A stretch of 64,000 bases of DNA from Cytobacillus oceanisediminis 2691 (GTDB lineage Bacteria > Bacillota > Bacilli > Bacillales > Cytobacillaceae). Below, piece by piece: positions 1 to 64,000 of this stretch (the stretch's first letter is position 1; each line of letters begins with the position of its first letter). The notes under the pieces were generated by a model, which worked only from the letters and a program-made list of their open reading frames with translations, had not been told where the DNA came from and ran no database searches. A program made the position numbers and the translations under genes. The stretch spans positions 61,671 through 125,670 of the forward strand of contig NZ_VEEP01000007.1 in the NCBI RefSeq assembly GCF_007678455.1. The letters run 5' to 3'.

Positions 1-300
1 GTAATTCGGACAGGTTTGAGGGAGAAGCAAAAAAAGCTGTCAAAAAACCTCCGTAATTCGGACAGGTTTGAGGGAGAAGCAAAAAAAGCTGTCAAAAAAC
101 CTCTGTAATTCGGACAGGTTTGAGGGAGAAGCAAAAAAAGCTGTCAAAAAACCTCCGTAATTCGGACAGGTTTGAGGGAGAAGTAAAAAAGCTGTCAAAA
201 AAACCCCGTAATTCTGACAGGTTTAGGTGAGAAGCAAAAAAAGCTGTCAAAAAAACCTCGTAATTTTGACAGGTTTGAGGGAGAAGCCATAAAAGCTGTC
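1..300. repeat. 52-bp tandem repeat array A (six units visible, cut by window edge)
   Basis: Six head-to-tail units. The GACA core of each unit falls at 9, 61, 113, 165, 216 and 268, so the period is 52 bp with one 51-bp unit that has lost an A. Each unit carries a left arm GGACAGG (TGACAGG in the last two units) and a right arm CTGTC, separated by a purine-rich stretch. There are no unique spacers, so this is not CRISPR. The array ends about 160 bp before an EAL gene on the plus strand. Its upstream boundary is outside the window. Confidence 0.95.
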
Positions 301-460
301 ATAAACAAGAATTTATTCGTGATGCCCCTTCCCTACATTCCCTACCATAACAAAGAGTAAAAATATTTTGAAATAACTATCTAGTAAAAAAGGTCTATTT
401 TAGCGAAATATGGTACAATTAAGAAAAAGTTCTAGTCATCGTCTGAGAGGATTGAAACCT

Positions 461-1750
461 ATGGCCCGCCGTGTTACTAGCATATTGGACAACCTGCTTG
501 GTTGGGGGAAAATAATGTTGCCTCATTCATCGCTTTGTTATTATCCGCCTCAGTTCATCTTGAGGGATCCTGTTGTAACAGGGGTGAAGAAGGCTTTTAA
601 CAGTGGCTGTGAAGTGGCAGTCATCGCCTATACGATCAAAAATCACCGCGAGCTGGCGGCTCAGCTTGGTGGGGAGACGTGGAAGTACCACAAGGCTTTG
701 AAGCGTCATTTCAAAGCTGTGATTGAATTGGAAATTGAAAAAGAGGACATGATTGTCCTGCATGATTACTATAGTGACAGCTTGAGCCTGTTTATAAGGA
801 TTGACCATAACAGGCATTGTATCTCGGAGATTGATGGGAAGATGAAGAAAATCCTCAGGGAAGCGGAAAGCAGGATTTTTCATGAGTATCCGACCGTCCA
901 GCCTATCTTTGACACGGGATTCATTTTTATTGATAAATCAGTAGGGTCCGTACATGAAGCGGTCTTGAAGGCTCATCAGCAGGCGTTTGCGATGGCTGAA
1001 AAGCGGATTCAGACGGAATTCAATGAAATGGTTTATGAAATGAACAAAATCATCTCCCGGCAGAATATAAAACTTTTGGCACAGCCAATCATTGACGTCG
1101 CCACTAAGGAGGTCCGTGCGTGGGAGATGCTGACCCGCGGTCCTGAGGGGACAGCCCTCGAAAGTCCACTGCAGCTTTTTTCAGTCGCGAGGCAGACGAA
1201 TATGCTGTATGAGCTTGAAATGATTGTCCTGAGGAAAACGCTTGACCAAATTACATCAACTGGCTGCCAGGATGATATCTTCATTAATTTTACGCCGATC
1301 ACGCTTGGCAATTTTCGATTCGTCCGTGATTTGAAAACAATGATGAAATCCTATGAAGGCATCAAGCCGAATCAGATCACCCTGGAAATCACCGAACGGG
1401 ACTCGATTGAGGGAATCGATAATTTTATCTATAATATAAAGGTGTTAAGAGGAATGGGTATCAAGATTGCGGTGGATGATACAGGAGCGGGATATGCCAG
1501 CCTGAATACCATCAGTGAGATCATGCCGGATGTCATCAAGATCGACCGATCCGTCATCCAGAACATCGACAAGAACTCTGTGAAGGAGTCGATGCTGAAA
1601 GGGCTTCTGCTTGTCGCAAAGGAAGCAGGCTCTACTGTCATAGCCGAAGGAATCGAAAATGAGCATGAAGCATCAGTCCTCTCACGGAACAAGGTTGAAC
1701 TGGCACAAGGTTATTTTTACGCCCGTCCTGGATTATTGAAAACCGTCTAG
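461..1750 (+). CDS. EAL-domain cyclic-di-GMP phosphodiesterase
   Basis: Predicted cytoplasmic c-di-GMP hydrolase. In the 429-residue form starting at 461, the C-terminal EAL domain (about 205-425) keeps the metal and catalytic set: E222 in the EAL position (reads EML), N277 in INFTP, E309 in LEITE, the D339-D340 pair in VDDTGAGYAS, K360 in VIKID, E396 in AEGIE and Q416 in AQGYF. It should therefore be active. The first 200 residues have no motif I recognise; they could be a degenerate GGDEF or sensory domain. An in-frame ATG exists at 410, but a GAGAGG ribosome site at 445-450 lies 10 bp before the ATG at 461, which decides the start. No membrane segment is obvious. The gene is followed 22 bp later by yutE. 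Confidence 0.85.
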   Translation: MARRVTSILDNLLGWGKIMLPHSSLCYYPPQFILRDPVVTGVKKAFNSGCEVAVIAYTIKNHRELAAQLGGETWKYHKALKRHFKAVIELEIEKEDMIVLHDYYSDSLSLFIRIDHNRHCISEIDGKMKKILREAESRIFHEYPTVQPIFDTGFIFIDKSVGSVHEAVLKAHQQAFAMAEKRIQTEFNEMVYEMNKIISRQNIKLLAQPIIDVATKEVRAWEMLTRGPEGTALESPLQLFSVARQTNMLYELEMIVLRKTLDQITSTGCQDDIFINFTPITLGNFRFVRDLKTMMKSYEGIKPNQITLEITERDSIEGIDNFIYNIKVLRGMGIKIAVDDTGAGYASLNTISEIMPDVIKIDRSVIQNIDKNSVKESMLKGLLLVAKEAGSTVIAEGIENEHEASVLSRNKVELAQGYFYARPGLLKTV

Positions 1751-1772
1751 CATCTTCGAGAGGTGATAAGGA

Positions 1773-2210
1773 ATGTATTTTGTCGACAGGGATCAAATTG
1801 AGCAAACATTGGAGTTTTTGGACAGGCAGATTGATTTTTTTGAAAGCAATGGATCATGGGAAACGCCTATGGAAAAAGCGGCCCTCGAGCGTGCAGCGCA
1901 TACGATGGTGGAGGCTGTTCTTGATGTGGGCAATTCGATGATTGATGGCTTCATCATGCGTGACCCGGGCAGCTATGAAGACATCATCGATATCCTCGAT
2001 GATGAAAAAGTCGTGACGCCTGACATGAGCGCAGGCTTGAAAAAAATCGTCCTGTTCAGGAAGATGCTAGTCCAGCAATACACTGATGTGGACCATGGAA
2101 GCCTGATCCAAACCTTCAAGTCTGAACTTCCGCAACTCAAGCTGTTTCCGGTGAAGGTCAGGGAATATCTAACGAATGAACTAGGCCCGGTTTCCGCTTT
2201 TAAAAAGTAA
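1773..2210 (+). CDS. yutE: YutE-like HepT-fold (DUF86) protein with altered catalytic motif
   Basis: A 145-aa all-helical protein resembling B. subtilis YutE of the DUF86/HepT family. Members paired with a MNT nucleotidyltransferase act as HEPN ribonucleases in toxin-antitoxin modules and carry an RNxLVHxY-like motif. Here the equivalent stretch reads RKMLVQQY (residues about 96-103), so both the Asn and the His are replaced. No MNT partner gene is adjacent. A housekeeping or structural role is therefore more likely than an RNase toxin. A GAGAGGTGATAAGG ribosome region precedes the ATG. A long hairpin terminator follows the stop. The function is unknown. Confidence 0.75.
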   Translation: MYFVDRDQIEQTLEFLDRQIDFFESNGSWETPMEKAALERAAHTMVEAVLDVGNSMIDGFIMRDPGSYEDIIDILDDEKVVTPDMSAGLKKIVLFRKMLVQQYTDVDHGSLIQTFKSELPQLKLFPVKVREYLTNELGPVSAFKK

Positions 2211-2220
2211 AGCTGGATGA

Positions 2221-2267
2221 AGAGACCGATAAGATGAACTGAGCAGTTCATAAGTCGGTCTCTTTTT
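2221..2267 (+). terminator. Intrinsic terminator after yutE
   Basis: The stem AGAGACCGA / TCGGTCTCT extends inward through ATGAACTG / CAGTTCAT and is followed by TTTTT. It ends the EAL-yutE unit. Confidence 0.85.
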
Positions 2268-2370
2268 CTTTGCTGTGAGCTTTGTCCTTTGCACTGCCTG
2301 CTCTACTTTAATAAAATGGGATTATTCGTTTTAGCACAACAAGGGAACATTATGCATAGGAGTGATCATC

Positions 2371-3135
2371 ATGAAAAAATATAAAGGCTATCTGATTGAT
2401 TTAGATGGAACGATGTACAGGGGCTCAGAACGGATCGAGGCGGCTTCGGATTTTATAAAAAGGCTGATTGCAGCTGGAATTCCTTATTTATTCGTCACAA
2501 ATAATTCTTCGCGTACACCGGCCCAGGTGGCGAAAAAGCTGCGGAGCTTTGATATCCCAACCACTGAGGAGCAGGTTTTTACGACAAGTCAGGCAACGGC
2601 CAACTATATTTATGAGCAAAAGCAAGATGCGACCGTATACGTGATTGGCGAAGAGGGGATTCAGACAGCTATCGAGGAAAAAGGGCTCCGGTTTGCAGGG
2701 GAAGAAGCGAATTTCGTCGTTTCCGGAATTGACCGCGGCATTACCTATGAAAAGCTGGCAGTTGGCTGCCTTGCGGTCAGGAACGGGGCCACTTTCATTT
2801 CAACTAATGGAGATATCGCAATTCCGACAGAACGTGGCCTGCTTCCGGGAAATGGATCACTAACATCAGTCATCGCTGTTTCCACGCAAACAGACCCAAT
2901 CTTCATTGGCAAGCCGGAATCAGTGATCATGGAACAGGCACTGAAGGTCCTGGGAACTGCGAAGGAAGAGACGCTGATGGTCGGGGACTATTATGATACC
3001 GACATTCTCGCAGGCATGAGGGCCGGAATGGATACTCTGCTTGTACACACGGGGGTCACAACGAAGGAACTGCTGAAGGGTTACGATGAAATGCCAACCT
3101 ATACAGTCGATTCATTGGATGACTGGGAAGTATAA
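2371..3135 (+). CDS. yutF: HAD-IIA family sugar-phosphatase-like hydrolase
   Basis: A 254-aa haloacid dehalogenase-superfamily phosphatase of the NagD/YutF type. Motif I is DLDGTMYRG near the N terminus (nucleophile and acid/base Asp), motif II is VTNNSS, a Lys-containing IGKPE forms motif III, and VGDYYDTDILAG forms motif IV with the Mg2+-binding Asp residues. The large C2 cap between motifs II and III is typical of HAD-IIA. The physiological substrate is not certain; family members dephosphorylate sugar phosphates and nucleotides. The start is ATG 2371 behind AGGAGTG; the GTG at 2362 sits inside the ribosome site and is rejected. The order yutE-yutF-yutG matches B. subtilis. Confidence 0.9.
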   Translation: MKKYKGYLIDLDGTMYRGSERIEAASDFIKRLIAAGIPYLFVTNNSSRTPAQVAKKLRSFDIPTTEEQVFTTSQATANYIYEQKQDATVYVIGEEGIQTAIEEKGLRFAGEEANFVVSGIDRGITYEKLAVGCLAVRNGATFISTNGDIAIPTERGLLPGNGSLTSVIAVSTQTDPIFIGKPESVIMEQALKVLGTAKEETLMVGDYYDTDILAGMRAGMDTLLVHTGVTTKELLKGYDEMPTYTVDSLDDWEV

Positions 3136-3141
3136 AAACAG

Positions 3142-3178
3142 AAGGGACTTGTGCCATCGCCGGCTGCAAGTCCCTTTA
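3142..3178. terminator. Bidirectional terminator between yutF and yutG
   Basis: The stem AAGGGACTTG / CAAGTCCCTTT has a 15-nt loop and lies between convergent genes. It can serve both strands. Confidence 0.75.
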
Positions 3179-3181
3179 TCA

Positions 3182-3691
3182 TTATTCCTCTACATTCGCC
3201 GCTCGGTGTGCAAGTCGGCTTGAAGCAGCCGCTGCAACAGCTCCCACAATATCATCCAGGAATGTATGGCATTTGCCTGACTTTTCTTTATCATTAAGGA
3301 GTTCAAGGATACCCGGTTTTGCTTTATCAATGAACCCGTAGTTGGTGAATCCAATCGAACCATAGATATTGACGATTGAGAAAGCGAGAATCTCATCCAC
3401 GCCATACAGGCTCTCATCTGTTTCAATAATGGATTGAAGCGGTTCGCCAAGCTTCTTCTGCTCTGCGAGGATATCAAGCTGGATTCCTGTCAGGATGGCA
3501 TTCTGGACCTCACGTTTGGACAATACTCGCTCGACATTCTGGATGCAATCGTCCATCTGCAGGTTCGGATGATACTTCTCCTGCAAGAAGAACACAAGTT
3601 TCGCAATATCCTCTATTTCAACCCCGCGTTCGTGAAGCCATTTCCGGGCAGTTTCCTCTGTCATATGAATGGCGCGTTTCTTTTCTAACAT
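3182..3691 (-). CDS. yutG: Phosphatidylglycerophosphatase A-related protein YutG
   Basis: A 169-aa PgpA-family protein resembling B. subtilis YutG. It has no strong transmembrane hydrophobic stretches. Conserved-looking acidic and glycine positions include the GVDEILAFSIVNIYGSIGFTN region and the C-terminal HTFLDDIVGAVAAA segment, which carries the acidic pair typical of the family. A role in phospholipid head-group metabolism is inferred from the family only. The start is ATG 3691 behind AGAAAGGTG on the minus strand; GTG 3700 and ATG 3697 overlap that ribosome site. It converges with yutF across a shared terminator. Confidence 0.8.
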   Translation of the reverse strand: MLEKKRAIHMTEETARKWLHERGVEIEDIAKLVFFLQEKYHPNLQMDDCIQNVERVLSKREVQNAILTGIQLDILAEQKKLGEPLQSIIETDESLYGVDEILAFSIVNIYGSIGFTNYGFIDKAKPGILELLNDKEKSGKCHTFLDDIVGAVAAAASSRLAHRAANVEE

Positions 3692-3752
3692 CTGCATCAC
3701 CTTTCTGTTTTTAATTCAGATAAGAAAGTGTGTATCTCACTTTGGTAACTGT

Positions 3753-3868
3753 CTAGCTCCAGCGCCTAGCCCCTCGAGACGTTTCGGTCTGCCCAATGAA
3801 GTCAAAGAACGACTTCACTGGTCAGCCCTCCAACGCTTGTCGGGGCTGACCAAGGCGCTTACGCTTTT
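3753..3868. repeat. 116-bp dispersed structured repeat, copy 1
   Basis: An intergenic element that recurs at 55532-55647 with only eight differences by eye. It contains nested inverted repeats: AGCGCC near the left end with GGCGCT near the right end, GAAGTC / GACTTC in the middle, and TCAGCCC / GGGGCTGA. It encodes nothing obvious. Similar G+C-rich repetitive extragenic elements occur in Bacillaceae; I cannot name this one. Confidence 0.9.
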
Positions 3869-4040
3869 CTAATAGCTATCTTCATATCCTATTTAACCTA
3901 AATTATTCCGCTTAATCCGTTTTAGTGAAAGAATTCATTCCTTTAAATCATTTCCCGAATGAAGCCAGTTATTCATTTCATTGTTTTACAGTCCGGCACA
4001 TATATTTGTAAAAGAATGGCTTGGAGAGAGGTGCTGTTTG

Positions 4041-5048
4041 ATGTTTCAAAAGATGTTAAAAGAAGTATATGGGATTTTTCCGGATTCAGAAGTATCTCTT
4101 GGAAGATATCATGGATATAAACAGAATGAAGGGCTTTATTTGATTATGGACGCTAATGGGGCAAAAGAGCAAGAGATAAGCGAGCTTTCGAGAATCGCTG
4201 ACCATATGCAAAAAGCTGGTGACCGCAACGTTTCGCAGCTGCTTACAGACAAGGAAGGACGCCAGATTTGCGAATGGGAGGGAAGGAAGTACTGTGTGCT
4301 GCAGAGTCGTGCCGCACCGATGCCGGAGAAATTGCGAACAGGCAGGAAGCTGGCCAGATTCCATGCAAGAGGCAGGCAAATCCCTTTCAAGGTTGAAGGG
4401 ATGAACAGGGTCGGACAGTGGAAACAGCTCTGGGAAAAGCGGCTGGACCAGATGGAAAAGGTGTGGAGCGGCAAACTCTATACTGAGCCTGAGAACGATT
4501 TTGAGAGAATGTTCATGGAGTCTTTTCCGTATTATATGGGATTGTCGGAAAATGCCATCCAATATCTTGCAGATACGGAGATCGATGATAAGCCGACAAA
4601 GATTGACCACGGCACTGTCTGCCATGAGCGCTTCACCAATACAGTCTGGAGAGGGCCGTATTTTGTGAAAAATCCATTTGAGTGGGTGTTCGACCATGGA
4701 AGCCGCGATCTGGCAGAGTGGGTAAGGGAGCGTTATTTTGCCAACATCCAGACGAGCCAGCCGGAAATCAAAAACTTCCTTAATGAGTACCAGAGTCTGA
4801 CAATGCTGTCGCCGTTTTCATGGAGGCTTCTGTACTCCAGGCTGCTGTTTCCGCTTCACTACTATGAAGCAATCGAAAATTACTATATTACCCAGTCAGA
4901 ACAGACAAAGCGCCAGCTTGAGGACCGTTTGCGGAAGTATCTGGACCAAAGCAGTGATTACGAACGTTTTTTAAGCCATTTTTACCAGATTGGCGATGCA
5001 CCTGTGAAAATGGCGAAGCTTCCTCCGGTTGAGTGGTTATTACGGTAG
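4041..5048 (+). CDS. yutH: Spore coat-associated protein YutH (CotS/YutH kinase-like fold)
   Basis: A 335-aa protein of the CotS/YutH family, which are coat-localised homologues of small-molecule kinases in sporulating Bacillaceae. The C-terminal half has the family-like stretches KIDHGTVCHERF and WVFDHGSRDLAEWVRE, where a choline-kinase-like catalytic site would lie; I cannot say whether it is active. The start is ATG 4041 with GAGAGAGGTG 8 bp upstream, not the in-frame ATG at 3981. It lies between a dispersed repeat and the dehydrogenase gene at 5124. Mother-cell expression is expected but no sporulation promoter could be assigned with confidence. Confidence 0.85.
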   Translation: MFQKMLKEVYGIFPDSEVSLGRYHGYKQNEGLYLIMDANGAKEQEISELSRIADHMQKAGDRNVSQLLTDKEGRQICEWEGRKYCVLQSRAAPMPEKLRTGRKLARFHARGRQIPFKVEGMNRVGQWKQLWEKRLDQMEKVWSGKLYTEPENDFERMFMESFPYYMGLSENAIQYLADTEIDDKPTKIDHGTVCHERFTNTVWRGPYFVKNPFEWVFDHGSRDLAEWVRERYFANIQTSQPEIKNFLNEYQSLTMLSPFSWRLLYSRLLFPLHYYEAIENYYITQSEQTKRQLEDRLRKYLDQSSDYERFLSHFYQIGDAPVKMAKLPPVEWLLR

Positions 5049-5123
5049 TCGAAGCTTTTGCGTAAATGTGATAGAATGAATATTATTCTATTATATTAAC
5101 CGCTTACAAAAAGGAGCCAGACG

Positions 5124-6101
5124 ATGAAACCGTATATTTATATTACCAGGAAACTTCCTGAAGAAACGATTGTAGAGCTCACCGAGCAATTTGAGGTGAA
5201 GATGTGGGAGCATGAAGATATCCCTGCCCCGAGAGAGGTTTTGCTCGCTGAAGCAAAAAAAGCCAGTGGGATGATCACCATGCTGTCTGACAAAATTGAC
5301 GAGGAATTGCTGTCAGCTGGTGAAAACCTGAAAGTCGTCGCCAACCTGGCTGTGGGTTTTGACAATATCAATCTCAAATCAGCCACCGAGCGCGGAATCG
5401 TTGTGAGCAATACCCCAGATGTGCTGACCGAGACAACCGCTGATCTTACTTTTGCTTTGTTGATGGCTGCGGCAAGGCGCATCGTCGAAGCAGCAGATTA
5501 TATCAAAGCTGGCAAGTGGGAAGGCTGGAGCCCATACCTGCTTGCAGGACATGATGTATATGGAAAGACGATCGGAATCGTCGGTATGGGGAAAATTGGT
5601 AAGGCTGTTGCCCGACGCGCGAATGGCTTTGGAATGGATATTCTTTACCATAACCGTTCCCGTAAACCGGAAGCTGAAAAGGAACTCGGTGCGGTCTACA
5701 GTTCATTCGAGGATCTTGTATCAAAGGCTGATTATGTGGTATCACTCGCACCGCTTACAGATGAAACCAGAAATCTTTTTACAGCAGATGTTTTTGCGAA
5801 AATGAAAAAAAGCGCGATTTTCATCAATGTTGGACGCGGGCCGGTTGTGGACGAGCAGGCATTGTATGAAGCCCTGAAAAGCGGAGAGATTGCCGCTGCA
5901 GGACTTGATGTTTTTGAAAAAGAGCCCATTTCAACAGAGCATCCGTTGCTGGAACTTTCAAATGTGACAGCAATCCCGCATATCGGATCGGCAAGTACAG
6001 AAACGAGGACAAAGATGATCAAGCTTTGTTGCACGAACGTCAAAGCTGTCCTCACCGGAGACAGTCCGAAGACTATTGTTAATAAAGAAGTGATTCAATA
6101 A
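5124..6101 (+). CDS. D-2-hydroxyacid dehydrogenase (glyoxylate/hydroxypyruvate reductase type)
   Basis: A 325-aa NAD(P)-dependent D-isomer-specific 2-hydroxyacid dehydrogenase. The Rossmann glycine motif is [13 protein letters not shown] (about 151-163). Catalytic residues are visible as Arg in NVGRGPVV, Glu in FEKEP and His in [19 protein letters not shown] is the usual substrate-domain motif. The closest remembered B. subtilis relative is YvcT; glyoxylate or hydroxypyruvate is the likely substrate, but the family is broad. AAGGAG precedes the ATG. A strong terminator separates it from the threonine operon, so it is not part of that unit. Confidence 0.88.
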
Positions 6102-6107
6102 CTCATC

Positions 6108-6141
6108 AATCCTTCCCTTCATGCAGGGGAGGATTTTTTTT
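6108..6141 (+). terminator. Intrinsic terminator after the hydroxyacid dehydrogenase
   Basis: The stem AATCCTTCCC (6108-6117) pairs with GGGGAGGATT (6126-6135) with one G-U pair and is followed by six T. Confidence 0.88.
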
Positions 6142-6199
6142 ACACTTACAGCCCCTTGCGATTAAGCGTTTTCATGGAGAAAGGCTTCTTAAATATCCC

Positions 6200-6228
6200 T
6201 TGTAAAAGAGGTTGGTCGTCTATATAAT
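6200..6228 (+). promoter_or_regulatory. Sigma-A-type promoter of hom-thrC-thrB
   Basis: TTGTAA (6200-6205), a 17-bp spacer and a perfect TATAAT (6223-6228). The leader to hom is about 50 nt, too short for a T-box or other riboswitch. Confidence 0.75.
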
Positions 6229-6287
6229 GTCTACTATACAAAAACAAATGTATTTTTAGAAAAGACAAAGGGAGAGGGGAAGAGAAT

Positions 6288-7586
6288 ATGCAGGCAATCT
6301 CGGTAGGACTTCTTGGATTAGGAACAGTTGGGTCGGGGGTAGTGAGAATCATTGAGAACCACCAGGATAAGTTGATGCACCAGGTTGGCTGCCCTGTGAA
6401 GGTAAAGAAAATCCTCGTCCAGGATGTAGAAAAGGAAAGGTCGGTAAAGGTCGACCCTTCTCTCCTGACGATGGACCCAGCGGACATCATCGAAGATCCG
6501 GAAATCGAAGTTGTGATTGAAGTCATGGGCGGGATCGAGAATACCCGTGAACATATGCTGCAGGCACTGAGGAACAAAAAGAACGTGGTGACAGCAAACA
6601 AAGATTTGATGGCTGTCCATGGCTCAGAGCTGCTGACGGCTGCGAGTGAAAATGGCTGCGATCTGTTTTTTGAAGCGAGCGTGGCAGGAGGCATCCCGAT
6701 TTTGCGAAGTCTCGTTGATGGGCTTGCGTCTGACAGGATCACAAAGATGATGGGAATTGTGAACGGAACAACAAATTATATTTTAACGAAGATGAGCCAG
6801 GAGGGACTTCCATATGACAGCGTGCTGAAGGAAGCGCAGGAGCTGGGATATGCGGAGGCGAATCCGGCATCTGACGTGGAAGGGCTAGATGCAGCCAGAA
6901 AAATGGCGATACTGGGTACACTTGGATTTTCCATGAAGATTGACCTAGATGATGTGAAGTTTAAAGGAATCACTTCGGTCACAGAGGAAGACCTGCAGTA
7001 TGCCAAACAGCTTGGCTATACGATGAAATTGCTTGGCATCGCTGTCCGTGAAGGTAACAAAGTCGAGGTATGTGTGGAGCCTGCCCTGTTGCCGTCTTCC
7101 CATCCGCTTTCGTCTGTCAATAATGAGTACAATGCGGTATATGTATACGGTGAAGCGGTCGGGGAAACCATGTTCTACGGCCCGGGTGCCGGCAGTCTGC
7201 CAACCGCCACTGCTGTTGTGTCAGATCTTGTTGGCGTCGTTAAGAATATGCGCCTAGGAGTTAATGGCCGTTCTATGGTCACCCCGCAATATGAGAAGCA
7301 GCTGAAGGATGATGGAGAAGTAAGTTCGAAGCACTTCCTCCGTCTGCATGTCCATGATGAAGTTGGTGTCTTTTCGGAGGTCACCTCGCTTTTCGCTGAC
7401 CATAATGTCAGCTTTGAAAAGATCCTCCAGATGCCTTTGAAGGAAAAGGGACTTGCCGAAATCGTAGTCGTTACACATCGTGCTTCTCTCAAAGACTATC
7501 AAAATATCCTGATGGAGCTGCGTGACCTCAGGGTCGTGAAAGAAATCAAGAGCTCATACAGAGTCGAGGGGAGTGTCAATCGATGA
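6288..7586 (+). CDS. hom: Homoserine dehydrogenase
   Basis: A 432-aa enzyme reducing aspartate semialdehyde to homoserine, the branch point to threonine and methionine. It has an N-terminal Rossmann motif [12 protein letters not shown], the central signature [14 protein letters not shown] and catalytic-domain [17 protein letters not shown], and a C-terminal ACT regulatory domain (about 348-425, beginning [16 protein letters not shown]), consistent with feedback inhibition by threonine. A strong GGGAGAGGGG site precedes the ATG. Its stop overlaps the thrC start by 4 bp, so the genes are translationally coupled. This is the first gene of the operon downstream of the promoter at 6200. Confidence 0.97.
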
Positions 7587-8644
7587 GATGGCGGGGACTG
7601 TTGAGTGAATATCGTGAATACCTGCCAGTCAATGATCAGACCCCGATGCTGACACTGCATGAAGGAAACACGCCACTGATCCGGCTAGACCAGCTGTCAG
7701 AGCAGTGGGGCATTGATTTGCATGTAAAAGTTGAAGGGGCCAATCCGACGGGTTCATTCAAGGACCGAGGCATGGTGATGGCGGTCGCGAAAGCCAAGGA
7801 GGAGGGCAGTGATACGGTGATTTGTGCTTCCACAGGCAATACCTCGGCTTCTGCAGCTGCATATGCGGCGAGAGCAGGAATGCGGTGTATCATCGTCATT
7901 CCCGAAGGAAAAATCGCGATGGGCAAACTGGCACAGGCGGTGATGTATGGCGCCAGCATCGTTTCGATTGAAGGCAATTTTGACGAGGCGTTGAAAATGG
8001 TCAGGGCCATCAGTGAAAATGAACCAGTCACACTCGTAAACTCGGTGAATCCATATCGGCTCGAAGGACAGAAAACGGCTGCTTTCGAAATCTGTGACCA
8101 GCTGGGCGGTGCACCAGATGTCCTGGCGATTCCGGTGGGTAATGCGGGGAATATCAGTGCTTACTGGAAAGGTTTCAAAGAATACAATTCCAGCAGGCGG
8201 ACAGGATTGCCGAGGATGTTCGGTTTCGAGGCAGAAGGTGCAGCAGCAATCGTGCAGGGAAAACCGATTGAGCAGCCAGAAACGATCGCCACTGCCATAC
8301 GAATCGGCAACCCTGCCAGCTGGAATCTTGCTGTTGCTGCCAGGGATGAATCAGAAGGAACAATTGACTTCGTCACCGATGAAGAAATTTTACAGGCATA
8401 CAGCCGACTGGCCTCTACAGAAGGGATATTTGCTGAGCCGGGTTCATGTGCCTCGCTGGCAGGAATCCACAAGCTTCTGAAACAAGGGGAAATTCCTCGT
8501 GGCTCCCGGATTGTTGCTGTACTGACGGGAAATGGATTGAAGGACCCTTCAACTGCCATCGATATCAGCTCCATCTCACCCGTGCTGCTTCCGAATGACG
8601 AAAGAATCGTCAGCGAGCATATCAGGGGAGTGGTCAGACAATGA
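7583..8644 (+). CDS. thrC: Threonine synthase
   Basis: A 353-aa PLP enzyme converting O-phosphohomoserine to threonine. The PLP lysine is K60 in GSFKDRG. The phosphate-binding region is [17 protein letters not shown], and [12 protein letters not shown] contributes to the cofactor pocket. The length fits the short Bacillus-type threonine synthases. It overlaps hom and thrB by ATGA junctions, so translation of the three genes is coupled. Confidence 0.97.
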
Positions 8645-9594
8645 ACGGACTGGGGGAACCACATGCTGCAGGCATTACAGCAAGACAGGTTTTTGCGGTA
8701 AAAGTCCCGGCAAGCTCAGCGAACCTTGGCCCCGGCTTTGATTCCCTTGCAGTCGCATTGGACCTATACCTGGAGCTCGAGGCAGAGCGAAGCAATCGTT
8801 GGGAGGTGGAGTTCCTCTCACCATCCTTAACAGACTTTCCGCGTGATGAAACGAATTATATTTGCCAGATCGCGCTTAAAACCGCTTTAATGTACAAGCA
8901 GAAAATGCCGCCTCTCCGAATGTCTGTCAAAAGCGATATTCCGCTGGCAAGAGGGCTGGGTTCCAGCGCTGCGGCGATTGTTGCCGGAGTGGAACTGGCC
9001 AATGAATTTTGCAATTTAGAATTGTCACTGCTTGAAAAATTAAAAATCGCTGCAGGGTTTGAAGGCCACCCGGACAATGCGGGGGCCAGCCTTTTTGGCG
9101 GTGTCGTGGTGGGCAGCCAAATAGGGGATGAAGTCGATCTGACGGTACTTGACCAGGTCCAGTTCGATCCGATACTGGTTGTCCCCCGGGAGGAATTGCT
9201 GACCGAAATATCACGAGACGTGTTGCCGGCAAACATGGAATTCCAGCACAGTGTCCGGGCAAGTGCCGTTGCCAATCAGCTGCTTGCTGCATTGTTAACT
9301 CATAATTGGACGCTTGCAGGCAGGATGATGGCTGCCGACCTGTTCCATCAGCCATACAGGAAAGAACTTGTGCCATTTTTTGATGATGTGCATGAAAAAG
9401 CCATTCAGTCAGGAGCATTCGGCGTTGCACTGAGCGGGGCCGGGCCATCGATTTTGTGTCTGGCGGAACCCGGTAAAGGGGATGAAGTCGGGGGAAAAAT
9501 GAAGCGGTGTGTCGATGGAATGGAAATTTTAACTTTAAAAATCGACCGGAACGGATGCAGTTCCAGCATGAAAAAAAGCGGTTTTGCCATTTAA
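8641..9594 (+). CDS. thrB: Homoserine kinase
   Basis: A 317-aa GHMP kinase phosphorylating homoserine. GHMP motif 1 is [16 protein letters not shown], the ATP-binding motif 2 is [16 protein letters not shown], and motif 3 is [13 protein letters not shown]. The N terminus carries about 18 extra residues before the usual start of the family; the ATGA overlap with thrC argues that this longer start is used. The last codons lie inside the left arm of the operon terminator. Confidence 0.96.
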
Positions 9595-9610
9595 GGCAAA
9601 ACCGCTTTAT
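9575..9610. terminator. Bidirectional terminator overlapping the thrB 3' end
   Basis: The perfect 14-bp stem AAAGCGGTTTTGCC (9575-9588) / GGCAAAACCGCTTT (9595-9608) has loop ATTTAA, which includes the thrB stop. It is shared with the convergent yutI. Confidence 0.88.
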
Positions 9611-9620
9611 TATTGGTTAA

Positions 9621-9857
9621 TTAGAATACCTGTTCAACTTCAACAACGCCAGGTACTTCCTCTAAAAGGGCGCGTTCGATTCCAGCCTTAAGCGTGATTG
9701 TGGAGCTCGGGCAGCTTCCGCATGCACCCAGCAGGCGAAGTTTTACGATGCCATCTTCTACATCCACTAGTTCGCAGTCTCCACCATCGCGAAGAAGGAA
9801 TGGACGCAATTTATCTAATACTTCTTGTACTTGCTCAAACATTTGCTGTTCAGTCAT
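9621..9857 (-). CDS. yutI: NifU C-terminal-type Fe-S scaffold protein
   Basis: A 78-aa protein consisting only of the NifU C-terminal (Nfu) domain. The two cluster-binding cysteines are in GACGSCPSS (about residues 45-53). It probably carries and delivers Fe-S clusters. The start is the ATG at 9857 behind AAGGAG. It stands alone, convergent with thrB and divergent from yuzD. With yutM at 13162 this neighbourhood has two Fe-S assembly factors. Confidence 0.93.
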
Positions 9858-10009
9858 GCAAATCGACTCCTTTCATAATACTTATTATAATCTCATCAGC
9901 CGGAAAAATCTATCCAATTGAATGAAAAACCTCAGAACAACAGTTTTTTCCTTATGAATCCTTTTCATCGTATAGTAAAATAAAAGAAAATAACAGGGGG
10001 TAATTGATA

Positions 10010-10336
10010 ATGGAACGCAAAGAAGTAGAAATAGTCGTTTACGGCGCAGAAGTATTATGCCCTAGCTGTGTCAACCTGCCATCCTCAAAAGAAACATATG
10101 AATGGCTCGAAGCCGCAATCGGCCGCAAATATGCAGACCAGCCTTTTAAAATTACTTATGTCGATATCTACAACCCTCCTGCAGATGAAGATAAGCGGGA
10201 ATTTGCTGAAAAAGTAATCGAAGAAGACATGTTTTATCCCGTCGTCCTGCTCGAAGGCAAGGTTGTCGGCGAAGGAAATCCGAAATTGAAGACGATTTAC
10301 GCCGAATTAGAGAAATACGGATACATTTCAGCGTAA
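10010..10336 (+). CDS. yuzD: YuzD family protein (DUF1462, thioredoxin-like)
   Basis: A 108-aa protein resembling B. subtilis YuzD. The N terminus EVEIVVYGAEVLCPSCVNLPSS carries a CxxC-like Cys pair (CPSC) in the place of a thioredoxin active site, and FYPVVLLEGKVVGEG resembles a thioredoxin-fold beta strand with the conserved cis-Pro region. A redox or metal-thiol role is plausible but unproven. ATG 10010 is chosen because AGGGGG (9995-10000) is 9 bp upstream; the in-frame TTG at 10004 is too close. Confidence 0.82.
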   Translation: MERKEVEIVVYGAEVLCPSCVNLPSSKETYEWLEAAIGRKYADQPFKITYVDIYNPPADEDKREFAEKVIEEDMFYPVVLLEGKVVGEGNPKLKTIYAELEKYGYISA

Positions 10337-10343
10337 TTCTGTT

Positions 10344-10373
10344 AAAAGCATTCCGAAACGGAGTGCTTTTTTC
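10344..10373 (+). terminator. Intrinsic terminator after yuzD
   Basis: AAAAGCATTCCG (10344-10355), loop AAA, CGGAGTGCTTTT (10359-10370), then T residues. Confidence 0.88.
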
Positions 10374-10430
10374 TCTTTTTGAGAAGAATCTCTTTAAAAT
10401 ACCGATTTATTAAAAAAGCGAAAAACCTTT

Positions 10431-10600
10431 TATAGCGATTTTAAAATTATATAGCGACTTTTTTGTTTTTATAGCGGCTTTTGAAATTATATAGCGAAAA
10501 TTTCATTTTTATAGCGACTTTAAAGATTATATAGCGAAAAATTCAATTATATAGCGAACTGGAAATTCCCGCTGATTTTTACCAGTTACCAAAAAATAAA
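10431..10600 (-). repeat. 20-bp phased array (TCGCTATA family) with leader, minus orientation
   Basis: TATAGCG occurs at 10431, 10450, 10470, 10490, 10510, 10530 and 10550: seven copies with an exact 20-bp step after the first 19. Read on the minus strand the core is TCGCTATA, alternately followed by different A+T-rich spacers. The array is preceded on the minus strand by the leader AATTTCCAGTTCGC (10554-10567) and by TGGTAAAAAT (10575-10584), both also found at the arrays at 39.9 and 53.3 kb. The first core begins about 46 bp past the terminator stem of yutJ. This fills most of the 297-bp gap between yuzD and yutJ. Confidence 0.93.
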
Positions 10601-10624
10601 AAAACCGGGCACCCGCGCCCGGTT
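10590..10624 (-). terminator. Intrinsic terminator of yutJ
   Basis: Minus-strand stem AACCGGGC / GCCCGGTT (10603-10610 with 10617-10624), followed on the minus strand by a T-run across 10590-10602. The array leader starts immediately beyond it. Confidence 0.88.
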
Positions 10625-10633
10625 CACAAATGA

Positions 10634-11701
10634 TCATCCATTATGATACTTATACATCCACAAAATACCTGACTTCAGCAATCGTGCTACGCGGCCGGTG
10701 ATCGGACGTTCTGCAACCAGACCGAAACCGTGCTTTTTGCCAAGTGAACCGATGACGCCTTTCAGCTTGATCGGCGGGAAGGATTCAGGTGGTTCTTCGC
10801 CTTTCCAGCGCTTTTGCAGCACCTGGACGATTTGCTCAGCCTGGCCTTCTGCAAGCTGGGCGCTCGGTGCATGCGGCAGGCTCGCACAATCCCCGACTAC
10901 ATATACATTTTCATGTCCTGGCAGGTTGTGCTGCGCAGTAACCGCGGCCCGGCCCATGCTGTCTTTTTCGACATCCATTTCACGGACAAGTCTGTTTGCC
11001 TGAATTCCGGCAGTCCAGACAATCGCGTCACATACAATCGGCTCATCATGATTGTATAAGACGTTTTTCTGTACTTCTGTAATATTTGCATTGTTGATGA
11101 TTTCGACATTATGGTTGTCAAACCAGTTTTCCACATAGGTGCTCAGGCGCTCGGAGAACGCGGACAGAATATGGTTTCCGCGATCGAAAAGCTTGATTTT
11201 CAAGTCTTTGCGGCTTTCAGCCAATTCACTCGCAAGCTCGACACCGCTCAACCCTGCACCAACAATGGCAACACTTGAACCTGCTGGCAGATTATTAAGT
11301 GCCTGATAAGTAGCGCGTGATTTTTCGATTGACTGGATGCTGTACGTGAACGTGTCGGCACCAGGAACATTGTGGTACTTATCTTCGCAGCCGAGACCAA
11401 TGATCAAATCGTCATATTCCACAGCTTCATTACCCTGCAGCTCAACCTTATTTTCCTCCAGATTGATGGCCGTAACTTCCGCGTATTTTACCTGAAGGCG
11501 GGGGTGTTCAGGAAATGACACACGAATATGCTGATCGGAAATCGTGCCTGCAGCCAGCGCATAGTATTCAGTTTTCAAGCAATGGTAAGGAACACGGTCA
11601 ATCAATGTAATGGATACATCTTCCGGCAGATCATTAGGCAGCAATTTATGGAGGACACGCATGCCGCCATAGCCGCCGCCAAGAATAACGAGATTTCTCA
11701 T
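10634..11701 (-). CDS. yutJ: NADH dehydrogenase-like FAD protein YutJ
   Basis: A 355-aa pyridine nucleotide-disulfide-type flavoprotein related to type II NADH dehydrogenase. The N-terminal FAD motif is VILGGGYGGMRVL, the second dinucleotide motif is SVAIVGAGLSGVELASELAE (about 145-164), and the FAD-ribityl motif is VYVVGDCASLP. There is no obvious transmembrane helix; membrane binding would be peripheral. The electron acceptor cannot be read from sequence. It is shorter than YumB at 14965, so the two paralogues likely differ in role. Divergent from yuzB. Confidence 0.85.
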   Translation of the reverse strand: MRNLVILGGGYGGMRVLHKLLPNDLPEDVSITLIDRVPYHCLKTEYYALAAGTISDQHIRVSFPEHPRLQVKYAEVTAINLEENKVELQGNEAVEYDDLIIGLGCEDKYHNVPGADTFTYSIQSIEKSRATYQALNNLPAGSSVAIVGAGLSGVELASELAESRKDLKIKLFDRGNHILSAFSERLSTYVENWFDNHNVEIINNANITEVQKNVLYNHDEPIVCDAIVWTAGIQANRLVREMDVEKDSMGRAAVTAQHNLPGHENVYVVGDCASLPHAPSAQLAEGQAEQIVQVLQKRWKGEEPPESFPPIKLKGVIGSLGKKHGFGLVAERPITGRVARLLKSGILWMYKYHNG

Positions 11702-11896
11702 GTGAATTTCCCCTTTTTAACTCATCACAGACAGTCAATGATGTAGGTTTTTTAAGCTCGTTCTTGCAAACGGTAAACGGATACATAATTCGAAATTATT
11801 CTACAATATTTTTTCTGATTCGTTTTAATCCATAAAAAGTATAACGAAATTGTGACAAAATAACAACAATTTTATAGAGGCTGTAAGCCGGAGAAA

Positions 11897-11925
11897 TTGA
11901 CGATTTACCTGAAAAAGGGTACGAT
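11897..11925 (+). promoter_or_regulatory. Sigma-A-type promoter of yuzB
   Basis: TTGACG (11897-11902), 17-bp spacer, TACGAT (11920-11925), followed by yuzB at 11952. Confidence 0.6.
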
Positions 11926-11951
11926 TAAAAATTAGTAGAGAGGTGAAACAA

Positions 11952-12191
11952 ATGATTAAGCCGATCATTGAATTTTGTATCAGCAATCTTGCGAGCGGTT
12001 CTCAGGCAGCAAGGGCAGAGCTTGAACGGGACCCTGATCTTGACGTCATTGAATATGGGTGCCTTGGTTACTGTGGAAAATGCGCCATGTCCATGTTTGC
12101 GCTTGTAAACGGTGATCCGGTAGTCGGTGACACCCCAGAAGAGCTGGTTGAAAATGTTTATAAATATCTGGATGAAAATCCTATGTTTTAA
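11952..12191 (+). CDS. yuzB: YuzB family protein (DUF1450)
   Basis: A 79-aa protein matching the YuzB/DUF1450 family. Cysteines occur as EFC near the N terminus and as CLGYCGKC (about residues 37-44), a possible metal or Fe-S site. No function is established. ATG 11952 follows AGAGAGGTG; the in-frame GTG at 11943 is inside that site. Single-gene unit with its own promoter and terminator. Confidence 0.85.
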
Positions 12192-12199
12192 TATAGAAA

Positions 12200-12239
12200 A
12201 AAAGCTGGCATGGAAATCGTTCCATTCGCCAGCTTTTTT
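12200..12239. terminator. Terminator after yuzB, probably bidirectional
   Basis: AAAAGCTGGCATGGAA pairs with TTCCATTCGCCAGCTTTT around loop ATCG, with one bulge, flanked by A-runs and T-runs on both sides. Confidence 0.8.
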
Positions 12240-12290
12240 CATGATTTAGAGAAATTCAGTTTCTGCACTTGTTTCCATGAAATAGATAGT

Positions 12291-12986
12291 TTAGTTTCCG
12301 GAAACGGCTTGTCTTTCCCGCATCTCCTGCCAGCGGTCCTTGGCGAGCTGGATGATTTGCGGTTCGACAGACTGTCTCTGTTTTTCTATTACCTTCGAGA
12401 AAAAACGGACAGCGTCCTGCGTTTGACCGATTCTTCTTGAGAGCTCGCCAATCAGGTACATGAGGCGCAGTTCTGAGACCTGGGTGCCTTTATAATCACC
12501 AGTGCTATACGACTCGGTATATTCCTTAAGGGCCAGTTTTAAAAAACGGTTTTCCTGTTCATGGTTTTCAGTGGAGCGATACAGCCAGGCAAGCCTTATA
12601 TAGAGACCGGCCGCAACAATATGTTTCTCTTTCTTCAGTGTCGAACTATAGGCTGCCAGCTTGAAAGTATTCATTGCCTCCTGGATTGTCCGCTCATCGC
12701 CGTAGTTATGAGGAGCCCACTGATTGCAGATTTTATCCTGGATGACCTGCTTGGCGCCTGGCGGAAAATAAGTGCTGAACTCATCGGTAAAAGAATAGCC
12801 GCAGTCAGGGCAGACATTGGTATAGTAAAGATTGGGATTTTCAAAACCGTCGGCATACTGAGGGGCAAAGTCAGAATCAAAGCTGAGGACTTTCACAAAA
12901 CGGGAGCGAACCTTCTTGGTCGTAAAAGAATGCTCGCACATGGCACATGTGTATTTTTTATCAAAAAGAGGTACTAGTTGAGACAT
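12291..12986 (-). CDS. DUF2225 zinc-ribbon/TPR-like protein
   Basis: A 231-aa protein of the DUF2225 family, conserved in Firmicutes and of unknown function. The N-terminal zinc-ribbon-like CAMCEHSF and CPDCGYSF provide two CxxC pairs about 48 residues apart. The second half is helical with TPR-like spacing, for example the segments starting AAGLYIRLAWLYR and EQENRFLKLALKEYTE. A protein-protein or nucleic-acid binding role is possible. Start ATG 12986 has GGCAGGTG 8 bp upstream; GTG 12995 is rejected for that reason. Confidence 0.82.
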   Translation of the reverse strand: MSQLVPLFDKKYTCAMCEHSFTTKKVRSRFVKVLSFDSDFAPQYADGFENPNLYYTNVCPDCGYSFTDEFSTYFPPGAKQVIQDKICNQWAPHNYGDERTIQEAMNTFKLAAYSSTLKKEKHIVAAGLYIRLAWLYRSTENHEQENRFLKLALKEYTESYSTGDYKGTQVSELRLMYLIGELSRRIGQTQDAVRFFSKVIEKQRQSVEPQIIQLAKDRWQEMRERQAVSGN

Positions 12987-13101
12987 CTTTGTCACCTGCC
13001 GAATATCCTATGATTTTTGTGAATCTGTTTAGGTCTATTATACCAAGTTATTTGGCTGTTGGAGGAAAAAATTGAAGAATATTCTTTTTCAGCCTGATTG
13101 G

Positions 13102-13130
13102 TTGAGGATTGGAAAAATGCTGTATATACT
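13102..13130 (+). promoter_or_regulatory. Sigma-A-type promoter of yutM
   Basis: TTGAGG (13102-13107), 17-bp spacer, TATACT (13125-13130). Confidence 0.6.
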
Positions 13131-13161
13131 ATAAGAAAGGGAACAAGGAGGTTTTAATAAA

Positions 13162-13524
13162 ATGGAAAATATCGTAATTATTACTGAAGAAGCTGCATTG
13201 CAGATTAAAGATATGATGAAGCAAAATGAAACGGAAGACGCTTTCCTGCGTGTTTCTGTAAAAGGCGGCGGCTGCAGCGGCCTGTCTTACGGAATGGGTT
13301 TCGCGCATGAAGTCGAAGAGGGTGACAGCCAGCTCGAGCAGCACGGCATCAAGATCCTTGTCGATAAGGAAAGCGCTCCAGTGCTGAATGGCACAACAAT
13401 CAGCTATAAGCAGTCTTTAATGGGCGGCGGCTTCACAATCGACAACCCGAACGCGATCGCATCATGCGGCTGTGGTTCCAGTTTTAAGACAGCGACACGT
13501 GAAGGAACACCTGAAGAATGCTAA
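13162..13524 (+). CDS. yutM: A-type Fe-S carrier (HesB/IscA/ErpA family)
   Basis: A 120-aa A-type iron-sulfur carrier. The three conserved cysteines are visible: one in GGGCSGLSYG and two in ASCGCGSSF. An extra Cys ends the protein. It likely transfers Fe-S clusters from the SUF machinery to apoproteins. AAGGAGG precedes the ATG. It has its own promoter and terminator and converges with yumC. Confidence 0.93.
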   Translation: MENIVIITEEAALQIKDMMKQNETEDAFLRVSVKGGGCSGLSYGMGFAHEVEEGDSQLEQHGIKILVDKESAPVLNGTTISYKQSLMGGGFTIDNPNAIASCGCGSSFKTATREGTPEEC

Positions 13525-13534
13525 ACTAAAACAA

Positions 13535-13566
13535 AAAGCAAGGTCCACGGACCTTGCTTTTTTTCA
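13535..13566 (+). terminator. Terminator after yutM
   Basis: AAAGCAAGGTCC (13535-13546) pairs with GGACCTTGCTTT (13549-13560), then TTTT. A second small palindrome AAGCGC/GCGCTT at 13571-13584 resembles the end of the 116-bp dispersed repeat. Confidence 0.85.
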
Positions 13567-13593
13567 TAAGAGAAGCGCTTGCGCTTTTCTTGT

Positions 13594-14589
13594 TTATTTG
13601 AACATAGATGAACTATGAAGCGGCTGTGTCTTCGCTTTTGGATCCATATAGGATTTCGCGTTGTTGACAGCTGTAGGTGCTTCACCGAATCCGGTTGCGA
13701 TCAATTTGACTTTTCCTTCGTATGTGCAAATATCGCCTGCAGCGTAAACGCCAGGGATATTCGTCTCCATTTTGGAGTTGACGACGATGGCGTTCTTTTC
13801 GATTTCAAGGCCCCATTCCTTGATTGGTCCCAGAGATGAAACGAAACCGAAGTTGCAGATGACCGCGTCAACGTCCACAGCGACTGTTTCTTCGCTGTTT
13901 GCGTCCTTTAGTACTAGCTGGCTGATCTTTTCTCCATCACCGATCAGTTCTGCTGGAACGTAAGGTGTTTTGATATCAACCTTTGAATTTTGCAGGTTTT
14001 CAACACTGTGCTCGTGGGCGCGGAACTTATCGCGTCTGTGAACGATGGTTACCTGCTCAGCAATTGGTTCAAGCATCAATGCCCAGTCAACAGCAGAGTC
14101 CCCGCCGCCCAGTACAGCGACCTTTTGTCCAGCGAACTGGTTCAAGTCGTCGATGAAATAGTGCAGGTTCTTGCCTTCGTATTGTGCAGCGCTTTCAAGT
14201 TCAAGTCTGCGTGGCTGGAACGCACCGTTTCCGGCAGTGATGATGACTGTTTTTGTATAATGAACTTCTTTATCAGTAGTCAGCTTGATATTTCCGTCTT
14301 CCAGCTTCTCCAGCTTTTCAACAGACTGTTCAAGAGCAGTCGCAGGCTCGAATTTCGCCATTTGCTCCTTCAGGTTGTTGATCAGCTCCTGGGCACGGAC
14401 TTTTGGAAAGCCGGCAACATCATATATGTACTTTTCTGGATAAAGTGCAGATAATTGCCCGCCTAACTGTGGCAAACTTTCAATGATCTTAACAGATGCT
14501 TGTCTCATTCCGCCGTAGAAAGCAGTGAACAGACCAGCAGGCCCCCCGCCGATAATCGTGATGTCATAAACTTTTTGATCTTCTTTCAC
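13594..14589 (-). CDS. yumC: Ferredoxin/flavodoxin-NADP+ reductase, thioredoxin reductase-like (YumC)
   Basis: A 331-aa FAD/NADPH flavoprotein of the bacillary TrxR-like ferredoxin-NADP+ reductase group. The FAD motif is [18 protein letters not shown], the NADPH motif is [15 protein letters not shown] (about 156-170) with HRRDKFRAH downstream, and the C-terminal FAD motif is [14 protein letters not shown]. It lacks the thioredoxin reductase CxxC, as expected for this subfamily. It supplies or takes electrons from ferredoxin or flavodoxin. The start is the ATG at 14589. Divergent from yumB. Confidence 0.94.
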
Positions 14590-14867
14590 TCCATATCCCC
14601 CTCACTATGTAGTAAAATTGCTCCAATTGTTATAATACCATAAATTGAAAAAATAAACTCCTAATCATAATAGAAGAAAGCTTGTGGAACAATATATTTC
14701 ATAGAAAATTCTCTTTACAAAACGGGTAAATAGTGAAATTATCCTATTTTCTGAATATTTCCAAGTTAAATGAATCGCTTGAAAATGCGGCGTAAAAAGA
14801 ATAAGATGGATTGTAGGTAAGAATGTTAAGATTTTGTGACATTTTCAGGACATTTTTTTGAACATTT

Positions 14868-14885
14868 TAGTGAATAATATCACAA
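14868..14885. promoter_or_regulatory. Candidate Rex (NADH/NAD+ sensor) operator upstream of yumB
   Basis: TAGTGA-ATAATA-TCACAA matches the Rex consensus TTGTGA-N6-TCACAA at 11 of 12 fixed positions. It lies about 80 bp before the yumB start in the 375-bp yumC-yumB divergent region. A partial half-site TTGTGA lies at 14834-14839. The rest of this intergenic stretch is A+T-rich, with no other structure that I can support. Confidence 0.6.
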
Positions 14886-14964
14886 ACTTATCCGGGAAAT
14901 GATGGCAGCAAAGAGAGAGAAGCCAGTCGACCAAAAATATTTTAAAAAGGTGGAAGTGATCACT

Positions 14965-16182
14965 TTGAGAAAGCCAAAGATCGTAATCTTAGGAGCAGGA
15001 TACGGGGGATTAATGACAGCTACCCGTTTACAAAAAGCTGTTGGAGTAAACGAGGCTGACATTGTCCTTGTCAATAAAAATGATTACCACTATGAAACTA
15101 CATGGCTGCATGAAGCATCTGCAGGAACTTTGCATCATGACAGAGTCCGCTATGATGTTCGTGATGTAATCGATCGCCATAAGGTTGAATTCGTCCAGGG
15201 ATCTGTTGAAGAGATCAAGATGGATGAGAAGCGTGTAATCCTTGAGAACGGTGACATCGTCTATGACTATCTGGTCATCGCCCTGGGTGCTGAACCTGAA
15301 ACTTTTGGTATTAAAGGCTTGAAAGAGTATGCTTTCTCTATCGTCAATGTCAACTCAGCAAGACAAATCCGTGAGCATATCGAATATCAATTCGCAACAT
15401 ATAATACTGAAGCCGAGAGGAAAGATGAGCGCCTGACGATTGTTGTCGGCGGTGCGGGCTTCACAGGAATCGAGTTCCTTGGTGAACTGACAAACCGGGT
15501 TCCTGAACTTTGCCGTGAATATGATGTGGATTACCATAAAGTAAAAATCGTATGCGTTGAAGCAGCGCCAATGGTTCTGCCTGGTTTCGACCCTGAACTT
15601 GTCAACTATGCGGTTGCTACGCTCGAGAAAAAAGGCGTGGAATTCCGCATCGGAACAGCAATCAAGGAAGCCACTCCAGAAGGAATCATCGTCGCAAAAG
15701 GTGAGGAAGAAGTCGAAGAAATCAAAGCTGGCACAGTGGTCTGGGCAGCTGGTGTACGCGGCAGCTCTGTCATCGAAAGATCGGGCATTGAAGCAATGCG
15801 CGGTCGTGTGAAAGTCCAGCCGGACCTTCGCCTGCCAGGTTCAGATGATGTATTCATCGTCGGTGACTGCTCATTGATCATCAATGAAGAAATCAATCGT
15901 CCATTCCCTCCGACTGCACAAATTGCGATGCAGCAGGGTGAAGTATGCGCAAGGAACCTTGCAGCACTTGTCCGTGGCAAAACCGAGCTTGAAACCTTCA
16001 CTCCAGATATCAAAGGAACAGTATGTTCCCTTGGTGAAGATGACGCAATCGGCGTTGCATTCGGCAAGAAAATGGTCGGCACGAAAGCTTCCTTCATGAA
16101 AAAGATGATCGACAACCGTGCGCTTTATATGATTGGCGGACCTTCAATGGTTCTTAAAAAAGGCAAATTCAACATTCTATAA
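14965..16182 (+). CDS. yumB: Type II NADH dehydrogenase-like protein YumB
   Basis: A 405-aa NDH-2-type flavoprotein. The N-terminal FAD motif is [14 protein letters not shown], the NADH motif is [18 protein letters not shown] (about 154-171), the quinone-enzyme motif is [12 protein letters not shown] and FAD contact is VFIVGDCS. It would oxidise NADH at the inner face of the membrane. I chose TTG 14965 (AAAAAGGTGG 12 bp upstream), which gives the same N terminus and length as B. subtilis YumB; the ATG at 14899 would lie next to the Rex-like site and has no ribosome site. The Rex-like operator suggests redox control. Confidence 0.9.
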
Positions 16183-16193
16183 TAGATGTACTG

Positions 16194-16226
16194 AAACAGG
16201 CTCTTTGCGGGGCCTGTTTTTATTTT
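16194..16226 (+). terminator. Terminator after yumB
   Basis: AAACAGGC (16194-16201) pairs with GCCTGTTT (16212-16219), followed by a T-rich tract. Confidence 0.8.
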
Positions 16227-16361
16227 GTCCATGGCTTAAATGGTAAGCCGCGCTGACCTGGTTGGAAGGAATAATAAGTTTCTCGCCCAGTCGGAATGTA
16301 TGACTAAGCGAGATTCGATCGTGTACAATATTCGTAAAATGAGTTATTGGATGGGAATGAA

Positions 16362-16844
16362 ATGGGGAAACGGGAAAATGTCTGGCTGGGAGTTGCCGGA
16401 GTTGTCATGGATGAGGATGGCCGCTGGCTTGTTGTCAAAAAGCGCTACGGCGGCCTGGAAGGAAGCTGGTCCCTTCCGGCAGGCTTCGTTGAGGAAGGGG
16501 AGACCGCTGACCAGGCTGTTCTCAGGGAAGTGAGGGAAGAAACAGGAATAGAGTGCACTGTCATCGGTCTTCTAGGGGTGCGAACCGGCGTAATCAGGGA
16601 GTCGATCAGCGATAATATGCTCGTTTTTTTATTAAAACCATTGCCGGACCAGGAAGTAATGGCACAAGAAACGGAATTATATGAAGCAGGATTTTTGTCA
16701 CCTGATCATTTAAAATCAGACCCTGATACCTCAATGCTGCTGCATTACCTTTTGAGTAAACCCATAGCTAATGTGATCAGCGGCAAACAGGGAATGGACC
16801 CGGGAAAGCAGTTTCATTATAGCGCATATCAATTATTTTTATAA
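16362..16844 (+). CDS. Nudix hydrolase
   Basis: A 160-aa Nudix-fold pyrophosphohydrolase. The full Nudix box is present: Gly in AGFVEEGE, then REVREETGI, giving the metal-binding REExxEE-type glutamates. The substrate is not predictable; nucleoside diphosphate derivatives are typical. ATG 16362 is preferred over an in-frame TTG at 16347; both have weak ribosome sites, so the start is uncertain. It lies in a B. subtilis-like yumB to yuiA interval. Confidence 0.85.
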   Translation: MGKRENVWLGVAGVVMDEDGRWLVVKKRYGGLEGSWSLPAGFVEEGETADQAVLREVREETGIECTVIGLLGVRTGVIRESISDNMLVFLLKPLPDQEVMAQETELYEAGFLSPDHLKSDPDTSMLLHYLLSKPIANVISGKQGMDPGKQFHYSAYQLFL

Positions 16845-17000
16845 TTTTCTGAAATTTAAAGAAAGTGACAGATATTTAAAGGAAAAATAGGATGTATCCG
16901 TTTTCAAAGGGGGTTTTCGGTCAAATTCGGACCTTTTCAAGAATGGGGAATCTCTGATATATTATCAGAAAATTCTATAATATAAAGGAGAGATTCATTT

Positions 17001-17126
17001 ATGAAAATGCAGGCACATGATTCAAAGGAATGTCCTTATTGCTCAGGTAAAGGCTACTTCCAACTACTTCTTGGCGGATCAGAAACATGCACTTGCTGCA
17101 GCGGCTCAGGAAAATCAAAAAATTAA
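17001..17126 (+). CDS. yuiA: 41-aa double CxxCxGxG zinc-finger peptide YuiA
   Basis: A short gene starting ATG 17001 behind AAAGGAGAG. The 41-residue product has two DnaJ-like zinc-knuckle motifs, CPYCSGKG (residues 11-18) and CTCCSGSG (30-37), with 11 residues between them. This would bind one Zn2+ in the manner of half of a DnaJ cysteine-rich domain. Position before yuiB and yuiC matches B. subtilis yuiA. The function is unknown. Confidence 0.85.
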   Translation: MKMQAHDSKECPYCSGKGYFQLLLGGSETCTCCSGSGKSKN

Positions 17127-17261
17127 GGCAAAGCATCTTTGACCTTCGCAATTTGCGGGGTTTTTCTTTTTGCCTCGAATTTTGAGATACTGCACCATTT
17201 CATTGACTCGAAAACGGACTAACAGTAAACTAGAAATGATGTTTAATGGGGGGATATAGAC

Positions 17262-17582
17262 ATGATGACGGTTGTCACACTGATCATTTCGATGTTATTG
17301 TTTTTTGTCCTGTTTTTCGGGATTGGATTTTTATTGAATATGCTGCTGAGGATGTCCTGGGTAATGGCGATCGTTTATCCATTGATTGCGATATTCATTA
17401 TTGATAAATATCGGTTGATCGATTACTTCCGCAACAGCGGGGAAGCTTTCCGTGATCTTGGACAGCGGATTTCGCAGCTGGCTGTCGCAGATATACTGAT
17501 TCTGAGCAGCGGGCTTGCAGGTGCAATACTTGCCGGTGTTGTAATCAAACTTTTACGAAAAAAAGGATATCAAATGTTTTAA
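17262..17582 (+). CDS. yuiB: Membrane protein YuiB
   Basis: A 106-aa membrane protein. Hydrophobic segments at about 3-26, 31-46 and 78-97 suggest two to three membrane helices around a charged loop containing DKYRLIDYFR. It matches B. subtilis YuiB in size and position. No catalytic motif and no known function. Its own terminator separates it from yuiC. Confidence 0.8.
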   Translation: MMTVVTLIISMLLFFVLFFGIGFLLNMLLRMSWVMAIVYPLIAIFIIDKYRLIDYFRNSGEAFRDLGQRISQLAVADILILSSGLAGAILAGVVIKLLRKKGYQMF

Positions 17583-17587
17583 GAATG

Positions 17588-17618
17588 TGACCTTCAATTT
17601 TTTGAGGGTTTTTTTTAT
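17588..17618 (+). terminator. Terminator after yuiB
   Basis: ACCTTCAA / TTGAGGGT stem with a T-rich loop, then a run of eight T. Confidence 0.75.
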
Positions 17619-17801
17619 GCATAAAAATAGGGATTGGTCAGAGACTATTACTAATTTAGTAAAGTCAAGATATTAATCCAATGATTAAAATTTTACTTTT
17701 AATGGAAGTGTAAATAGGTCTTTTGGTCCCTTTTTTGCTCCTTTTGGAATATTTCTTGTTTCGTTGGGAAATTAATAGATTTGGGAGGAGTGAAAAATTA
17801 T

Positions 17802-18512
17802 ATGAATATTTTAAAAATGTGGGCAAAACGCTCAGCTATGGCAGTTTTATTTTTTGCTGCTATAACTTCAACTTTCCACTCGATTTCAGGAGTGGAAGCT
17901 TCCACTGTTTCTACATACGTTTTTGACAGTGCTGGCGCACAACAAGAGGAAAATTCAAGTTTTGATCATAAAAAAAAGTCAATGGGGCTTGCCCTTAAGT
18001 TTTTGAAAAAAGTTTCGGACTTCACGACGAAGATCTCTTCTAGTGAAAAAGTAGCCGGCGCACCGCCGACGCTTGAGGAATCAATGAACTGGTCGCAATA
18101 CCCGACAAAGCAGATCATTGCAACGGGCTATACGGCAGGAATTGAATCCACTGGTAAAAATCCTGGCCACCCAGGCTATGGAATTACTTATTCAGGTGTG
18201 AAGGTCAAACGCGACCTCTACTCGACCGTAGCCGCTGACTTAAATGTATTCCCGATCGGGACCATCCTTTTCATCCCTGGATATGGATTTGGGGTTGTCG
18301 CCGATAAAGGCGGGGCAATCAAGGGAAATAAAGTGGATTTATATTATGATACTGTTAAGGATGTATACGAACAATGGGGCAAGAAGACGCTGGACGCATA
18401 CATAATTGAAATGGGTAACGGCAAGCTTACAGAAGATGACCTGAAAGCACTCAACGAAAATGAATCCATGCAGGTTTTCCGCCAGCAGTATATTAGCGGA
18501 AAGAAATCTTAA
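17802..18512 (+). CDS. yuiC: Exported 3D-domain peptidoglycan lytic protein YuiC
   Basis: A 236-aa exported protein. The N terminus [20 protein letters not shown] is a signal peptide or anchor. The C-terminal 3D domain has the three conserved aspartates in [19 protein letters not shown] (the double-psi beta-barrel of MltA-like lytic transglycosylases and Sps/RpfB proteins), preceded by ATGYTAG. It probably cleaves glycan strands in stationary phase. ATG 17802 is chosen with GGGAGGAG at 17783-17790; a TTG at 17781 is inside that site. Confidence 0.9.
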
Positions 18513-18518
18513 AAGGTT

Positions 18519-18551
18519 AGGCACTTTCCCAGGCGGAAAGTGCCTTTTTAT
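18519..18551. terminator. Terminator between yuiC and the BtuF-like gene
   Basis: AGGCACTTTCC (18519-18529) pairs with GGAAAGTGCCT (18535-18545), then TTTTT. It lies between convergent genes. Confidence 0.85.
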
Positions 18552-19315
18552 TTGTGGATGAGATGGTGCAATTTTTCCAGACCATCAAGAAGTCTGGGGG
18601 ACGGCCGGCAATACAGTTCTTCCTCTAGAATGAAAAGACGGTCTTCCTTGACAGCGTCGAGTTCTTTCCAGCCGGGCCTGTTTGTAATCAATTCTTTTTT
18701 CACCTTTTGTTTCCTGACACCGACCCAGGCAATGCACAGATAATCCGGATTCCGGGATTTTACATCATCCCAGTCAGTCTGTACGCTGGCAAGTTCAACA
18801 TCATTAAAAATATTTTCAGCACCGGCAGCTTCTGATATTTCTGTCAGCCAATTGATCCTGCCGGGAGTGAATACAGGTTTTGGCCACCACTCCCAGTAGA
18901 GCTTCGGTTTCCATTTAACTGCTTCCCCTTTTTGCCTGATGTTCTCGAGTCTGTTTCTGAACTTTTCTGCAGCACTCTGCCCGCGCTCTGGCATGTTCAA
19001 TGCTTCGGCCGTGACCAATAAATCTTTCTCTATATCCTGAAGCGATTGCGGATTCAGAATGATATGGGGAATATTGCGTTCCTTCAGGCCTTCGATATTC
19101 TTTTCCATACCAGGCACGCTTAAAGATGCAAGCACGAGGTCTGGCTTCAATTCTTCAACAAGATCAAGATCGATCGAAAGGTCCGGGCCAAGCTTAGGCA
19201 GCGATTTTACCGCTTCGGGCCAATCGGAGAAATCATCCACTCCGACGAGAAGATGAGACAGCCCGAGAAATTCCATGATTTCGGTATTGCTGGGACATAA
19301 TGACACTACTTTCAT
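18548..19315 (-). CDS. BtuF-like periplasmic-binding-fold protein without export signal
   Basis: A 255-aa protein of the Fe3+-siderophore/vitamin B12 binding fold (PBP2 TroA-like). The N terminus VVSLCPSNTEIMEFLGL and DLVLAS are typical of cobalamin-binding BtuF-like proteins. No signal peptide or lipobox is present and no ABC permease or ATPase is adjacent, so it is probably cytosolic or an orphan. Ligand unknown; corrinoid is a guess from the family. It is 15 bp upstream of nothing on its strand except yuiD, which precedes it in transcription, so the two may be cotranscribed. Confidence 0.78.
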   Translation of the reverse strand: MKVVSLCPSNTEIMEFLGLSHLLVGVDDFSDWPEAVKSLPKLGPDLSIDLDLVEELKPDLVLASLSVPGMEKNIEGLKERNIPHIILNPQSLQDIEKDLLVTAEALNMPERGQSAAEKFRNRLENIRQKGEAVKWKPKLYWEWWPKPVFTPGRINWLTEISEAAGAENIFNDVELASVQTDWDDVKSRNPDYLCIAWVGVRKQKVKKELITNRPGWKELDAVKEDRLFILEEELYCRPSPRLLDGLEKLHHLIHK

Positions 19316-19330
19316 ACAAATCCACCTGCC

Positions 19331-19804
19331 TTATAAAAGATAATGCAGCAGCAAAGTCAGCACAATGCCAGTCAATCCGCCGAAAAAAACTTCGATGGGC
19401 TTGTGTCCCAGCAGCTCTTTCAGCTCTTTTTGCTTTTCCTGCTCGGGTTTCTTTTGCCATCCCTTTGCTTCCTGGGCGAAGCGGCCAAAATCAGCCACTA
19501 GCTGGTTCAGGACAATAGCCTGCTCTCCAGCCTGCCTGCGTACACCCGAGGCATCGAACATCGTGATAATCGCAAAGACAGCCGAAACAGCAAATACAGC
19601 TGAATCGAGACCTGCTTGAAGAGCCACCCCTGTCGACAATGCTGTCACAGCAGCGGAGTGTGAGCTTGGCATACCGCCCGTACTCGTCAGCAGCGACCAG
19701 TCAATCCTCCTCGTCGCAATATATTGGATCGGGACCTTCACGAACTGCGCGAAAAAAATCGCCGCCAGCGAGGCCCATAATGGAAAATTCGTTAATAATT
19801 CCAT
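19331..19804 (-). CDS. yuiD: YuiD family membrane protein (divergent PAP2, DUF212)
   Basis: A 157-aa membrane protein of the DUF212/divergent-PAP2 family. The motif STGGMPSSHSAAVTAL (about residues 40-55) corresponds to the PSGH-like phosphatase motif, and FDASGVRRQAGEQA and GHKPIEVFFGGLTG give the other conserved blocks. Three to four membrane helices. Lipid phosphatase activity is inferred only. It precedes the BtuF-like gene on the minus strand. Confidence 0.85.
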   Translation of the reverse strand: MELLTNFPLWASLAAIFFAQFVKVPIQYIATRRIDWSLLTSTGGMPSSHSAAVTALSTGVALQAGLDSAVFAVSAVFAIITMFDASGVRRQAGEQAIVLNQLVADFGRFAQEAKGWQKKPEQEKQKELKELLGHKPIEVFFGGLTGIVLTLLLHYLL

Positions 19805-19932
19805 GGCTGTTCCCCCTCTATATATAAAAGTACCTTTTTCAGTAATACCCTAAGTTCAATGATAACATTACAGCCAGCGGCCGATGTTTGATAAAATAGT
19901 TCTAACGTTCAGGATGGATGGAGGTGAGGGAT

Positions 19933-20310
19933 TTGACAGGCTACCCTGAAGAGTACTATGAGTTCTTTATTAAATTCAACGAAGGGGACTATTATACCTG
20001 CCATGACTTGCTTGAAGATATGTGGATGACGGATAAAGGCAATCTTTTTTTAAAAGGGCTGCTGCAAATGAGTGTTGCGATCTATCATTACAGCTACGGA
20101 AATGTTAAGGGGGCGCGGCTCATGATGCAGGCAGCGCATGATTACCTTCAAACATACCGTCCAATCCACTGGGGACTTGATCTGGAAAAAATATATCCCT
20201 TCATCGAAAAGTGCCTGGAAACATTCCCAGATGGACTTGACCGTGTTCCCTATGAAGACGTCGGGGCACTGCCAGAGCTGCCGGTTTTATATTTATATCT
20301 GGAAGACTAG
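19933..20310 (+). CDS. DUF309 family protein
   Basis: A 125-aa helical protein of the DUF309 family. Conserved-type residues include FNEGDYYTCHDLLEDMW (HxxLExxW-like) and FLKGLLQMSVAIYHY with a later GARLMM. Function unknown. Start TTG 19933 has GGAGGTGA at 19920-19927; the ATG at 19918 overlaps the ribosome site and is rejected. Confidence 0.8.
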   Translation: MTGYPEEYYEFFIKFNEGDYYTCHDLLEDMWMTDKGNLFLKGLLQMSVAIYHYSYGNVKGARLMMQAAHDYLQTYRPIHWGLDLEKIYPFIEKCLETFPDGLDRVPYEDVGALPELPVLYLYLED

Positions 20311-20396
20311 GAGCTAAAGTGAAAATAAACTGCGGAAGTCGAAATATTTCAGCTGTTTCGATATAATGAAAGTATAAATTTGGAGGGGTGAAGGAT

Positions 20397-21908
20397 TTGT
20401 TTACTGTTAGCAATCAATTTAATTTGACCAAAAGCCATGACTGTCTTGTGATTGGCCTGTTCAATAAGCCATCAGGACTTGAAGGCGTGGTTGGGGAAGC
20501 AGACAAGCTTTTTGACGGACAATTGACTGAACTGATCAAAAGCGGAGATATTTCAACAAGGAAAAAAGAGGTTTCCAAAATACATACTTTCGGTAAAATT
20601 GGCGCGAAGAAGATTTATTTTGTCGGGCTTGGACATGAGAAAGAATATAAATTCGAGACTTTGAGGGACGCATTTGGCCGTCTGTTCAAGACAGCCAAAA
20701 AGGAGAAATGGACGGAAGCAGCAGTGCTTTTGGATACTTTTACAAGCGACAGCGTCGAGCTGAACGATGCAGCACACGCACTTGGAGAAGCTTTCCCGAT
20801 GGCTACATATGAATTCGCAGGCTACAAGCAAAAATCGAACGAGCCAGAAAAGCGCATTGAGAGCCTTACTGTTTACAGTGCCGATGAAGAAGGCGATGTG
20901 GAAGCAGCTCTAGAGGTCGGCTATGTTTTCGGCAAAGGGACGAATTCAGCACGAACGCTCGTCAATATACCGGGCAATCTGTTGACTGCGACAGATATGG
21001 CGGAATATGCGCTGAAGCTCGCAGAAAAATATGAGTTTGAAGCAGAAATTTTAGAAAAAGAAGAAATGGAAAAGCTCGGCATGGGTGCGTTGCTGGCCGT
21101 CAATCAGGGTTCAGCTGAGCCGCCGAAAATGATTGTCCTGAAATATCAGGGCAAGGAAGAATGGAAGGATGTCATCGGGCTGGTCGGCAAGGGCATCACA
21201 TTTGACACAGGCGGCTACTCGATTAAAACGAAGGCCGGCATCGTCGGAATGAAGTCAGATATGGGCGGTGCAGCGGCCGTTCTTGGCGCGATGGAGATTA
21301 TCGGTGAACTGAAACCCGAGCGCAATGTCGTTGCCGTCATTCCGTCTACTGACAACATGATCAGCGGCACTGCATTCAAGCCGGATGACGTCATCACATC
21401 CATGAGCGGAAAAACAATTGAAGTGCTGAATACCGATGCAGAAGGACGGCTTGTACTTGCAGATGCCATGACATACGCTAAGCATCACGGCGCAGATTAC
21501 CTGGTTGATATAGCAACTCTGACAGGCGGCGTGATTACTGCTTTAGGACTGCATACATCAGGAGCTTTGACGAATAACGAGGAATTCTTTGAACAAGTGC
21601 TTGAGGCTTCCTATGAGTCAGGAGAGCCAATCTGGCGCCTGCCATTGTTCGAGCGCGACATTGAGCGCGTGAGGGGCAGCAAGATTGCCGACCTGAACAA
21701 TTCACCAGGTGCGGAAGGCCATGCGATTATGGGCGGAGCTTTTGTCGGTGAGTTTGCAGAAGGCACTCCATGGGTGCACCTCGATATCGCTGGAACGGCT
21801 ACTACTAGCAAAGAGCATGACCTGGGACCAGCAGGCGCAACTGGCGTCATGGCCAGAACACTCGCATTGCTGGTTGAACGATTCGAGACAGAAGAAGATG
21901 AAAAATAA
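20397..21908 (+). CDS. pepA: Leucyl/cytosol aminopeptidase (M17)
   Basis: A 503-aa M17 metallo-aminopeptidase that removes N-terminal residues from peptides in the cytoplasm. The two-metal site is visible: [14 protein letters not shown], the signature [14 protein letters not shown], and the catalytic Arg within that signature. The N-terminal domain is the usual regulatory half. Start TTG 20397 has GGAGGGG 9 bp upstream; GTG 20388 is inside it. A TATAAT (20362-20367) with a weak -35 lies upstream. Position matches B. subtilis yuiE/pepA. Confidence 0.95.
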
Positions 21909-21918
21909 ATAGAATGGA

Positions 21919-21956
21919 AAACCCCGAAGTTCACATGAGACTTTGGGGTTTTTTTG
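21919..21956 (+). terminator. Terminator after pepA
   Basis: AACCCCGAAGT pairs with ACTTTGGGGTT with one mismatch, then seven T. Confidence 0.85.
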
Positions 21957-22050
21957 TGAACAGACAGAGGCATAACTACCACATCTGTACTTTCCCCCAT
22001 TTTTAACATAAATTTCAATGGCAATCAAAACACTAAATCAAACAAACCCA

Positions 22051-22078
22051 TTGACATAAAAAACAATTCTATGATAAT
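22051..22078 (+). promoter_or_regulatory. Sigma-A-type promoter of yuiF
   Basis: A perfect TTGACA (22051-22056), 16-bp spacer and GATAAT (22073-22078), about 70 bp before yuiF. Confidence 0.65.
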
Positions 22079-22151
22079 TTAATACTTGTCATTTTAATTC
22101 TCTACCAATTTACCAAACTAAAGTATTTAATCACCGAGAGGAGAACGTATA

Positions 22152-23465
22152 ATGAATGCAGTTGTTATTGCCGTACTGGCGATGCTGATTCTGAGTCTGC
22201 TTCGTGTCAATGTTGTATTAGCATTGATTGCCGGAGCGCTGATCGGCGGGTTGACTGGCGGCTTGAGCATAGAAAAGACAATTGAAGTTTTTTCAGGAGG
22301 ACTTGGCGGAAGTGCCGAGGTTGCGCTGAGCTATGCCTTGCTTGGCGGGTTCGCAGTGGCTATTTCCAAAACAGGATTGCCTAACCTGATCGTTGACTGG
22401 ATGATCAGCATGATTGGCAAAAAAGGCGAGTCAAAAGCAAAGACTTATTCAAAAGCGATTATCGTGATTTTAATTTTAATGATGTCGATTTTCTCGCAAA
22501 ATCTGATTCCGATTCACATTGCGTTCATTCCGATCTTGATTCCGCCATTGTTGATTGTCTTCAATGAACTGAAGATTGATAGACGTTTGATAGCATCTGT
22601 TTTGACATTCGGACTGACGGCGCCATATATCTTGCTGCCGGTAGGATTCGGAGGGATTTTCCACGATATCCTGGCCACGAATATGGCTGAAGGCGGAATG
22701 AACATTGATAAGGGTGACATCCCCACAGCGATGCTGCTTCCTACTGCAGGCCTGGTAGTCGGTTTGCTGATTGCGATTTTCGTATCCTACCGCAAACCTA
22801 GAAATTATCAAGATCACCAAGTGGTCGAAATGGAAAGAAATGAGTACTCAAAAACTGGCATCATTTTCTCTTTTGTTGCGATTATCGCAGCCCTTGCAGC
22901 ACAGCTGTTCTTCGATTCGATGATCATGGGCGCGCTTGCGGGAATCATCGTCGTTTATGCAAGCGGAGCGATTAAGTGGCGTGAAGCCGACAATCTTTTA
23001 ACAGAAGGTATGAAAATGATGGCGTTTATCGGATTCGTCATGCTGGCAGCATTCGGATTCGCTGAGGTCCTGAAAGAAACAGGGGATGTGGAGTCCCTTG
23101 TTACGCAGGCTGCCGATGCAATCGGCAATAATAAAGCCATGGGCGCTTTGTTGATGCTTGTTGTCGGATTGCTCGTCACAATGGGAATCGGTTCTTCGTT
23201 CTCGACGATTCCAATCATTGCAACGATTTTCGTGCCGCTAAGTCTTCAATTGGGCTTCAGCCCGATGGCTACGATTGCGATTGTGGGAACAGCTGCCGCA
23301 CTTGGTGATGCCGGTTCTCCTGCATCCGACAGTACGCTTGGGCCGACAGCGGGTTTGAATGCGGACGCTCAGCACAATCACATCTGGGATACAGTAGTAC
23401 CGACTTTCGTGCACTACAATATTCCTTTGATCATTTTCGGCTGGATTGCCGCAATGATTTTATAA
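22152..23465 (+). CDS. yuiF: NhaC-like Na+/H+ antiporter family protein YuiF
   Basis: A 437-aa polytopic membrane protein with about 11-12 hydrophobic segments. It resembles B. subtilis YuiF and the NhaC/ion-transporter superfamily. Conserved-looking features include [13 protein letters not shown] and the C-terminal [20 protein letters not shown] loop. Substrate is uncertain: Na+/H+ or amino-acid/H+ exchange. Single gene with its own promoter; a strong terminator follows. GAGAGGAG precedes the ATG. Confidence 0.85.
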
Positions 23466-23475
23466 TTTTAAAAAA

Positions 23476-23510
23476 GAGCCGTCCTCCTTTTTTACAGGGA
23501 GGATGGCTTT
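23476..23510 (+). terminator. Terminator after yuiF
   Basis: GCCGTCCTCC pairs with GGGAGGATGGC around a T-rich loop, followed by a short T-containing tail. Confidence 0.7.
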
Positions 23511-23560
23511 GTTTATTTTAAAATGAAAATTCGGTAGGATAATAAAAAGAGGTGATTAAC

Positions 23561-24157
23561 ATGTACTTTGGGAAAACACGGAAAAAGGGCCCTTCGGACA
23601 GAGTCCCGCCGAACCAGAATGTTACGACATCGTTCCCTGTCCTGCATTATGGCAATGTCCCTTTTTATAAAAGTCTTGATGATTGGACCCTGAAGATTTT
23701 TGGACTAGTCGAAAAAGAAGTGATTTTATCATATAAAGAATTGATGGATTTGCCGCAAATGTCCTCCGGCAATGACATACACTGTGTGACTGGATGGTCC
23801 AAGCTTGACAATGTTTGGAAAGGAGTTTCCACGCTGGAACTGGCGAGGCTGGCCAAACCGAAGGAAGCAGCTAAATATGTCATCCTCCATGCTGAAGAAA
23901 ATTGGACGACCAACCTTCCTGTTGAGGATTTCCTCAGGGATACGAGCCTGCTTGCCCATTCCCATAATGGAGAACCATTGACTCCTGAGCATGGCTATCC
24001 ATTGCGGGCGGTCATTCCACACCTCTACTTCTGGAAAAGTGCAAAGTGGATCAGGGGCATAGAATTCACCTCTGAAAACCGGCCTGGTTTCTGGGAGGAA
24101 AATGGCTATCACATGTATGGAGACCCGTGGAAAGAGCAGCGGATGACCTGGGACTAG
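23561..24157 (+). CDS. yuiH: Sulfite oxidase-like molybdopterin protein YuiH
   Basis: A 198-aa protein with the molybdopterin-binding domain of the sulfite oxidase/MsrP family. The Mo-ligand cysteine is in DIHCVTGWSK (about residue 75). HAEENWTTNLP and PEHGYPLRAVIP are typical cofactor contacts. There is no Tat signal and no dimerisation domain, so it is a compact cytoplasmic form as in B. subtilis YuiH. Substrate unknown. ATG 23561 has AGAGGTG 7 bp upstream. Confidence 0.9.
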   Translation: MYFGKTRKKGPSDRVPPNQNVTTSFPVLHYGNVPFYKSLDDWTLKIFGLVEKEVILSYKELMDLPQMSSGNDIHCVTGWSKLDNVWKGVSTLELARLAKPKEAAKYVILHAEENWTTNLPVEDFLRDTSLLAHSHNGEPLTPEHGYPLRAVIPHLYFWKSAKWIRGIEFTSENRPGFWEENGYHMYGDPWKEQRMTWD

Positions 24158-24252
24158 GCATTTTTTTCAGTACAATGGACAAACGCCTATCCAACTGTCC
24201 CTCTGTATGCATATGAAGTACTATAGGCATAGAAAAAGAGGGAGGCAGCTTT

Positions 24253-24435
24253 ATGAATAGAAGAAGACCATTTTATGGCGGCCGGCGTCCATTTGGTTTT
24301 GGATTTGGAGGTCCGTTTATTGGCGGAGTGCTGGGAGGCCTTTTAGGCAGCGCGTTATTGTACCCCGGCGGCTATGGCTACGGTTATGGGGGATTCCCGC
24401 CTTATGGCTATGGTTATGGATACCCTTATTATTAA
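24253..24435 (+). CDS. Gly/Tyr-rich low-complexity small protein
   Basis: A 60-aa protein: an Arg-rich N terminus (MNRRRPFYGGRRPF), a hydrophobic glycine-rich middle (GGVLGGLLGSALL) and a tail of GYGYG repeats ending in PYY. GAGGGAGG precedes the ATG. Composition resembles small spore coat proteins that are tyrosine cross-linked, but no sporulation promoter could be confirmed. No family assigned. Confidence 0.7.
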   Translation: MNRRRPFYGGRRPFGFGFGGPFIGGVLGGLLGSALLYPGGYGYGYGGFPPYGYGYGYPYY

Positions 24436-24443
24436 TAATAAAA

Positions 24444-24473
24444 GCCGCTGTTCCAATGCAGCGGCCTTTTCCA
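24444..24473 (+). terminator. Terminator after the Gly/Tyr-rich gene
   Basis: GCCGCTG (24444-24450) / GCAGCGGC (24458-24465), then TTTT. Confidence 0.75.
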
Positions 24474-24474
24474 T

Positions 24475-24816
24475 TTAGTGCCACCTAAGCTGTGTGATAA
24501 TATGGCAGCATTCTTTTTCCCCTGCATAATCCGTGAAATTCATGGTGATTCCATCGGGGTCATAATCGATTTTTGGCATTCGTTTGATTCCTGTTGCTCT
24601 AATCATTCGCTCCACTTCTTTTGTATTTGATTGCTGCGCAGCAGACATTAAATCCCTGGAAAAAGAGGACGAAGACGTGATTTTGCTCATTACGATATTT
24701 GCATCTTTCATCAGGGCAATTGATTTTAACGCCGATGTTTTGAACAGGGTTGAGCTCACTTCAGGAAATGGACGAGTATCGGGATGCTGATTCTTATAAA
24801 AAAATAAACAATGCAT
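24475..24816 (-). CDS. yuzC: YuzC-like protein
   Basis: A 113-aa protein resembling B. subtilis YuzC. It begins MHCLFFYKNQHPDTRPFPEV and ends with FTDYAGEKECCHIITQLRW; the middle is a helical Ser-rich segment. Function unknown, possibly sporulation-associated by family distribution. The open frame extends upstream to 25041 but that part is atypical and overlaps the opposite-strand DedA start; ATG 24816 has a strong GGAGGGAGGG 5 bp upstream, which decides the start. Confidence 0.78.
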   Translation of the reverse strand: MHCLFFYKNQHPDTRPFPEVSSTLFKTSALKSIALMKDANIVMSKITSSSSFSRDLMSAAQQSNTKEVERMIRATGIKRMPKIDYDPDGITMNFTDYAGEKECCHIITQLRWH

Positions 24817-25018
24817 AGGTACCCTCCCTCCAGCCGGGTATTTCATAATATGATTCAATGTATGAAAGCTGACTCTCAAGTATGAAGGAGGGAAAAGCTC
24901 AAAAATACTTATATGCTTGAAAAAAAGGGTATACCAACGTAAAAGGAGAATTGTTATACATAATAACTTCCCGGTTGAAATAGAATCGGACCAAGGTAGC
25001 ATGAAAGGGGGGGACCTC

Positions 25019-25654
25019 ATGGATTTAGATCTGGTCGTCAATATAATTGACGAAAACGGCTATTTAGGGTTGTTTTTATGGTTGTGGTTTGGGGTGTTCA
25101 TCCTTCCAGTACCAAACGAGGTTATAATGATGACTGTCGGCATGGCTTCATCCCAGGGGGCTTTAACCCCAATGCTTGCCTTTGGTGTTACATATTTGGG
25201 GATCTCTGCAGCTTTCACTTCCAGCTATTTTTTTGGAAGGGTGATAGGAAGAAGATTATTACAGATAATGAGAAGAAAAAAGCGGTTTGCAAATTCAATT
25301 GAATCCGCTATGGGGTTAATGCAGAAATACCATGCATTCTCCTTATCATTAAGCTGTTTTGTTCCTGGAGCCCGTTATTTGGTGCCATTTCTTTATGGTA
25401 TCAGCAGGCTTTCGTTCAGAACGTTTGCCATCTTCGCATATAGCGGTGCTTTTATATGGGTATTGATTGCTTTTGTGTTAGGCTATCTATTTGGCGATAA
25501 AATGGATCTGATCATGAGATATAGCGATGAGCTGTGGCTTGTGGTTCTTGCTGGTGTGATTGTCTTTATTACTATCATGGTACGGCGGAGAAAAGTTAAG
25601 GAAACAGCTACTGAAATGGATCAAGCCATATATCAGGAAAGGCAGCATAAATAG
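25019..25654 (+). CDS. DedA family membrane protein
   Basis: A 211-aa DedA/SNARE-associated domain protein, proposed lipid transporters (undecaprenyl phosphate or phosphatidylethanolamine flipping in some members). Motifs include the reentrant segment FILPVPNEVIMMT and the FVPGARYLVPFLYGISR block with the conserved Arg and Gly. Four to five membrane helices and a basic C-terminal tail. Start ATG 25019 follows AAAGGGGGGG; an earlier in-frame stretch from 24917 overlaps yuzC upstream DNA and is rejected. A second DedA gene lies at 55737. Confidence 0.85.
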   Translation: MDLDLVVNIIDENGYLGLFLWLWFGVFILPVPNEVIMMTVGMASSQGALTPMLAFGVTYLGISAAFTSSYFFGRVIGRRLLQIMRRKKRFANSIESAMGLMQKYHAFSLSLSCFVPGARYLVPFLYGISRLSFRTFAIFAYSGAFIWVLIAFVLGYLFGDKMDLIMRYSDELWLVVLAGVIVFITIMVRRRKVKETATEMDQAIYQERQHK

Positions 25655-25684
25655 CCGCCTTCACCTGGAACTTGTCCATTTTTG

Positions 25685-25867
25685 CTAAAAATCGTTCCTG
25701 TGCTCAACCAAATCAATGGCCCCCAGAACAATATGAGCCAATCCGAAACCGAATACCGTGTTGGAAACCATTTTGTCGATCTTGCGATTTTGTTTCATCG
25801 CATAACCTGCAGCCGTGACAGCTGTACCTAAAACTGTCGGGATCATGCCTTCGCGAATTCGGTTCAA
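25685..25867 (-). CDS. Small hydrophobic protein, unknown
   Basis: A 60-aa product starting at TTG 25867 with GGGGGG 7 bp upstream on the minus strand. Two hydrophobic stretches, around TVLGTAVTAAGYA and NTVFGFGLAHIVLGAI, are separated by a charged NRKIDK turn, so a small two-helix membrane protein is likely. I do not recognise the family. Convergent with DedA and divergent from yuxO. Confidence 0.6.
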   Translation of the reverse strand: MNRIREGMIPTVLGTAVTAAGYAMKQNRKIDKMVSNTVFGFGLAHIVLGAIDLVEHRNDF

Positions 25868-25971
25868 ATGAATCCCCCCATGATTTTGTTGGTCCTTAGT
25901 GGTAAGGACAATATTAGTTTTTCCCGCAAGCACCTGTGAATTGTTTGCCAAATATAAGGAGGCTAAAGAAT

Positions 25972-26358
25972 ATGGATTTGAACAACACATTGCTGGGCTC
26001 ACTTGGAATTGAAGTAACAGAACTGCAAAAAGGAAAAGTGGTCGCCACGATGCCGGTCGATGAAAGATCAAGGCAGCCATTTGGCCTGCTGCATGGCGGA
26101 GCATCTGTTGCCCTTGCAGAAACTGTCGCCAGCGTAGGCGCTTTCGAGTTGGTCGACAAAGAGAACGAAGTCGTGGTCGGTCTTGAAATCAACGCCAACC
26201 ACATCAGGGCAAAAAGAGACGGAGTAGTCACAGCCCTTGGCACCGTTCTCCATCAGGGAAAAACGACGATGGTCTGGGATATAAAAATAACAGACGAAGA
26301 CGACAATCTTGTCTGCATATCCAGATGCACCATCGCTGTGATCAAACGCAAAAAATAA
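25972..26358 (+). CDS. yuxO: Hotdog-fold acyl-CoA thioesterase YuxO
   Basis: A 128-aa PaaI/MenI-like hotdog thioesterase. The conserved loop is FGLLHGGASVALAETVAS (about 37-54), with the catalytic Glu/Asp position in it. A role as 1,4-dihydroxy-2-naphthoyl-CoA hydrolase in menaquinone synthesis is suggested by family similarity; other acyl-CoAs are possible. AAGGAGG (25956-25962) sets the ATG at 25972. In B. subtilis yuxO is cotranscribed with comA; no comQXPA genes are next to it here. Confidence 0.88.
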   Translation: MDLNNTLLGSLGIEVTELQKGKVVATMPVDERSRQPFGLLHGGASVALAETVASVGAFELVDKENEVVVGLEINANHIRAKRDGVVTALGTVLHQGKTTMVWDIKITDEDDNLVCISRCTIAVIKRKK

Positions 26359-26385
26359 ACCAGCCGAGTTGGCTGGTGTTTTTTT
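26359..26385 (+). terminator. Terminator of yuxO
   Basis: ACCAGCC (26359-26365), loop GAGTT, GGCTGGT (26371-26377), then GTTTTTTT. The 52-bp array starts within 10 bp of the T-run. Confidence 0.9.
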
Positions 26386-27210
26386 ATGGTTCGGACATGG
26401 TTGGAGGGAAAAATGGTGAAGCTTTCCAAAGTAGCCCAAAGTTCGGACAGGTTATGGGGAAAAACTGAAAAAGCTGTCCGAAGCAGCCCCAAGTTCGGAC
26501 ATGTTATGGGGAAAAACTGGAAAAGTTGTCCGAAGTAGCTCGAAGTTCGGACAGGTTAAGGAGGAAACCTGAAAAAGCTGTCCGAAGTAGCCCGAAGTTC
26601 GGACAGGTAGGGAGGAAAAACTGGAAAAGCTGTCAAGAAAACATCGTTATTTTGACAGTTCTGAAGATAGAAGGGCAAAAGCTGTCAAGAAAGCAACGTT
26701 ATTTTGACAGGTCCGGAGGTAGAAGTCGAAAAGTTGTCAAGAAAGCATCGTTATTTTGACAGGTCTGTAGGTAGAAGTCGAAAAGTTGTCAAGAAAGCGT
26801 CATTATTTTGACAGGTCTGAAGATAGAAGCCGAAAAGCTGTCAAGAAAGCGTCGTTATTTTGACAGGTCTTAAGGTACAAGCCGAAAAGTTGTCAAGAAA
26901 GCGTCGTTATTTTGACAGGTCCAGGGGTAGAAGCCGAAAAGCTGTCAAGAAAGCATCATTATTTTGACAGGTCTTAAGGTACAAGCCGAAAAGCAGTCAA
27001 GAAAGCAACGTTATTTTGACAGGTCTGTGAGTAGAAGCCGAAAAGTTGTCAAGAAAGCAACGTTATTTTGACAGGTCCGGAGGTAGAAGCCGAAAAGCTG
27101 TCAAGAAACCATCATTATTTTGACAAGTCTGAAGGTATAAGCCGAAAAGCTGTCAAGAAACCATCGTATTTTTGACAGGTATGAAGAGAAACGACAATAA
27201 TCTGTCAAAA
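26386..27210 (+). repeat. 52-bp tandem array B (sixteen units)
   Basis: The GACA core falls at 26394, 26446, 26498, 26550, 26602, 26654, 26706, 26758, 26810, 26862, 26914, 26966, 27018, 27070, 27122 and 27174: sixteen units, every step exactly 52 bp. Early units have arms TTCGGACAG and CTGTCCGAA; from the unit at 26654 on the arms become TTTTGACAG and CTGTCAAGA. The change occurs in both arms across one short-loop pair, so complementarity is kept. The array fills the gap of about 970 bp between yuxO and the convergent monooxygenase. No coding function is supported; 52 is not a multiple of 3, and open frames here are chance. Confidence 0.97.
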
Positions 27211-27325
27211 ACGAAGGCTGCTTTTCGCAGCTTTCAGCAGGAATCTGGTCATGTATCAGGCTAGTGCTCCCTACTCCTGCCTGATACCAATAGATTGTCC
27301 GCCCCTGAAACCTGCACAGTGTCAA

Positions 27326-28474
27326 TCACATTGTTTCCATATCCTCCTCGATTTCAATGATTCGCCGCAGCTTCTCATTGTGGAAGGAGGCTGGTGTCAT
27401 TTGAAGCAGTTTATTTCGAATGGAGCTGAGAATCGGGAAATCGATTTGTGAGGCCAACCCGTAGATTTTCATTTCATCTTTAATCAGCTTAATCCGTTCT
27501 TGTCTGTGCTGAGTGTATTTTTTAAAAGCATTTAACACCGAGTCTTCTTTACTGATCCATTTTGCCAGGTATACTGCATCTTCAATTGCCTGTGAAGCTC
27601 CCTGGCCTATGTTGGGCATTGAGGCGTGAGCTGCATCGCCGAGTAATAGAATATTTCCGGATTGCAGGGGTGTTAAGGGGTTCAGTTCATACAAATCGTC
27701 GTAAATAATCTGGTTGTTTGGGGTGTTTTCCAGTATTTCCTGGATTGGATCATGATAGTAGAAAAAGTTGAACAATAAGTCGATTGGAGTCCATTCGCGC
27801 AGGCTGCTGGCTTCTGGCGATTTTTTTAAGGCATACCAAAAGATTTGCTGGTCTCGTAAAGGAGCGATGCCGAATCTTCCTCTGGCTCCCCAGGTTTCAG
27901 TATAGGCAGTGACTTTGAATGGTGCGTATTCGATGATGCCTCGCCAGCAGGAAAAACCTGTGTAGGTAAGTGAGCTGTTTGGAAACATCTTAGAGCGGAC
28001 GGAAGATGAAGCACCGTCACAGGCAATCAGATAGTCTGATTCTGCGCTGGTGCCATCTTTAAAAAATAATGTAACAGCTTCATCATCTGTAAAATCAGTT
28101 ACATGCTTTTCTAAATGAAGAGAACCTGGGAGGAGTGCATCCAATAATATCTTTTGAAGGACAGATCGTTGGATGAACAAGTAATTTGGTATAGGGGTGG
28201 GAGGCTGGTAATGAAAATTTGCAATGTTGTTCCCAAAGTCGGATTTCAGCAGACAGGCATCCGATTCAAGTCCGTTATTCCGTAATTGGGATCCCAAACC
28301 CATGATGTAAAAGGCCCTTATTGCATTACCGCTTAAAATAATTCCTGTATCCGGTTCGTTGACCTTTTTTGCTTTTTCATAAACTTCTGCATGGATTCCA
28401 TTTTTCTGCAGGGCAATGGCTGTGCATAATCCGCTGATTCCGCCGCCGACGATTGCAATTTTTTCATCCTCCAT
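27326..28474 (-). CDS. FAD-dependent aromatic-ring-type monooxygenase
   Basis: A 382-aa class A flavoprotein monooxygenase (PHBH fold). The N-terminal GxGxxG motif is IAIVGGGISGLCTAIAL, the DG motif is YLIACDGASSSVRS (about 148-161), and the FAD motif is ILLLGDAAHASMPNIGQGASQAIED (GDAAH at about 277-281). It likely hydroxylates a small aromatic or related substrate using NAD(P)H and O2; the substrate cannot be inferred because no pathway genes are adjacent. It replaces whatever lies between yuxO and mrp in relatives, so it may be an acquired gene. Confidence 0.88.
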   Translation of the reverse strand: MEDEKIAIVGGGISGLCTAIALQKNGIHAEVYEKAKKVNEPDTGIILSGNAIRAFYIMGLGSQLRNNGLESDACLLKSDFGNNIANFHYQPPTPIPNYLFIQRSVLQKILLDALLPGSLHLEKHVTDFTDDEAVTLFFKDGTSAESDYLIACDGASSSVRSKMFPNSSLTYTGFSCWRGIIEYAPFKVTAYTETWGARGRFGIAPLRDQQIFWYALKKSPEASSLREWTPIDLLFNFFYYHDPIQEILENTPNNQIIYDDLYELNPLTPLQSGNILLLGDAAHASMPNIGQGASQAIEDAVYLAKWISKEDSVLNAFKKYTQHRQERIKLIKDEMKIYGLASQIDFPILSSIRNKLLQMTPASFHNEKLRRIIEIEEDMETM

Positions 28475-28569
28475 TTTTCTCCCTCCATTCTGTCAGACTG
28501 ACTTATCATCTTAACTATACTCCGGTGCTTCTGAGGTTGGTATGGATAAACTTTGAATTTTCCATGTAC

Positions 28570-28607
28570 AAAAAAAGGCCATCAGGGGGATGTACCTGAT
28601 GGCCTTT
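28570..28607 (-). terminator. Terminator of the mrp operon
   Basis: AAAGGCCATCAGG (28574-28586) pairs with CCTGATGGCCTTT (28595-28607). On the minus strand it is followed by a T-run. Confidence 0.88.
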
Positions 28608-28614
28608 CATATCG

Positions 28615-28986
28615 TTATTTGGATTGATTTTCAGCGATCTCTTTCCGTGCCTTTGCAAGGTCGTCCTGCACAGTACGGTCCGACAGTTTTACCCCGCTGT
28701 TATATGCTGCTCTTGAAATCAGATGCCCGGCAACAGGGGATGTAAGGAAGATGAAGCCAATTCCCAACAATAATCGGGAATTAAAATGATCTTCAATTAG
28801 CCAAAAATAAAGGAAGGTTCCAAGCAATACAAGCATTACCCCCATCGTGGCACTTTTTGATGCCGCGTGGTTCCTCGTATAAACATCCGGCAGCCTGATA
28901 AGCCCGAATGCCGTCACAAGGCTGAGGAATGCGCCGATCAGGATGAATAAGCCTGCAAAAAACTTAACGATCTCCATTTCTGTCAT
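28615..28986 (-). CDS. mrpG: Mrp Na+/H+ antiporter subunit G
   Basis: A 123-aa membrane subunit with three hydrophobic helices and the family block GLIRLPDVYTRNHAASKSATMGV. It is the last gene of a complete mrpABCDEFG operon encoding the hetero-oligomeric Na+(K+)/H+ antiporter needed for sodium and alkali tolerance. It overlaps the mrpF end by 23 bp. The start could also be the ATG at 28977; neither has a clear ribosome site, which fits translational coupling. Confidence 0.95.
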   Translation of the reverse strand: MTEMEIVKFFAGLFILIGAFLSLVTAFGLIRLPDVYTRNHAASKSATMGVMLVLLGTFLYFWLIEDHFNSRLLLGIGFIFLTSPVAGHLISRAAYNSGVKLSDRTVQDDLAKARKEIAENQSK

Positions 28987-29254
28987 ATTCCATGATTACT
29001 CCCTTCTCAAGAAACTTTGAAAAGGCGACTGTTCCGATGAATGCCAGGATCCCTATCAGCAGGATGATATCGAGAAATGCACTCGTATCGAGAAGGATTG
29101 ACACTAAAGCAACCACAGAAACCAGACTGATGCCGATCGCGTCCAGGGCAACTACCCGGTCAGCCACTGTCGGCCCCTTGATAACACGGTAAATCAGGCC
29201 TATCATCGCAAGTGATATGAAGGTAACTGAAATCCACATGACGGTATCGAACAT
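28964..29254 (-). CDS. mrpF: Mrp Na+/H+ antiporter subunit F
   Basis: A 96-aa subunit with three membrane helices; the conserved block is VIKGPTVADRVVALDAIG after the first helix, with the Asp important in the family. It overlaps mrpE by 1 bp and mrpG by 23 bp, so the end of the operon is tightly coupled. Confidence 0.95.
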   Translation of the reverse strand: MFDTVMWISVTFISLAMIGLIYRVIKGPTVADRVVALDAIGISLVSVVALVSILLDTSAFLDIILLIGILAFIGTVAFSKFLEKGVIMEYDRNGDR

Positions 29255-29730
29255 TATCGGCTCACCTCCATAATTGCCTTTTCGAACGTATTTTTGATGC
29301 TCTGAATCGCTTCGTCCGCATCACTGATGTCCATCGCATGTACATACAGAATCTTATTATCATCAGAGATATCGACGACAAGTGTTCCAGGGGTCAAGGT
29401 TATCAAGTTTGCGAGCATTGTAATCTCCCAGTCTTGCTTCAATTCTGTCGGGAATGCGAAGATTCCGGGCTTGATATTGAGCTTGGGCCTTAGAACTGCC
29501 TTTAGGACATCGATATTTGAAAGGATTAATTCCCTCGTAAAAATGTAGATCAGTTCTACTACTGCCACTACCCTCAACAAATAAAAACGGGAAGTGAAGA
29601 AGCGGCGGAAAATATAAATGATGAGCAGGCCGAAGAAATACCCGACGAAAAACGAAGCCGGGGAGTAGGATGTTTTAAGGAACATCCACACAAAGGCCAG
29701 AATGAAATTCAGCAAGATTTGAAAAGCCAT
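29254..29730 (-). CDS. mrpE: Mrp Na+/H+ antiporter subunit E
   Basis: A 158-aa subunit with N-terminal membrane helices and a soluble C-terminal domain containing NLITLTPGTLVVDISDD and LYVHAMDI, the usual MrpE signature. Six bp separate it from mrpD. It is required for full complex assembly in characterised homologues. Confidence 0.95.
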   Translation of the reverse strand: MAFQILLNFILAFVWMFLKTSYSPASFFVGYFFGLLIIYIFRRFFTSRFYLLRVVAVVELIYIFTRELILSNIDVLKAVLRPKLNIKPGIFAFPTELKQDWEITMLANLITLTPGTLVVDISDDNKILYVHAMDISDADEAIQSIKNTFEKAIMEVSR

Positions 29731-29736
29731 GTCTCA

Positions 29737-31218
29737 TCACTCCTTTAAAACAGCATTGATATAGATTTCCGGATTCGCCAGCGTTTCTGCTGCATTGGAT
29801 ATGACCGGATAAATTGCTTCAGTTCCGAAGCCGTACAGGACAGCGAACGCGGTCAGGACGGCCGGTGCGATGAGCAGCCATTTCACTGGAGCTTTTTCCT
29901 CATTCTTATAAGCTCGAGGTGTTCCCCAGAAGCCTCGGATAAATATTTTCATGACGGAAAACAGGACCAGTAAACTAGACATCAGGACAACGAACGCACC
30001 AAGATAGCTTTCATTCTCGAAGCCGGATCGGATCAGCATGATTTTACCTGCAAATCCGCTGAGCGGCGGTATTCCTGCGAGTGCCAGCGCAGCGATGAAG
30101 AAGGTCCATCCTAAAGCGGGATATCCATTGATCAGACCGCTAATCTTATTCAGGTCACTCGTCCCTGTAATTGCAATGATGATTCCAATCAACAAGAAGA
30201 GCGCGGCTTTGATGTTCATGTCATGGATCAGGTAAAACACGGAGCCTGTTAGAGATTCTGGGGTCAGTACAGAGACCCCGAAAAGAATAACCCCGACTGC
30301 CACGATAATGTTATAAATGATGATTTTCTTGATGTCCGAATATGCAATTGCTCCGATAGCACCGACGATGATCGTCAGGATGGAAAGAATCTGGAGCAAT
30401 TGATGCGTATAGCCGGCATCATGGTAAAAGAACAGCGTGTAAGTCCTTGTGATCGAGTAGACACCGACCTTAGTCAGCAATGCTCCAAACAAGGCCATTA
30501 CTGGTGCAGGGGGTGCATAATAAGATCCTGGAAGCCAGAAATAAAGCGGGAAAATCGCTCCCTTCAGGCCAAATACAATCAGGAACAATACAGCAATGAC
30601 CGTAATGATGCCCATGTCTCCAAGTTCGCTGATCCTCACCGAGATATGTGCCATATTCAATGTCCCTACTACTGAGTACAAATAAGCGACTGCGATGACG
30701 AACAGTGCTGATGAAATGACGTTAACAAGTATGTATTTTATCGATTCGCGAAGCTGGATTTTCGTCCCGCCCAATACCAGCAGCACATACGAAGACATTA
30801 GCATTACTTCGAAAAATACAAACAAGTTGAATATATCCCCTGTTGTAAAGGCACCGTTTACACCTACCAGCAGAAAGTTGACAACCGCATAATAATAAAA
30901 TTTTTCGCGCGCTTCCCCAATAGATTTAAAGGAATAGAATAAAGCGGCAAGAGCGATGATGCTCGTCGTCAATACAAGCAGGGAGGAAAGCATATCCGAT
31001 ACGAGCGTAATCCCGTAAGGCGCTTCCCAGTTACTGAGGTCCATTGTCTGGATGCCATCTCTATATACATGGTTTGCCAGCATGGAGGCTGCAATAACAG
31101 TGATTACCGCGCTTATTGCAGATATCCAGCGCTGGGCCATGATATTTTTTGAGAAAAATATGAGTATAACCCCTGTTATCAGAGGAATTAAGATGGGTAA
31201 GATGATTAGATTATTCAT
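29737..31218 (-). CDS. mrpD: Mrp Na+/H+ antiporter subunit D
   Basis: A 493-aa polytopic protein homologous to the proton-pumping NuoM/N subunits of complex I, about 14 membrane helices. The broken-helix region includes [24 protein letters not shown], with the conserved Lys, and the downstream [20 protein letters not shown]. It forms one of the ion-translocating channels with MrpA. Its start overlaps mrpC by 8 bp. Confidence 0.96.
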
Positions 31219-31552
31219 GTCCTTCCTTTCCTCTCAAGCGATCCATATTATCCGTTCCAAGCTCCTGATAAGCACGATAGGCCAGCACCAGGAAAAATGC
31301 CGTCACACCAAAGCTGATGACGATCGCAGTCAAAATCAGCGCCTGTGGCAGCGGGTCAACGTAGGATTCGGCATGTTCACCCAGCAAAGGGACTGTCCCC
31401 CTCTTCAAACCTCCCATTGTTAAAATCAACAAATGGGCTCCATGGCTTAACAGGCCCGTACCAATAATAATCCTGAGCAGGCTTTTCGAAAGCATCAGGT
31501 AGGTGGCTGTCATAAATAAGATTCCAATTAGAAATGCCATTAAGATTTCCAT
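31211..31552 (-). CDS. mrpC: Mrp Na+/H+ antiporter subunit C
   Basis: A 113-aa NuoK-like subunit with three membrane helices. [15 protein letters not shown] and [21 protein letters not shown] are the conserved blocks. It abuts mrpB (1-bp overlap) and overlaps mrpD by 8 bp. Confidence 0.96.
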
Positions 31553-31974
31553 TATTCGCTCTCTCCAATCGTTTGAATAATGGTCATTGTCACACCAATG
31601 ACGACAAGGAAAACTCCGGTATCAAACAATACCGCCGTATGCAGAGATGTTTTGCCGAGGAGCGGCAAATAAACATAAGTATAGGCATGCGTCAGGAATG
31701 GCTTATTGAAAAATAAACCTCCTGCTCCAGTTCCGATTGCAAAGATCAGTCCGACCGCGATCAGTTTAATATAATCGACAGGCAAGATTGCCTTGACCGT
31801 CTTTATATCAAAAGCCAGCAGCAGGAGGACGATTGCCCCGGATGTCATTAACCCGCCAACGAATCCTCCACCCGGATGGTAATGGCCTGCAAAGAACAGG
31901 TGGATAGAAAACAGGATGATGACAAACAAGGTTAACTTCGTGACAGTCTGGAGGATTATATCATTTGTTTTCAT
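31552..31974 (-). CDS. mrpB: Mrp Na+/H+ antiporter subunit B
   Basis: A 140-aa subunit with four membrane helices; [27 protein letters not shown] is the family hallmark region (abbreviated here by its GHYHPGGGF core). It overlaps the mrpA end by 14 bp. Confidence 0.96.
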
Positions 31975-34378
31975 CCAATTCTTTCCCCCTAGTCATGCGC
32001 AGCTTGATCATCGCGAAAATCCCGAGGGCAGCGATGCCAAGTACGGTAATTTCAAACATTGTGTCAAAGCCGCGGAAATCAACAAGGATGACGTTGACCA
32101 TGTTTTCGCCGCCAGCTTTTTTATAGGTATTCTCAATATAATAATCCGCAATCGACCCAAACATTTTATTGCTGTGGGCAGATAGGGCAATCATCGTCAC
32201 GATTGCTCCGACGCCAATTGAAATTACAGCGTTCGTAGCCCTAAAGCGGATTCGCTCTTCGTTCCTTCTGATCTGAGGCAAGTGATAAAACGCGAGCAGG
32301 AACAGCGCTACAGAAACCGTTTCGATCACTAGTTGTGTCAGTGCGAGGTCAGGCGCCCGGAAAATGACGAAGAATAGAGCGACTGTATACCCGACAGCAC
32401 CGAGCAGGATAATTGAAGTCAATCTTGATTTGGCAAATAAAATCATAATCGATGATACAGCAATGATCAGCACCAGTATGACTTCAGTAATGTGGACTGG
32501 GGCAATATTGCTGAGATCCATCTTAAATGCATTTTTATAGAAAAGAGTCGAAGCCAGGATCAAAATGAAGAATGAGAAAATATACACTAGATATGACCGG
32601 ATGAACCCCGTCATATAAGACTTTGTGATATTTTTAGATACCAGCTGGATGGTTTCCAGTCCTCGGTCATATAAATGATTAAGTGCCAGGCGCTCAGGGA
32701 ATATGCGATAAACGCCTGTCCATTTTGGCAAGAATTTATAAAGCAGAATTCCGATCGCGATGACACCGATCGTCATGAACAATTCAGCTGTCGGTCCGTG
32801 CCAGTGTGAAATATGAACATCGAATCCCTCGCCATTTTCAAGCAATGAAGGGAGGATGGCTCCCATGGCTGGCGAAATGATGTTATGAGACAGTACATTC
32901 GGAAAAATACCGAAAATGATCACAAGTGATGCAAGAATAACCGGAGAAATCAGCATGCCGATAGGTGCTTCATGCGGTTTCTTTTCCAACTTTTCAGGCT
33001 GATACTTGCCAGTGAAGGTTTTGAATACATACATCATGCTGTAAAGGAATGTGAAAACACTTGCGGTCCAGGCAATCACCGGGAACAGGTTGCCCCAAGT
33101 ATCCATATTGAAAATATCCATTTCCGCCACTCGCAGCATCCCTGTAAAGAACATTTCCTTACTCAGGAATCCATTGAATGGAGGAATTCCTGCCATGGAG
33201 AAGGTTCCGATAATGGCAAGCGTGAATGTGATTGGCATGAAGTTCATCAAACCGCCAAGCTTGCGAATATCCCTTGTCCCAGTTTCATGGTCGATAATTC
33301 CTGTTACCATGAAAAGGCTCCCTTTGAACGTGGCGTGATTGATCAGATGGAAGACAGCGGCAGTGACCGCCACGATAAAATAGCCATCCTTGATCGTGCC
33401 ATAATGAAGTGCAGCGGCACCAGCTCCAAGAAGCGACATAATCATACCGAGCTGGCTGACAGTTGAGAATGCGAGAATTGCTTTTAAATCAGTCTGTTTT
33501 ACTGCAGAAAAAGAACCCCAGAACAATGTGAGCACACCGATTCCGGCGACGAGCCATACCCATGTGCCTGAATGGGCAAAAACAGGTGTCATGCGGGCAA
33601 CAAGATAGATGCCGGCCTTGACCATCGTCGCTGAGTGCAGATACGCACTGACAGGAGTAGGAGCCTCCATGGCATCAGGCAGCCAGATGTGGAACGGGAA
33701 CTGCGCTGATTTTGTAAAAGCACCGAGCAAAAATAGAATCAAGGTAACGGTGAATAAAGGATGGTTCATGACTTGATTGGACATTTGAATCGTTTCGGAA
33801 ATGCTGAAGGTCCCTGTGATGATGTAGAGCATCAGGATGCCCCCGAGCATTGATAGTCCCCCGAAAACTGTGATTAGCATCGATTTCTGCGCACCGTAGC
33901 GTGAGCGTTCACGATCGTTCCAGTACCCGATCAGCAGGAATGATGAAAAACTGGTCAGCTCCCAGAATGTATAAAGGACGATCAGGTTGTCCGACAAAAC
34001 GACGCCGAGCATGGCGCCCATGAATAAAAGCAAGTAGACATAGAAGGTATTCAGCTTTTCCTTGTCTGGTGACAGATAATAAATCGAATACAGAACAACC
34101 AGAGCGCCGATTCCGGTGATCAACAGGGCGAATAACAGCCCAAGGCCGTCAACTTTTAACGTGAAATCAATCCCAAGGGATGAAATCCAGGGCACCGTTT
34201 CCATGGCTGTGCCGCCATGGCCAGTGGTACCAATGAACTTCAGGAAGTATGCAAACAGCACGGCCGGCAGCGGCAGCAGGAACCAGCCTGTATGGATACT
34301 CTTGAAATACTTATGTATAAATGGAATTAAGATCGCGAGTAAAAGCGGTGATAAAACTGCAAGGTGTAGTAAAGACAA
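31961..34378 (-). CDS. mrpA: Mrp Na+/H+ antiporter subunit A
   Basis: An 805-aa subunit, full length for the family, homologous to NuoL with a C-terminal MrpA-specific extension. The core has the SAQFPFHIWLPDAMEAPTPVSA block with helix-breaking residues and LHSATMVKAGIYLVAR with the conserved Lys. The C-terminal FVIFRAPDLALTQLVIE block is also typical. The start is TTG 34378 with AAGGAGGT 9-10 bp upstream on the minus strand. First gene of the operon; the whole set of seven is present in canonical order. Confidence 0.95.
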   Translation of the reverse strand: MSLLHLAVLSPLLLAILIPFIHKYFKSIHTGWFLLPLPAVLFAYFLKFIGTTGHGGTAMETVPWISSLGIDFTLKVDGLGLLFALLITGIGALVVLYSIYYLSPDKEKLNTFYVYLLLFMGAMLGVVLSDNLIVLYTFWELTSFSSFLLIGYWNDRERSRYGAQKSMLITVFGGLSMLGGILMLYIITGTFSISETIQMSNQVMNHPLFTVTLILFLLGAFTKSAQFPFHIWLPDAMEAPTPVSAYLHSATMVKAGIYLVARMTPVFAHSGTWVWLVAGIGVLTLFWGSFSAVKQTDLKAILAFSTVSQLGMIMSLLGAGAAALHYGTIKDGYFIVAVTAAVFHLINHATFKGSLFMVTGIIDHETGTRDIRKLGGLMNFMPITFTLAIIGTFSMAGIPPFNGFLSKEMFFTGMLRVAEMDIFNMDTWGNLFPVIAWTASVFTFLYSMMYVFKTFTGKYQPEKLEKKPHEAPIGMLISPVILASLVIIFGIFPNVLSHNIISPAMGAILPSLLENGEGFDVHISHWHGPTAELFMTIGVIAIGILLYKFLPKWTGVYRIFPERLALNHLYDRGLETIQLVSKNITKSYMTGFIRSYLVYIFSFFILILASTLFYKNAFKMDLSNIAPVHITEVILVLIIAVSSIMILFAKSRLTSIILLGAVGYTVALFFVIFRAPDLALTQLVIETVSVALFLLAFYHLPQIRRNEERIRFRATNAVISIGVGAIVTMIALSAHSNKMFGSIADYYIENTYKKAGGENMVNVILVDFRGFDTMFEITVLGIAALGIFAMIKLRMTRGKELDENK

Positions 34379-34686
34379 ATGATAATACCTCCTTATTTAA
34401 TTCCAAATTCATGGATTAACATTATATTTTTTGCCATTTAACCCAACTTCATGCTCCTAACTCCCTGTTGTAAAAATTATATCGTAAAAAAGGCGGGGAT
34501 GCATGTCCACGGCCTTGATAAATCAATGTTTTCTGAATCCAGCACCAGCACGCGGCCTGGTACATCCCTGAATATGCTTCCTTTCAAGACAGCTTTTGGA
34601 AGTTTAATTCACTGGCACTTGTTGTCGAATGCTGAATAAAATCCTGATTCTTTCTGCATACTAACAGTGAATAGGGGGGATAAGCC
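34379..34686. other. 308-bp divergent intergenic region mrpA / yufS-like
   Basis: It holds the mrpA ribosome site and a minus-strand TATAAT (34421-34426) that could be the mrpA -10, though no good -35 is seen at 16-18 bp. I find no riboswitch, repeat or convincing small gene. Confidence 0.5.
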
Positions 34687-34890
34687 ATGGCCCGAAAGCT
34701 GATTGTATGTGTTGGGATATTCCTGAGTTTGTTTACGGGGTTCATGTTACTCGAGCAAAGGGACAACAAAGAGTTGTCAAATAAAGGACCTGGAGTGCTG
34801 AATGTCCAGCAATCAGATATGGACGAGGTTGAAACAGCTGAATATATTCCATTCGGTTCAAGAGAATACGTCCGGATTGTGCCGCAATAA
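34687..34890 (+). CDS. Small membrane-anchored protein, YufS-like
   Basis: A 67-aa protein with a single N-terminal hydrophobic helix (about residues 4-22) and an acidic exported or cytoplasmic tail ending in EYIPFGSREYVRIVPQ. GGGGGGA precedes the ATG. In B. subtilis the small gene yufS lies next to mrpA; the position agrees, but the identity is not certain. Function unknown. Confidence 0.65.
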   Translation: MARKLIVCVGIFLSLFTGFMLLEQRDNKELSNKGPGVLNVQQSDMDEVETAEYIPFGSREYVRIVPQ

Positions 34891-35034
34891 CTCCAACCTG
34901 TTCATACGGATGAAAAGCGAAAAGGTTTCAAAAAAATAAAAGTTCCTTTTGGGGGCTTTTTTCTTTTTGTTTTTATTGCCAGCTTTCGCCATTTCTTTCA
35001 TAATGATTATGAAAGGAATGAGTGAAAAAACAAC

Positions 35035-35592
35035 ATGAAAAATGCCTATTTTACAAGTTACTTTCCTTTGATGTCCATCCTGATGTTCAGCCTGGCTCTT
35101 TCTGTCCGTACGGAAATAGAGCTGCTGACAGTCCTGAAAAATGCCGGAATTTATGATGGAATGATGGAATTCTTTTCGCATACTGGCATCAAGCTGTCAT
35201 TGCTTGCCTTGCTGATGGTCGTTTTTTTTATGGTATTCGCTGCCCTGAAGCTGATTGCCGATACGATTAATGAGGTTAGCCTGTTATTGTTTTCCGTAGA
35301 TTACGAGGGAGAAAGCCTGAAATTCATCCGCAAAGGAGCCGTCATTTATTTTGCAGGCGGGATTGCAGCGCTTGTCAGCTTCTTCAGTTTCATCGGGATC
35401 GGAGCCATATTCTTTTTAGCCACGATGATTTATTTCATTTATTTTGTCTACAAAATCAGTCCCAAACTCACAATGGCAGGATTGATCGGAACCGTCTTCT
35501 TTCAGACCATCCTTTGGAGCACCCTCGTGCTTGGTGTAGTGTACCTGGCGGTAAAAGTATATAACAGCCTGCTTGCAAGCTTGCCGATTTAA
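35035..35592 (+). CDS. yufK: Membrane protein YufK (DUF5366)
   Basis: A 185-aa polytopic membrane protein with four to five hydrophobic segments and a central LIADTINEVSLLLFSVDYEGE loop. It matches B. subtilis YufK by length and by its place beside pbpD. No catalytic motif; function unknown. A GAATGAGTGAAA region precedes the ATG, and a terminator follows at once. Confidence 0.75.
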   Translation: MKNAYFTSYFPLMSILMFSLALSVRTEIELLTVLKNAGIYDGMMEFFSHTGIKLSLLALLMVVFFMVFAALKLIADTINEVSLLLFSVDYEGESLKFIRKGAVIYFAGGIAALVSFFSFIGIGAIFFLATMIYFIYFVYKISPKLTMAGLIGTVFFQTILWSTLVLGVVYLAVKVYNSLLASLPI

Positions 35593-35593
35593 G

Positions 35594-35627
35594 TGCCGAA
35601 CCATTCATTTGGTCGGTATTTTTTATA
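35594..35627 (+). terminator. Terminator of yufK
   Basis: TGCCGAACCA pairs with TGGTCGGTA around TTCATT with one mismatch, then TTTTTTA. Confidence 0.8.
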
Positions 35628-35628
35628 T

Positions 35629-35653
35629 GAAAAAACCGGGCTGAGGCCCGGTT
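35629..35653 (-). terminator. Terminator of pbpD
   Basis: AAACCGGGC / GCCCGGTTT with loop CTCA on the minus strand, followed there by a T-run. It sits back to back with the yufK terminator. Confidence 0.85.
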
Positions 35654-37470
35654 TATTTTTTCATGATATCACGCCAGATCAAAAGGTGCGGGGACTGATT
35701 GTTGATGGCCTCCATGCTTTGCGGCTGGTCTTTGCCGACCCACACGCCTGCGGTAAATGGACCATTGAATCCGACAAACCAGAAATCAAGGTAATCATTT
35801 GTCGTCCCCGTCTTCCCGCCAGCTTCTGGTCCTGCACCTGCAGCTTTTCTGGCTGTTCCCGAGGAAACAGTCTTTTTCATGAGCGTCCGAACTTTTTCGA
35901 TGGTGCTTGGATTCCATACCTGAACAGGCTGCTCATCCCATTTATAAAGAACTTCGCCTGCCTGATTGGTTACTTTCACGATTGCCCTTGGCTTCAGGTA
36001 AAGTCCTTTGTTGCTGAATACCGTATAAGCGGATGTCAGCTCAAGCGGACTTACCCCAGTCGTGAATCCTCCTACTGCCGCTGCGAGTACATGATCCTGG
36101 TTTGTTACATTTTTAAATTTGAAAGGCTGCAGCTCACTGAACGCTTCGTCAATGCCTACTTGCTGCAAAACCCTTATGGCAGGGGTGTTGTACGAATGGG
36201 TGAATGCTTTTTCAAGCGAAACCATCCCATAGGTTGAACCTCCATAGTTTTTTGGGCAATACCCCTTTATGCAAAGAGAGCCCCCATTGATTCTAGAATC
36301 GGTGTTCACATCAAATCTTTCAAAATAGGGTGCATACACAAGGAGCGGTTTGATGGCCGAACCCGGCTGGCGGAACGCCTGGAATGCCCGATTGAAATCG
36401 CCGCTTTGATATTTTTTTCCTCCCGCCAGGGCAACGATCCTGCCGTTCTCATGGTTTATAACGGCTGCGGCAGCCTGGACCGATGCATCCGGCAAATGAG
36501 CCGAGAGTGCCTGGACTGCCTGTGTCTGCCTATCAATATCAAGGCTGGTGTGGATGCTCACACCTGAGCGAAGCAAATCTTCAATCTTCAGGCTTAACTC
36601 CTCCGGATCCTGTATGTTCTCCTGTTGGGCAATCAATTCCCTCATTTCGAAAAGCGCGTATGAAGAATAATCAGGATAGAGATTTTTACGGGAATCGACC
36701 TTCAGCTTAATAGGCTCCTTTTTCAGCTCCTCTGCTTTTTCCGCCGTAATTTTTTCGAATTGCGCAAGCTGGTCGATCAGCCGTTCCTGCCGCTCTTTTG
36801 TCCGTTTGAAATGCTTTAGAGGATTATAATATGTTGGGTTATTTGGAATCGCGGCAAGAAATGCCTGCTCACTTTCTGATAGCTCCGCCGGCACTTTCTT
36901 AAAATAGAAATCAGCGGCAGCCTTGATGCCATACGCATTATTATGAAAGTAAATCGCATTCAAATATTGTTCGAGAATCTCTTTTTTTGAAAAAGTCCTC
37001 TCCAGCTGGTATGCATATAAAACCTCGCTCAGTTTCCGGTTGTACGATTCATGATGGTTCAAATACTGGTTCCTGGCCAGCTGCTGGGTAATTGTGCTTG
37101 CACCCTGCTGAATTCCATCTGCCTGCATGTTGATGGCGAGAGCGCGGCCAATTGCCGGCAGGTCAAAACCTGGATGTTTTTCAAAATTCCGGTCCTCAGA
37201 AACTATGAACACATCTTTTATAAAATCTGGTATTTCATTTCCCTTTGCATAACTCCGGTTCATCGGCCGGTAAATCTCCGTTATGACCTCGCCGTTTCCT
37301 GCAAGGATGAAACTCGTTTCGGAAAGCTTGGTCTCCGCCAGGTCAATCTCTTCATCCAATGTTTTGTTGAAGCTGACAGCCTTGCCTGCTTCTGTATAAG
37401 TTAACATGACCACCGCCATGAAAGCGGGAACCAAAAGAAATATCATTAGATAGCCTGTGAAAATGCGCAC
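35653..37470 (-). CDS. pbpD: Class A penicillin-binding protein (PBP4/PbpD type)
   Basis: A 605-aa bifunctional peptidoglycan synthase. One N-terminal membrane anchor (about 5-27), a glycosyltransferase domain with the catalytic Glu in VSEDRNFEKH (E92) and QGASTITQQLARN (122-134), and a transpeptidase domain with SxxK at S371-K374 (GSAIKPL), SxN at 426-428 (SYN) and KTGT at 553-556. All key residues are intact. Length and neighbourhood (yufK, kapD) match B. subtilis pbpD. It should build septal or lateral wall outside the membrane. Confidence 0.95.
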   Translation of the reverse strand: MRIFTGYLMIFLLVPAFMAVVMLTYTEAGKAVSFNKTLDEEIDLAETKLSETSFILAGNGEVITEIYRPMNRSYAKGNEIPDFIKDVFIVSEDRNFEKHPGFDLPAIGRALAINMQADGIQQGASTITQQLARNQYLNHHESYNRKLSEVLYAYQLERTFSKKEILEQYLNAIYFHNNAYGIKAAADFYFKKVPAELSESEQAFLAAIPNNPTYYNPLKHFKRTKERQERLIDQLAQFEKITAEKAEELKKEPIKLKVDSRKNLYPDYSSYALFEMRELIAQQENIQDPEELSLKIEDLLRSGVSIHTSLDIDRQTQAVQALSAHLPDASVQAAAAVINHENGRIVALAGGKKYQSGDFNRAFQAFRQPGSAIKPLLVYAPYFERFDVNTDSRINGGSLCIKGYCPKNYGGSTYGMVSLEKAFTHSYNTPAIRVLQQVGIDEAFSELQPFKFKNVTNQDHVLAAAVGGFTTGVSPLELTSAYTVFSNKGLYLKPRAIVKVTNQAGEVLYKWDEQPVQVWNPSTIEKVRTLMKKTVSSGTARKAAGAGPEAGGKTGTTNDYLDFWFVGFNGPFTAGVWVGKDQPQSMEAINNQSPHLLIWRDIMKK

Positions 37471-37681
37471 GGTGCTTCCTTTCTTCCTTCAGAATGTTTT
37501 CCTGTTACTCCTCATAATATCGGAACCTGGGATGAAATTATTTACTTCTTAAAAATGACAAGCTTAAAATGCAGAAAATTAAAAAATTTACAAAGAAACG
37601 TGCTATAATAGAAAAAATAATGCACCGAAAAGCATATAATGGTTACATACAACTACTGGCTTTTCAGAAAGTTGGGGAAGC

Positions 37682-38305
37682 ATGAGCGAAAAGGAAAGGA
37701 CAACATTATTTATTGATTTTGAGTTCACGATGCCTGACAGGAACAGCAAAAGACGGGGATTTTACCAGGAAATCATCGAAGCTGGGGCAGTCCTGGTGGA
37801 GAACAATAAGGTGGTAGAACAATTTTCATCTTATGTAAAACCAATGCGGTTTCCGATTTTGACAGAACGCTGCCGTTCATTCCTGAATATTTCCCAGGAA
37901 CAGGTGAACTCTGGAATTACCTTCAAGGATTTGGCTGAAAAGCTGAAATTGCTTGGCGGGAACAAAAATTGCCAGGTCGTGACCTGGGGGAATATGGACA
38001 TGAAGGTGCTGCAGCAAAACTGTCAGCAGGCTTCGGTCGCTTTTCCGTTGCCTGGGAAGCAAATTGATCTTTCAATGGAGTATAAGCGTTTCTTTGGCGA
38101 CCAGAATCAGACGGGTCTTTGGAAGGCAGTGCAGGAATATGGAAGGGAAGGGACCGGGAAACATCACCGCGCCCTGGATGATGCGCTGACGACCTACCAT
38201 ATTTACAAGCTCGTAGAGAAAGACAAACAATATCTTCAGAAGCCTGAACCCGCAACAATCGGGGACATGGTCGATTTTTCCAAGTTGCTCAATAAATTCG
38301 CATAA
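37682..38305 (+). CDS. kapD: KapD, DEDDh exonuclease-like inhibitor of the KinA pathway to sporulation
   Basis: A 207-aa exonuclease-fold protein. The DEDDh acidic residues are visible: DFEFT near the N terminus (D and E), NMDMK in the middle (D) and HHRALDDALTTY with the final His-Asp set. In B. subtilis KapD is reported to inhibit the KinA-dependent sporulation phosphorelay; the nuclease chemistry is inferred from the fold. A perfect TATAAT at 37604-37609 lies upstream but with a poor -35. A bidirectional terminator separates it from kapB. Confidence 0.92.
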   Translation: MSEKERTTLFIDFEFTMPDRNSKRRGFYQEIIEAGAVLVENNKVVEQFSSYVKPMRFPILTERCRSFLNISQEQVNSGITFKDLAEKLKLLGGNKNCQVVTWGNMDMKVLQQNCQQASVAFPLPGKQIDLSMEYKRFFGDQNQTGLWKAVQEYGREGTGKHHRALDDALTTYHIYKLVEKDKQYLQKPEPATIGDMVDFSKLLNKFA

Positions 38306-38340
38306 AAAAGCCAGATTGGAATAAACAATCTGGCTTTTGG
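38306..38340. terminator. Bidirectional terminator between kapD and kapB
   Basis: AAAAGCCAGATTG (38306-38318) pairs with CAATCTGGCTTTT (38326-38338). Confidence 0.88.
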
Positions 38341-38345
38341 CGTTA

Positions 38346-38732
38346 TCACTGGTTTTTAAAATAATCCTTCTCAAGGGAGTCCAGGTTTCTCAGGCTTTGC
38401 TGTGCCCAGGCGGAATCATCGCCTTCGAGCTCAGAACGGAGCTTGCCTGTCGCTTCTTTTAGAGACTCTAGATAATCCGGAATTTCACCCTCGAACGGCT
38501 TGACCATTTTTTCCGGGATATTTGCTTGTTCGCGGAAGGAAAGTGCCTTCCTTTCGTGGAAAAAACCTACCGCTGCATCCTTGGGATTGTGAAGGTCGCC
38601 CTGCATTGGGTGTTTTGCAACAGCCAAAACTCGGACAAGATAATGCTGCGGGCGCCGTTCCGTGATTTCACCAATATACTTACCGGTTTTATAAATGGCG
38701 GTTACCTGATCGCCAATATTCAATTCAGCCAT
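38346..38732 (-). CDS. kapB: Kinase-associated protein KapB
   Basis: A 128-aa protein matching B. subtilis KapB in length and sequence style (GDQVTAIYKTGKYIGEI, and KHPMQGDLHNP). In B. subtilis KapB is cotranscribed with and required for the sporulation kinase KinB. ATG 38732 is chosen because AAAGGGG lies 9 bp upstream and it reproduces the known length; the longer frame to 38783 is rejected. No kinB is found next to it here, which is unusual. Confidence 0.9.
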   Translation of the reverse strand: MAELNIGDQVTAIYKTGKYIGEITERRPQHYLVRVLAVAKHPMQGDLHNPKDAAVGFFHERKALSFREQANIPEKMVKPFEGEIPDYLESLKEATGKLRSELEGDDSAWAQQSLRNLDSLEKDYFKNQ

Positions 38733-38836
38733 AAAGATGCCCCTTTCGGAATCTTGGATTTCTTTCATTATAGCAAAAATCAAAGATGCAAAACATTTTG
38801 CAATCGTATAAAGTGTCTATAGGAGGGATACATATA

Positions 38837-39559
38837 ATGACTAAAAAAATAATGGCAGTACTCTTTGTGATGATGCTGGTTCTTGCTGGCTGCGGCACGG
38901 CGGGTGAGAAGCAAGAAGCAGACAAGCAGAAGGAAGAAACGACGAATGGCGGACAAGCAGCCGATGAAAATCTCGACTACCCTCAAGCGAATGCAGAAGT
39001 CCAGGAAAATGAGCGGCTTGTTGAAATGGTCACCTCGATGGGGAAAATCAAAATCAAGCTTTTCCCTGAGCAGGCGCCAAAAGCAGTTGAAAACTTTATC
39101 AAGCATAGTGAAGAGGGTTACTATGAAGGAGTTACATTCCACCGCGTTATAGATGGGTTCATGATTCAGGGCGGGGATCCTGAAGGAACTGGAGCTGGCG
39201 GTGAGAGCATTTATGGAGATCCATTCGAAGACGAGTTTTCAAGAGAACTTTTTAATATCCGCGGTGCATTGTCAATGGCAAATGCAGGTGCAAACACGAA
39301 CGGAAGCCAATTTTTCATCGTCCAGAATAAAGAGTTGGATCCAAGCTTACCGGAACAAATGAAGGAAGCAGGCTATCCAGAAGAGGTACTTAAGATGTAT
39401 GAAAATGGAGGTACCCCACATCTGGACGGCAAACATACGGTTTTCGGCCAGGTAATCGAAGGCATGGATGTCGTTGACAAGATCGCTTCTGTCCCAACAG
39501 GTGCCGGGGACAAGCCGGAAAAAGACGTTGTAATCGAAAAAATCAATGTACTGAAGTAG
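38837..39559 (+). CDS. Secreted cyclophilin-type peptidyl-prolyl isomerase lipoprotein
   Basis: A 240-aa lipoprotein: signal peptide with lipobox LVLAGC (Cys about residue 19), an acidic linker, then a cyclophilin domain. Catalytic-type residues appear in [19 protein letters not shown] (the FHR Arg) and NGSQFFIV. It should catalyse Xaa-Pro isomerisation on the outer face of the membrane, a role mostly filled by PrsA parvulins in Bacillus. ATG 38837 follows AGGAGGG. Adjacent and divergent from kapB. Confidence 0.92.
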
Positions 39560-39632
39560 GCAATTGTTTGCGGTTGGACGAAACACCAAACCTTGCTATA
39601 ATGTTTGGAGAGCTGATGAAAGGAAGATGAGA

Positions 39633-39845
39633 ATGAGTAAGTGGTTTGTCATCTCATTGTTTTTATATTTTCCGGAAGATAAAACAGAATACATTCCCGC
39701 CGCAATCACTTCACTCGTTTTCCTGATCGGGGCCATCCTGACGATGCGATTCATCATCAAAGTATCGAAGAAAGAAGCCCAGAAAGCAAAGGAACACGAG
39801 CGGGCAGTCATGAAGCGAATGAATGATACAAATGAGAACAGCTGA
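39633..39845 (+). CDS. Small single-pass membrane protein, unknown
   Basis: A 70-aa protein with hydrophobic segments near residues 4-10 and 22-42 and a highly charged Lys/Glu tail (KKEAQKAKEHERAVMKR) suited to a cytoplasmic coiled coil. AAAGGAAG lies 8 bp before ATG 39633; ATG 39627 is too close. No family recognised. The array at 39.9 kb begins beyond its terminator. Confidence 0.65.
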   Translation: MSKWFVISLFLYFPEDKTEYIPAAITSLVFLIGAILTMRFIIKVSKKEAQKAKEHERAVMKRMNDTNENS

Positions 39846-39866
39846 TTCAATGGCTGTTCTTTTTTG
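39836..39866 (+). terminator. Terminator after the small membrane protein gene
   Basis: GAACAGC (39836-39842) pairs with GCTGTTC (39853-39859), then TTTTTT. The left arm overlaps the stop codon. Confidence 0.85.
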
Positions 39867-39874
39867 CGGGTGAA

Positions 39875-39975
39875 AAATTGGTAAAAATCGAGTGAAATTT
39901 CCAGTTCGCGGAATTCAGTCTGTTTTTCGCGGAATTAAGCGCCGACTTCGCGGGATTATTAACTATTTTCACGAA
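39875..39975 (+). repeat. 21-bp phased array (TTCGCGGAATT family) with leader
   Basis: TTCGCG or its variant TTCACG starts at 39905, 39926, 39947 and 39968, an exact 21-bp step. The first copy sits in the leader AATTTCCAGTTCGC, and TGGTAAAAAT lies 7 bp before that leader, as in the 10-kb array. The first core begins 46 bp after the terminator stem. Only four copies, the last degenerate. Confidence 0.85.
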
Positions 39976-40104
39976 AAAAAGGCAATTATCTTGTTTCGAA
40001 AAGGTTTAACTCATTAAAAATTGGGGTAAAACTCATCTTTTCATTATTTTACTAAAACGTTATAATACAATTTATATTCTAAAAATCAAGAGTAGGGGTA
40101 TAAA

Positions 40105-40554
40105 TTGAAGAACTTACAGATAGAGAAGATTGTTGAACGAATTCTTGTCCAATCTGGCAGCAGTGTGAAAGTTGAACTTGAGGATTTTTTCCCAGGAGAC
40201 CGGTTTGCGGGCGGGAAATATAACTTTGGCAGTCATACGATTACTTTATATATTGAAGAGATCAAGGCGCAGTGCCTGCAGCTTTTTTCCTCTTTGGACC
40301 AGTATGAAAATTATCTTGCCGTTGTTTTCGCGCATGAGATCGGACATGCTGAGGACCGTGAACTTGCAGAATTGATTCAGAAGATGGATGGAACCACTAA
40401 TGATGTTTCGAAAAAGGGGATTGCCCTTCAGATTGAGATGAATGCCTGGGATTTTGCCCGGACGCTGATACCGTCAAAGCTTCATCCTTTCATGGACACC
40501 ATCATCCACTATTCCCTCCAGCCATATTATGAAGCGCTTGAAGTGAGCGCATAA
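40105..40554 (+). CDS. Putative zinc metallopeptidase-like protein (HEIGH motif)
   Basis: A 149-aa soluble protein of unrecognised family. It has HEIGH (about residues 78-82) followed by AED, and downstream EMNAWDFAR about 30 residues later, the arrangement of a gluzincin HExxH plus third Glu ligand, as in many small housekeeping or phage-type metallopeptidases. No signal peptide or membrane helix. The start is TTG 40105 behind AGTAGGGG. The substrate is unknown. Confidence 0.7.
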   Translation: MKNLQIEKIVERILVQSGSSVKVELEDFFPGDRFAGGKYNFGSHTITLYIEEIKAQCLQLFSSLDQYENYLAVVFAHEIGHAEDRELAELIQKMDGTTNDVSKKGIALQIEMNAWDFARTLIPSKLHPFMDTIIHYSLQPYYEALEVSA

Positions 40555-40556
40555 AA

Positions 40557-40590
40557 ATGGAGCCAGCCTGATATAGGTGGCTCCATTGCT
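40557..40590. terminator. Bidirectional terminator, HEIGH gene / patB
   Basis: ATGGAGCCA pairs with TGGCTCCAT around a 14-nt loop between convergent genes. It lacks a long T-run. Confidence 0.65.
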
Positions 40591-40608
40591 TATATCGTGC
40601 CTAAAAAT

Positions 40609-41778
40609 CTAACTGAATGCCTTCTTCAATCTTTCGAGTCCTTCATATAAGGTTTCCCGCGGACAGGCGAGGTTCATCCGGACGAAGCCTTCACCGCCTT
40701 CGCCATATTTCGTTCCTGGTTCCAGGCCCAGTTTTCCTTTCTCCAAAAGCTGATTTTTGATTTCCTCGTCGCTCAAACCAAGCTCGCGGCAGTCGATCCA
40801 GAGAAGGTAAGTGGCATCGGCCTTCATTGGTTTGAGTGCTGGCAGATGTTCAGCAATAAAGTCAGTCGTGATTTTCATATTCTCATCAAGGTAGACAAGC
40901 AGCTGCTCAAGCCATTCTTCTCCGTACCGGTAGGCCGCTTCCATTCCTGCGATCCCAAAGGTGTTCAATGTGAAAAAGCCCTGCTGCTCCTGTAATTCCT
41001 TGAACTTTGCCTTCAGCTCCTTGTTCGGTATCAGGACTGCAGATGCCTGAAGCCCGGCAAGGTTGAAGGTTTTGCTTGGCGCGATGAATGTAGTCGTAAT
41101 CTCCCTGAATTCTTCCTTGATCGAAGCGATGGGAATATGGACATTTGGCTTGAACACCAAATCTGAATGGATTTCATCGGAAACAATCAGAACATCATGC
41201 TTTACGCACAGGTCACCGATTTTCTCCAGTTCATCCTTCGTCCATACCCTTCCACCAGGATTATGCGGGTTGCAGAGGATAAAAAGTTTCACGCCATCCT
41301 GCAGCTTGGCTTCAAAGTCGGCAAAGTCCAATTCAAAGCGTCCGTTTTCAACCAATAAATTCGAAGTAACCAGGGTGCGGTCGTTATTTTTAACCATGTT
41401 GAAAAATGGTGTGTACACAGGGGAGTGAACGAGCACCTTATCACCTTTTTCCGTATAAGCGCGGATCGCCGTGCTGATCGAAGGGACGACGCCTTCGCTG
41501 AAAAGGATGGATGATTTCTTGAATTCACAGTCATGGCGCTTTTTCATCCAGTCCTGGATTGTCTCTGTCACAGACATCGGGACAAAAGTATATCCGAATA
41601 TTCCGTGGTCAATCCGGTTTTTTAAAGCATCGGTGACCGCCTGGGGAGGGTGGAAATCCATATCTGCAACCCACATTGGCAGGACATCGTCTATGCCAAA
41701 CACTTTTCCGACAGCATCCCATTTTACTGAATGCGTATTGTTCCGGTCGATTACCTTATCAAAAACTTTATTTTCCAT
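40609..41778 (-). CDS. patB: PatB/MalY-type C-S lyase aminotransferase
   Basis: A 389-aa fold-type I PLP enzyme. The PLP lysine is in APSKTFNLAGLQ, the cofactor-ring Asp is in VSDEIHSDLVF and the C-terminal Arg in FVRMNLACPR. It is the cystathionine beta-lyase/PatB subgroup, which cleaves C-S bonds of cystathionine or cysteine conjugates. ATG 41778 follows AAAGGCGG and gives the family length; the extension to 41817 is rejected. The patB-kapB proximity matches B. subtilis, where the two are linked to kinB. Confidence 0.92.
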   Translation of the reverse strand: MENKVFDKVIDRNNTHSVKWDAVGKVFGIDDVLPMWVADMDFHPPQAVTDALKNRIDHGIFGYTFVPMSVTETIQDWMKKRHDCEFKKSSILFSEGVVPSISTAIRAYTEKGDKVLVHSPVYTPFFNMVKNNDRTLVTSNLLVENGRFELDFADFEAKLQDGVKLFILCNPHNPGGRVWTKDELEKIGDLCVKHDVLIVSDEIHSDLVFKPNVHIPIASIKEEFREITTTFIAPSKTFNLAGLQASAVLIPNKELKAKFKELQEQQGFFTLNTFGIAGMEAAYRYGEEWLEQLLVYLDENMKITTDFIAEHLPALKPMKADATYLLWIDCRELGLSDEEIKNQLLEKGKLGLEPGTKYGEGGEGFVRMNLACPRETLYEGLERLKKAFS

Positions 41779-41862
41779 ATGTACGCACCGCCTTTTTCCT
41801 GAAAATTTATCTGACACTAAACTTATGATAAAATATTTTTAAAAAATAATCAGGTGATTGGA

Positions 41863-42123
41863 TTGGAATCGAGAGAACTTAGCTATAAATTAATAGATGT
41901 TTTGAACAAATGGGATCCATTCAAAGTCGGAGAAGGCCAGTTTGATCCGGAAATTGCTGACATTCTCCAGGCTGTTCATGATTATAACGAAGCGAATAAA
42001 ATCGCCGGAAGGATTCAGTCTGTTTTCGAGTTTTCTTTCGAACAGGTCCTGCCATATGATCAATGCCTGGCAATCGCAAACACTTTACTTGCCATCAAGA
42101 ATGAAGATGTATGCTCTTTATAA
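41863..42123 (+). CDS. yugE: YugE family protein (DUF1871)
   Basis: An 86-aa helical protein, the same length as B. subtilis YugE. Recognisable are LNKWDPFKVGEGQFDPEIADILQ and the C-terminal CLAIANTLLAIK. Function unknown. TTG 41863 is selected because CAGGTGA lies 5-6 bp upstream; GTG 41854 overlaps it. Divergent from patB and convergent with yugF. Confidence 0.82.
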   Translation: MESRELSYKLIDVLNKWDPFKVGEGQFDPEIADILQAVHDYNEANKIAGRIQSVFEFSFEQVLPYDQCLAIANTLLAIKNEDVCSL

Positions 42124-42134
42124 GAGCCACGAAC

Positions 42135-42163
42135 AAAACGGCAGCCATCAGCGGCTGCCGTTT
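42135..42163. terminator. Bidirectional terminator between yugE and yugF
   Basis: AAACGGCAGCC pairs with GGCTGCCGTTT around ATCAGC. It includes the end of yugF. Confidence 0.85.
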
Positions 42164-43005
42164 GCTGTTGCTTCTTCAACTATTTCCTCTACAGCAATGA
42201 ATCGATTGATAAGCTGATGCACATCCTCAGGCCGCTCCTCGGGGACAAGGTGGCCGGTCTCCTTTAAGATGAAAAGCTCGGAATGCTTCAGATCCTTGTT
42301 CAGTTTCCTGCCGATTCGCACCGGAACCACTTTATCATGCTCCCCCCATATGAGCAGGCATGGAGCTTCTATTTTTCTCAGTTCTTCGGCAGAAAGATCT
42401 CCTTCACGGTGCCTGATCATCATCGTCAACGCTTTGAATATATCATCTTCCAGAAAAGGCGTAAGATACCCATACAGCATTTCATCATTGATCATCGAAT
42501 GATCATAGACGACGTTCTGCAGGTTTTGCTTCACTCCCGAGCGGGCCAGATGGAACTTTACATAAAGGTGGAAATAAGGAATGTAGCTGGACAGGACCAG
42601 TGGCAGACTCGCCTTTTTTAAATAACCTGAACTGCAGAGAAGGATCCCCTTTTTCGCATGATCTGGATGATGCAGCAGGATATTCATGGCGATTTGTCCG
42701 CCCATTGAGTGGCCAACGACATTGAACTCATGGATTCCTAAGGATTTCATCAACTCCACTACTGTCGCGGCCAGGTTCTCATAGGAATATTTAAAACTCG
42801 ATAGCTTGCCGCTTTTTCCAAAAGGAGGAAGGTCGACGGATATGACGTTATAATCTTCTTTCAGCAGCGGGATCAAATGCCTGAAGCTGAAAGAGGAAGA
42901 AAGAAAACCATGGAGCAGAACCAGGCTTTCTTTAGCGTCAGGGTTATGATAGTGCTCATAATAAAGATCGATTCCTCTTACTGTCTTATTCCTGGCGAAT
43001 TCCAT
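42148..43005 (-). CDS. yugF: Alpha/beta hydrolase YugF
   Basis: A 285-aa alpha/beta-hydrolase. The nucleophile elbow is VGHSMGGQ (Ser about 98), the oxyanion region is LLHGFLSS, the acid is the Asp in IWGEHDKVVP and the catalytic His is in KETGHLVPEE. No signal peptide. It resembles B. subtilis YugF; substrate unknown, esters or C-C bonds are possible. The start is the ATG at 43005. Confidence 0.88.
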   Translation of the reverse strand: MEFARNKTVRGIDLYYEHYHNPDAKESLVLLHGFLSSSFSFRHLIPLLKEDYNVISVDLPPFGKSGKLSSFKYSYENLAATVVELMKSLGIHEFNVVGHSMGGQIAMNILLHHPDHAKKGILLCSSGYLKKASLPLVLSSYIPYFHLYVKFHLARSGVKQNLQNVVYDHSMINDEMLYGYLTPFLEDDIFKALTMMIRHREGDLSAEELRKIEAPCLLIWGEHDKVVPVRIGRKLNKDLKHSELFILKETGHLVPEERPEDVHQLINRFIAVEEIVEEATANGSR

Positions 43006-43105
43006 CGGCTTTCACTCCTGACATTATGAACGAATTGAGATAGGTATGTTCTTTATTTTCCCCGCGAATCGAAAGTTCACACAAAAAATTGCCCGGAAAA
43101 CAAAA

Positions 43106-43142
43106 AAAGATGGACACCATTACTGGTATCCATTAAAAAGGG
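43106..43142. terminator. Bidirectional hairpin in the yugF-xre gap
   Basis: ATGGACACCA pairs with TGGTATCCAT around TTAC, with A-runs on the left and T-equivalent A-run on the right, so it can terminate on either strand. No gene is supported between yugF and the Xre gene; the 250-bp gap holds this hairpin and the next terminator. Confidence 0.6.
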
Positions 43143-43217
43143 GGGAATACTAGAAAGCCTTATGTGATTAGGATAGCCAGTTTGGCAGAATCATATACCT
43201 TATTGTCTAAAGTTTTT

Positions 43218-43255
43218 GGCAAGAAAAAAATAAGCAGGCATTCATCTTAGCCTGC
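43218..43255 (-). terminator. Terminator of the xre gene
   Basis: Minus strand AGCAGGC / GCCTGCT followed by ATTTTTTTC. Confidence 0.8.
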
Positions 43256-43513
43256 TCACGTTTCTTTTAATAAACTGGTTGGTTTTTGTCCTAGTTCTGG
43301 CGGTGCAGCGTAATAAATGTCTCCCATGAGCACAGATGCTGGGACATCAAGGGCTGTAGAAATCTTCAAAATCGTCTGAGAGTTAGGTGTTTGCTCGCCG
43401 CTTTCGTATCTTTGGATTGTTTGGGTACCTACCCTGATTTTTAAAGCGAGCTCCTCCTGGGAAACTCCGGCTCGTTCACGGCACACTTTGATATTCTGTC
43501 CAATTGCAGTCAT
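43256..43513 (-). CDS. Xre-family HTH regulator
   Basis: An 85-aa protein made of an Xre/Cro HTH (about residues 5-60: IKVCRERAGVSQEELALKI and VGTQTIQRYESGEQTPN) plus a short tail. Likely a DNA-binding regulator of few targets. GGAGGTGAAGAGCG precedes ATG 43513. It lies downstream of and in the same direction as the symporter gene, so it may share its transcript, although it is 93 bp away and could have its own promoter. Confidence 0.88.
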   Translation of the reverse strand: MTAIGQNIKVCRERAGVSQEELALKIRVGTQTIQRYESGEQTPNSQTILKISTALDVPASVLMGDIYYAAPPELGQKPTSLLKET

Positions 43514-43606
43514 CGCTCTTCACCTCCAAAAATAATACATCTCTTACTATAATTTTATCACTAAATTTTTGAAAATATCGACAATAATGTGAACGTTTTC
43601 TTAACT

Positions 43607-44950
43607 TTAGATTATACCAATCGACTGTAAGAAAACAAAGCCGATTCCAATAGGCACGATGTAGCGAATCAAGAAGTACCATACCTTGAAAAGTACCGGA
43701 TTGTTACCGGTGCCTTCCTCAAGTTCATTCCTGACCAATTTCCTCGGCAGCACATATCCGACGAAAATGGCGATGAAAAATGCTCCAAGCGGCAGGGCAA
43801 TATTGCTTGTCAGGAAGTCGGCAAGGTCAAAGAACGTTTTTCCGAAAAACTTCACTTCCGATAGGACACCAAAGGACAGGGCATTTGGTATTCCAGCAAC
43901 AAACACGAGCATCCCGCCAATCCAGGCAAATTTTTTCCGTTTGGCTTTATCGCCCTTGGAGAGGACGGCAACGATAATTTCAAGGATTGAAAAAGCGGAT
44001 GTGAGCGTTGCGAATAACAGCAGAACCAGGAAAACCGTCAAGAACAATCCGCCAAAAGCCAATTGATCAAAAACCGCTGGCAGCACGACAAAAGCAAGGC
44101 CAGGACCTGCTTCGGGTTCAAAACCAAGCGCGAATACTGCTGGGAAAATTACCAGTCCGGCAAGCAAGGAGATCAGGATATTCAAGCCGACGACTGAAAA
44201 AGCTGATTTAGCGAGACTTTCGCCTTTGGGAAGGTAGGAAGCGTATGTCACCATGACAGATAGCCCGACACTCAATGCGAAAAAGGACTGTCCCAGGGCC
44301 ATCAGGATGGTCTGCCCTGTTACAGCGGACCAATCAGGCTTCAGGAAAAATTCAACCCCGTCCATGGCTCCATCGAGTGTCAATGATCGGATCGCAAGGA
44401 TGATGAACAGGATGAACAGAGATGGCATCATGTACTTGCTCGCTTTTTCAATCCCCTGTTGGACACCGCCCTGCACAACCCAGATGGTCATCACAAGGAA
44501 TAATAGCTGAACAGCGACCGCTTCAACAGGATTTGAAATCGTCTGTTCGAACGCGGCTCCGTATTCTGCCTGGGTCAGCCCCGAAAGAGATCCGGTAAAG
44601 CTGCGGGCCAGATAGGACAAGATCCAGCCACCAACGACACTATAGAAAGAAAGAATCAGGAAGGAAGCAACAACACCGCCATATCCCAGCAATGGCCACA
44701 GGCTTTTCGGCGCGAGATGCTTATAGGACATGACCGCATCCTTTTGGGTATTCCGGCCAATGATGAATTCAGCCAGCAAAATCGGTGCTCCTATGAATAT
44801 AGTCATCAGAAGGAAGAATACGAGGAAAACTCCGCCTCCATTGGTTCCTGCCATATAAGGAAATTTCCAAATTGCCCCGAGTCCAATGGCCGACCCCGCG
44901 GCTGCCAGAATGAACCCGAGCTTAGAAGTCCATTGTTCGTGCTTGTTCAT
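43607..44950 (-). CDS. Neurotransmitter:sodium symporter (NSS/SNF) family transporter
   Basis: A 447-aa Na+-dependent transporter of the LeuT fold. The first helix carries AAAGSAIGLGAIWKFPYM with the unwound GLG used for substrate and Na+ binding, and helix 2 NGGGVFLVFFLLM. Eleven to twelve membrane segments. B. subtilis relatives are YocR and YhdH; amino acid uptake is expected, substrate not readable. The start is the ATG at 44950 with AAAGGAG upstream. Confidence 0.92.
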   Translation of the reverse strand: MNKHEQWTSKLGFILAAAGSAIGLGAIWKFPYMAGTNGGGVFLVFFLLMTIFIGAPILLAEFIIGRNTQKDAVMSYKHLAPKSLWPLLGYGGVVASFLILSFYSVVGGWILSYLARSFTGSLSGLTQAEYGAAFEQTISNPVEAVAVQLLFLVMTIWVVQGGVQQGIEKASKYMMPSLFILFIILAIRSLTLDGAMDGVEFFLKPDWSAVTGQTILMALGQSFFALSVGLSVMVTYASYLPKGESLAKSAFSVVGLNILISLLAGLVIFPAVFALGFEPEAGPGLAFVVLPAVFDQLAFGGLFLTVFLVLLLFATLTSAFSILEIIVAVLSKGDKAKRKKFAWIGGMLVFVAGIPNALSFGVLSEVKFFGKTFFDLADFLTSNIALPLGAFFIAIFVGYVLPRKLVRNELEEGTGNNPVLFKVWYFLIRYIVPIGIGFVFLQSIGII

Positions 44951-45087
44951 AAGAAAACTCCTTTAATAGTCTGAATATTTATATTGTCTGACAAAATAAA
45001 AAAATACCTTTTCATGTTACTATTTTTTCAGGAAAAAGCATAGCATTTTCAGATTTTAAACATTTATTAAGCTTTTTGTTATTTTTT

Positions 45088-45115
45088 TGAAACAAAAACC
45101 TAAATCCGCCGTTTT
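45088..45115 (+). promoter_or_regulatory. Candidate autoregulatory ECF-type promoter
   Basis: TGAAAC (45088-45093), exactly 16 bp, then CGTTTT (45110-45115). This is the geometry of sigma-W/X/M-class promoters (TGAAAC-N16-CGT). It lies about 110 bp upstream of the sigma-factor gene, in an otherwise empty 274-bp gap. The sigma factor may drive its own operon. Confidence 0.6.
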
Positions 45116-45224
45116 ATAGGTAAAGCATTCACATTGTAACTGCGTGACGCAATCGGCCGCAGCCGTCCCAGAATAACCATGTGAAGCACCTGATTAAAGA
45201 TACGTAGAAGTTTGGGGGAGCCAA

Positions 45225-45782
45225 ATGAATGATGATGAATTAGTATTCCGGTCCCGGAACGGAAATATGCAGGCGTTTGCGGAGCTGATTGATATCCACA
45301 CTCCGACCGTCCGCCGCTTTGCTTTCCAGCTCGGAAACAAATATGACGATATAGATGATATCACACAGGAAGTGTTTGTCAGGGTCTATCGTTTCCTCGA
45401 CCAGTTTTCGCACGCAAAATTCACCACATGGCTTTATAAAATCACCTTGAATGTAACGAGGGATTTTTCCCGGAATAAGCAAAGGCAGATCAAGAAGGTC
45501 CTGAAAATCGGCAAGGAAAGGACATATAACGGGAAGACAGCAGAGGAAAGCATCCTCCGCTTTGAAGAGGACAAGGTACTTCATGAGTGCATCCAGAAGC
45601 TCGATGAGAAGTATCGCATTCCGATCATTCTCTTTTATTTTCACGATAAAAGCTATGACGATATCGCTGAGATTACCGGCGCTTCGCTCGCAAATGTAAA
45701 GACCAGGATGATGAGAGGCAAGGAACATTTAAAGAAGCTGCTTACACTGGCTGAGAAGAAGGAAGGTGAAAACCATGGATGA
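45225..45782 (+). CDS. ECF-type RNA polymerase sigma factor
   Basis: A 185-aa group 4 sigma factor. Region 2 runs from about 20 to 90 with DDIDDITQEVFVRVYRFL (core binding) and KFTTWLYKITLNVTRD (-10 recognition); region 4 from about 120 to 170 has SYDDIAEITGASLANVKTRMMRGKEHLKK, the HTH for the -35. No region 1.1 or 3. TTGGGGGAG precedes the ATG. Its stop overlaps the downstream gene by 8 bp, the usual layout of an ECF sigma with its anti-sigma. Confidence 0.93.
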   Translation: MNDDELVFRSRNGNMQAFAELIDIHTPTVRRFAFQLGNKYDDIDDITQEVFVRVYRFLDQFSHAKFTTWLYKITLNVTRDFSRNKQRQIKKVLKIGKERTYNGKTAEESILRFEEDKVLHECIQKLDEKYRIPIILFYFHDKSYDDIAEITGASLANVKTRMMRGKEHLKKLLTLAEKKEGENHG

Positions 45783-47475
45783 TCAATTATTGGAAAAGCG
45801 GCTGGACAGCCTGAAAAAAGCATACGACGAGATGCCTGAAGAGGAAAACCGTTCAGCAATCCTGGCGGCCATCAAAAAAGACCAGAAGAAGCATACAAAG
45901 CAAAAGTGGTTTCACTTGCCATATGCCGCCAGCTTTATCGGCGTCGGCATGATCGCCGGAGTCCTGATGATGCAATATATCGGGGAGCAGGAACCTTCTG
46001 AAGAGAAAACAGAACAGCACCAGGCAGCCCCCGGTGAAAATAGTTCCCGTGAGCTGAAAAAATCAGAAGTGAAAATCATATTTGATGAGTTGCGGCAATA
46101 CCATGCAAAAAAAGTTGCCAAGACGAAAGCGGCCCTAGGATTTGGTGCAGGGTTCGAAAAGTACCTTTATCCATCCATTGCTGAGGATATTGAATCAGTC
46201 GAAAATGAATATTTGACCTATCTCGAAGACCATGATCCCAAAGATTTGACAGATACGAAGCAGGCTTTAATAAACCAGATTGACGAGTCGTTCATTCTTC
46301 CATCGGAAATCATTGACCGCATTGAAAAGCATGACAAGGCTATGAGCGTTGAAGAGGAATTCCCCCTTCTTTCCCAGCTTGATTCATTTAACGGTGCCTA
46401 TCTTTACGGAATGGTATTTTACGAGTGGGATATCAAAGAGGCCATCGAGAAGGAAGGACTGGAAGCTGTAGTAGAAAAAATGAATGCCGGCGGAAAAGGG
46501 CTTGAAAATCAGGATTTGAGAAAGATGGCGGCAGGGGCAGTGGCCAATGGCTATGCATTCCGGGAAGAAGACGGGAAACTGATGCCTTATGTTAACTTTA
46601 AGGATATTGCAGACCGCCTCCGCGGCAAGGTTGATGACGACTATGCGATGTATCTTGAATTGAAGAGCAACAGAATCCATGACAGGATGGGGAAAGTGAT
46701 TTCCTATAAAAATTATGCAGATGTCTTGGTGAAGCTTGAAAAAGCAATTGGCACAATGGAGGATGGAAAAATCAAGGATATCCTTTGTGATGAGGCGCAA
46801 TCGCTTTATGTCCAGTTTGCGGCAGGTTCGCCAGGAAATTCGATATATGGTGACAACAAGTTTCTCAAAGACGAGGTGAAAGAAGCCTATTTATACCTGA
46901 TGGATTCCTATCCAGAGACCGACACAGCAACAGCTATGAAAGAAGTTTATGACAAGATGGAAGCAAAGCAGTTCCAGCAGCCAACAGATGAATTGGAAAT
47001 AAAATTGAATCTGATTTATCCGTTGTATATGAAGATTCCGTCGAATCTGAAGGCAGAGGATATAATTAACAGCAAGATACTGCCGATTCCGGATTCCCTG
47101 CTGTCCAGCTACAAGGAATTCGCTGCCAAGAAAAATTTCAATATCCTGAAACATTATGGCCCGTTTGAAATCATGCAATTGTATTTCCATGCTGACCAAG
47201 TCGGGGATTATGAGACAAAGTACGCATTATACAGCAGGCAAAGCACCCTCCCGCCAAAAGAACAATATATAAAAGAAAGGGAGGAAGCCGAACCTGGTAT
47301 GAATCTAAGTAAAATATTGAAAGGGTATCAGTTCGCTTCGCTATACCATCCAGCAGATGATCCGGAAAAAGTCATCGGCATCCAGCTTCATTACTCAGAC
47401 CGTACAGATGGTCCAGTCTTCCAGATGGTTCAGGAGGATGGCTTCTGGAAAGTACAATATATGCCAATCCAGTAA
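45775..47475 (+). CDS. Membrane anti-sigma factor with large extracytoplasmic domain
   Basis: A 566-aa protein. A cytoplasmic N-terminal segment of about 45 residues is followed by one membrane helix (AASFIGVGMIAGVLMMQYI) and an external domain of about 500 residues rich in acidic and aromatic residues with no motif I recognise. Position and overlap with the ECF sigma gene argue for an anti-sigma factor that senses an envelope signal. It lacks an obvious zinc-anti-sigma HxxxCxxC motif. ATG 45775 follows GAAGGTGAA. The external domain is much longer than in most Bacillus anti-sigma factors. Confidence 0.75.
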   Translation: MDDQLLEKRLDSLKKAYDEMPEEENRSAILAAIKKDQKKHTKQKWFHLPYAASFIGVGMIAGVLMMQYIGEQEPSEEKTEQHQAAPGENSSRELKKSEVKIIFDELRQYHAKKVAKTKAALGFGAGFEKYLYPSIAEDIESVENEYLTYLEDHDPKDLTDTKQALINQIDESFILPSEIIDRIEKHDKAMSVEEEFPLLSQLDSFNGAYLYGMVFYEWDIKEAIEKEGLEAVVEKMNAGGKGLENQDLRKMAAGAVANGYAFREEDGKLMPYVNFKDIADRLRGKVDDDYAMYLELKSNRIHDRMGKVISYKNYADVLVKLEKAIGTMEDGKIKDILCDEAQSLYVQFAAGSPGNSIYGDNKFLKDEVKEAYLYLMDSYPETDTATAMKEVYDKMEAKQFQQPTDELEIKLNLIYPLYMKIPSNLKAEDIINSKILPIPDSLLSSYKEFAAKKNFNILKHYGPFEIMQLYFHADQVGDYETKYALYSRQSTLPPKEQYIKEREEAEPGMNLSKILKGYQFASLYHPADDPEKVIGIQLHYSDRTDGPVFQMVQEDGFWKVQYMPIQ

Positions 47476-47598
47476 GAGGGTATGGAAACACTCACATATT
47501 GAATTAACTTATTCCTTTTGATAAATGCTACAGAATATGATATAATTTTTAATTGCGTATTAATGGGATAAAATAAAACAATATTTAGGAGTGTTTCC

Positions 47599-47991
47599 AT
47601 GTCAGAGAAAATCGAAGTAGGCAGTGTTTTAACAGGTAAAGTAACAGGAATTCAGCCATATGGCGCTTTCGTAGCATTAGATGAAAATACACAAGGTCTT
47701 GTGCACATTTCAGAAATCACACACGGGTATGTTAAGGATATTAACGAGCACCTGTCAGTTGGCGACGAAGTGAAAGTGAAAGTATTGTCAATTGATGAAG
47801 CTGCTGGAAAAATTGGCTTATCAATCCGTGCAACTGAAGAAGCTCCAGAACAGCCACAACGCGCTAAAAAGCCACGCAGCAAGCGCCCTGCTGCAGTCGT
47901 ACAGCAGCAAGACGACTCAGCACAAGGCTTCAACACGTTGAAGGATAAGCTTCAAGAGTGGATCAACCAGTCAGATATGGCTAAGAAATAA
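47599..47991 (+). CDS. yugI: S1-domain general stress protein 13 (YugI)
   Basis: A 130-aa RNA-binding protein: one S1 domain (about 5-75: GSVLTGKVTGIQPYGAFVAL, GLVHISEI, VKVKVLSID) and a basic, disordered tail with KKPRSKRP. It is GSP13 in B. subtilis, associated with ribosomes. AGGAG precedes the ATG. Its terminator is followed by a 52-bp array. Confidence 0.92.
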   Translation: MSEKIEVGSVLTGKVTGIQPYGAFVALDENTQGLVHISEITHGYVKDINEHLSVGDEVKVKVLSIDEAAGKIGLSIRATEEAPEQPQRAKKPRSKRPAAVVQQQDDSAQGFNTLKDKLQEWINQSDMAKK

Positions 47992-48003
47992 GCTTCAAAG
48001 CAG

Positions 48004-48035
48004 AAACCGGACATTGCGTCCGGTTTTTTTTTGTT
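48004..48035 (+). terminator. Terminator of yugI
   Basis: AAACCGGAC (48004-48012), loop ATTGC, GTCCGGTTT (48018-48026), then a run of T. Confidence 0.92.
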
Positions 48036-48069
48036 GGTTTGCTTTTTGATGAGGATATATTGTTTGACC

Positions 48070-48670
48070 TGGGCCAAGCTCGGACAAGGTTTAGAGTGAA
48101 TTCGGGAAAGCTGTCCGAAGTTGGTGTGACTTCGGACAAGTTTCTAGAGTGAACCCGAAAAGCTGTCCGAACATGGATTGACTTCGGACAAGTTTCAGAG
48201 GAAACCCAGAAAAGCTGTCCGAAGTTGGTGTGGCTTCGGACAAGTTTCTAGAGTGAACCCGAAAAGCTGTCCGAACATGGGTTGACTTCGGACAAGTTTC
48301 AGAGGAACCCCCGAAAAGCTGTCCGAACATGTCCTGACTTCGGACAAGTTTCAGAGGAAATCCCGAAAAGCTGTCCGAAGTTGGTGTGGCTTCGGACAAG
48401 TTTCTAGAGTGAACCCGAAAAGCTGTCCGAACATGGATTGACTTCGGACAAGTTTCAGAGGAAACCCCGAAAAGCTGTCCGAAGTTGGTGTGGCTTCGGA
48501 CAAGTTTCAGAGGAACCCCCGAAAAGCTGTCCGAACCCGGCACGACTTCGGACAGGTTTCAGAGAAAACCCCGAAAAGCTGTCCGAACTAGGCCTGACTT
48601 CGGACAAGTTTCAAAGAGAAACCCAAAAAGCTGTCCGAACCCGGCACGTCTTCGGACAAGAATCATCAGT
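48070..48670 (+). repeat. 52-bp tandem array C (twelve units)
   Basis: The GACA core falls at 48083, 48135, 48187, 48239, 48291, 48343, 48395, 48447, 48499, 48551, 48603 and 48655, every step exactly 52 bp. Arms are TTCGGACAA and CTGTCCGAA. Two unit types (one with TTTCTAGAGTGAACC then ACATGG, the other with TTTCAGAGGAAACC then GTTGGTGTGG) alternate for much of the array, giving a 104-bp higher-order repeat. The array follows the yugI terminator and occupies most of the 810-bp gap before rocD. Confidence 0.97.
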
Positions 48671-48801
48671 GAAAACCCCAAGTTGGCATAACCAAAACCG
48701 ATATTCCGCCTCAATTCTCTTTTAGGGGGTTAAAATGAAAGAGCTTACAGGTTACAATATGATTGTCTAACCAATTTTTTCATTGGAACGGAGGAAGATT
48801 C

Positions 48802-49995
48802 ATGACGACAAAAACGAGTTCATTGATTGAACAGACTCAAAAGTATGGTGCGAATAACTATCATCCGCTGCCGATCGTTATTTCGAAGGCAGAAGGAGTT
48901 TGGGTAGAGGATCCTGAAGGCAACAAATATATGGACATGCTAAGCGCTTATTCAGCTGTCAACCAGGGGCACCGTCACCCGAAGATCATCCAGGCGTTAA
49001 AAGACCAGGCAGATCGCGTGACGCTTACTTCAAGGGCATTTCACAATGACCAGCTTGGACCATGGTATGAGAAGGTCTGCAAGTTGACGAACAAAGAAAT
49101 GGCCCTGCCGATGAACACTGGAGCTGAGGCAGTGGAAACGGCAGTGAAGGCAGCTCGCCGCTGGGCTTATGATGTAAAAGGTGTCGTGGAAAACCAGGCA
49201 GAGATCATCGCATGCGTCGGCAACTTCCACGGCCGCACGATGACAGCTGTTTCGTTATCTTCTGAGGAAGAATATAAGCGCGGTTTCGGGCCAATGCTTC
49301 CAGGCATCAAATTGATTCCTTACGGAGACCTTGAAGCCCTGAAGGAAGCCATCACACCAAATACTGCAGCGTTCCTGATTGAGCCGATCCAGGGCGAGGC
49401 AGGCATCGTCATCCCTCCTGAAGGCTTTATGAAAGCGGCTTTTGATGTGTGTAAAGAAAACAATGTCCTGTTCATTGCGGACGAAATCCAGGCTGGTCTG
49501 GCCAGATCCGGAAAAATGTTTGCATGCGAATGGGAAGGCATTGAGCCTGATATGTATATTCTCGGAAAAGCACTTGGCGGCGGGGTATTCCCGATTTCCT
49601 GTGTAGTGGCGGATCATGCTGTGTTAGGAGTTTTCAACCCTGGCTCACACGGATCGACTTTCGGAGGCAATCCAATGGCTTGTGCCGTTTCCATCGCCTC
49701 TCTTGATGTGCTGATTGATGAGAAACTTGCTGACCGTTCCCTTGAGCTCGGAGAATATTTTGTCGGCAAGCTTCGCGAAATCGATAATCCAATGATCAAG
49801 GATATCCGCGGCCGCGGCCTGTTCATTGGCGTCGAGCTGACAGAACCGGCACGCAAATACTGTGAAGAATTGAAAGAAGAAGGCCTGTTGTGCAAAGAAA
49901 CGCATGATACAGTCATTCGTTTCGCACCGCCGCTTGTCATCAGCCTTGAAGAACTGGACTGGGCCATCGAGCGAATCAAGAAAGTTTTATCATAA
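48802..49995 (+). CDS. rocD: Ornithine aminotransferase
   Basis: A 397-aa class III PLP aminotransferase converting ornithine and 2-oxoglutarate to glutamate semialdehyde and glutamate. The PLP Lys is in [28 protein letters not shown] binds the phosphate, and [14 protein letters not shown] carries the Asp of the cofactor ring. GGAGGAAG precedes ATG 48802; the ATG at 48763 is not used. A 52-bp array lies just upstream, so its promoter must lie in the 130 bp between 48670 and the start; no sigma-54 box is evident. Confidence 0.95.
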
Positions 49996-50002
49996 AACGA
50001 TA

Positions 50003-50033
50003 AAAAACCCGCCTGTTGGCGGGTTTTTGGTTT
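50003..50033. terminator. Terminator between rocD and yuzA
   Basis: AAAACCCGCC pairs with GGCGGGTTTT around TGTT, followed by T residues; convergent genes. Confidence 0.9.
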
Positions 50034-50267
50034 TTATCGGGTAGCGCGTGGTTCTGCTGCTCTTTCCTCTCTTTCGCTTGGTGCGAAAAGAAGTCCAATG
50101 TTAATTAAGCCAGCAAGTCCGACCAAACCATAGATGATTCTTGACAACGCTGAATCCTGGCCGCCAAAGATTGCTGCTACAAGATCAAATTGGAAGAATC
50201 CGATTAAGCCCCAGTTGATGGCCCCGATTATGGTAAGAACAAGTGCTGCACGTTGAATACCGCTCAT
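50034..50267 (-). CDS. yuzA: DUF378 membrane protein YuzA
   Basis: A 77-aa protein of the DUF378 family: two membrane helices (ALVLTIIGAINWGLIGFF and IIYGLVGLAGLINIGLLF) joined by the acidic loop GGQDSALSR. AGGAGG precedes ATG 50267. Function unknown. Its position by yugI matches B. subtilis yuzA. Confidence 0.88.
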   Translation of the reverse strand: MSGIQRAALVLTIIGAINWGLIGFFQFDLVAAIFGGQDSALSRIIYGLVGLAGLINIGLLFAPSEREERAAEPRATR

Positions 50268-50470
50268 GGATATTTCCTCCTTAAAATTAAATTTGTTCTT
50301 TTATAGAATGTTTCAGCACGGTATGAATTATTCATCCGCCCTATATTTCTTACCTACCCTTCTAAAAAAAGTTGTAACTTTTTGCAGCACATTAGAGAAC
50401 ATTAAGGAGTGTATTTTTTGCAATGCGTTTGGAAAAAGAACATAATAATCCCTAGAGGAAGGTGATTTAA

Positions 50471-51634
50471 ATGGACAACTTTACTTTTTATAATCCAACA
50501 AAACTGATTTTTGGCAAAGGCCAGCTTGAGGAACTTAAAAATGAGGTTCCGCAATACGGAAAGAAGGTACTGCTGGTTTATGGCGGCGGTAGCATCAAGC
50601 GTAATGGACTTTATGACTCTGTGATGAGCACTCTTAAAGAAATTGGAGCTGAAGTATTCGAGCTTTCCGGTGTGGAACCGAATCCCCGGCTTTCGACTGT
50701 CCATAAGGGCGTGAAAATCTGCAAAGAAGAAGGTATTGAATTCCTTCTGGCAGTAGGCGGAGGCAGCGTCATCGACTGCACAAAGGCAATTGCTGCCGGA
50801 GCAAAATATGAGGGGGATGCATGGGACCTGGTAACCAAGAAAGCTTTTGCTTCTGAAGCTCTACCGTTTGGAACTGTGCTCACCTTGGCAGCAACGGGCT
50901 CAGAAATGAATGCCGGTTCTGTCATTACAAATTGGGAAACGAATGAAAAGTACGGCTGGGGAAGCCCGGTAACATTTCCGAAATTCTCGATCCTTGATCC
51001 TGTGAACACTTATTCAGTGCCGAAGAACCAGACGATTTATGGTATTGTCGACATGATGTCGCATGTTTTCGAACACTATTTCCATCTGACCGAGAATACG
51101 GAATTCCAGGATCGCATGTGCGAATCCCTGCTGTTGACTGTGATGGAAACAGCCCCAAAACTGCTTGATGACCTGGAAAACTATGAGTACCGTGCAACAA
51201 TCCTTTACGCTGGAACGATGGCCTTGAACGGCATCCTGAATATGGGCTACCGCGGTGATTGGGCTACCCATAATATCGAGCACGCTGTATCTGCAGTATA
51301 CGATATCCCTCACGGAGGCGGCCTGGCGATCCTGTTCCCGAACTGGATGAAGCATAATCTCAAAGTAAAACCAGAGCGATTCAAGAAAATGGCTGTCAGA
51401 GTATTCGGTGTGAATCCTGATGGCAAGACAGACGAAGAAGCTGGACTTGAAGGAATCGAAAAGCTTCGTGAATTCTGGAACAGCATCGGCGCACCATCAC
51501 GACTCGCTGATTATGACATTGACGACAGCAAACTAGATTTGATGGCCGATAAAGCAATGGCGAACGGTGAATTTGGCAACTTTGCAAAAATGAATAAAGA
51601 CGACGTAGTGGAAATCTATCGTATGTCATTGTAA
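50471..51634 (+). CDS. yugJ: Iron-containing alcohol dehydrogenase (butanol dehydrogenase-like, YugJ/YugK type)
   Basis: A 387-aa group III metal-dependent alcohol dehydrogenase. NAD(P) binding is indicated by [12 protein letters not shown] and [15 protein letters not shown]; metal ligands lie in [11 protein letters not shown] (His) and [22 protein letters not shown] (His). B. subtilis has the paralogues YugJ and YugK here; I chose yugJ from length (387) but yugK is possible. It probably interconverts long-chain alcohols and aldehydes. GAGGAAGGTG precedes the ATG. Confidence 0.88.
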
Positions 51635-51645
51635 AGCTGAAATAG

Positions 51646-51677
51646 CGAAGGACCCGGAATGATTTCCGGGTCCTTTT
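51646..51677 (+). terminator. Terminator after yugJ
   Basis: AAGGACCCGGAA pairs with TTCCGGGTCCTT, then TTT. The remaining gap of about 245 bp before pgi has no supported gene. Confidence 0.88.
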
Positions 51678-51921
51678 TCTATTTTGAAAATAATCTGGAG
51701 GGAATTGACATAGGAACAATGGAAAATAAACATCGTTTGGGGGTGCAGGAACCTTCTCTTTTTCATTGTTTAAAACCCTTAAATTAGGAAAAAGATAAAG
51801 CGAGTCATAGAAGTTTAAAAATATTTCATAATTGGTCACGCTTTCATACTGTGGTGTTTCTTGATTATTAAGATTCATTTCGATAAAGTGATAGAGAATA
51901 TAAAATAATGGAGGATCAGAC

Positions 51922-53271
51922 ATGACACATGTTCGTTTTGATTACTCAAAGGCGCTTAGCTTTTTTGGTGAACACGAAGTTACATATTTAAGGGATTTTG
52001 TAAAAGTAGCACACCATTCATTACATGAAAAAACGGGTGCAGGCAGCGACTTTTTAGGCTGGATCGATCTCCCTGTCGACTATGATAAAGAAGAATTTGC
52101 CCGCATCCAGAAGTCAGCAGAAAAGATCAAAAGTGATTCTGATGTCCTGCTAGTTGTCGGGATTGGCGGATCTTATCTTGGAGCACGTGCTGCACTTGAA
52201 TTTTTACAGCACAGCTTCTATAACGCTCTTCCAAAAGAAAAGCGAAACACTCCGCAGGTTATTTTTATCGGCAACAACATCAGCTCAACTTATATGACTG
52301 ATGTGATGGATCTTTTGGATGGAAAAGACTTCTCCATCAATGTGATCTCAAAATCCGGTACAACAACCGAGCCAGCGATTGCTTTCCGCATTTTCCGCAA
52401 GATGCTTGAGGAGAAGTATGGTGTGGAAGAAGCACGCAAACGCATTTACGCGACTACAGACAAAGCACGCGGTGCATTAAAGACACTCGCTGACGAGGAA
52501 GGCTATGAATCATTTGTGATTCCTGATGATGTTGGCGGCCGTTATTCTGTATTGACTGCAGTAGGCTTGCTGCCGATCGCTGTCAGCGGTTCAGATATCG
52601 AAGCCATGATGAATGGTGCGGCACAGGCAAGGGAAGACTTCGGCAAGTCAGAGCTTGAAGAAAATCCTGCATACCAGTATGCGGCAGTCCGTAACGCGCT
52701 TTACAACAAAGGCAAAACAATCGAAATGCTGATCAACTACGAGCCATCCCTTCAGTACTTCTCTGAATGGTGGAAGCAGCTGTTCGGCGAAAGTGAAGGA
52801 AAAGACCAGAAGGGAATCTACCCGTCATCAGCTAACTTCTCAACAGATCTTCACTCCCTTGGACAGTATGTGCAGGAAGGACGCCGCGATTTGTTCGAGA
52901 CGATCATCAAGGTGGAAAAGCCTCGCCATGAGCTGACAATCGAAGAAGCTGCAAGCGATCTTGACGGCCTGAATTATCTTGCCGGCAAGACAGTTGATTT
53001 CGTGAATAACAAAGCGTTCCAAGGCACAATGCTTGCCCATACTGATGGAGGCGTACCGAATCTGGTTGTAGAAATTCCTCAGCTTGATGAATACACATTT
53101 GGCTACCTTGTGTACTTCTTTGAAAAAGCATGCGCGATGAGCGGCTACCTGCTTGGCGTGAACCCATTCGACCAGCCGGGCGTCGAAGCATACAAAGTGA
53201 ACATGTTCGCATTGCTTGGAAAACCAGGCTTTGAAGAAAAGAAAGCTGAATTGGAAAAGCGACTTAAATAA
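51922..53271 (+). CDS. pgi: Glucose-6-phosphate isomerase
   Basis: A 449-aa phosphoglucose isomerase. Signature regions are [18 protein letters not shown], the [15 protein letters not shown] sugar-phosphate-binding loop, and [16 protein letters not shown]. The C-terminal [14 protein letters not shown] carries the conserved Gln and Lys. It links glycolysis, gluconeogenesis and cell-wall sugar supply. AATGGAGGATC precedes the ATG. Position matches B. subtilis yugL (pgi). Confidence 0.97.
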
Positions 53272-53278
53272 TGATGAA

Positions 53279-53309
53279 GAAGGAGTACCCGTAGTGGTGC
53301 TCCTTTTTG
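53279..53309 (+). terminator. Terminator of pgi
   Basis: AGGAGTACC pairs with GGTGCTCCT with one mismatch, then TTTTT. Confidence 0.85.
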
Positions 53310-53460
53310 TTTTGAAATTGGAAAAATAAGGAATAATTTCCAGTTCGCCAATAAATTTTGGATTTTCGCCAATAAACATGTGCAAATCGCCAATAAAAAG
53401 AAATTTTCGCCAAAAAAATAGTGGGAATCGCCAATAAAATCATCTTTTCGCCAATAAAGG
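53310..53460 (+). repeat. 20-21-bp phased array (TCGCCAATAAA family) with leader
   Basis: TCGCCA starts at 53345, 53366, 53387, 53407, 53428 and 53448; steps are 21, 21, 20, 21 and 20. Five of six cores are followed by ATAAA. The leader AATTTCCAGTTCGC (53335-53348) precedes it, with TTGGAAAAAT just before. The first core begins about 42 bp after the pgi terminator stem. Confidence 0.93.
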
Positions 53461-53585
53461 CACTAATCACAACGCTAATACCCCGAACAAACCCGGATTC
53501 TTGGCCAATCCAAACTTTCACCGCTCATTAATTCGCCTGTTTTGGTTAAAACTAAGCAAAAACATTTGGAAAGGCGGACAAACCA

Positions 53586-53993
53586 TTGATTGAGATACAA
53601 TCTGAGCTTGAGGGCAAACATTTTGATCTTTATAAACTGGAACAGCTGCTTAAACCGTTGGGGTATTCCGTGGGGGGAAACTGGGATTATGACCATGGAG
53701 CCTTTGACTATAAAATTGATGACGAGGTGGGCTATCAATTTTTGCGTCTTCCCTTTAAGGCGATTGATGGACAACTCGACTCAAAAGGCTGCACTGTAGC
53801 ACTTCAGCGTCCATTCCTTCTTTCGCATAAATATCAGCGTGGACTTGATGACCATGCGGAGATTGGAAATGCCAGCGCATCCTTCAACCAGTTCCAGGAA
53901 CCGGTGGATAAGGATGCGAGTTTTCCAGAAAAGTACATTGAAGTGGGACGTTCACTTGTCCGCGAAGCAGAAATTGCCTTATTGCGTCATTAA
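53586..53993 (+). CDS. yugN: YugN-like family protein
   Basis: A 135-aa soluble protein of the YugN-like family, conserved in Bacillaceae. Recognisable segments are LEQLLKPLGYSVGGNWDYDHG and the C-terminal YIEVGRSLVREAE. No catalytic motif; function unknown. Start TTG 53586 lies about 8 bp after GGAAAGGCGG. Convergent with yugO, 20 bp between the stops. Confidence 0.85.
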   Translation: MIEIQSELEGKHFDLYKLEQLLKPLGYSVGGNWDYDHGAFDYKIDDEVGYQFLRLPFKAIDGQLDSKGCTVALQRPFLLSHKYQRGLDDHAEIGNASASFNQFQEPVDKDASFPEKYIEVGRSLVREAEIALLRH

Positions 53994-54013
53994 TTGCTTG
54001 AAATGGCCAAAAG

Positions 54014-55012
54014 CTATTCATCATTATCGTTTGAAATGGCAAGAAGTTGATCATCAAATTTAATTTTGATATTTCTTTTGGGGTTGACGATTATGTCATC
54101 CCCTCTTTTTATGCCAATCAGGATCGTATTTCGTTCCCTCAGCAAAAAGCTGCTTGCTTCCTGGAAGTGCTTGTCCATCAGAGTGGTTTCAGGCTCAATA
54201 TAAGACAAGTGTTTGCCGTTTAATTGGCCAAGCAAATCCAATAATGGATTCACAACCTCAGGAGAGGCGATGCTGTTCAAAAGGACTGCGCTGGTCAAAG
54301 CATTAGCGGGGATCAGTTCATCTGCCCCTGCCCTTCTGGCGTTATTGACCTGTTCACTCGTTTGGATTTCTGCAATGCAGCGTATATCAGGATTCAGCCC
54401 TTTGATCGCAAGCAGTGTAAGAATCGTATTCATATCAGCCTGCAGTTCATCCAGATTTTGATCAGAAGTAATGATCACTTTTCTGGCGGTTGAGATACGG
54501 GCATTCAGTAATGTTTCATCCTTGTTCGCACGGCCCCTGATAAAATGCAAATTGTCTTCCTTGATTGGATTCGAACCCAGTGTGTCGTCAATCAGGATAA
54601 TGGATTCGGATTGAATGAGGGACCTGATAATTGTGCGTGACCTCTCATTCCAGCCGATGATGATGATATGATCGCCCCCTCTATAACCAACTCTCCCCTC
54701 CGCGTATGCGTTCTGTTTGGTAACCGTTGCTGCTGACAGGTGAATGAAATAGGATGATAAAAATCCTGTCCCGACCAGGAGCAGGATCATGGCCGTTATT
54801 CTTCCTGGAGTAGAAACCGGGTAATAATCACCATATCCCACTGTTGATGCGGTAATGATCGCCCACCAGACACCATCGAAAACGGTCGGAAAGCTTTTGG
54901 GCTCAATAAAATGGATGACCGATCCAAAAAGGAAAATCATCAAAGCGGCAATCATCAGGATTCTTGTCAGAATTGGCAGCCTGATGAAGCGCATATACAA
55001 AAGGTTAGACAT
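54014..55012 (-). CDS. yugO: Potassium channel with RCK domain (YugO)
   Basis: A 332-aa two-helix K+ channel. Helix 1 is at about 14-36, the pore loop carries the selectivity filter TVGYGD (57-62), helix 2 is at about 72-94, and a cytoplasmic RCK_N domain begins DHIIIIGWNERSRTII, with a C-terminal TrkA-C-like region. In B. subtilis YugO mediates K+ efflux in biofilms and electrical signalling. The B. subtilis mstX gene normally upstream is not apparent here. AGGAGGAAT precedes ATG 55012. Confidence 0.93.
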   Translation of the reverse strand: MSNLLYMRFIRLPILTRILMIAALMIFLFGSVIHFIEPKSFPTVFDGVWWAIITASTVGYGDYYPVSTPGRITAMILLLVGTGFLSSYFIHLSAATVTKQNAYAEGRVGYRGGDHIIIIGWNERSRTIIRSLIQSESIILIDDTLGSNPIKEDNLHFIRGRANKDETLLNARISTARKVIITSDQNLDELQADMNTILTLLAIKGLNPDIRCIAEIQTSEQVNNARRAGADELIPANALTSAVLLNSIASPEVVNPLLDLLGQLNGKHLSYIEPETTLMDKHFQEASSFLLRERNTILIGIKRGDDIIVNPKRNIKIKFDDQLLAISNDNDE

Positions 55013-55224
55013 TTTTATTCCTCCTCTTTCATTCTCGCAATATGTATGAAAGCAATAATTACTTTTCCCTTTTTTCCCTATCGAAAAACAGACTTAGGAA
55101 AATTTATGTAATTCTATTCTTGTCGAGCAAAATCTTTTTTACACAAAAAAGTCATAATAGTTCATTAGCCCGTACCAATACTTATTCCTGACATATGCTG
55201 AATAGGGAAAGGAGGGATTATCAG

Positions 55225-55428
55225 ATGTCATTTAATTGGGGATCGAACATTTTGTTATTTCTCGCCTGTATGGTCGCTGGATGGGCATTGATTCAATATG
55301 GTCCAATGCTGTTGACTCTTACGGGAGGCATTTTCGTCATTATAGGTGTCATTGTTATCGTACTTTTCGCTTTCGTCATCATTTTTATCGGCTTGAGGGT
55401 ACTGCTAAGAGGCGGTTGGCGCAGCTGA
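55225..55428 (+). CDS. Small two-helix membrane protein, unknown
   Basis: A 67-aa protein with two hydrophobic segments (about residues 8-27 and 30-58) and the end LRVLLRGGWRS. ATG 55225 has AAAGGAGGG about 10 bp upstream; the ATG at 55195 is rejected. No family recognised. It has its own terminator. Confidence 0.65.
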   Translation: MSFNWGSNILLFLACMVAGWALIQYGPMLLTLTGGIFVIIGVIVIVLFAFVIIFIGLRVLLRGGWRS

Positions 55429-55439
55429 CGTTTCTCTTT

Positions 55440-55470
55440 CAAAGAACCTGTCATAATGGCGGGTTCTTTT
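55440..55470 (+). terminator. Terminator after the small membrane protein
   Basis: AAAGAACC / GGTTCTTT with an inner GTC-type mismatch, then TTTTT. Confidence 0.75.
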
Positions 55471-55531
55471 TCATTGTTTATGAAATTAGAAAATTGTTTA
55501 GGTGTGGATAAATATATGTAGTATTCTTAAT

Positions 55532-55647
55532 CTAGCTCCAGCGCCTAGCCCCTCGAGTCGCTTCGGTCCGCCCAATGAAGTCAAAGAACGACTTCACCGG
55601 TCGGCCCTCCAGCGCTTGTCGGGGCTGAACGAGGCGCTTACGCTTTT
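55532..55647. repeat. 116-bp dispersed structured repeat, copy 2
   Basis: Second copy of the element at 3753-3868, same orientation, eight differences by eye. One change keeps a base pair: TCAGCCC becomes TCGGCCC opposite GGGGCTGA, replacing A-U with G-U if transcribed. Confidence 0.9.
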
Positions 55648-55736
55648 TGTTCTGTTTAGTGAAAAATAGAGATAAACTTGTACATTGTTCAATATATTTT
55701 TAAAAGAGAAGATGCAATCGAATTGGAGTGAAAAAA

Positions 55737-56327
55737 ATGCATGCATTCATTATGAATGTTTTGGACTGGCTGTCGAGCCTAGGATACTTAGGAATTGCCC
55801 TCGGGTTGATGCTTGAGATCATCCCAAGTGAAATTGTCCTTGGATATGGTGGGTATATGATTTCTGAGGGAACCATTGGGTTTACAGGGGCAGTGGTCGC
55901 GGGCACCATCGGAGGGACGATGGCACAGCTTTTTCTTTATTGGCTTGGTTATTTGGGCGGGCGCCCGATGCTTGAGAAGTACGGGAAATACTTATTGATC
56001 AACAAACACCATCTTGAATTATCGGAAAAATGGTTCGATCAATATGGACCAGGGGTTATTTTTTCGGCAAGATTCATTCCGGTCGTGAGGCATGCGATAT
56101 CGATACCTGCCGGGATTGCTGGCATGTCGGCCATCAAGTTCACGCTGTATACTGTAGCTGCGATGATTCCATGGACGATATTTTTCCTTTATCTTGGCAT
56201 TGTCCTTGGCGAGAACTGGTCTGGCATCAAGGACGTGGCCAGGCCATACATAATTCCCCTCAGCATCATTGCACTGGGGGCAGGAGCCGTCTATTTATTG
56301 GCAGCACGGAAAAAAACTAAGGTTTGA
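55737..56327 (+). CDS. DedA family membrane protein (second)
   Basis: A 196-aa DedA/SNARE-associated protein, four to five membrane helices. The reentrant block EIIPSEIVLGYGGYM carries the conserved Glu and FSARFIPVVRHAISIPAGIAGM the conserved Arg-Pro-Arg and Gly residues. Possible undecaprenyl-phosphate or phospholipid transporter. ATG 55737 has GGAGTG 7-8 bp upstream. Distinct in sequence from the protein at 25019. Confidence 0.87.
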   Translation: MHAFIMNVLDWLSSLGYLGIALGLMLEIIPSEIVLGYGGYMISEGTIGFTGAVVAGTIGGTMAQLFLYWLGYLGGRPMLEKYGKYLLINKHHLELSEKWFDQYGPGVIFSARFIPVVRHAISIPAGIAGMSAIKFTLYTVAAMIPWTIFFLYLGIVLGENWSGIKDVARPYIIPLSIIALGAGAVYLLAARKKTKV

Positions 56328-56330
56328 TCA

Positions 56331-56358
56331 GCTCAGGAAACTTCCTGAGCTTTTTTAT
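56331..56358 (+). terminator. Terminator after the second DedA gene
   Basis: GCTCAGGAA, loop ACT, TTCCTGAGC, then TTTTTT. Confidence 0.92.
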
Positions 56359-56365
56359 ATGGTTA

Positions 56366-56388
56366 AAACTCATAAATCATAGGAGTTT
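56366..56388. promoter_or_regulatory. Inverted repeat upstream of the ger operon
   Basis: AAACTC (56366-56371) and GAGTTT (56383-56388) separated by 11 bp, inside the short region before gerA. It could be an operator or chance. No sigma-G promoter with good spacing could be fixed. Confidence 0.35.
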
Positions 56389-56444
56389 AGTAAAAGTTAA
56401 GATAAGGAAATAAGCCAACCGCACGGGCAGGGAGTAGATTCAAT

Positions 56445-57989
56445 ATGTTAAAGGAAATGCTCAGGCTGTTCAAAAAACAGCAGAAACAACCTCCTCGCTC
56501 AGCGGAGAAGCTGGTCGGAGAGCAGTCTGCATTAAAGGATCATAAGTTCTCAGGGAGACTCGAAGACAATCTGTCGGTGATCAGGAAACTGTACAGTATT
56601 CCTGACAACAAGGATGTAAAATTGCGCGAAATGTACCTTGAGGGCTTCGGAAAAAATGCTGCCCTCATCTTCATCAGCACGATCTCAGATGTTAAGAGTA
56701 TAGAAGAGAACATCCTCAAGCCCCTGGCAGAAAATACATCAGCAAATAAAAAGGTGAAGGATGTAGTTTCCATCCAGATGGTCCATGAAATAAATGTGTT
56801 CAAGGATGCCGTAAAGGATTTGAATAAAGGAAACGCCCTGCTCATATTGGATGGGGAAGCATGGGGATATGTTCTTGATTGTCCAGATTTCCAGAGCAGG
56901 GCAATCGAAAAGCCGGACAGTGAAATCTTAATCAAGGGACCGAAAGAGGCTTTTAATGAAAAGGCCGTAGTCAATATCTCGCTGCTCAGGAAGAAAATCA
57001 AAAATGAGAACTTGATAGTGGAAGCCGTTGAAGTCTCGCAACGTTCACACAATGATGTGTACATCGTTTATATTCGCGGACTTGCCAATGAAAAGCTGGT
57101 TGACAACATCAAGGAACGATTGGGGAGCCTTCAGGTGAATGCCATCCAGAACTTATCGCTGCTTGAAGAATATATTGAGGAAAGGAATTATTCATTATTT
57201 CCAAGTCTTCTTTCGACAGAGAGGCCTGACAGGGCAGCCTCTTTTTTAGAGGATGGTTATATCGTTCTATTAATGGATAACTCACCAGATAGTCTTGTTC
57301 TCCCTGCAACATTTTGGGCTTTTTTTCACACTCCTGAGGATCACTATCTTAGGTTCTTTTATGGAAACTTTACGAGAGCGTTAAGAATGGCAGCTCTTTT
57401 TATCACGATTTTCACATCTGCTATTTACATATCGATTACCACTTACCATGCTGAAATGATTCCGCCAGACTTGCTCCTTGCAATTGCCGCTTCACGGGAA
57501 AAGGTTCCTTTCCCTGCGGTGATTGAAATTTTGATCATGGAATTGGCCTTTGAATTGATCAGGGAAGCTGGGTTGCGAGTGCCAAGTCCAATAGGGCCGA
57601 CGATCGGAATAGTTGGAGCACTTATTCTTGGCCAGGCAGCCGTTGAAGCGAATATCATTAGTCCGATTGTCATTATTGTCGTCGCTCTCGGTGGTCTCAG
57701 CTCGTTTGCAGTCAGTGATATAAGTTTGAACTTCGCCGTAAGACTGATGCGCTTTCTATTTATCCTGAGTGCGTCGATGATGGGCATTTATGGTATGACT
57801 GCAATGTTTGTCGGTGGGCTATTCTATATGGTTTCAATCAAGTCATTTGGTGTGCCGTATTTAGCGCCTATGTCACCAAATTACAAGTCATCGAATGATA
57901 CAATTTTCCGCAGGCTGACGAAAAATGAAATCTTGAGGCCAGGCTTCTTGAAAAGTGCAGATCTACAAAAAAAGACTAATGGAGAATAG
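56445..57989 (+). CDS. Spore germinant receptor A subunit (GerA/GerKA family)
   Basis: A 514-aa GerAA-family protein. A soluble N-terminal domain of about 280 residues is followed by a membrane domain of five to six helices with the family blocks PFPAVIEILIMELAFELIREAG and GPTIGIVGALILGQAAVEA (given by their PFPAVIE and GPTIGIVGA cores). It forms the nutrient receptor in the spore inner membrane with the B and C subunits. The germinant is not predictable. The start is ATG 56445; GGGAGTAG lies upstream. Confidence 0.93.
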   Translation: MLKEMLRLFKKQQKQPPRSAEKLVGEQSALKDHKFSGRLEDNLSVIRKLYSIPDNKDVKLREMYLEGFGKNAALIFISTISDVKSIEENILKPLAENTSANKKVKDVVSIQMVHEINVFKDAVKDLNKGNALLILDGEAWGYVLDCPDFQSRAIEKPDSEILIKGPKEAFNEKAVVNISLLRKKIKNENLIVEAVEVSQRSHNDVYIVYIRGLANEKLVDNIKERLGSLQVNAIQNLSLLEEYIEERNYSLFPSLLSTERPDRAASFLEDGYIVLLMDNSPDSLVLPATFWAFFHTPEDHYLRFFYGNFTRALRMAALFITIFTSAIYISITTYHAEMIPPDLLLAIAASREKVPFPAVIEILIMELAFELIREAGLRVPSPIGPTIGIVGALILGQAAVEANIISPIVIIVVALGGLSSFAVSDISLNFAVRLMRFLFILSASMMGIYGMTAMFVGGLFYMVSIKSFGVPYLAPMSPNYKSSNDTIFRRLTKNEILRPGFLKSADLQKKTNGE

Positions 57990-57992
57990 GCG

Positions 57993-59102
57993 ATGAAACA
58001 GGATAAGGGGAAAATTGGCATAAAAGAATATTTCGCTATTATCTCGTTGACCATTGGAGCGAAGTTGAGTGATGACACCCCTGCGATTATTTATGAAAAT
58101 GCCAAAAATGCCGGCTGGATAGCAACGTTGCTGATTGGCCTTCTTTCACTTCTGCCGATCCTTTTTTTAATAAAAGTGTATTCAGCTCATAAAGGTAAAA
58201 ACCTGCATGAAATTTTATTGCACCTTTTTGGGAAATTTTTAGGGAATATACTATCTCTTCTGTTGATAATTGGCGGGACAGCAGCAGTGATTGCAGACTC
58301 AGGTACCTACGTCGACATAATTGGCACGATGTATTTCACGAAAACACCAGCAGTCATTCTTTATATCATTTTAATGGTTATTTGCGCTTATGGAGCAAAG
58401 AGGGGCATAGAACAGATAGGCGCTGTATCCTGGCTTTTGCTGCCATACATCAAGATTACCTTGTTCATCGCCCTGATTTTTACTTTTCGCGAAGGAACAC
58501 TAGGTTATCTTTTCCCTTTGTGGGGTGAAGGGCCGCTCGAAGTTGCAAAATCTTCCGTGAAAAATGTCTCAATATTTGTTGATTTTTTCTTTCTTGCCCT
58601 TATTATGCCTGTCGTGACTTCATATAAGGAAATGAAAAAAGGCACACTCATTGGTCTGGGTTTTTTAACAGTAGAAATGAGCCTGGCGCTTGTTGCCTTT
58701 GTCGTTTTATTTGATTATACTACTGCAGAAATGCTGAACTATCCTTTCCATGAAACAATCAGATATATTCAAATAGGATTCTTGGCCAACGTAGAAACCT
58801 TATTTTTTCCCTTTTGGCTGGTCGCGACTTTTATCCGTTTTTCGTTTTATCTATACCTAATCGCCATATTCCTGGGAGGCGTTCTTAAAATTAATGAGTT
58901 TGAATATCTCATTCCTTTGATCGCAACCATCATCTTGCTGATGGGATTGTTACCTGATGCCCCATCGATCACCCTCTACTCGCTGAGGGAAAAAGTACTT
59001 GTCGTCTTGAGTCCTGCTTTTATGATGATGCCGCCATTAATGTGGGTAGTGGCGAAAATTCGGGGGGATTTTAAGAATGAAAATTCACTCTATAATCATT
59101 AA
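57993..59102 (+). CDS. Spore germinant receptor B subunit (GerB family)
   Basis: A 369-aa ten-helix membrane protein of the amino acid/polyamine transporter-like GerAB/SpoVT family. Typical elements are the N-terminal ISLTIGAKLSDDTPAIIYE and GAKRGIEQIG after helix 4. It likely binds the nutrient germinant. It starts 3 bp after the A-subunit stop with an AATAGGCG site, and its end overlaps the C gene by 26 bp. Confidence 0.93.
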   Translation: MKQDKGKIGIKEYFAIISLTIGAKLSDDTPAIIYENAKNAGWIATLLIGLLSLLPILFLIKVYSAHKGKNLHEILLHLFGKFLGNILSLLLIIGGTAAVIADSGTYVDIIGTMYFTKTPAVILYIILMVICAYGAKRGIEQIGAVSWLLLPYIKITLFIALIFTFREGTLGYLFPLWGEGPLEVAKSSVKNVSIFVDFFFLALIMPVVTSYKEMKKGTLIGLGFLTVEMSLALVAFVVLFDYTTAEMLNYPFHETIRYIQIGFLANVETLFFPFWLVATFIRFSFYLYLIAIFLGGVLKINEFEYLIPLIATIILLMGLLPDAPSITLYSLREKVLVVLSPAFMMMPPLMWVVAKIRGDFKNENSLYNH

Positions 59103-60333
59103 AGTGGCAATCCTCTCGGCTATCACTTTGAGCCTGGCGGGATGCTGGGATCACAAGGAACTGGATGATAAGGCATATGTCATTGGTATAGGACTTGATA
59201 AGCATAAAGCAGAAGGAAAGGTTAGAGTCACATACCTGATTGCAAATCCGGAGGTGGGTTCCCAGCAGACTGCTGGCGGAGCGAATGAGCCTCCGCAGGA
59301 AATTGTGACTTTGGTTGCTGATGATTTTATTTCATCGCGCAATACAGCCAATACTGTGGTGGCGAAGGAAATATCCTATGACCTGCTTCAGGTGCTTATC
59401 GTTTCAGAAGAATTAGCCAGAGACCCGGATTTTATCAGGGTCATCTACAGTGCAACTAAGGATCGGGAAATTAAGCGAAGCGCGCAATTATTAGTCACCC
59501 GGGAGGATGCGGCAGACTTCATCAAATTTAATCAACCAAGAATTGAAACCAGGCCGCATAAATTTTTAGAACTGATGATCGAAAGAGGGCAGGAGACTGG
59601 CATGATTCCCGAAGCAGACTTGAATAGTTTTTTCCGGGTCACTGAAAGCGATGCCGATTTATTTCTGGCGATATACGCTACCACCAAAAAAGTGGAAAAA
59701 GATGAAATGGAAACGACCGATGATGACCTCATGGCGGGTGAGATTCAAGTAAAAGGCACGACAAATAATGCCCAGTTCATGGGATCTGCTGTATTCAAAG
59801 AAGGAATGATGATTGGCAAAATAACCGGGGAAGAGACAAGGATATCAAGTCTATTAGACAATACCTGGACTACCGAGGATATCCTGACCGCAGTCCAAGA
59901 CCCTTTTGATGAGCGATATAAGCTGAGCTTAAGAATTTCTCAAAAAAAAAGCAATAAATTTAAGCTGATTACCGGAAATGGCCGGCCAACCATTGAAATT
60001 GAGGTTCCTTTATTTATAGAAGTATACAGCGACCCAAGCATGACCAATTACGCAAAGAACCGTGACAAGGTCAAGAAGCTTAAAAAATCTCTTACGGCTG
60101 CAATAGGAAAAAACTTCACCGATTTTATAGTCTATAGTCAGGAAGAATTAAAAGGAGATACATTCGATTTATCCATACCGATGAGGAAGGAGTTTGCCAC
60201 CCTCCGGGAATTCCGTGAATTTGACTGGATGCACACCTATCCTGATGCAGTAGTTAAGGTGAATGTCTCCATTCGATTTGGTGAATTTGGACGCCAGACG
60301 AAGCTGCCTGACCTTGAAGAAGTGAGGGATTAG
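59077..60333 (+). CDS. Spore germinant receptor C subunit (GerC lipoprotein)
   Basis: A 418-aa GerAC-family lipoprotein. The signal peptide ends in lipobox LSLAGC (Cys about 23), followed by WDHKELDDKAYVIGIGLD, a strong family marker. The rest is the three-domain external portion. AAATTCGGGGGGA precedes the ATG inside the B gene. Its TAG is directly followed by the ATG of a small gene. Confidence 0.94.
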   Translation: MKIHSIIIKVAILSAITLSLAGCWDHKELDDKAYVIGIGLDKHKAEGKVRVTYLIANPEVGSQQTAGGANEPPQEIVTLVADDFISSRNTANTVVAKEISYDLLQVLIVSEELARDPDFIRVIYSATKDREIKRSAQLLVTREDAADFIKFNQPRIETRPHKFLELMIERGQETGMIPEADLNSFFRVTESDADLFLAIYATTKKVEKDEMETTDDDLMAGEIQVKGTTNNAQFMGSAVFKEGMMIGKITGEETRISSLLDNTWTTEDILTAVQDPFDERYKLSLRISQKKSNKFKLITGNGRPTIEIEVPLFIEVYSDPSMTNYAKNRDKVKKLKKSLTAAIGKNFTDFIVYSQEELKGDTFDLSIPMRKEFATLREFREFDWMHTYPDAVVKVNVSIRFGEFGRQTKLPDLEEVRD

Positions 60334-60489
60334 ATGGTACTGATTATGTGGATCGCCATAGCTTTTATCATATTGTATTATTTATTATTTGGTATAACGC
60401 TTTGGCGGCAAAAAAACAAGGTTGGAGCTATTGTTATCGTCCTTTTGTCTTTGTCTTGCATAGCACTCCATTATTTTTCCTATCAATGA
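60334..60489 (+). CDS. 51-aa two-helix protein, candidate germinant receptor D subunit
   Basis: This ORF starts with ATG immediately after the gerC stop, with GAGGG just upstream in the gerC end, so it is part of the ger operon. The product has two hydrophobic helices (about residues 2-22 and 30-47) joined by the basic turn WRQKNK. Size, topology and place match the small D subunits described in several ger operons, which modulate receptor function. Sequence identity cannot be judged at this length. Confidence 0.72.
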   Translation: MVLIMWIAIAFIILYYLLFGITLWRQKNKVGAIVIVLLSLSCIALHYFSYQ

Positions 60490-60526
60490 ATGTGCCGGCC
60501 ATTTCAGGCTGGTGCAAATTTTTAAA

Positions 60527-60571
60527 TTTTACGAACACTATGATAATATATAATAAAATAATCACGTAAAA
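60527..60571. promoter_or_regulatory. Inverted repeat around a TATAAT before the PlcR-like gene
   Basis: TTTTACG (60527-60533) and CGTAAAA (60565-60571) flank a core containing TATAAT (60549-60554), 14-60 bp before the regulator gene. It could be an operator or part of the promoter. It does not match the B. cereus PlcR box. Confidence 0.45.
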
Positions 60572-60584
60572 ATGGGGTGTAGGG

Positions 60585-61472
60585 ATGGGCCTGGTTGGAT
60601 ATAACTTCGGAAAGATACTTAAGTCTTCAAGAGTTTTTAAAGGATTGACTGAGGCACAGTTGGCTGCAGGTATATGTTCTGAAGAGGATATCATTCAATT
60701 TGAAAAAGAAGAGAAATATCCAACAATTGATCAATTATATAAGATGGCTTCAAAGCTTGAAGTAGAGCTTAACCATTTTTTCGATATCGCTTCGTCTGAT
60801 ACATACAATTACGCCATCGCTGTCACGGAGTTAATCAAAAAGTATAAAAGAGAGCGTGATTATGCTGCTATTGATGAAATCCTCCAAAAGGAGCAGGATA
60901 ATCAGCTTTTTAAGCATACGTCTTTCAATCAGTTTCTGGTATGGCACCAGGGGATATGCAGCTATTACCTTGAGGGAGATAGACAGAAATCAATCGGCTT
61001 GCTTGGTCAGGCATTGGCAATGACTCATCAGGAACAGGCTAGTATGAGCGAACGTGAAATCGAGATTTTGACCAGTATGGCCATTATTGAAAAGGACAGC
61101 GGGAACCTTGACAAGGCAGTGGAGCTTTTTCTGAAGGCCCTGAACCAGCTGACAGAACTGCCTCAAGTCCAGGATTCAAGCATCTGGCTAAGGATTCTTT
61201 ACGGTCTCGCCCAGGCACTGTCAAAGCTGGAGAGATATGAGGAATCACTCATATACTGCAGCAAAGGAATCGATAATTGTATATATGAAGAAAATATGTA
61301 TTTATTTGGAGAACTTTATTACCAATCAGGCATGAATTTTATTAAATTGGGTAAAGAAAACAAAGGGAAGGAATATCTCGAAAAAGCAGTCATGATTTTC
61401 AGGCTTCAGAAGAATGAGAAGTTTGTCAGTCTAGTAGAAACTGAAATGGAAAAATTATTGAAATATTGCTGA
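60585..61472 (+). CDS. PlcR-like peptide-responsive regulator (RRNPP family)
   Basis: A 295-aa cytoplasmic regulator. An N-terminal Xre-type HTH (about residues 6-65: KILKSSRVFKGLTEAQLA, then YPTIDQLYKMASKLEVELNHFF) is followed by a helical TPR region to the C terminus with repeats such as DKAVELFLKALNQL and EESLIYCSKGIDNC. Length, order and wording of the HTH follow PlcR of the B. cereus group, which is activated by the imported peptide PapR. The gene just downstream encodes a secreted precursor whose repeats resemble PapR, so receptor and signal are probably a pair. GGGGTGTAGGG precedes ATG 60585. It may autoregulate through the inverted repeat upstream. Targets unknown; the ger operon upstream is one candidate. 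Confidence 0.9.
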   Translation: MGLVGYNFGKILKSSRVFKGLTEAQLAAGICSEEDIIQFEKEEKYPTIDQLYKMASKLEVELNHFFDIASSDTYNYAIAVTELIKKYKRERDYAAIDEILQKEQDNQLFKHTSFNQFLVWHQGICSYYLEGDRQKSIGLLGQALAMTHQEQASMSEREIEILTSMAIIEKDSGNLDKAVELFLKALNQLTELPQVQDSSIWLRILYGLAQALSKLERYEESLIYCSKGIDNCIYEENMYLFGELYYQSGMNFIKLGKENKGKEYLEKAVMIFRLQKNEKFVSLVETEMEKLLKYC

Positions 61473-61513
61473 TACACCCTTTAACTTTTTAGCCAGAGGC
61501 AGAGGAGGATAAA

Positions 61514-61891
61514 ATGAACAGAATAATACTGATGACCATTTTTGCTGCATTTTTTGCTGGTGTATCTGGTTGGGATTCTGAAGATAGGAGCCTGGCCGAT
61601 TTGCCATCACAACACGCGCCAACTGGTACAACCATAGCCGGCTTGCCCTCACAACATTCAGGCGATGGAGTCACCCTGGCAGACCTGCCGTCACAGCATG
61701 CACAAGAAGGAACATTGGTAGCAGATCTTCCCTCGCAGCACTCGCAGAACGGGACAATCGTAGCAGACCTGCCATCACAGCACACCCAACAAGGAACATT
61801 GGCAGCAGATCTTCCCTCACAGCATTCGCAGAGCGGGACAATTATAGCCGACCTGCCGTCACAGCATAGTCAAGTTGAAGGATTAGTGTAA
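61514..61891 (+). CDS. Secreted multi-copy PapR-like pheromone precursor (seven ADLPSQH repeats)
   Basis: A 125-aa secreted protein. Signal peptide MNRIILMTIFAAFFAGVSG, then seven repeats with the LPSQH core starting at nucleotides 61601, 61643, 61685, 61727, 61769, 61811 and 61853, an exact 42-nt (14-residue) period. The repeat is ADLPSQH(A/S/T) with linker of the type QNGTIV; copy 2 has AGLPSQH. All 35 core residues are identical while Leu, Pro, Ser, Gln and His codons vary, so the peptide is under selection. ADLPSQH parallels the PapR heptapeptides ADLPFEF and SDLPFEH. Likely fate: export, proteolysis, Opp import and binding to the receptor encoded 41 bp upstream. AGGAGG precedes ATG 61514. 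Confidence 0.88.
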   Translation: MNRIILMTIFAAFFAGVSGWDSEDRSLADLPSQHAPTGTTIAGLPSQHSGDGVTLADLPSQHAQEGTLVADLPSQHSQNGTIVADLPSQHTQQGTLAADLPSQHSQSGTIIADLPSQHSQVEGLV

Positions 61892-61902
61892 GAAATGATT
61901 TG

Positions 61903-61938
61903 AGACAGCCTGGACCGATTAGGTCAGGTTGTTTTTTC
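61903..61938 (+). terminator. Terminator after the repeat-peptide gene
   Basis: ACAGCCTGGACC pairs imperfectly with GGTCAGGTTGT around GATTA, then TTTTTT. Confidence 0.75.
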
Positions 61939-61973
61939 ATGTTGAAGGGGAAACCTTTTTCTTCATGTTTTTA

Positions 61974-62141
61974 TGCAAGGCTCTTTTCTCGAACTATGTT
62001 GCTATTGATTACAAAATGGGATTTAATGACCTAGTTTTCTGCATAAAATTAAAGCTTATTATGAGAAAAGAGCTTGCACACTTAAAAACGAACTGCAAAA
62101 TGGCTTTATAGCACGTTAAAATCGGCTTTAAGATTTTAACA
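61974..62141. repeat. MITE-like inverted-repeat remnant and hairpin, non-coding
   Basis: Left arm TGCAAGGCTCTTTTCTC (61974-61990) and right arm GAGAAAAGAGCTTGCA (62063-62078) are inverted copies with a single extra G, 72 bp apart. Just beyond, GTTAAAATC (62115-62123) and GATTTTAAC (62132-62140) form a perfect 9-bp hairpin. No transposase and no clear target duplication. This A+T-rich region of about 300 bp has no supported gene. Confidence 0.6.
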
Positions 62142-62205
62142 ACAATCTTTACGAAAACAACCTTATGCAAAGATTTCAGCTAGAATAGAACAAGTACATA
62201 GTGAA

Positions 62206-62229
62206 AGGCTCTGGATTTCTCCAGAACCT
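62206..62229 (-). terminator. Weak hairpin after the small secreted protein gene
   Basis: GGCTCTGGA / TCCAGAACC around TTTC with one mismatch; the T-run on the minus strand is short. Confidence 0.5.
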
Positions 62230-62255
62230 TATTTGATGTGGAATAGCCTCGGTTT

Positions 62256-62513
62256 TCAGTCTACGATATCCATATGGCTCCCGTTCATCATATTGAAGTT
62301 TTTGCTCGGCATGGCACCGTTTGTTCCGTGGCAGTCATTGTACATTTGCTTGACCTCTTCATCGGACAAGCCGGGATGCATTTTTTCGATAAGCGGCTTC
62401 ATCTGGCCAAAATTGAATACGCCTTTTCCTTCTGTTCCTTCTTCCGCCAAGGCGGCGGTACTGGCTCCAAGGATTATGGCTGCGCTTAATAAACTTAACG
62501 ACAGTTTTTTCAT
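62256..62513 (-). CDS. Small secreted protein, unknown
   Basis: An 85-aa protein with a clear signal peptide (about 1-24, ending LAEE) and a mature region of about 60 residues containing QMKPLIEKMHPGLSDEEVKQMYNDCHG, a helical segment with one Cys and several Met and His residues. AAAGGAG precedes ATG 62513. I do not recognise a characterised family. Metal binding is conceivable from the Met/His content but not shown. Confidence 0.7.
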   Translation of the reverse strand: MKKLSLSLLSAAIILGASTAALAEEGTEGKGVFNFGQMKPLIEKMHPGLSDEEVKQMYNDCHGTNGAMPSKNFNMMNGSHMDIVD

Positions 62514-62618
62514 CTTCAGGTCAGCTCCTTTCGTTTATAAGTAAATTTTAGCCGGACAGTGTGCAAAAACTTAGCAGAAGCAGTGACAAATTATTGTACT
62601 TTTTCCGGAGGATAATAA

Positions 62619-63188
62619 ATGGCATTATTAGATACTCTATCTGGACAGCCTGTCTGGATCGCAGTTTTGATCAGTCTGACGGTCAGTATCACAATTTCAA
62701 TAATGGGGGTGGTCCCGAGCGCATTTGTGACGGCTGCTAATATTCTTTATTTTGGCTTTAGTGGCGGTCTTGTTCTTTCGATCATTGGGGAAGCCGCCGG
62801 GGCGATCATCAGCTTTTTTCTTTATCGAAGAGGGGTAAAAAAACTGGCGCAGAAAATCAACGACACCACCAAACCAATAAAAGGATTGGAGCGGCTTAAA
62901 AGCACTGCTGGCGCAGAGGCATTTGTCCTGGTGATTCTATTGCGGCTTTTCCCATTCGCGCCTTCAGGACTGGTGACGCTTGCGGCTTCTTACAGCAAAA
63001 TGGGCGCACCTGCATTCATGGTATCGAGTACGATTGGCAAAATCCCTGCACTCTTCATTGAGGCATATTCGGTGCACACCTTGCTGGGCTGGAAAACAGA
63101 GTACCAGCTGTCAATGACGGTCTTTGCGGTTGTGGCGGGTGTCTGCTACTATTATTGGACAAACAGGAAAAGAAATCGGAGGATGTAG
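62619..63188 (+). CDS. TVP38/TMEM64 (VTT-domain) membrane protein
   Basis: A 189-aa protein of the TVP38/TMEM64 group, distantly related to DedA. About five membrane helices; the VTT core has SAFVTAANILYFGFSGGLVLS and LLRLFPFAPSGLVTLAAS (short cores: ANILYFG, RLFPFAP). A lipid scramblase or transporter role is suggested by the superfamily. GGAGGAT precedes the ATG. The next gene begins 3 bp after its stop, so they form an operon. Confidence 0.87.
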   Translation: MALLDTLSGQPVWIAVLISLTVSITISIMGVVPSAFVTAANILYFGFSGGLVLSIIGEAAGAIISFFLYRRGVKKLAQKINDTTKPIKGLERLKSTAGAEAFVLVILLRLFPFAPSGLVTLAASYSKMGAPAFMVSSTIGKIPALFIEAYSVHTLLGWKTEYQLSMTVFAVVAGVCYYYWTNRKRNRRM

Positions 63189-63191
63189 AAT

Positions 63192-64000
63192 ATGAGGGAT
63201 AGAAACAGGCTAATGGCCGCAGCAATTGTCTTACTGGCACTGGTTATGACAGGCTGTGCGGACCGGGAGGAAAATCAGGCAAAGCAGGAACAACAGGAAC
63301 AACAGGATCAAAAACAACAGGAACAAGAACAGCAGAAACAAGAACAGCAGAAACAAGCTGAAAACCAGCCAGGCATGGAGGGGAACATAACCAGCGATAT
63401 TCCAGCAGAAAAGTTCATCAGAAAAGCAGCGGAGCAAAAAGTTGACCACGTACATGGAATTGGATATCCAGGCAATGATGATGGCCTCTATGTTGCATCG
63501 CATAATGGCCTTAAAATGTTTATAAAGGGAGAGTGGCTGGAAACTGCCGGACAAAACCATGACTATATGGGTTTTCAGGCAACCCAGGATGGCTTTTTTG
63601 CAAGTGGACATCCCGAAAAAGGGTCAAATTTGAAAAATCCTCTGGGCCTTATAAAAAGCACAGATAAGGGCAGGACACTTGAGAAAATCGCTTTTTACGG
63701 TGAAAGTGATTTCCACTTCCTTTCCGCTGGCGACCACAATAGCAGCCTGTATTTAATCAATGAAGAACCCAATTCCAGCATGGAAAGAGGCGTCTATTTA
63801 TCCAGGGACCATGGCGGAAGCTGGGAGCAAATTGACATGGCTGGGATGAAGGCAAAAACACTTGGTATGATTGCGGTTCATCCGGAAAATGGAGGAATTT
63901 TCGCAATGGCAACAAGGGAAGGTGTCTTCATCACAGATGATTTTGGGAAGAACATGAAGAAAGCAGGAGATTTCGAGATGGTGACAGCAGCGGCATTCTC
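63192..64000 (+). CDS. Exo-alpha-sialidase-like BNR lipoprotein, partial (runs off window)
   Basis: An open frame from ATG 63192 to the window end (269 codons, no stop). The N terminus has a lipoprotein signal with lipobox VMTGC, then a long Gln/Glu-rich low-complexity linker (residues about 30-55), then a region beginning VDHVHGIGYPG that resembles the F510_1955 family of sialidase/BNR-like beta-propellers, with BNR Asp-box-like SRDHGGSW and TDDFGKN. Glycosidase activity is unproven. GGAGGATG precedes the ATG, 3 bp after the VTT gene. Confidence 0.8.
   Translation, partial: MRDRNRLMAAAIVLLALVMTGCADREENQAKQEQQEQQDQKQQEQEQQKQEQQKQAENQPGMEGNITSDIPAEKFIRKAAEQKVDHVHGIGYPGNDDGLYVASHNGLKMFIKGEWLETAGQNHDYMGFQATQDGFFASGHPEKGSNLKNPLGLIKSTDKGRTLEKIAFYGESDFHFLSAGDHNSSLYLINEEPNSSMERGVYLSRDHGGSWEQIDMAGMKAKTLGMIAVHPENGGIFAMATREGVFITDDFGKNMKKAGDFEMVTAAAF

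Follow-up and report, generated by a model that had tools for sequence, protein, structure and literature searches.

Receptors of the RRNPP type act by an established route in which a precursor is exported and trimmed, the peptide is re-imported by Opp, and its binding in the TPR groove alters DNA binding. The closest described system is PlcR-PapR of the Bacillus cereus group, in which an HTH-TPR receptor adjoins a small secreted-type precursor with one C-terminal pheromone copy. PlcRa, a PlcR paralogue in B. cereus, also has its own precursor, PapRa, with a pheromone (CSIPYEY) that is internal and not C-terminal; the part of the source consulted describes one pheromone copy, an upstream precursor gene, and abrB2 as a direct target (PMC3519770).

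Multi-copy pheromone precursors have already been published, PlcR relatives included. In the sections covered, the RRNPPA survey reports propeptides of PlcR, NprR, AimR and Rap with up to six identical pheromones, proposes an increase in dose ("chattering"), records repeats in 3 of 15 large PlcR propeptides, and describes no clade with fixed arrays; the processing of such precursors is a "fascinating mystery" to its authors (PMC9765709). Up to eight copies are cited for Phr, and the tandem pheromones of the Bacillus phage precursors Phr3T and Phr105 were shown to mature and act, although the systems tested had two copies (PMC11343458) and their receptors are Rap proteins, which have no HTH (PMC9765709).

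The first-pass annotation knew of no PlcR partner with tandem pheromones outside the cereus group. This was too broad, since PlcR-subfamily multi-copy precursors have been reported in outline (PMC9765709). What is new, as far as the open-licence literature reaches, is that tandem arrays look fixed throughout a clade, together with their range of copy numbers and the residues predicted to set specificity, as described below. Mesobacillus is not named in the main text of the survey (PMC9765709). A letter search of the open-licence literature for selected cores, including LPSQH and ADLPSQH, gave only DLPFEH, as a PapR pheromone, among the matches listed, and searches for Mesobacillus with quorum sensing or PlcR gave none naming the genus among the matches listed.

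The two-gene locus and its regulator

The window, i.e., the whole stretch of DNA that was analysed, is 64,000 nucleotides long. It contains two plus-strand genes separated by 41 nt, coding for a regulator of 295 amino acids (aa) and a secreted-type repeat protein of 125 aa (Table 1), with the sizes and spacing that the first-pass annotation had given. A promoter-like stretch upstream and a terminator-like hairpin downstream make the two genes look like one operon. The hairpin was reported by RNA folding and was missing from the list of a simple consensus terminator scan. Judged from the sequence, the regulator and the precursor very likely form a cognate receptor-pheromone pair, and the locus is very probably a two-gene quorum-sensing operon of the PlcR-PapR (RRNPP) type, with the ligand ADLPSQH released several times per precursor.

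Table 1. Predicted features of the two-gene locus (window positions)
Feature	Position	Strand	Details
Promoter region of operon	60518..60550	+	33-bp stretch with -10-like TGATAATAT, conserved in Mesobacillus; aligned upstream regions
PlcR-like regulator, predicted pheromone receptor	60585..61472	+	ATG, 295 aa; N-terminal HTH and TPR (RNPP_C)
Codon of Arg91	60855..60857	+	Equivalent of PlcR Lys89, contact of PapR Glu6; alignment, association with pheromone position 6
Codon of Glu243	61311..61313	+	Equivalent of PlcR Gln237, contact of PapR Glu6; alignment and, in systems with a same-strand downstream precursor, association with pheromone position 6
Ribosome-binding site AGGAGG of precursor	61503..61508	+	Read from sequence
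Tandem pheromone precursor	61514..61891	+	ATG, 125 aa; seven 14-aa units behind a signal-peptide-like N-terminus
Copy 1 ADLPSQH	61595..61615	+	
Copy 2 AGLPSQH	61637..61657	+	
Copy 3 ADLPSQH	61679..61699	+	
Copy 4 ADLPSQH	61721..61741	+	
Copy 5 ADLPSQH	61763..61783	+	
Copy 6 ADLPSQH	61805..61825	+	
Copy 7 ADLPSQH	61847..61867	+	7-aa extension SQVEGLV between copy 7 and stop
Terminator-like hairpin and T run, end of operon	61902..61935	+	RNA fold of 61893-61945: -21.3 kcal/mol, z -4.5

The regulator matched Pfam RNPP_C (E = 1.5e-20; 74 bits against a cut-off of 26.5), the TPR peptide-binding domain of RRNPP(A) receptors, and has the PlcR-type architecture of an HTH and five TPRs in about 285 to 300 aa. 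PlcR was its best PDB sequence match (E = 3.9e-21). The structural model (pLDDT 90, all-helical) was closest in fold to PlcR (3u3w and 2qfc, nearly the whole length), and Rap, NprR, ComR, Rgg, and PrgX were also among the fold matches. The regulator thus groups with RRNPP receptors and not with another family, which had been the doubt raised about it. Its earlier description as PlcR-like holds for family and fold, but the regulator is a paralogue rather than an orthologue of PlcR. The two are 26-27% identical in structural alignments, and in both trees PlcR (2qfc residues 6-269) joined a PlcR-like outgroup receptor, L025, outside the clade of the window receptor (SH-aLRT 100 and 99), although its exact place is unsure with long branches and a quick method. 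The same genome codes for a second PlcR-like receptor (L002, G000:C221:472774-473616), divergent from a 39-aa open reading frame (ORF) ending in YDLPFEH. The last six residues of this ORF are those of the B. cereus-group PapR form SDLPFEH, and cross-talk is possible.

The precursor begins with a basic N-terminus followed by a hydrophobic stretch, a composition that predicts secretion. Multi-copy RRNPP propeptides carry at least two mature peptides; here, seven copies are predicted. The predicted mature form ADLPSQH has the x-D-L-P start of PapR, with A-D-L-P at the same places as in ADLPFEF, but Ser5, Gln6, and His7 replace Phe5, Glu6, and Phe7. In contrast to the single C-terminal copy of PapR, all seven copies are internal and the array stops before the extension SQVEGLV, so that the C-terminal placement expected from PapR did not hold.

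Genes for spore germination (GerAC and a permease by Pfam) lie upstream of the locus. Among 13 named loci with flanks of up to 4 kb, a 51-aa membrane-type ORF between gerAC and the regulator (window 60334-60489, plus strand) is kept in 11, and an 85-aa secreted-type ORF convergent to the precursor (window 62256-62513, minus strand; no Pfam family) is present in 9, with two further loci ending too early for the latter. The window also holds three separate arrays of ~52-bp units (1-305, 26389-27186, and 48080-48660) with the shared consensus GGACA[AG]GTT...AAAAGCTGTC.

Tandem precursors among PlcR-like receptors

Named matches of the regulator were found in Mesobacillus boroniphilus, M. selenatarsenatis, M. 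subterraneus, and M. harenae, with a more distant one in Robertmurraya kyonggiensis. A PlcR-like protein (E ≤ 1e-20) was detected in 99 of 193 genomes in a family search, and a match at E ≤ 1e-52 in 77 of 397 sampled genomes in an order search. All places listed at ≥41% identity (family search) or ≥44% (order search) were examined, plus part of those below. In Mesobacillus, the genus of the window, an orthologue of the regulator was present in 20 of 21 listed genomes, and in all 20 a tandem DLPSQH precursor lay behind it, three of these loci (L014, L017, and L009) being interrupted by a contig end or N. The repeat gene adjoined every window-type orthologue examined; its absence beside orthologues, which would have spoken against the pairing, was not encountered. 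Three genomes without the receptor (the 21st Mesobacillus and two others) gave no precursor match with a single precursor query of limited sensitivity. One locus titled Chryseobacterium sp. ISL-80 (JAGGQZ010000006.1) is a Mesobacillus locus, with a 93% identical regulator and the same gene order, and is apparently mislabelled. At least four genomes (G078, G088, G090, and G097) encode a pair of window-type receptors whose tandem pheromones differ, as in G088, with 16 copies of GLPTQH and three of GIPTQH.

A quick IQ-TREE analysis of 166 receptors, with SH-aLRT supports only, placed the window receptor in a clade of 71 receptors (support 98). Each of these (71/71) has a precursor of at least two copies downstream in the same orientation. 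By genome codes, the clade spans 13 genera in three families. Its 72 loci, one with a duplicate receptor, included 68 complete arrays of 2 to 16 copies, compared to the up to six reported in the covered sections of the RRNPPA survey (PMC9765709); 49 had at least four copies and 17 had more than six. The array ended exactly at a core in 33 of the 68 and elsewhere in 35. The cores differ between lineages of the clade (DLPSQH, DLPTQH, GIPSEH, EMPTQH, DYPVQH, GYPPQH, and others). The 125-aa window precursor exceeds the 10- to 100-aa limit of RRNPP_detector (PMC10075063), and 26 of the 68 complete clade precursors are longer than 100 aa, which suggests that precursor searches with a ≤100-aa limit would overlook systems of this kind.

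Outside the clade, 58 receptors had an assigned precursor, which was single-copy in 47 (45 ending at the core) and had at least two copies in 11, although assignment was partly by motif and position and some of these assignments may be wrong (L108 is doubtful). The multi-copy cases include L144 (GLPPQH, two copies), near the clade. No precursor was assigned for 38 of 172 tabulated receptors, none of them within the clade. At least nine changes between single and multiple copies are required on the tree (129 rows). Together with the 71 of 71 in the clade, this indicates a repeated origin of tandem precursors, which seem to be fixed in the window clade. Four loci of the divergent gene group (L164, L166, L174, and L175) have multi-copy precursors (ELPPIY, eight copies; ELPSVY, five; AIPFPPRML, five) that are apparently independent of the window clade.

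Plasmid relatives of the regulator comprised 24 records, all below 60% identity, of which two were inspected. The Cytobacillus oceanisediminis plasmid NZ_CP062791.1 (L178) carries a window-type receptor, and the precursor behind it has two copies of GYPTQH; when added to the tree, this receptor fell inside the tandem clade (support 99 for the 72). The Priestia megaterium plasmid NZ_CP071474.1 (L179) carries a PlcR-like receptor and then an unannotated frame ending in a single DLPYQH. A mobile origin of the locus was considered and rejected: two derived patterns found no viral-contig relative, phages gave only two weak partial matches, and the plasmid records stayed below 60% identity.

The rarity of the motif was examined in 565 kb of fetched loci. 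Among 8,910 open frames of 30 to 300 codons, 84 held at least two identical 5-mers of the type [LIMFYVP]P-x-x-[HYF]. Of these, 83 were in loci with a receptor and a multi-copy precursor (L080 holds two), and the last was the frame behind the receptor of the plasmid locus L178. All of these loci were chosen for holding a receptor, and the rarity therefore applies to their flanks and not genome-wide.

Constraint on the array and its predicted use

The first LPSQH core of the window precursor starts at residue 28, and the others follow with a strict 14-residue period; the heptapeptide is ADLPSQH in six of seven copies. The same array was found independently by Tandem Repeats Finder (periods 42 and 84). 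The initial description of seven repeats with an invariant LPSQH and a 42-nt period was thus confirmed (7/7 cores), as was the remark that synonymous codons vary while core residues stay. The pS was 0.78 in cores and 0.62 in spacers, and pN was 0.03 in cores compared to 0.49 in spacers, corresponding to pN/pS ratios of 0.04 and 0.80. We additionally pooled the 22 arrays whose receptors are ≥60% identical (129 cores with ≤3 mismatches to ADLPSQH). In cores the pN/pS ratio was 0.052, compared to 0.62 in spacers, at similar pS (0.57 and 0.51, respectively), and the ratios were unchanged when a motif fixing L, P, and S was used instead (127 cores). Although pairs within an array are not independent, the contrast holds because cores and spacers share one history. 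The cores are under strong purifying selection, with a pN/pS of 0.05 versus 0.62 in spacers. LPSQH was present in 125 of the 129 cores of these Mesobacillus-type arrays, the remainder being three degenerate last copies and one LPSKH. In L003, L006, and L009 the last copy is degenerate (DLPSQL, DLPSQD, and DLQPQL), as if terminal copies were less constrained.

The earlier proposal that ADLPSQH is the signal is strengthened by this constraint, by single-copy relatives ending at a similar core (GLPSQH, GLPNQH, and DLPFEH), and by the association with PlcR contact positions; ADLPSQH is retained as the predicted ligand, and the heptapeptide is probably its main form. The precursor would be exported by Sec, and extracellular proteases would cut before and after each core, so that one precursor could yield several ADLPSQH-type peptides. 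These would be re-imported by an oligopeptide permease and may occupy the TPR groove in the same register as PapR, with Gln6 opposite Arg91 and Glu243, thereby switching the HTH regulator. In the 22 Mesobacillus-type arrays, one of the residues Val, Ile, and Leu precedes the 7-mer core in 119 of the 129 copies, and Ser follows it in 104 of the 129. These flanking residues suggest that a protease cuts close to hydrophobic residues and that there is also a second cut or a trimming step. Maturation of PapR by NprB was reported by Pomerantsev 2009 (as cited in PMC4701985), and that of duplicated Phr has been reported for WprA, Bpr, and NprE (PMC11343458). The genome codes for two M4 peptidases.

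The array would most likely multiply the ligand made from each transcript compared to the receptor encoded on it, and copy number could therefore tune the response threshold. As the reason why the array exists, we lean slightly toward this multiplication of dose. Some arrays end in a degenerate copy, so the number of contributing copies may be below the total. Alternatively, maturation could be graded or condition dependent, with different proteases freeing different copies or lengths (internal versus last copies, 5- to 8-mers) and protease timing setting the signal. Internal and C-terminal copies of Phr3T and Phr105 require different proteases (PMC11343458), and in the 35 of the 68 complete arrays that lack a C-terminal copy, two cuts are required to free any copy. 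However, the near-invariance of LPSQH in the Mesobacillus-type cores and a single core 5-mer throughout 62 of the 68 complete clade arrays do not suggest that copies are treated differently, and we consider graded maturation possible but unlikely.

RRNPP receptors of both signs exist, and the ligand might act in reverse on a regulator that is active without peptide and is turned off by ADLPSQH. This is improbable given that PlcR, the nearest solved relative, and its paralogue PlcRa are each activated by their own peptides, according to the parts of the sources consulted (PMC6568020 and PMC3519770). It is still somewhat less probable that the repeats mean little functionally and persist through slippage and gene conversion, a single copy being sufficient. 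Copy number does vary among close relatives (2 to 12 in complete Mesobacillus arrays), and the degenerate last copies of L003, L006, and L009 would fit such a history. Against this, all clade receptors have at least two copies, compared to the prevalence of single copies outside, and synonymous differences between copies of ~0.5 per site indicate that the arrays are not freshly copied, yet the cores are fixed. Finally, a secreted structural, antimicrobial, or decoy protein under the control of the regulator, rather than a ligand source, would suit the unusual length for a pheromone precursor and a receptor-peptide binding that is so far predicted, but is highly improbable given the single-copy relatives in the same slot (28- to 49-aa ORFs ending exactly at GLPSQH, GLPNQH, or GLPPQH, the normal PapR architecture), the A-D-L-P shared with PapR, and the association of receptor contact positions with the peptide.

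Receptor-signal match and candidate operators

Glu6 of PapR7 contacts Lys89, Gln237, and Tyr275 of PlcR (PMC6568020). The equivalents in the window regulator are Arg91, Glu243, and Phe280, the last by profile alignment. Over 129 receptors having a pheromone assigned, column 91 had the highest mutual information (divided by joint entropy) with position 6 of the pheromone among 269 columns. A pheromone Gln was accompanied by Arg at this column in 64 of 66 cases, a Glu by Trp or Lys in 22 of 23, and a Val by Leu or Met in 8 of 10. Column 91 remained at rank 1 or 2 after dereplication to 103, 79, 61, and 40 receptors. Among the 86 receptors with a same-strand downstream precursor, column 243 ranked first and column 91 second of 263; after dereplication of this group to 45 and 34 receptors, column 243 ranked second and then first, and Arg91 dropped to 27 of 272 and 39 of 273. 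The Gln237 equivalent was rejected as a general specificity site, since column 243 ranked only 82 of 269 over all 129 receptors, and the claim is limited to the downstream same-strand group.

Column 280 showed no clear split by pheromone position 6, and L085 is an exception in which a Q-type pheromone accompanies an E-type receptor. The HTH column I11 ranked nearly as high as, or above, the contact columns, indicating that the association is partly phylogenetic, and top receptor columns were also obtained for pheromone positions 2, 3, and 5. The few tree-independent pairs did not reach significance for Glu versus Trp or Lys at column 91 (five pairs; three agree, none disagree, two do not differ), for Gln versus Arg91 (seven pairs; a median of one agrees, none disagree, six do not differ), or for Glu versus loss of Glu243 (five pairs; ~2 agree, 0.2 disagree). 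The association of position 6 with the Lys89 and Gln237 equivalents is suggestive at the sequence level and is taken as support for a PapR-like register, not as proof.

A broader reading of the clade is, in our judgement, evenly balanced. Across the 13 genera, three families, and the plasmid, an obligatory polymeric precursor (2 to 16 identical signals) would replace the one-pheromone plan, with two-cut maturation in the half of the arrays where no copy is C-terminal; copy number would be an evolvable dial for the quorum threshold, and residues 91 and 243 would set the address. Among non-model bacteria, the clade and its neighbours offer related receptors whose precursors form a natural series from one to 16 copies. 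Together with the specificity predicted from two receptor residues, this makes copy-number dosage, paired-cut maturation, and receptor-signal coevolution directly testable.

The PlcR box (TATGNAN4TNCATA) is absent at the window locus. Among 112 receptor stretches scanned, it was found only at L057 (upstream) and L025 (40 bp upstream), and it was therefore ruled out as the operator. No operator common to window-type receptors across genera was seen by eye in the upstream regions. In each of the 14 Mesobacillus genomes searched, a degenerate pattern derived from the promoter stretch occurred once, always in front of the regulator. It was rejected as a way to find the regulon; the sites found are the ones it was built from, and it also covers the core promoter, so that its distribution says little about targets. 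In divergent-type receptors (e.g., L105, L099, and L104), a 16-bp box of approximately TATnnCTnnAGnnATA was read by eye near the regulator start. It has the length of the PlcR box with other letters and is a possible operator of this divergent sister group.
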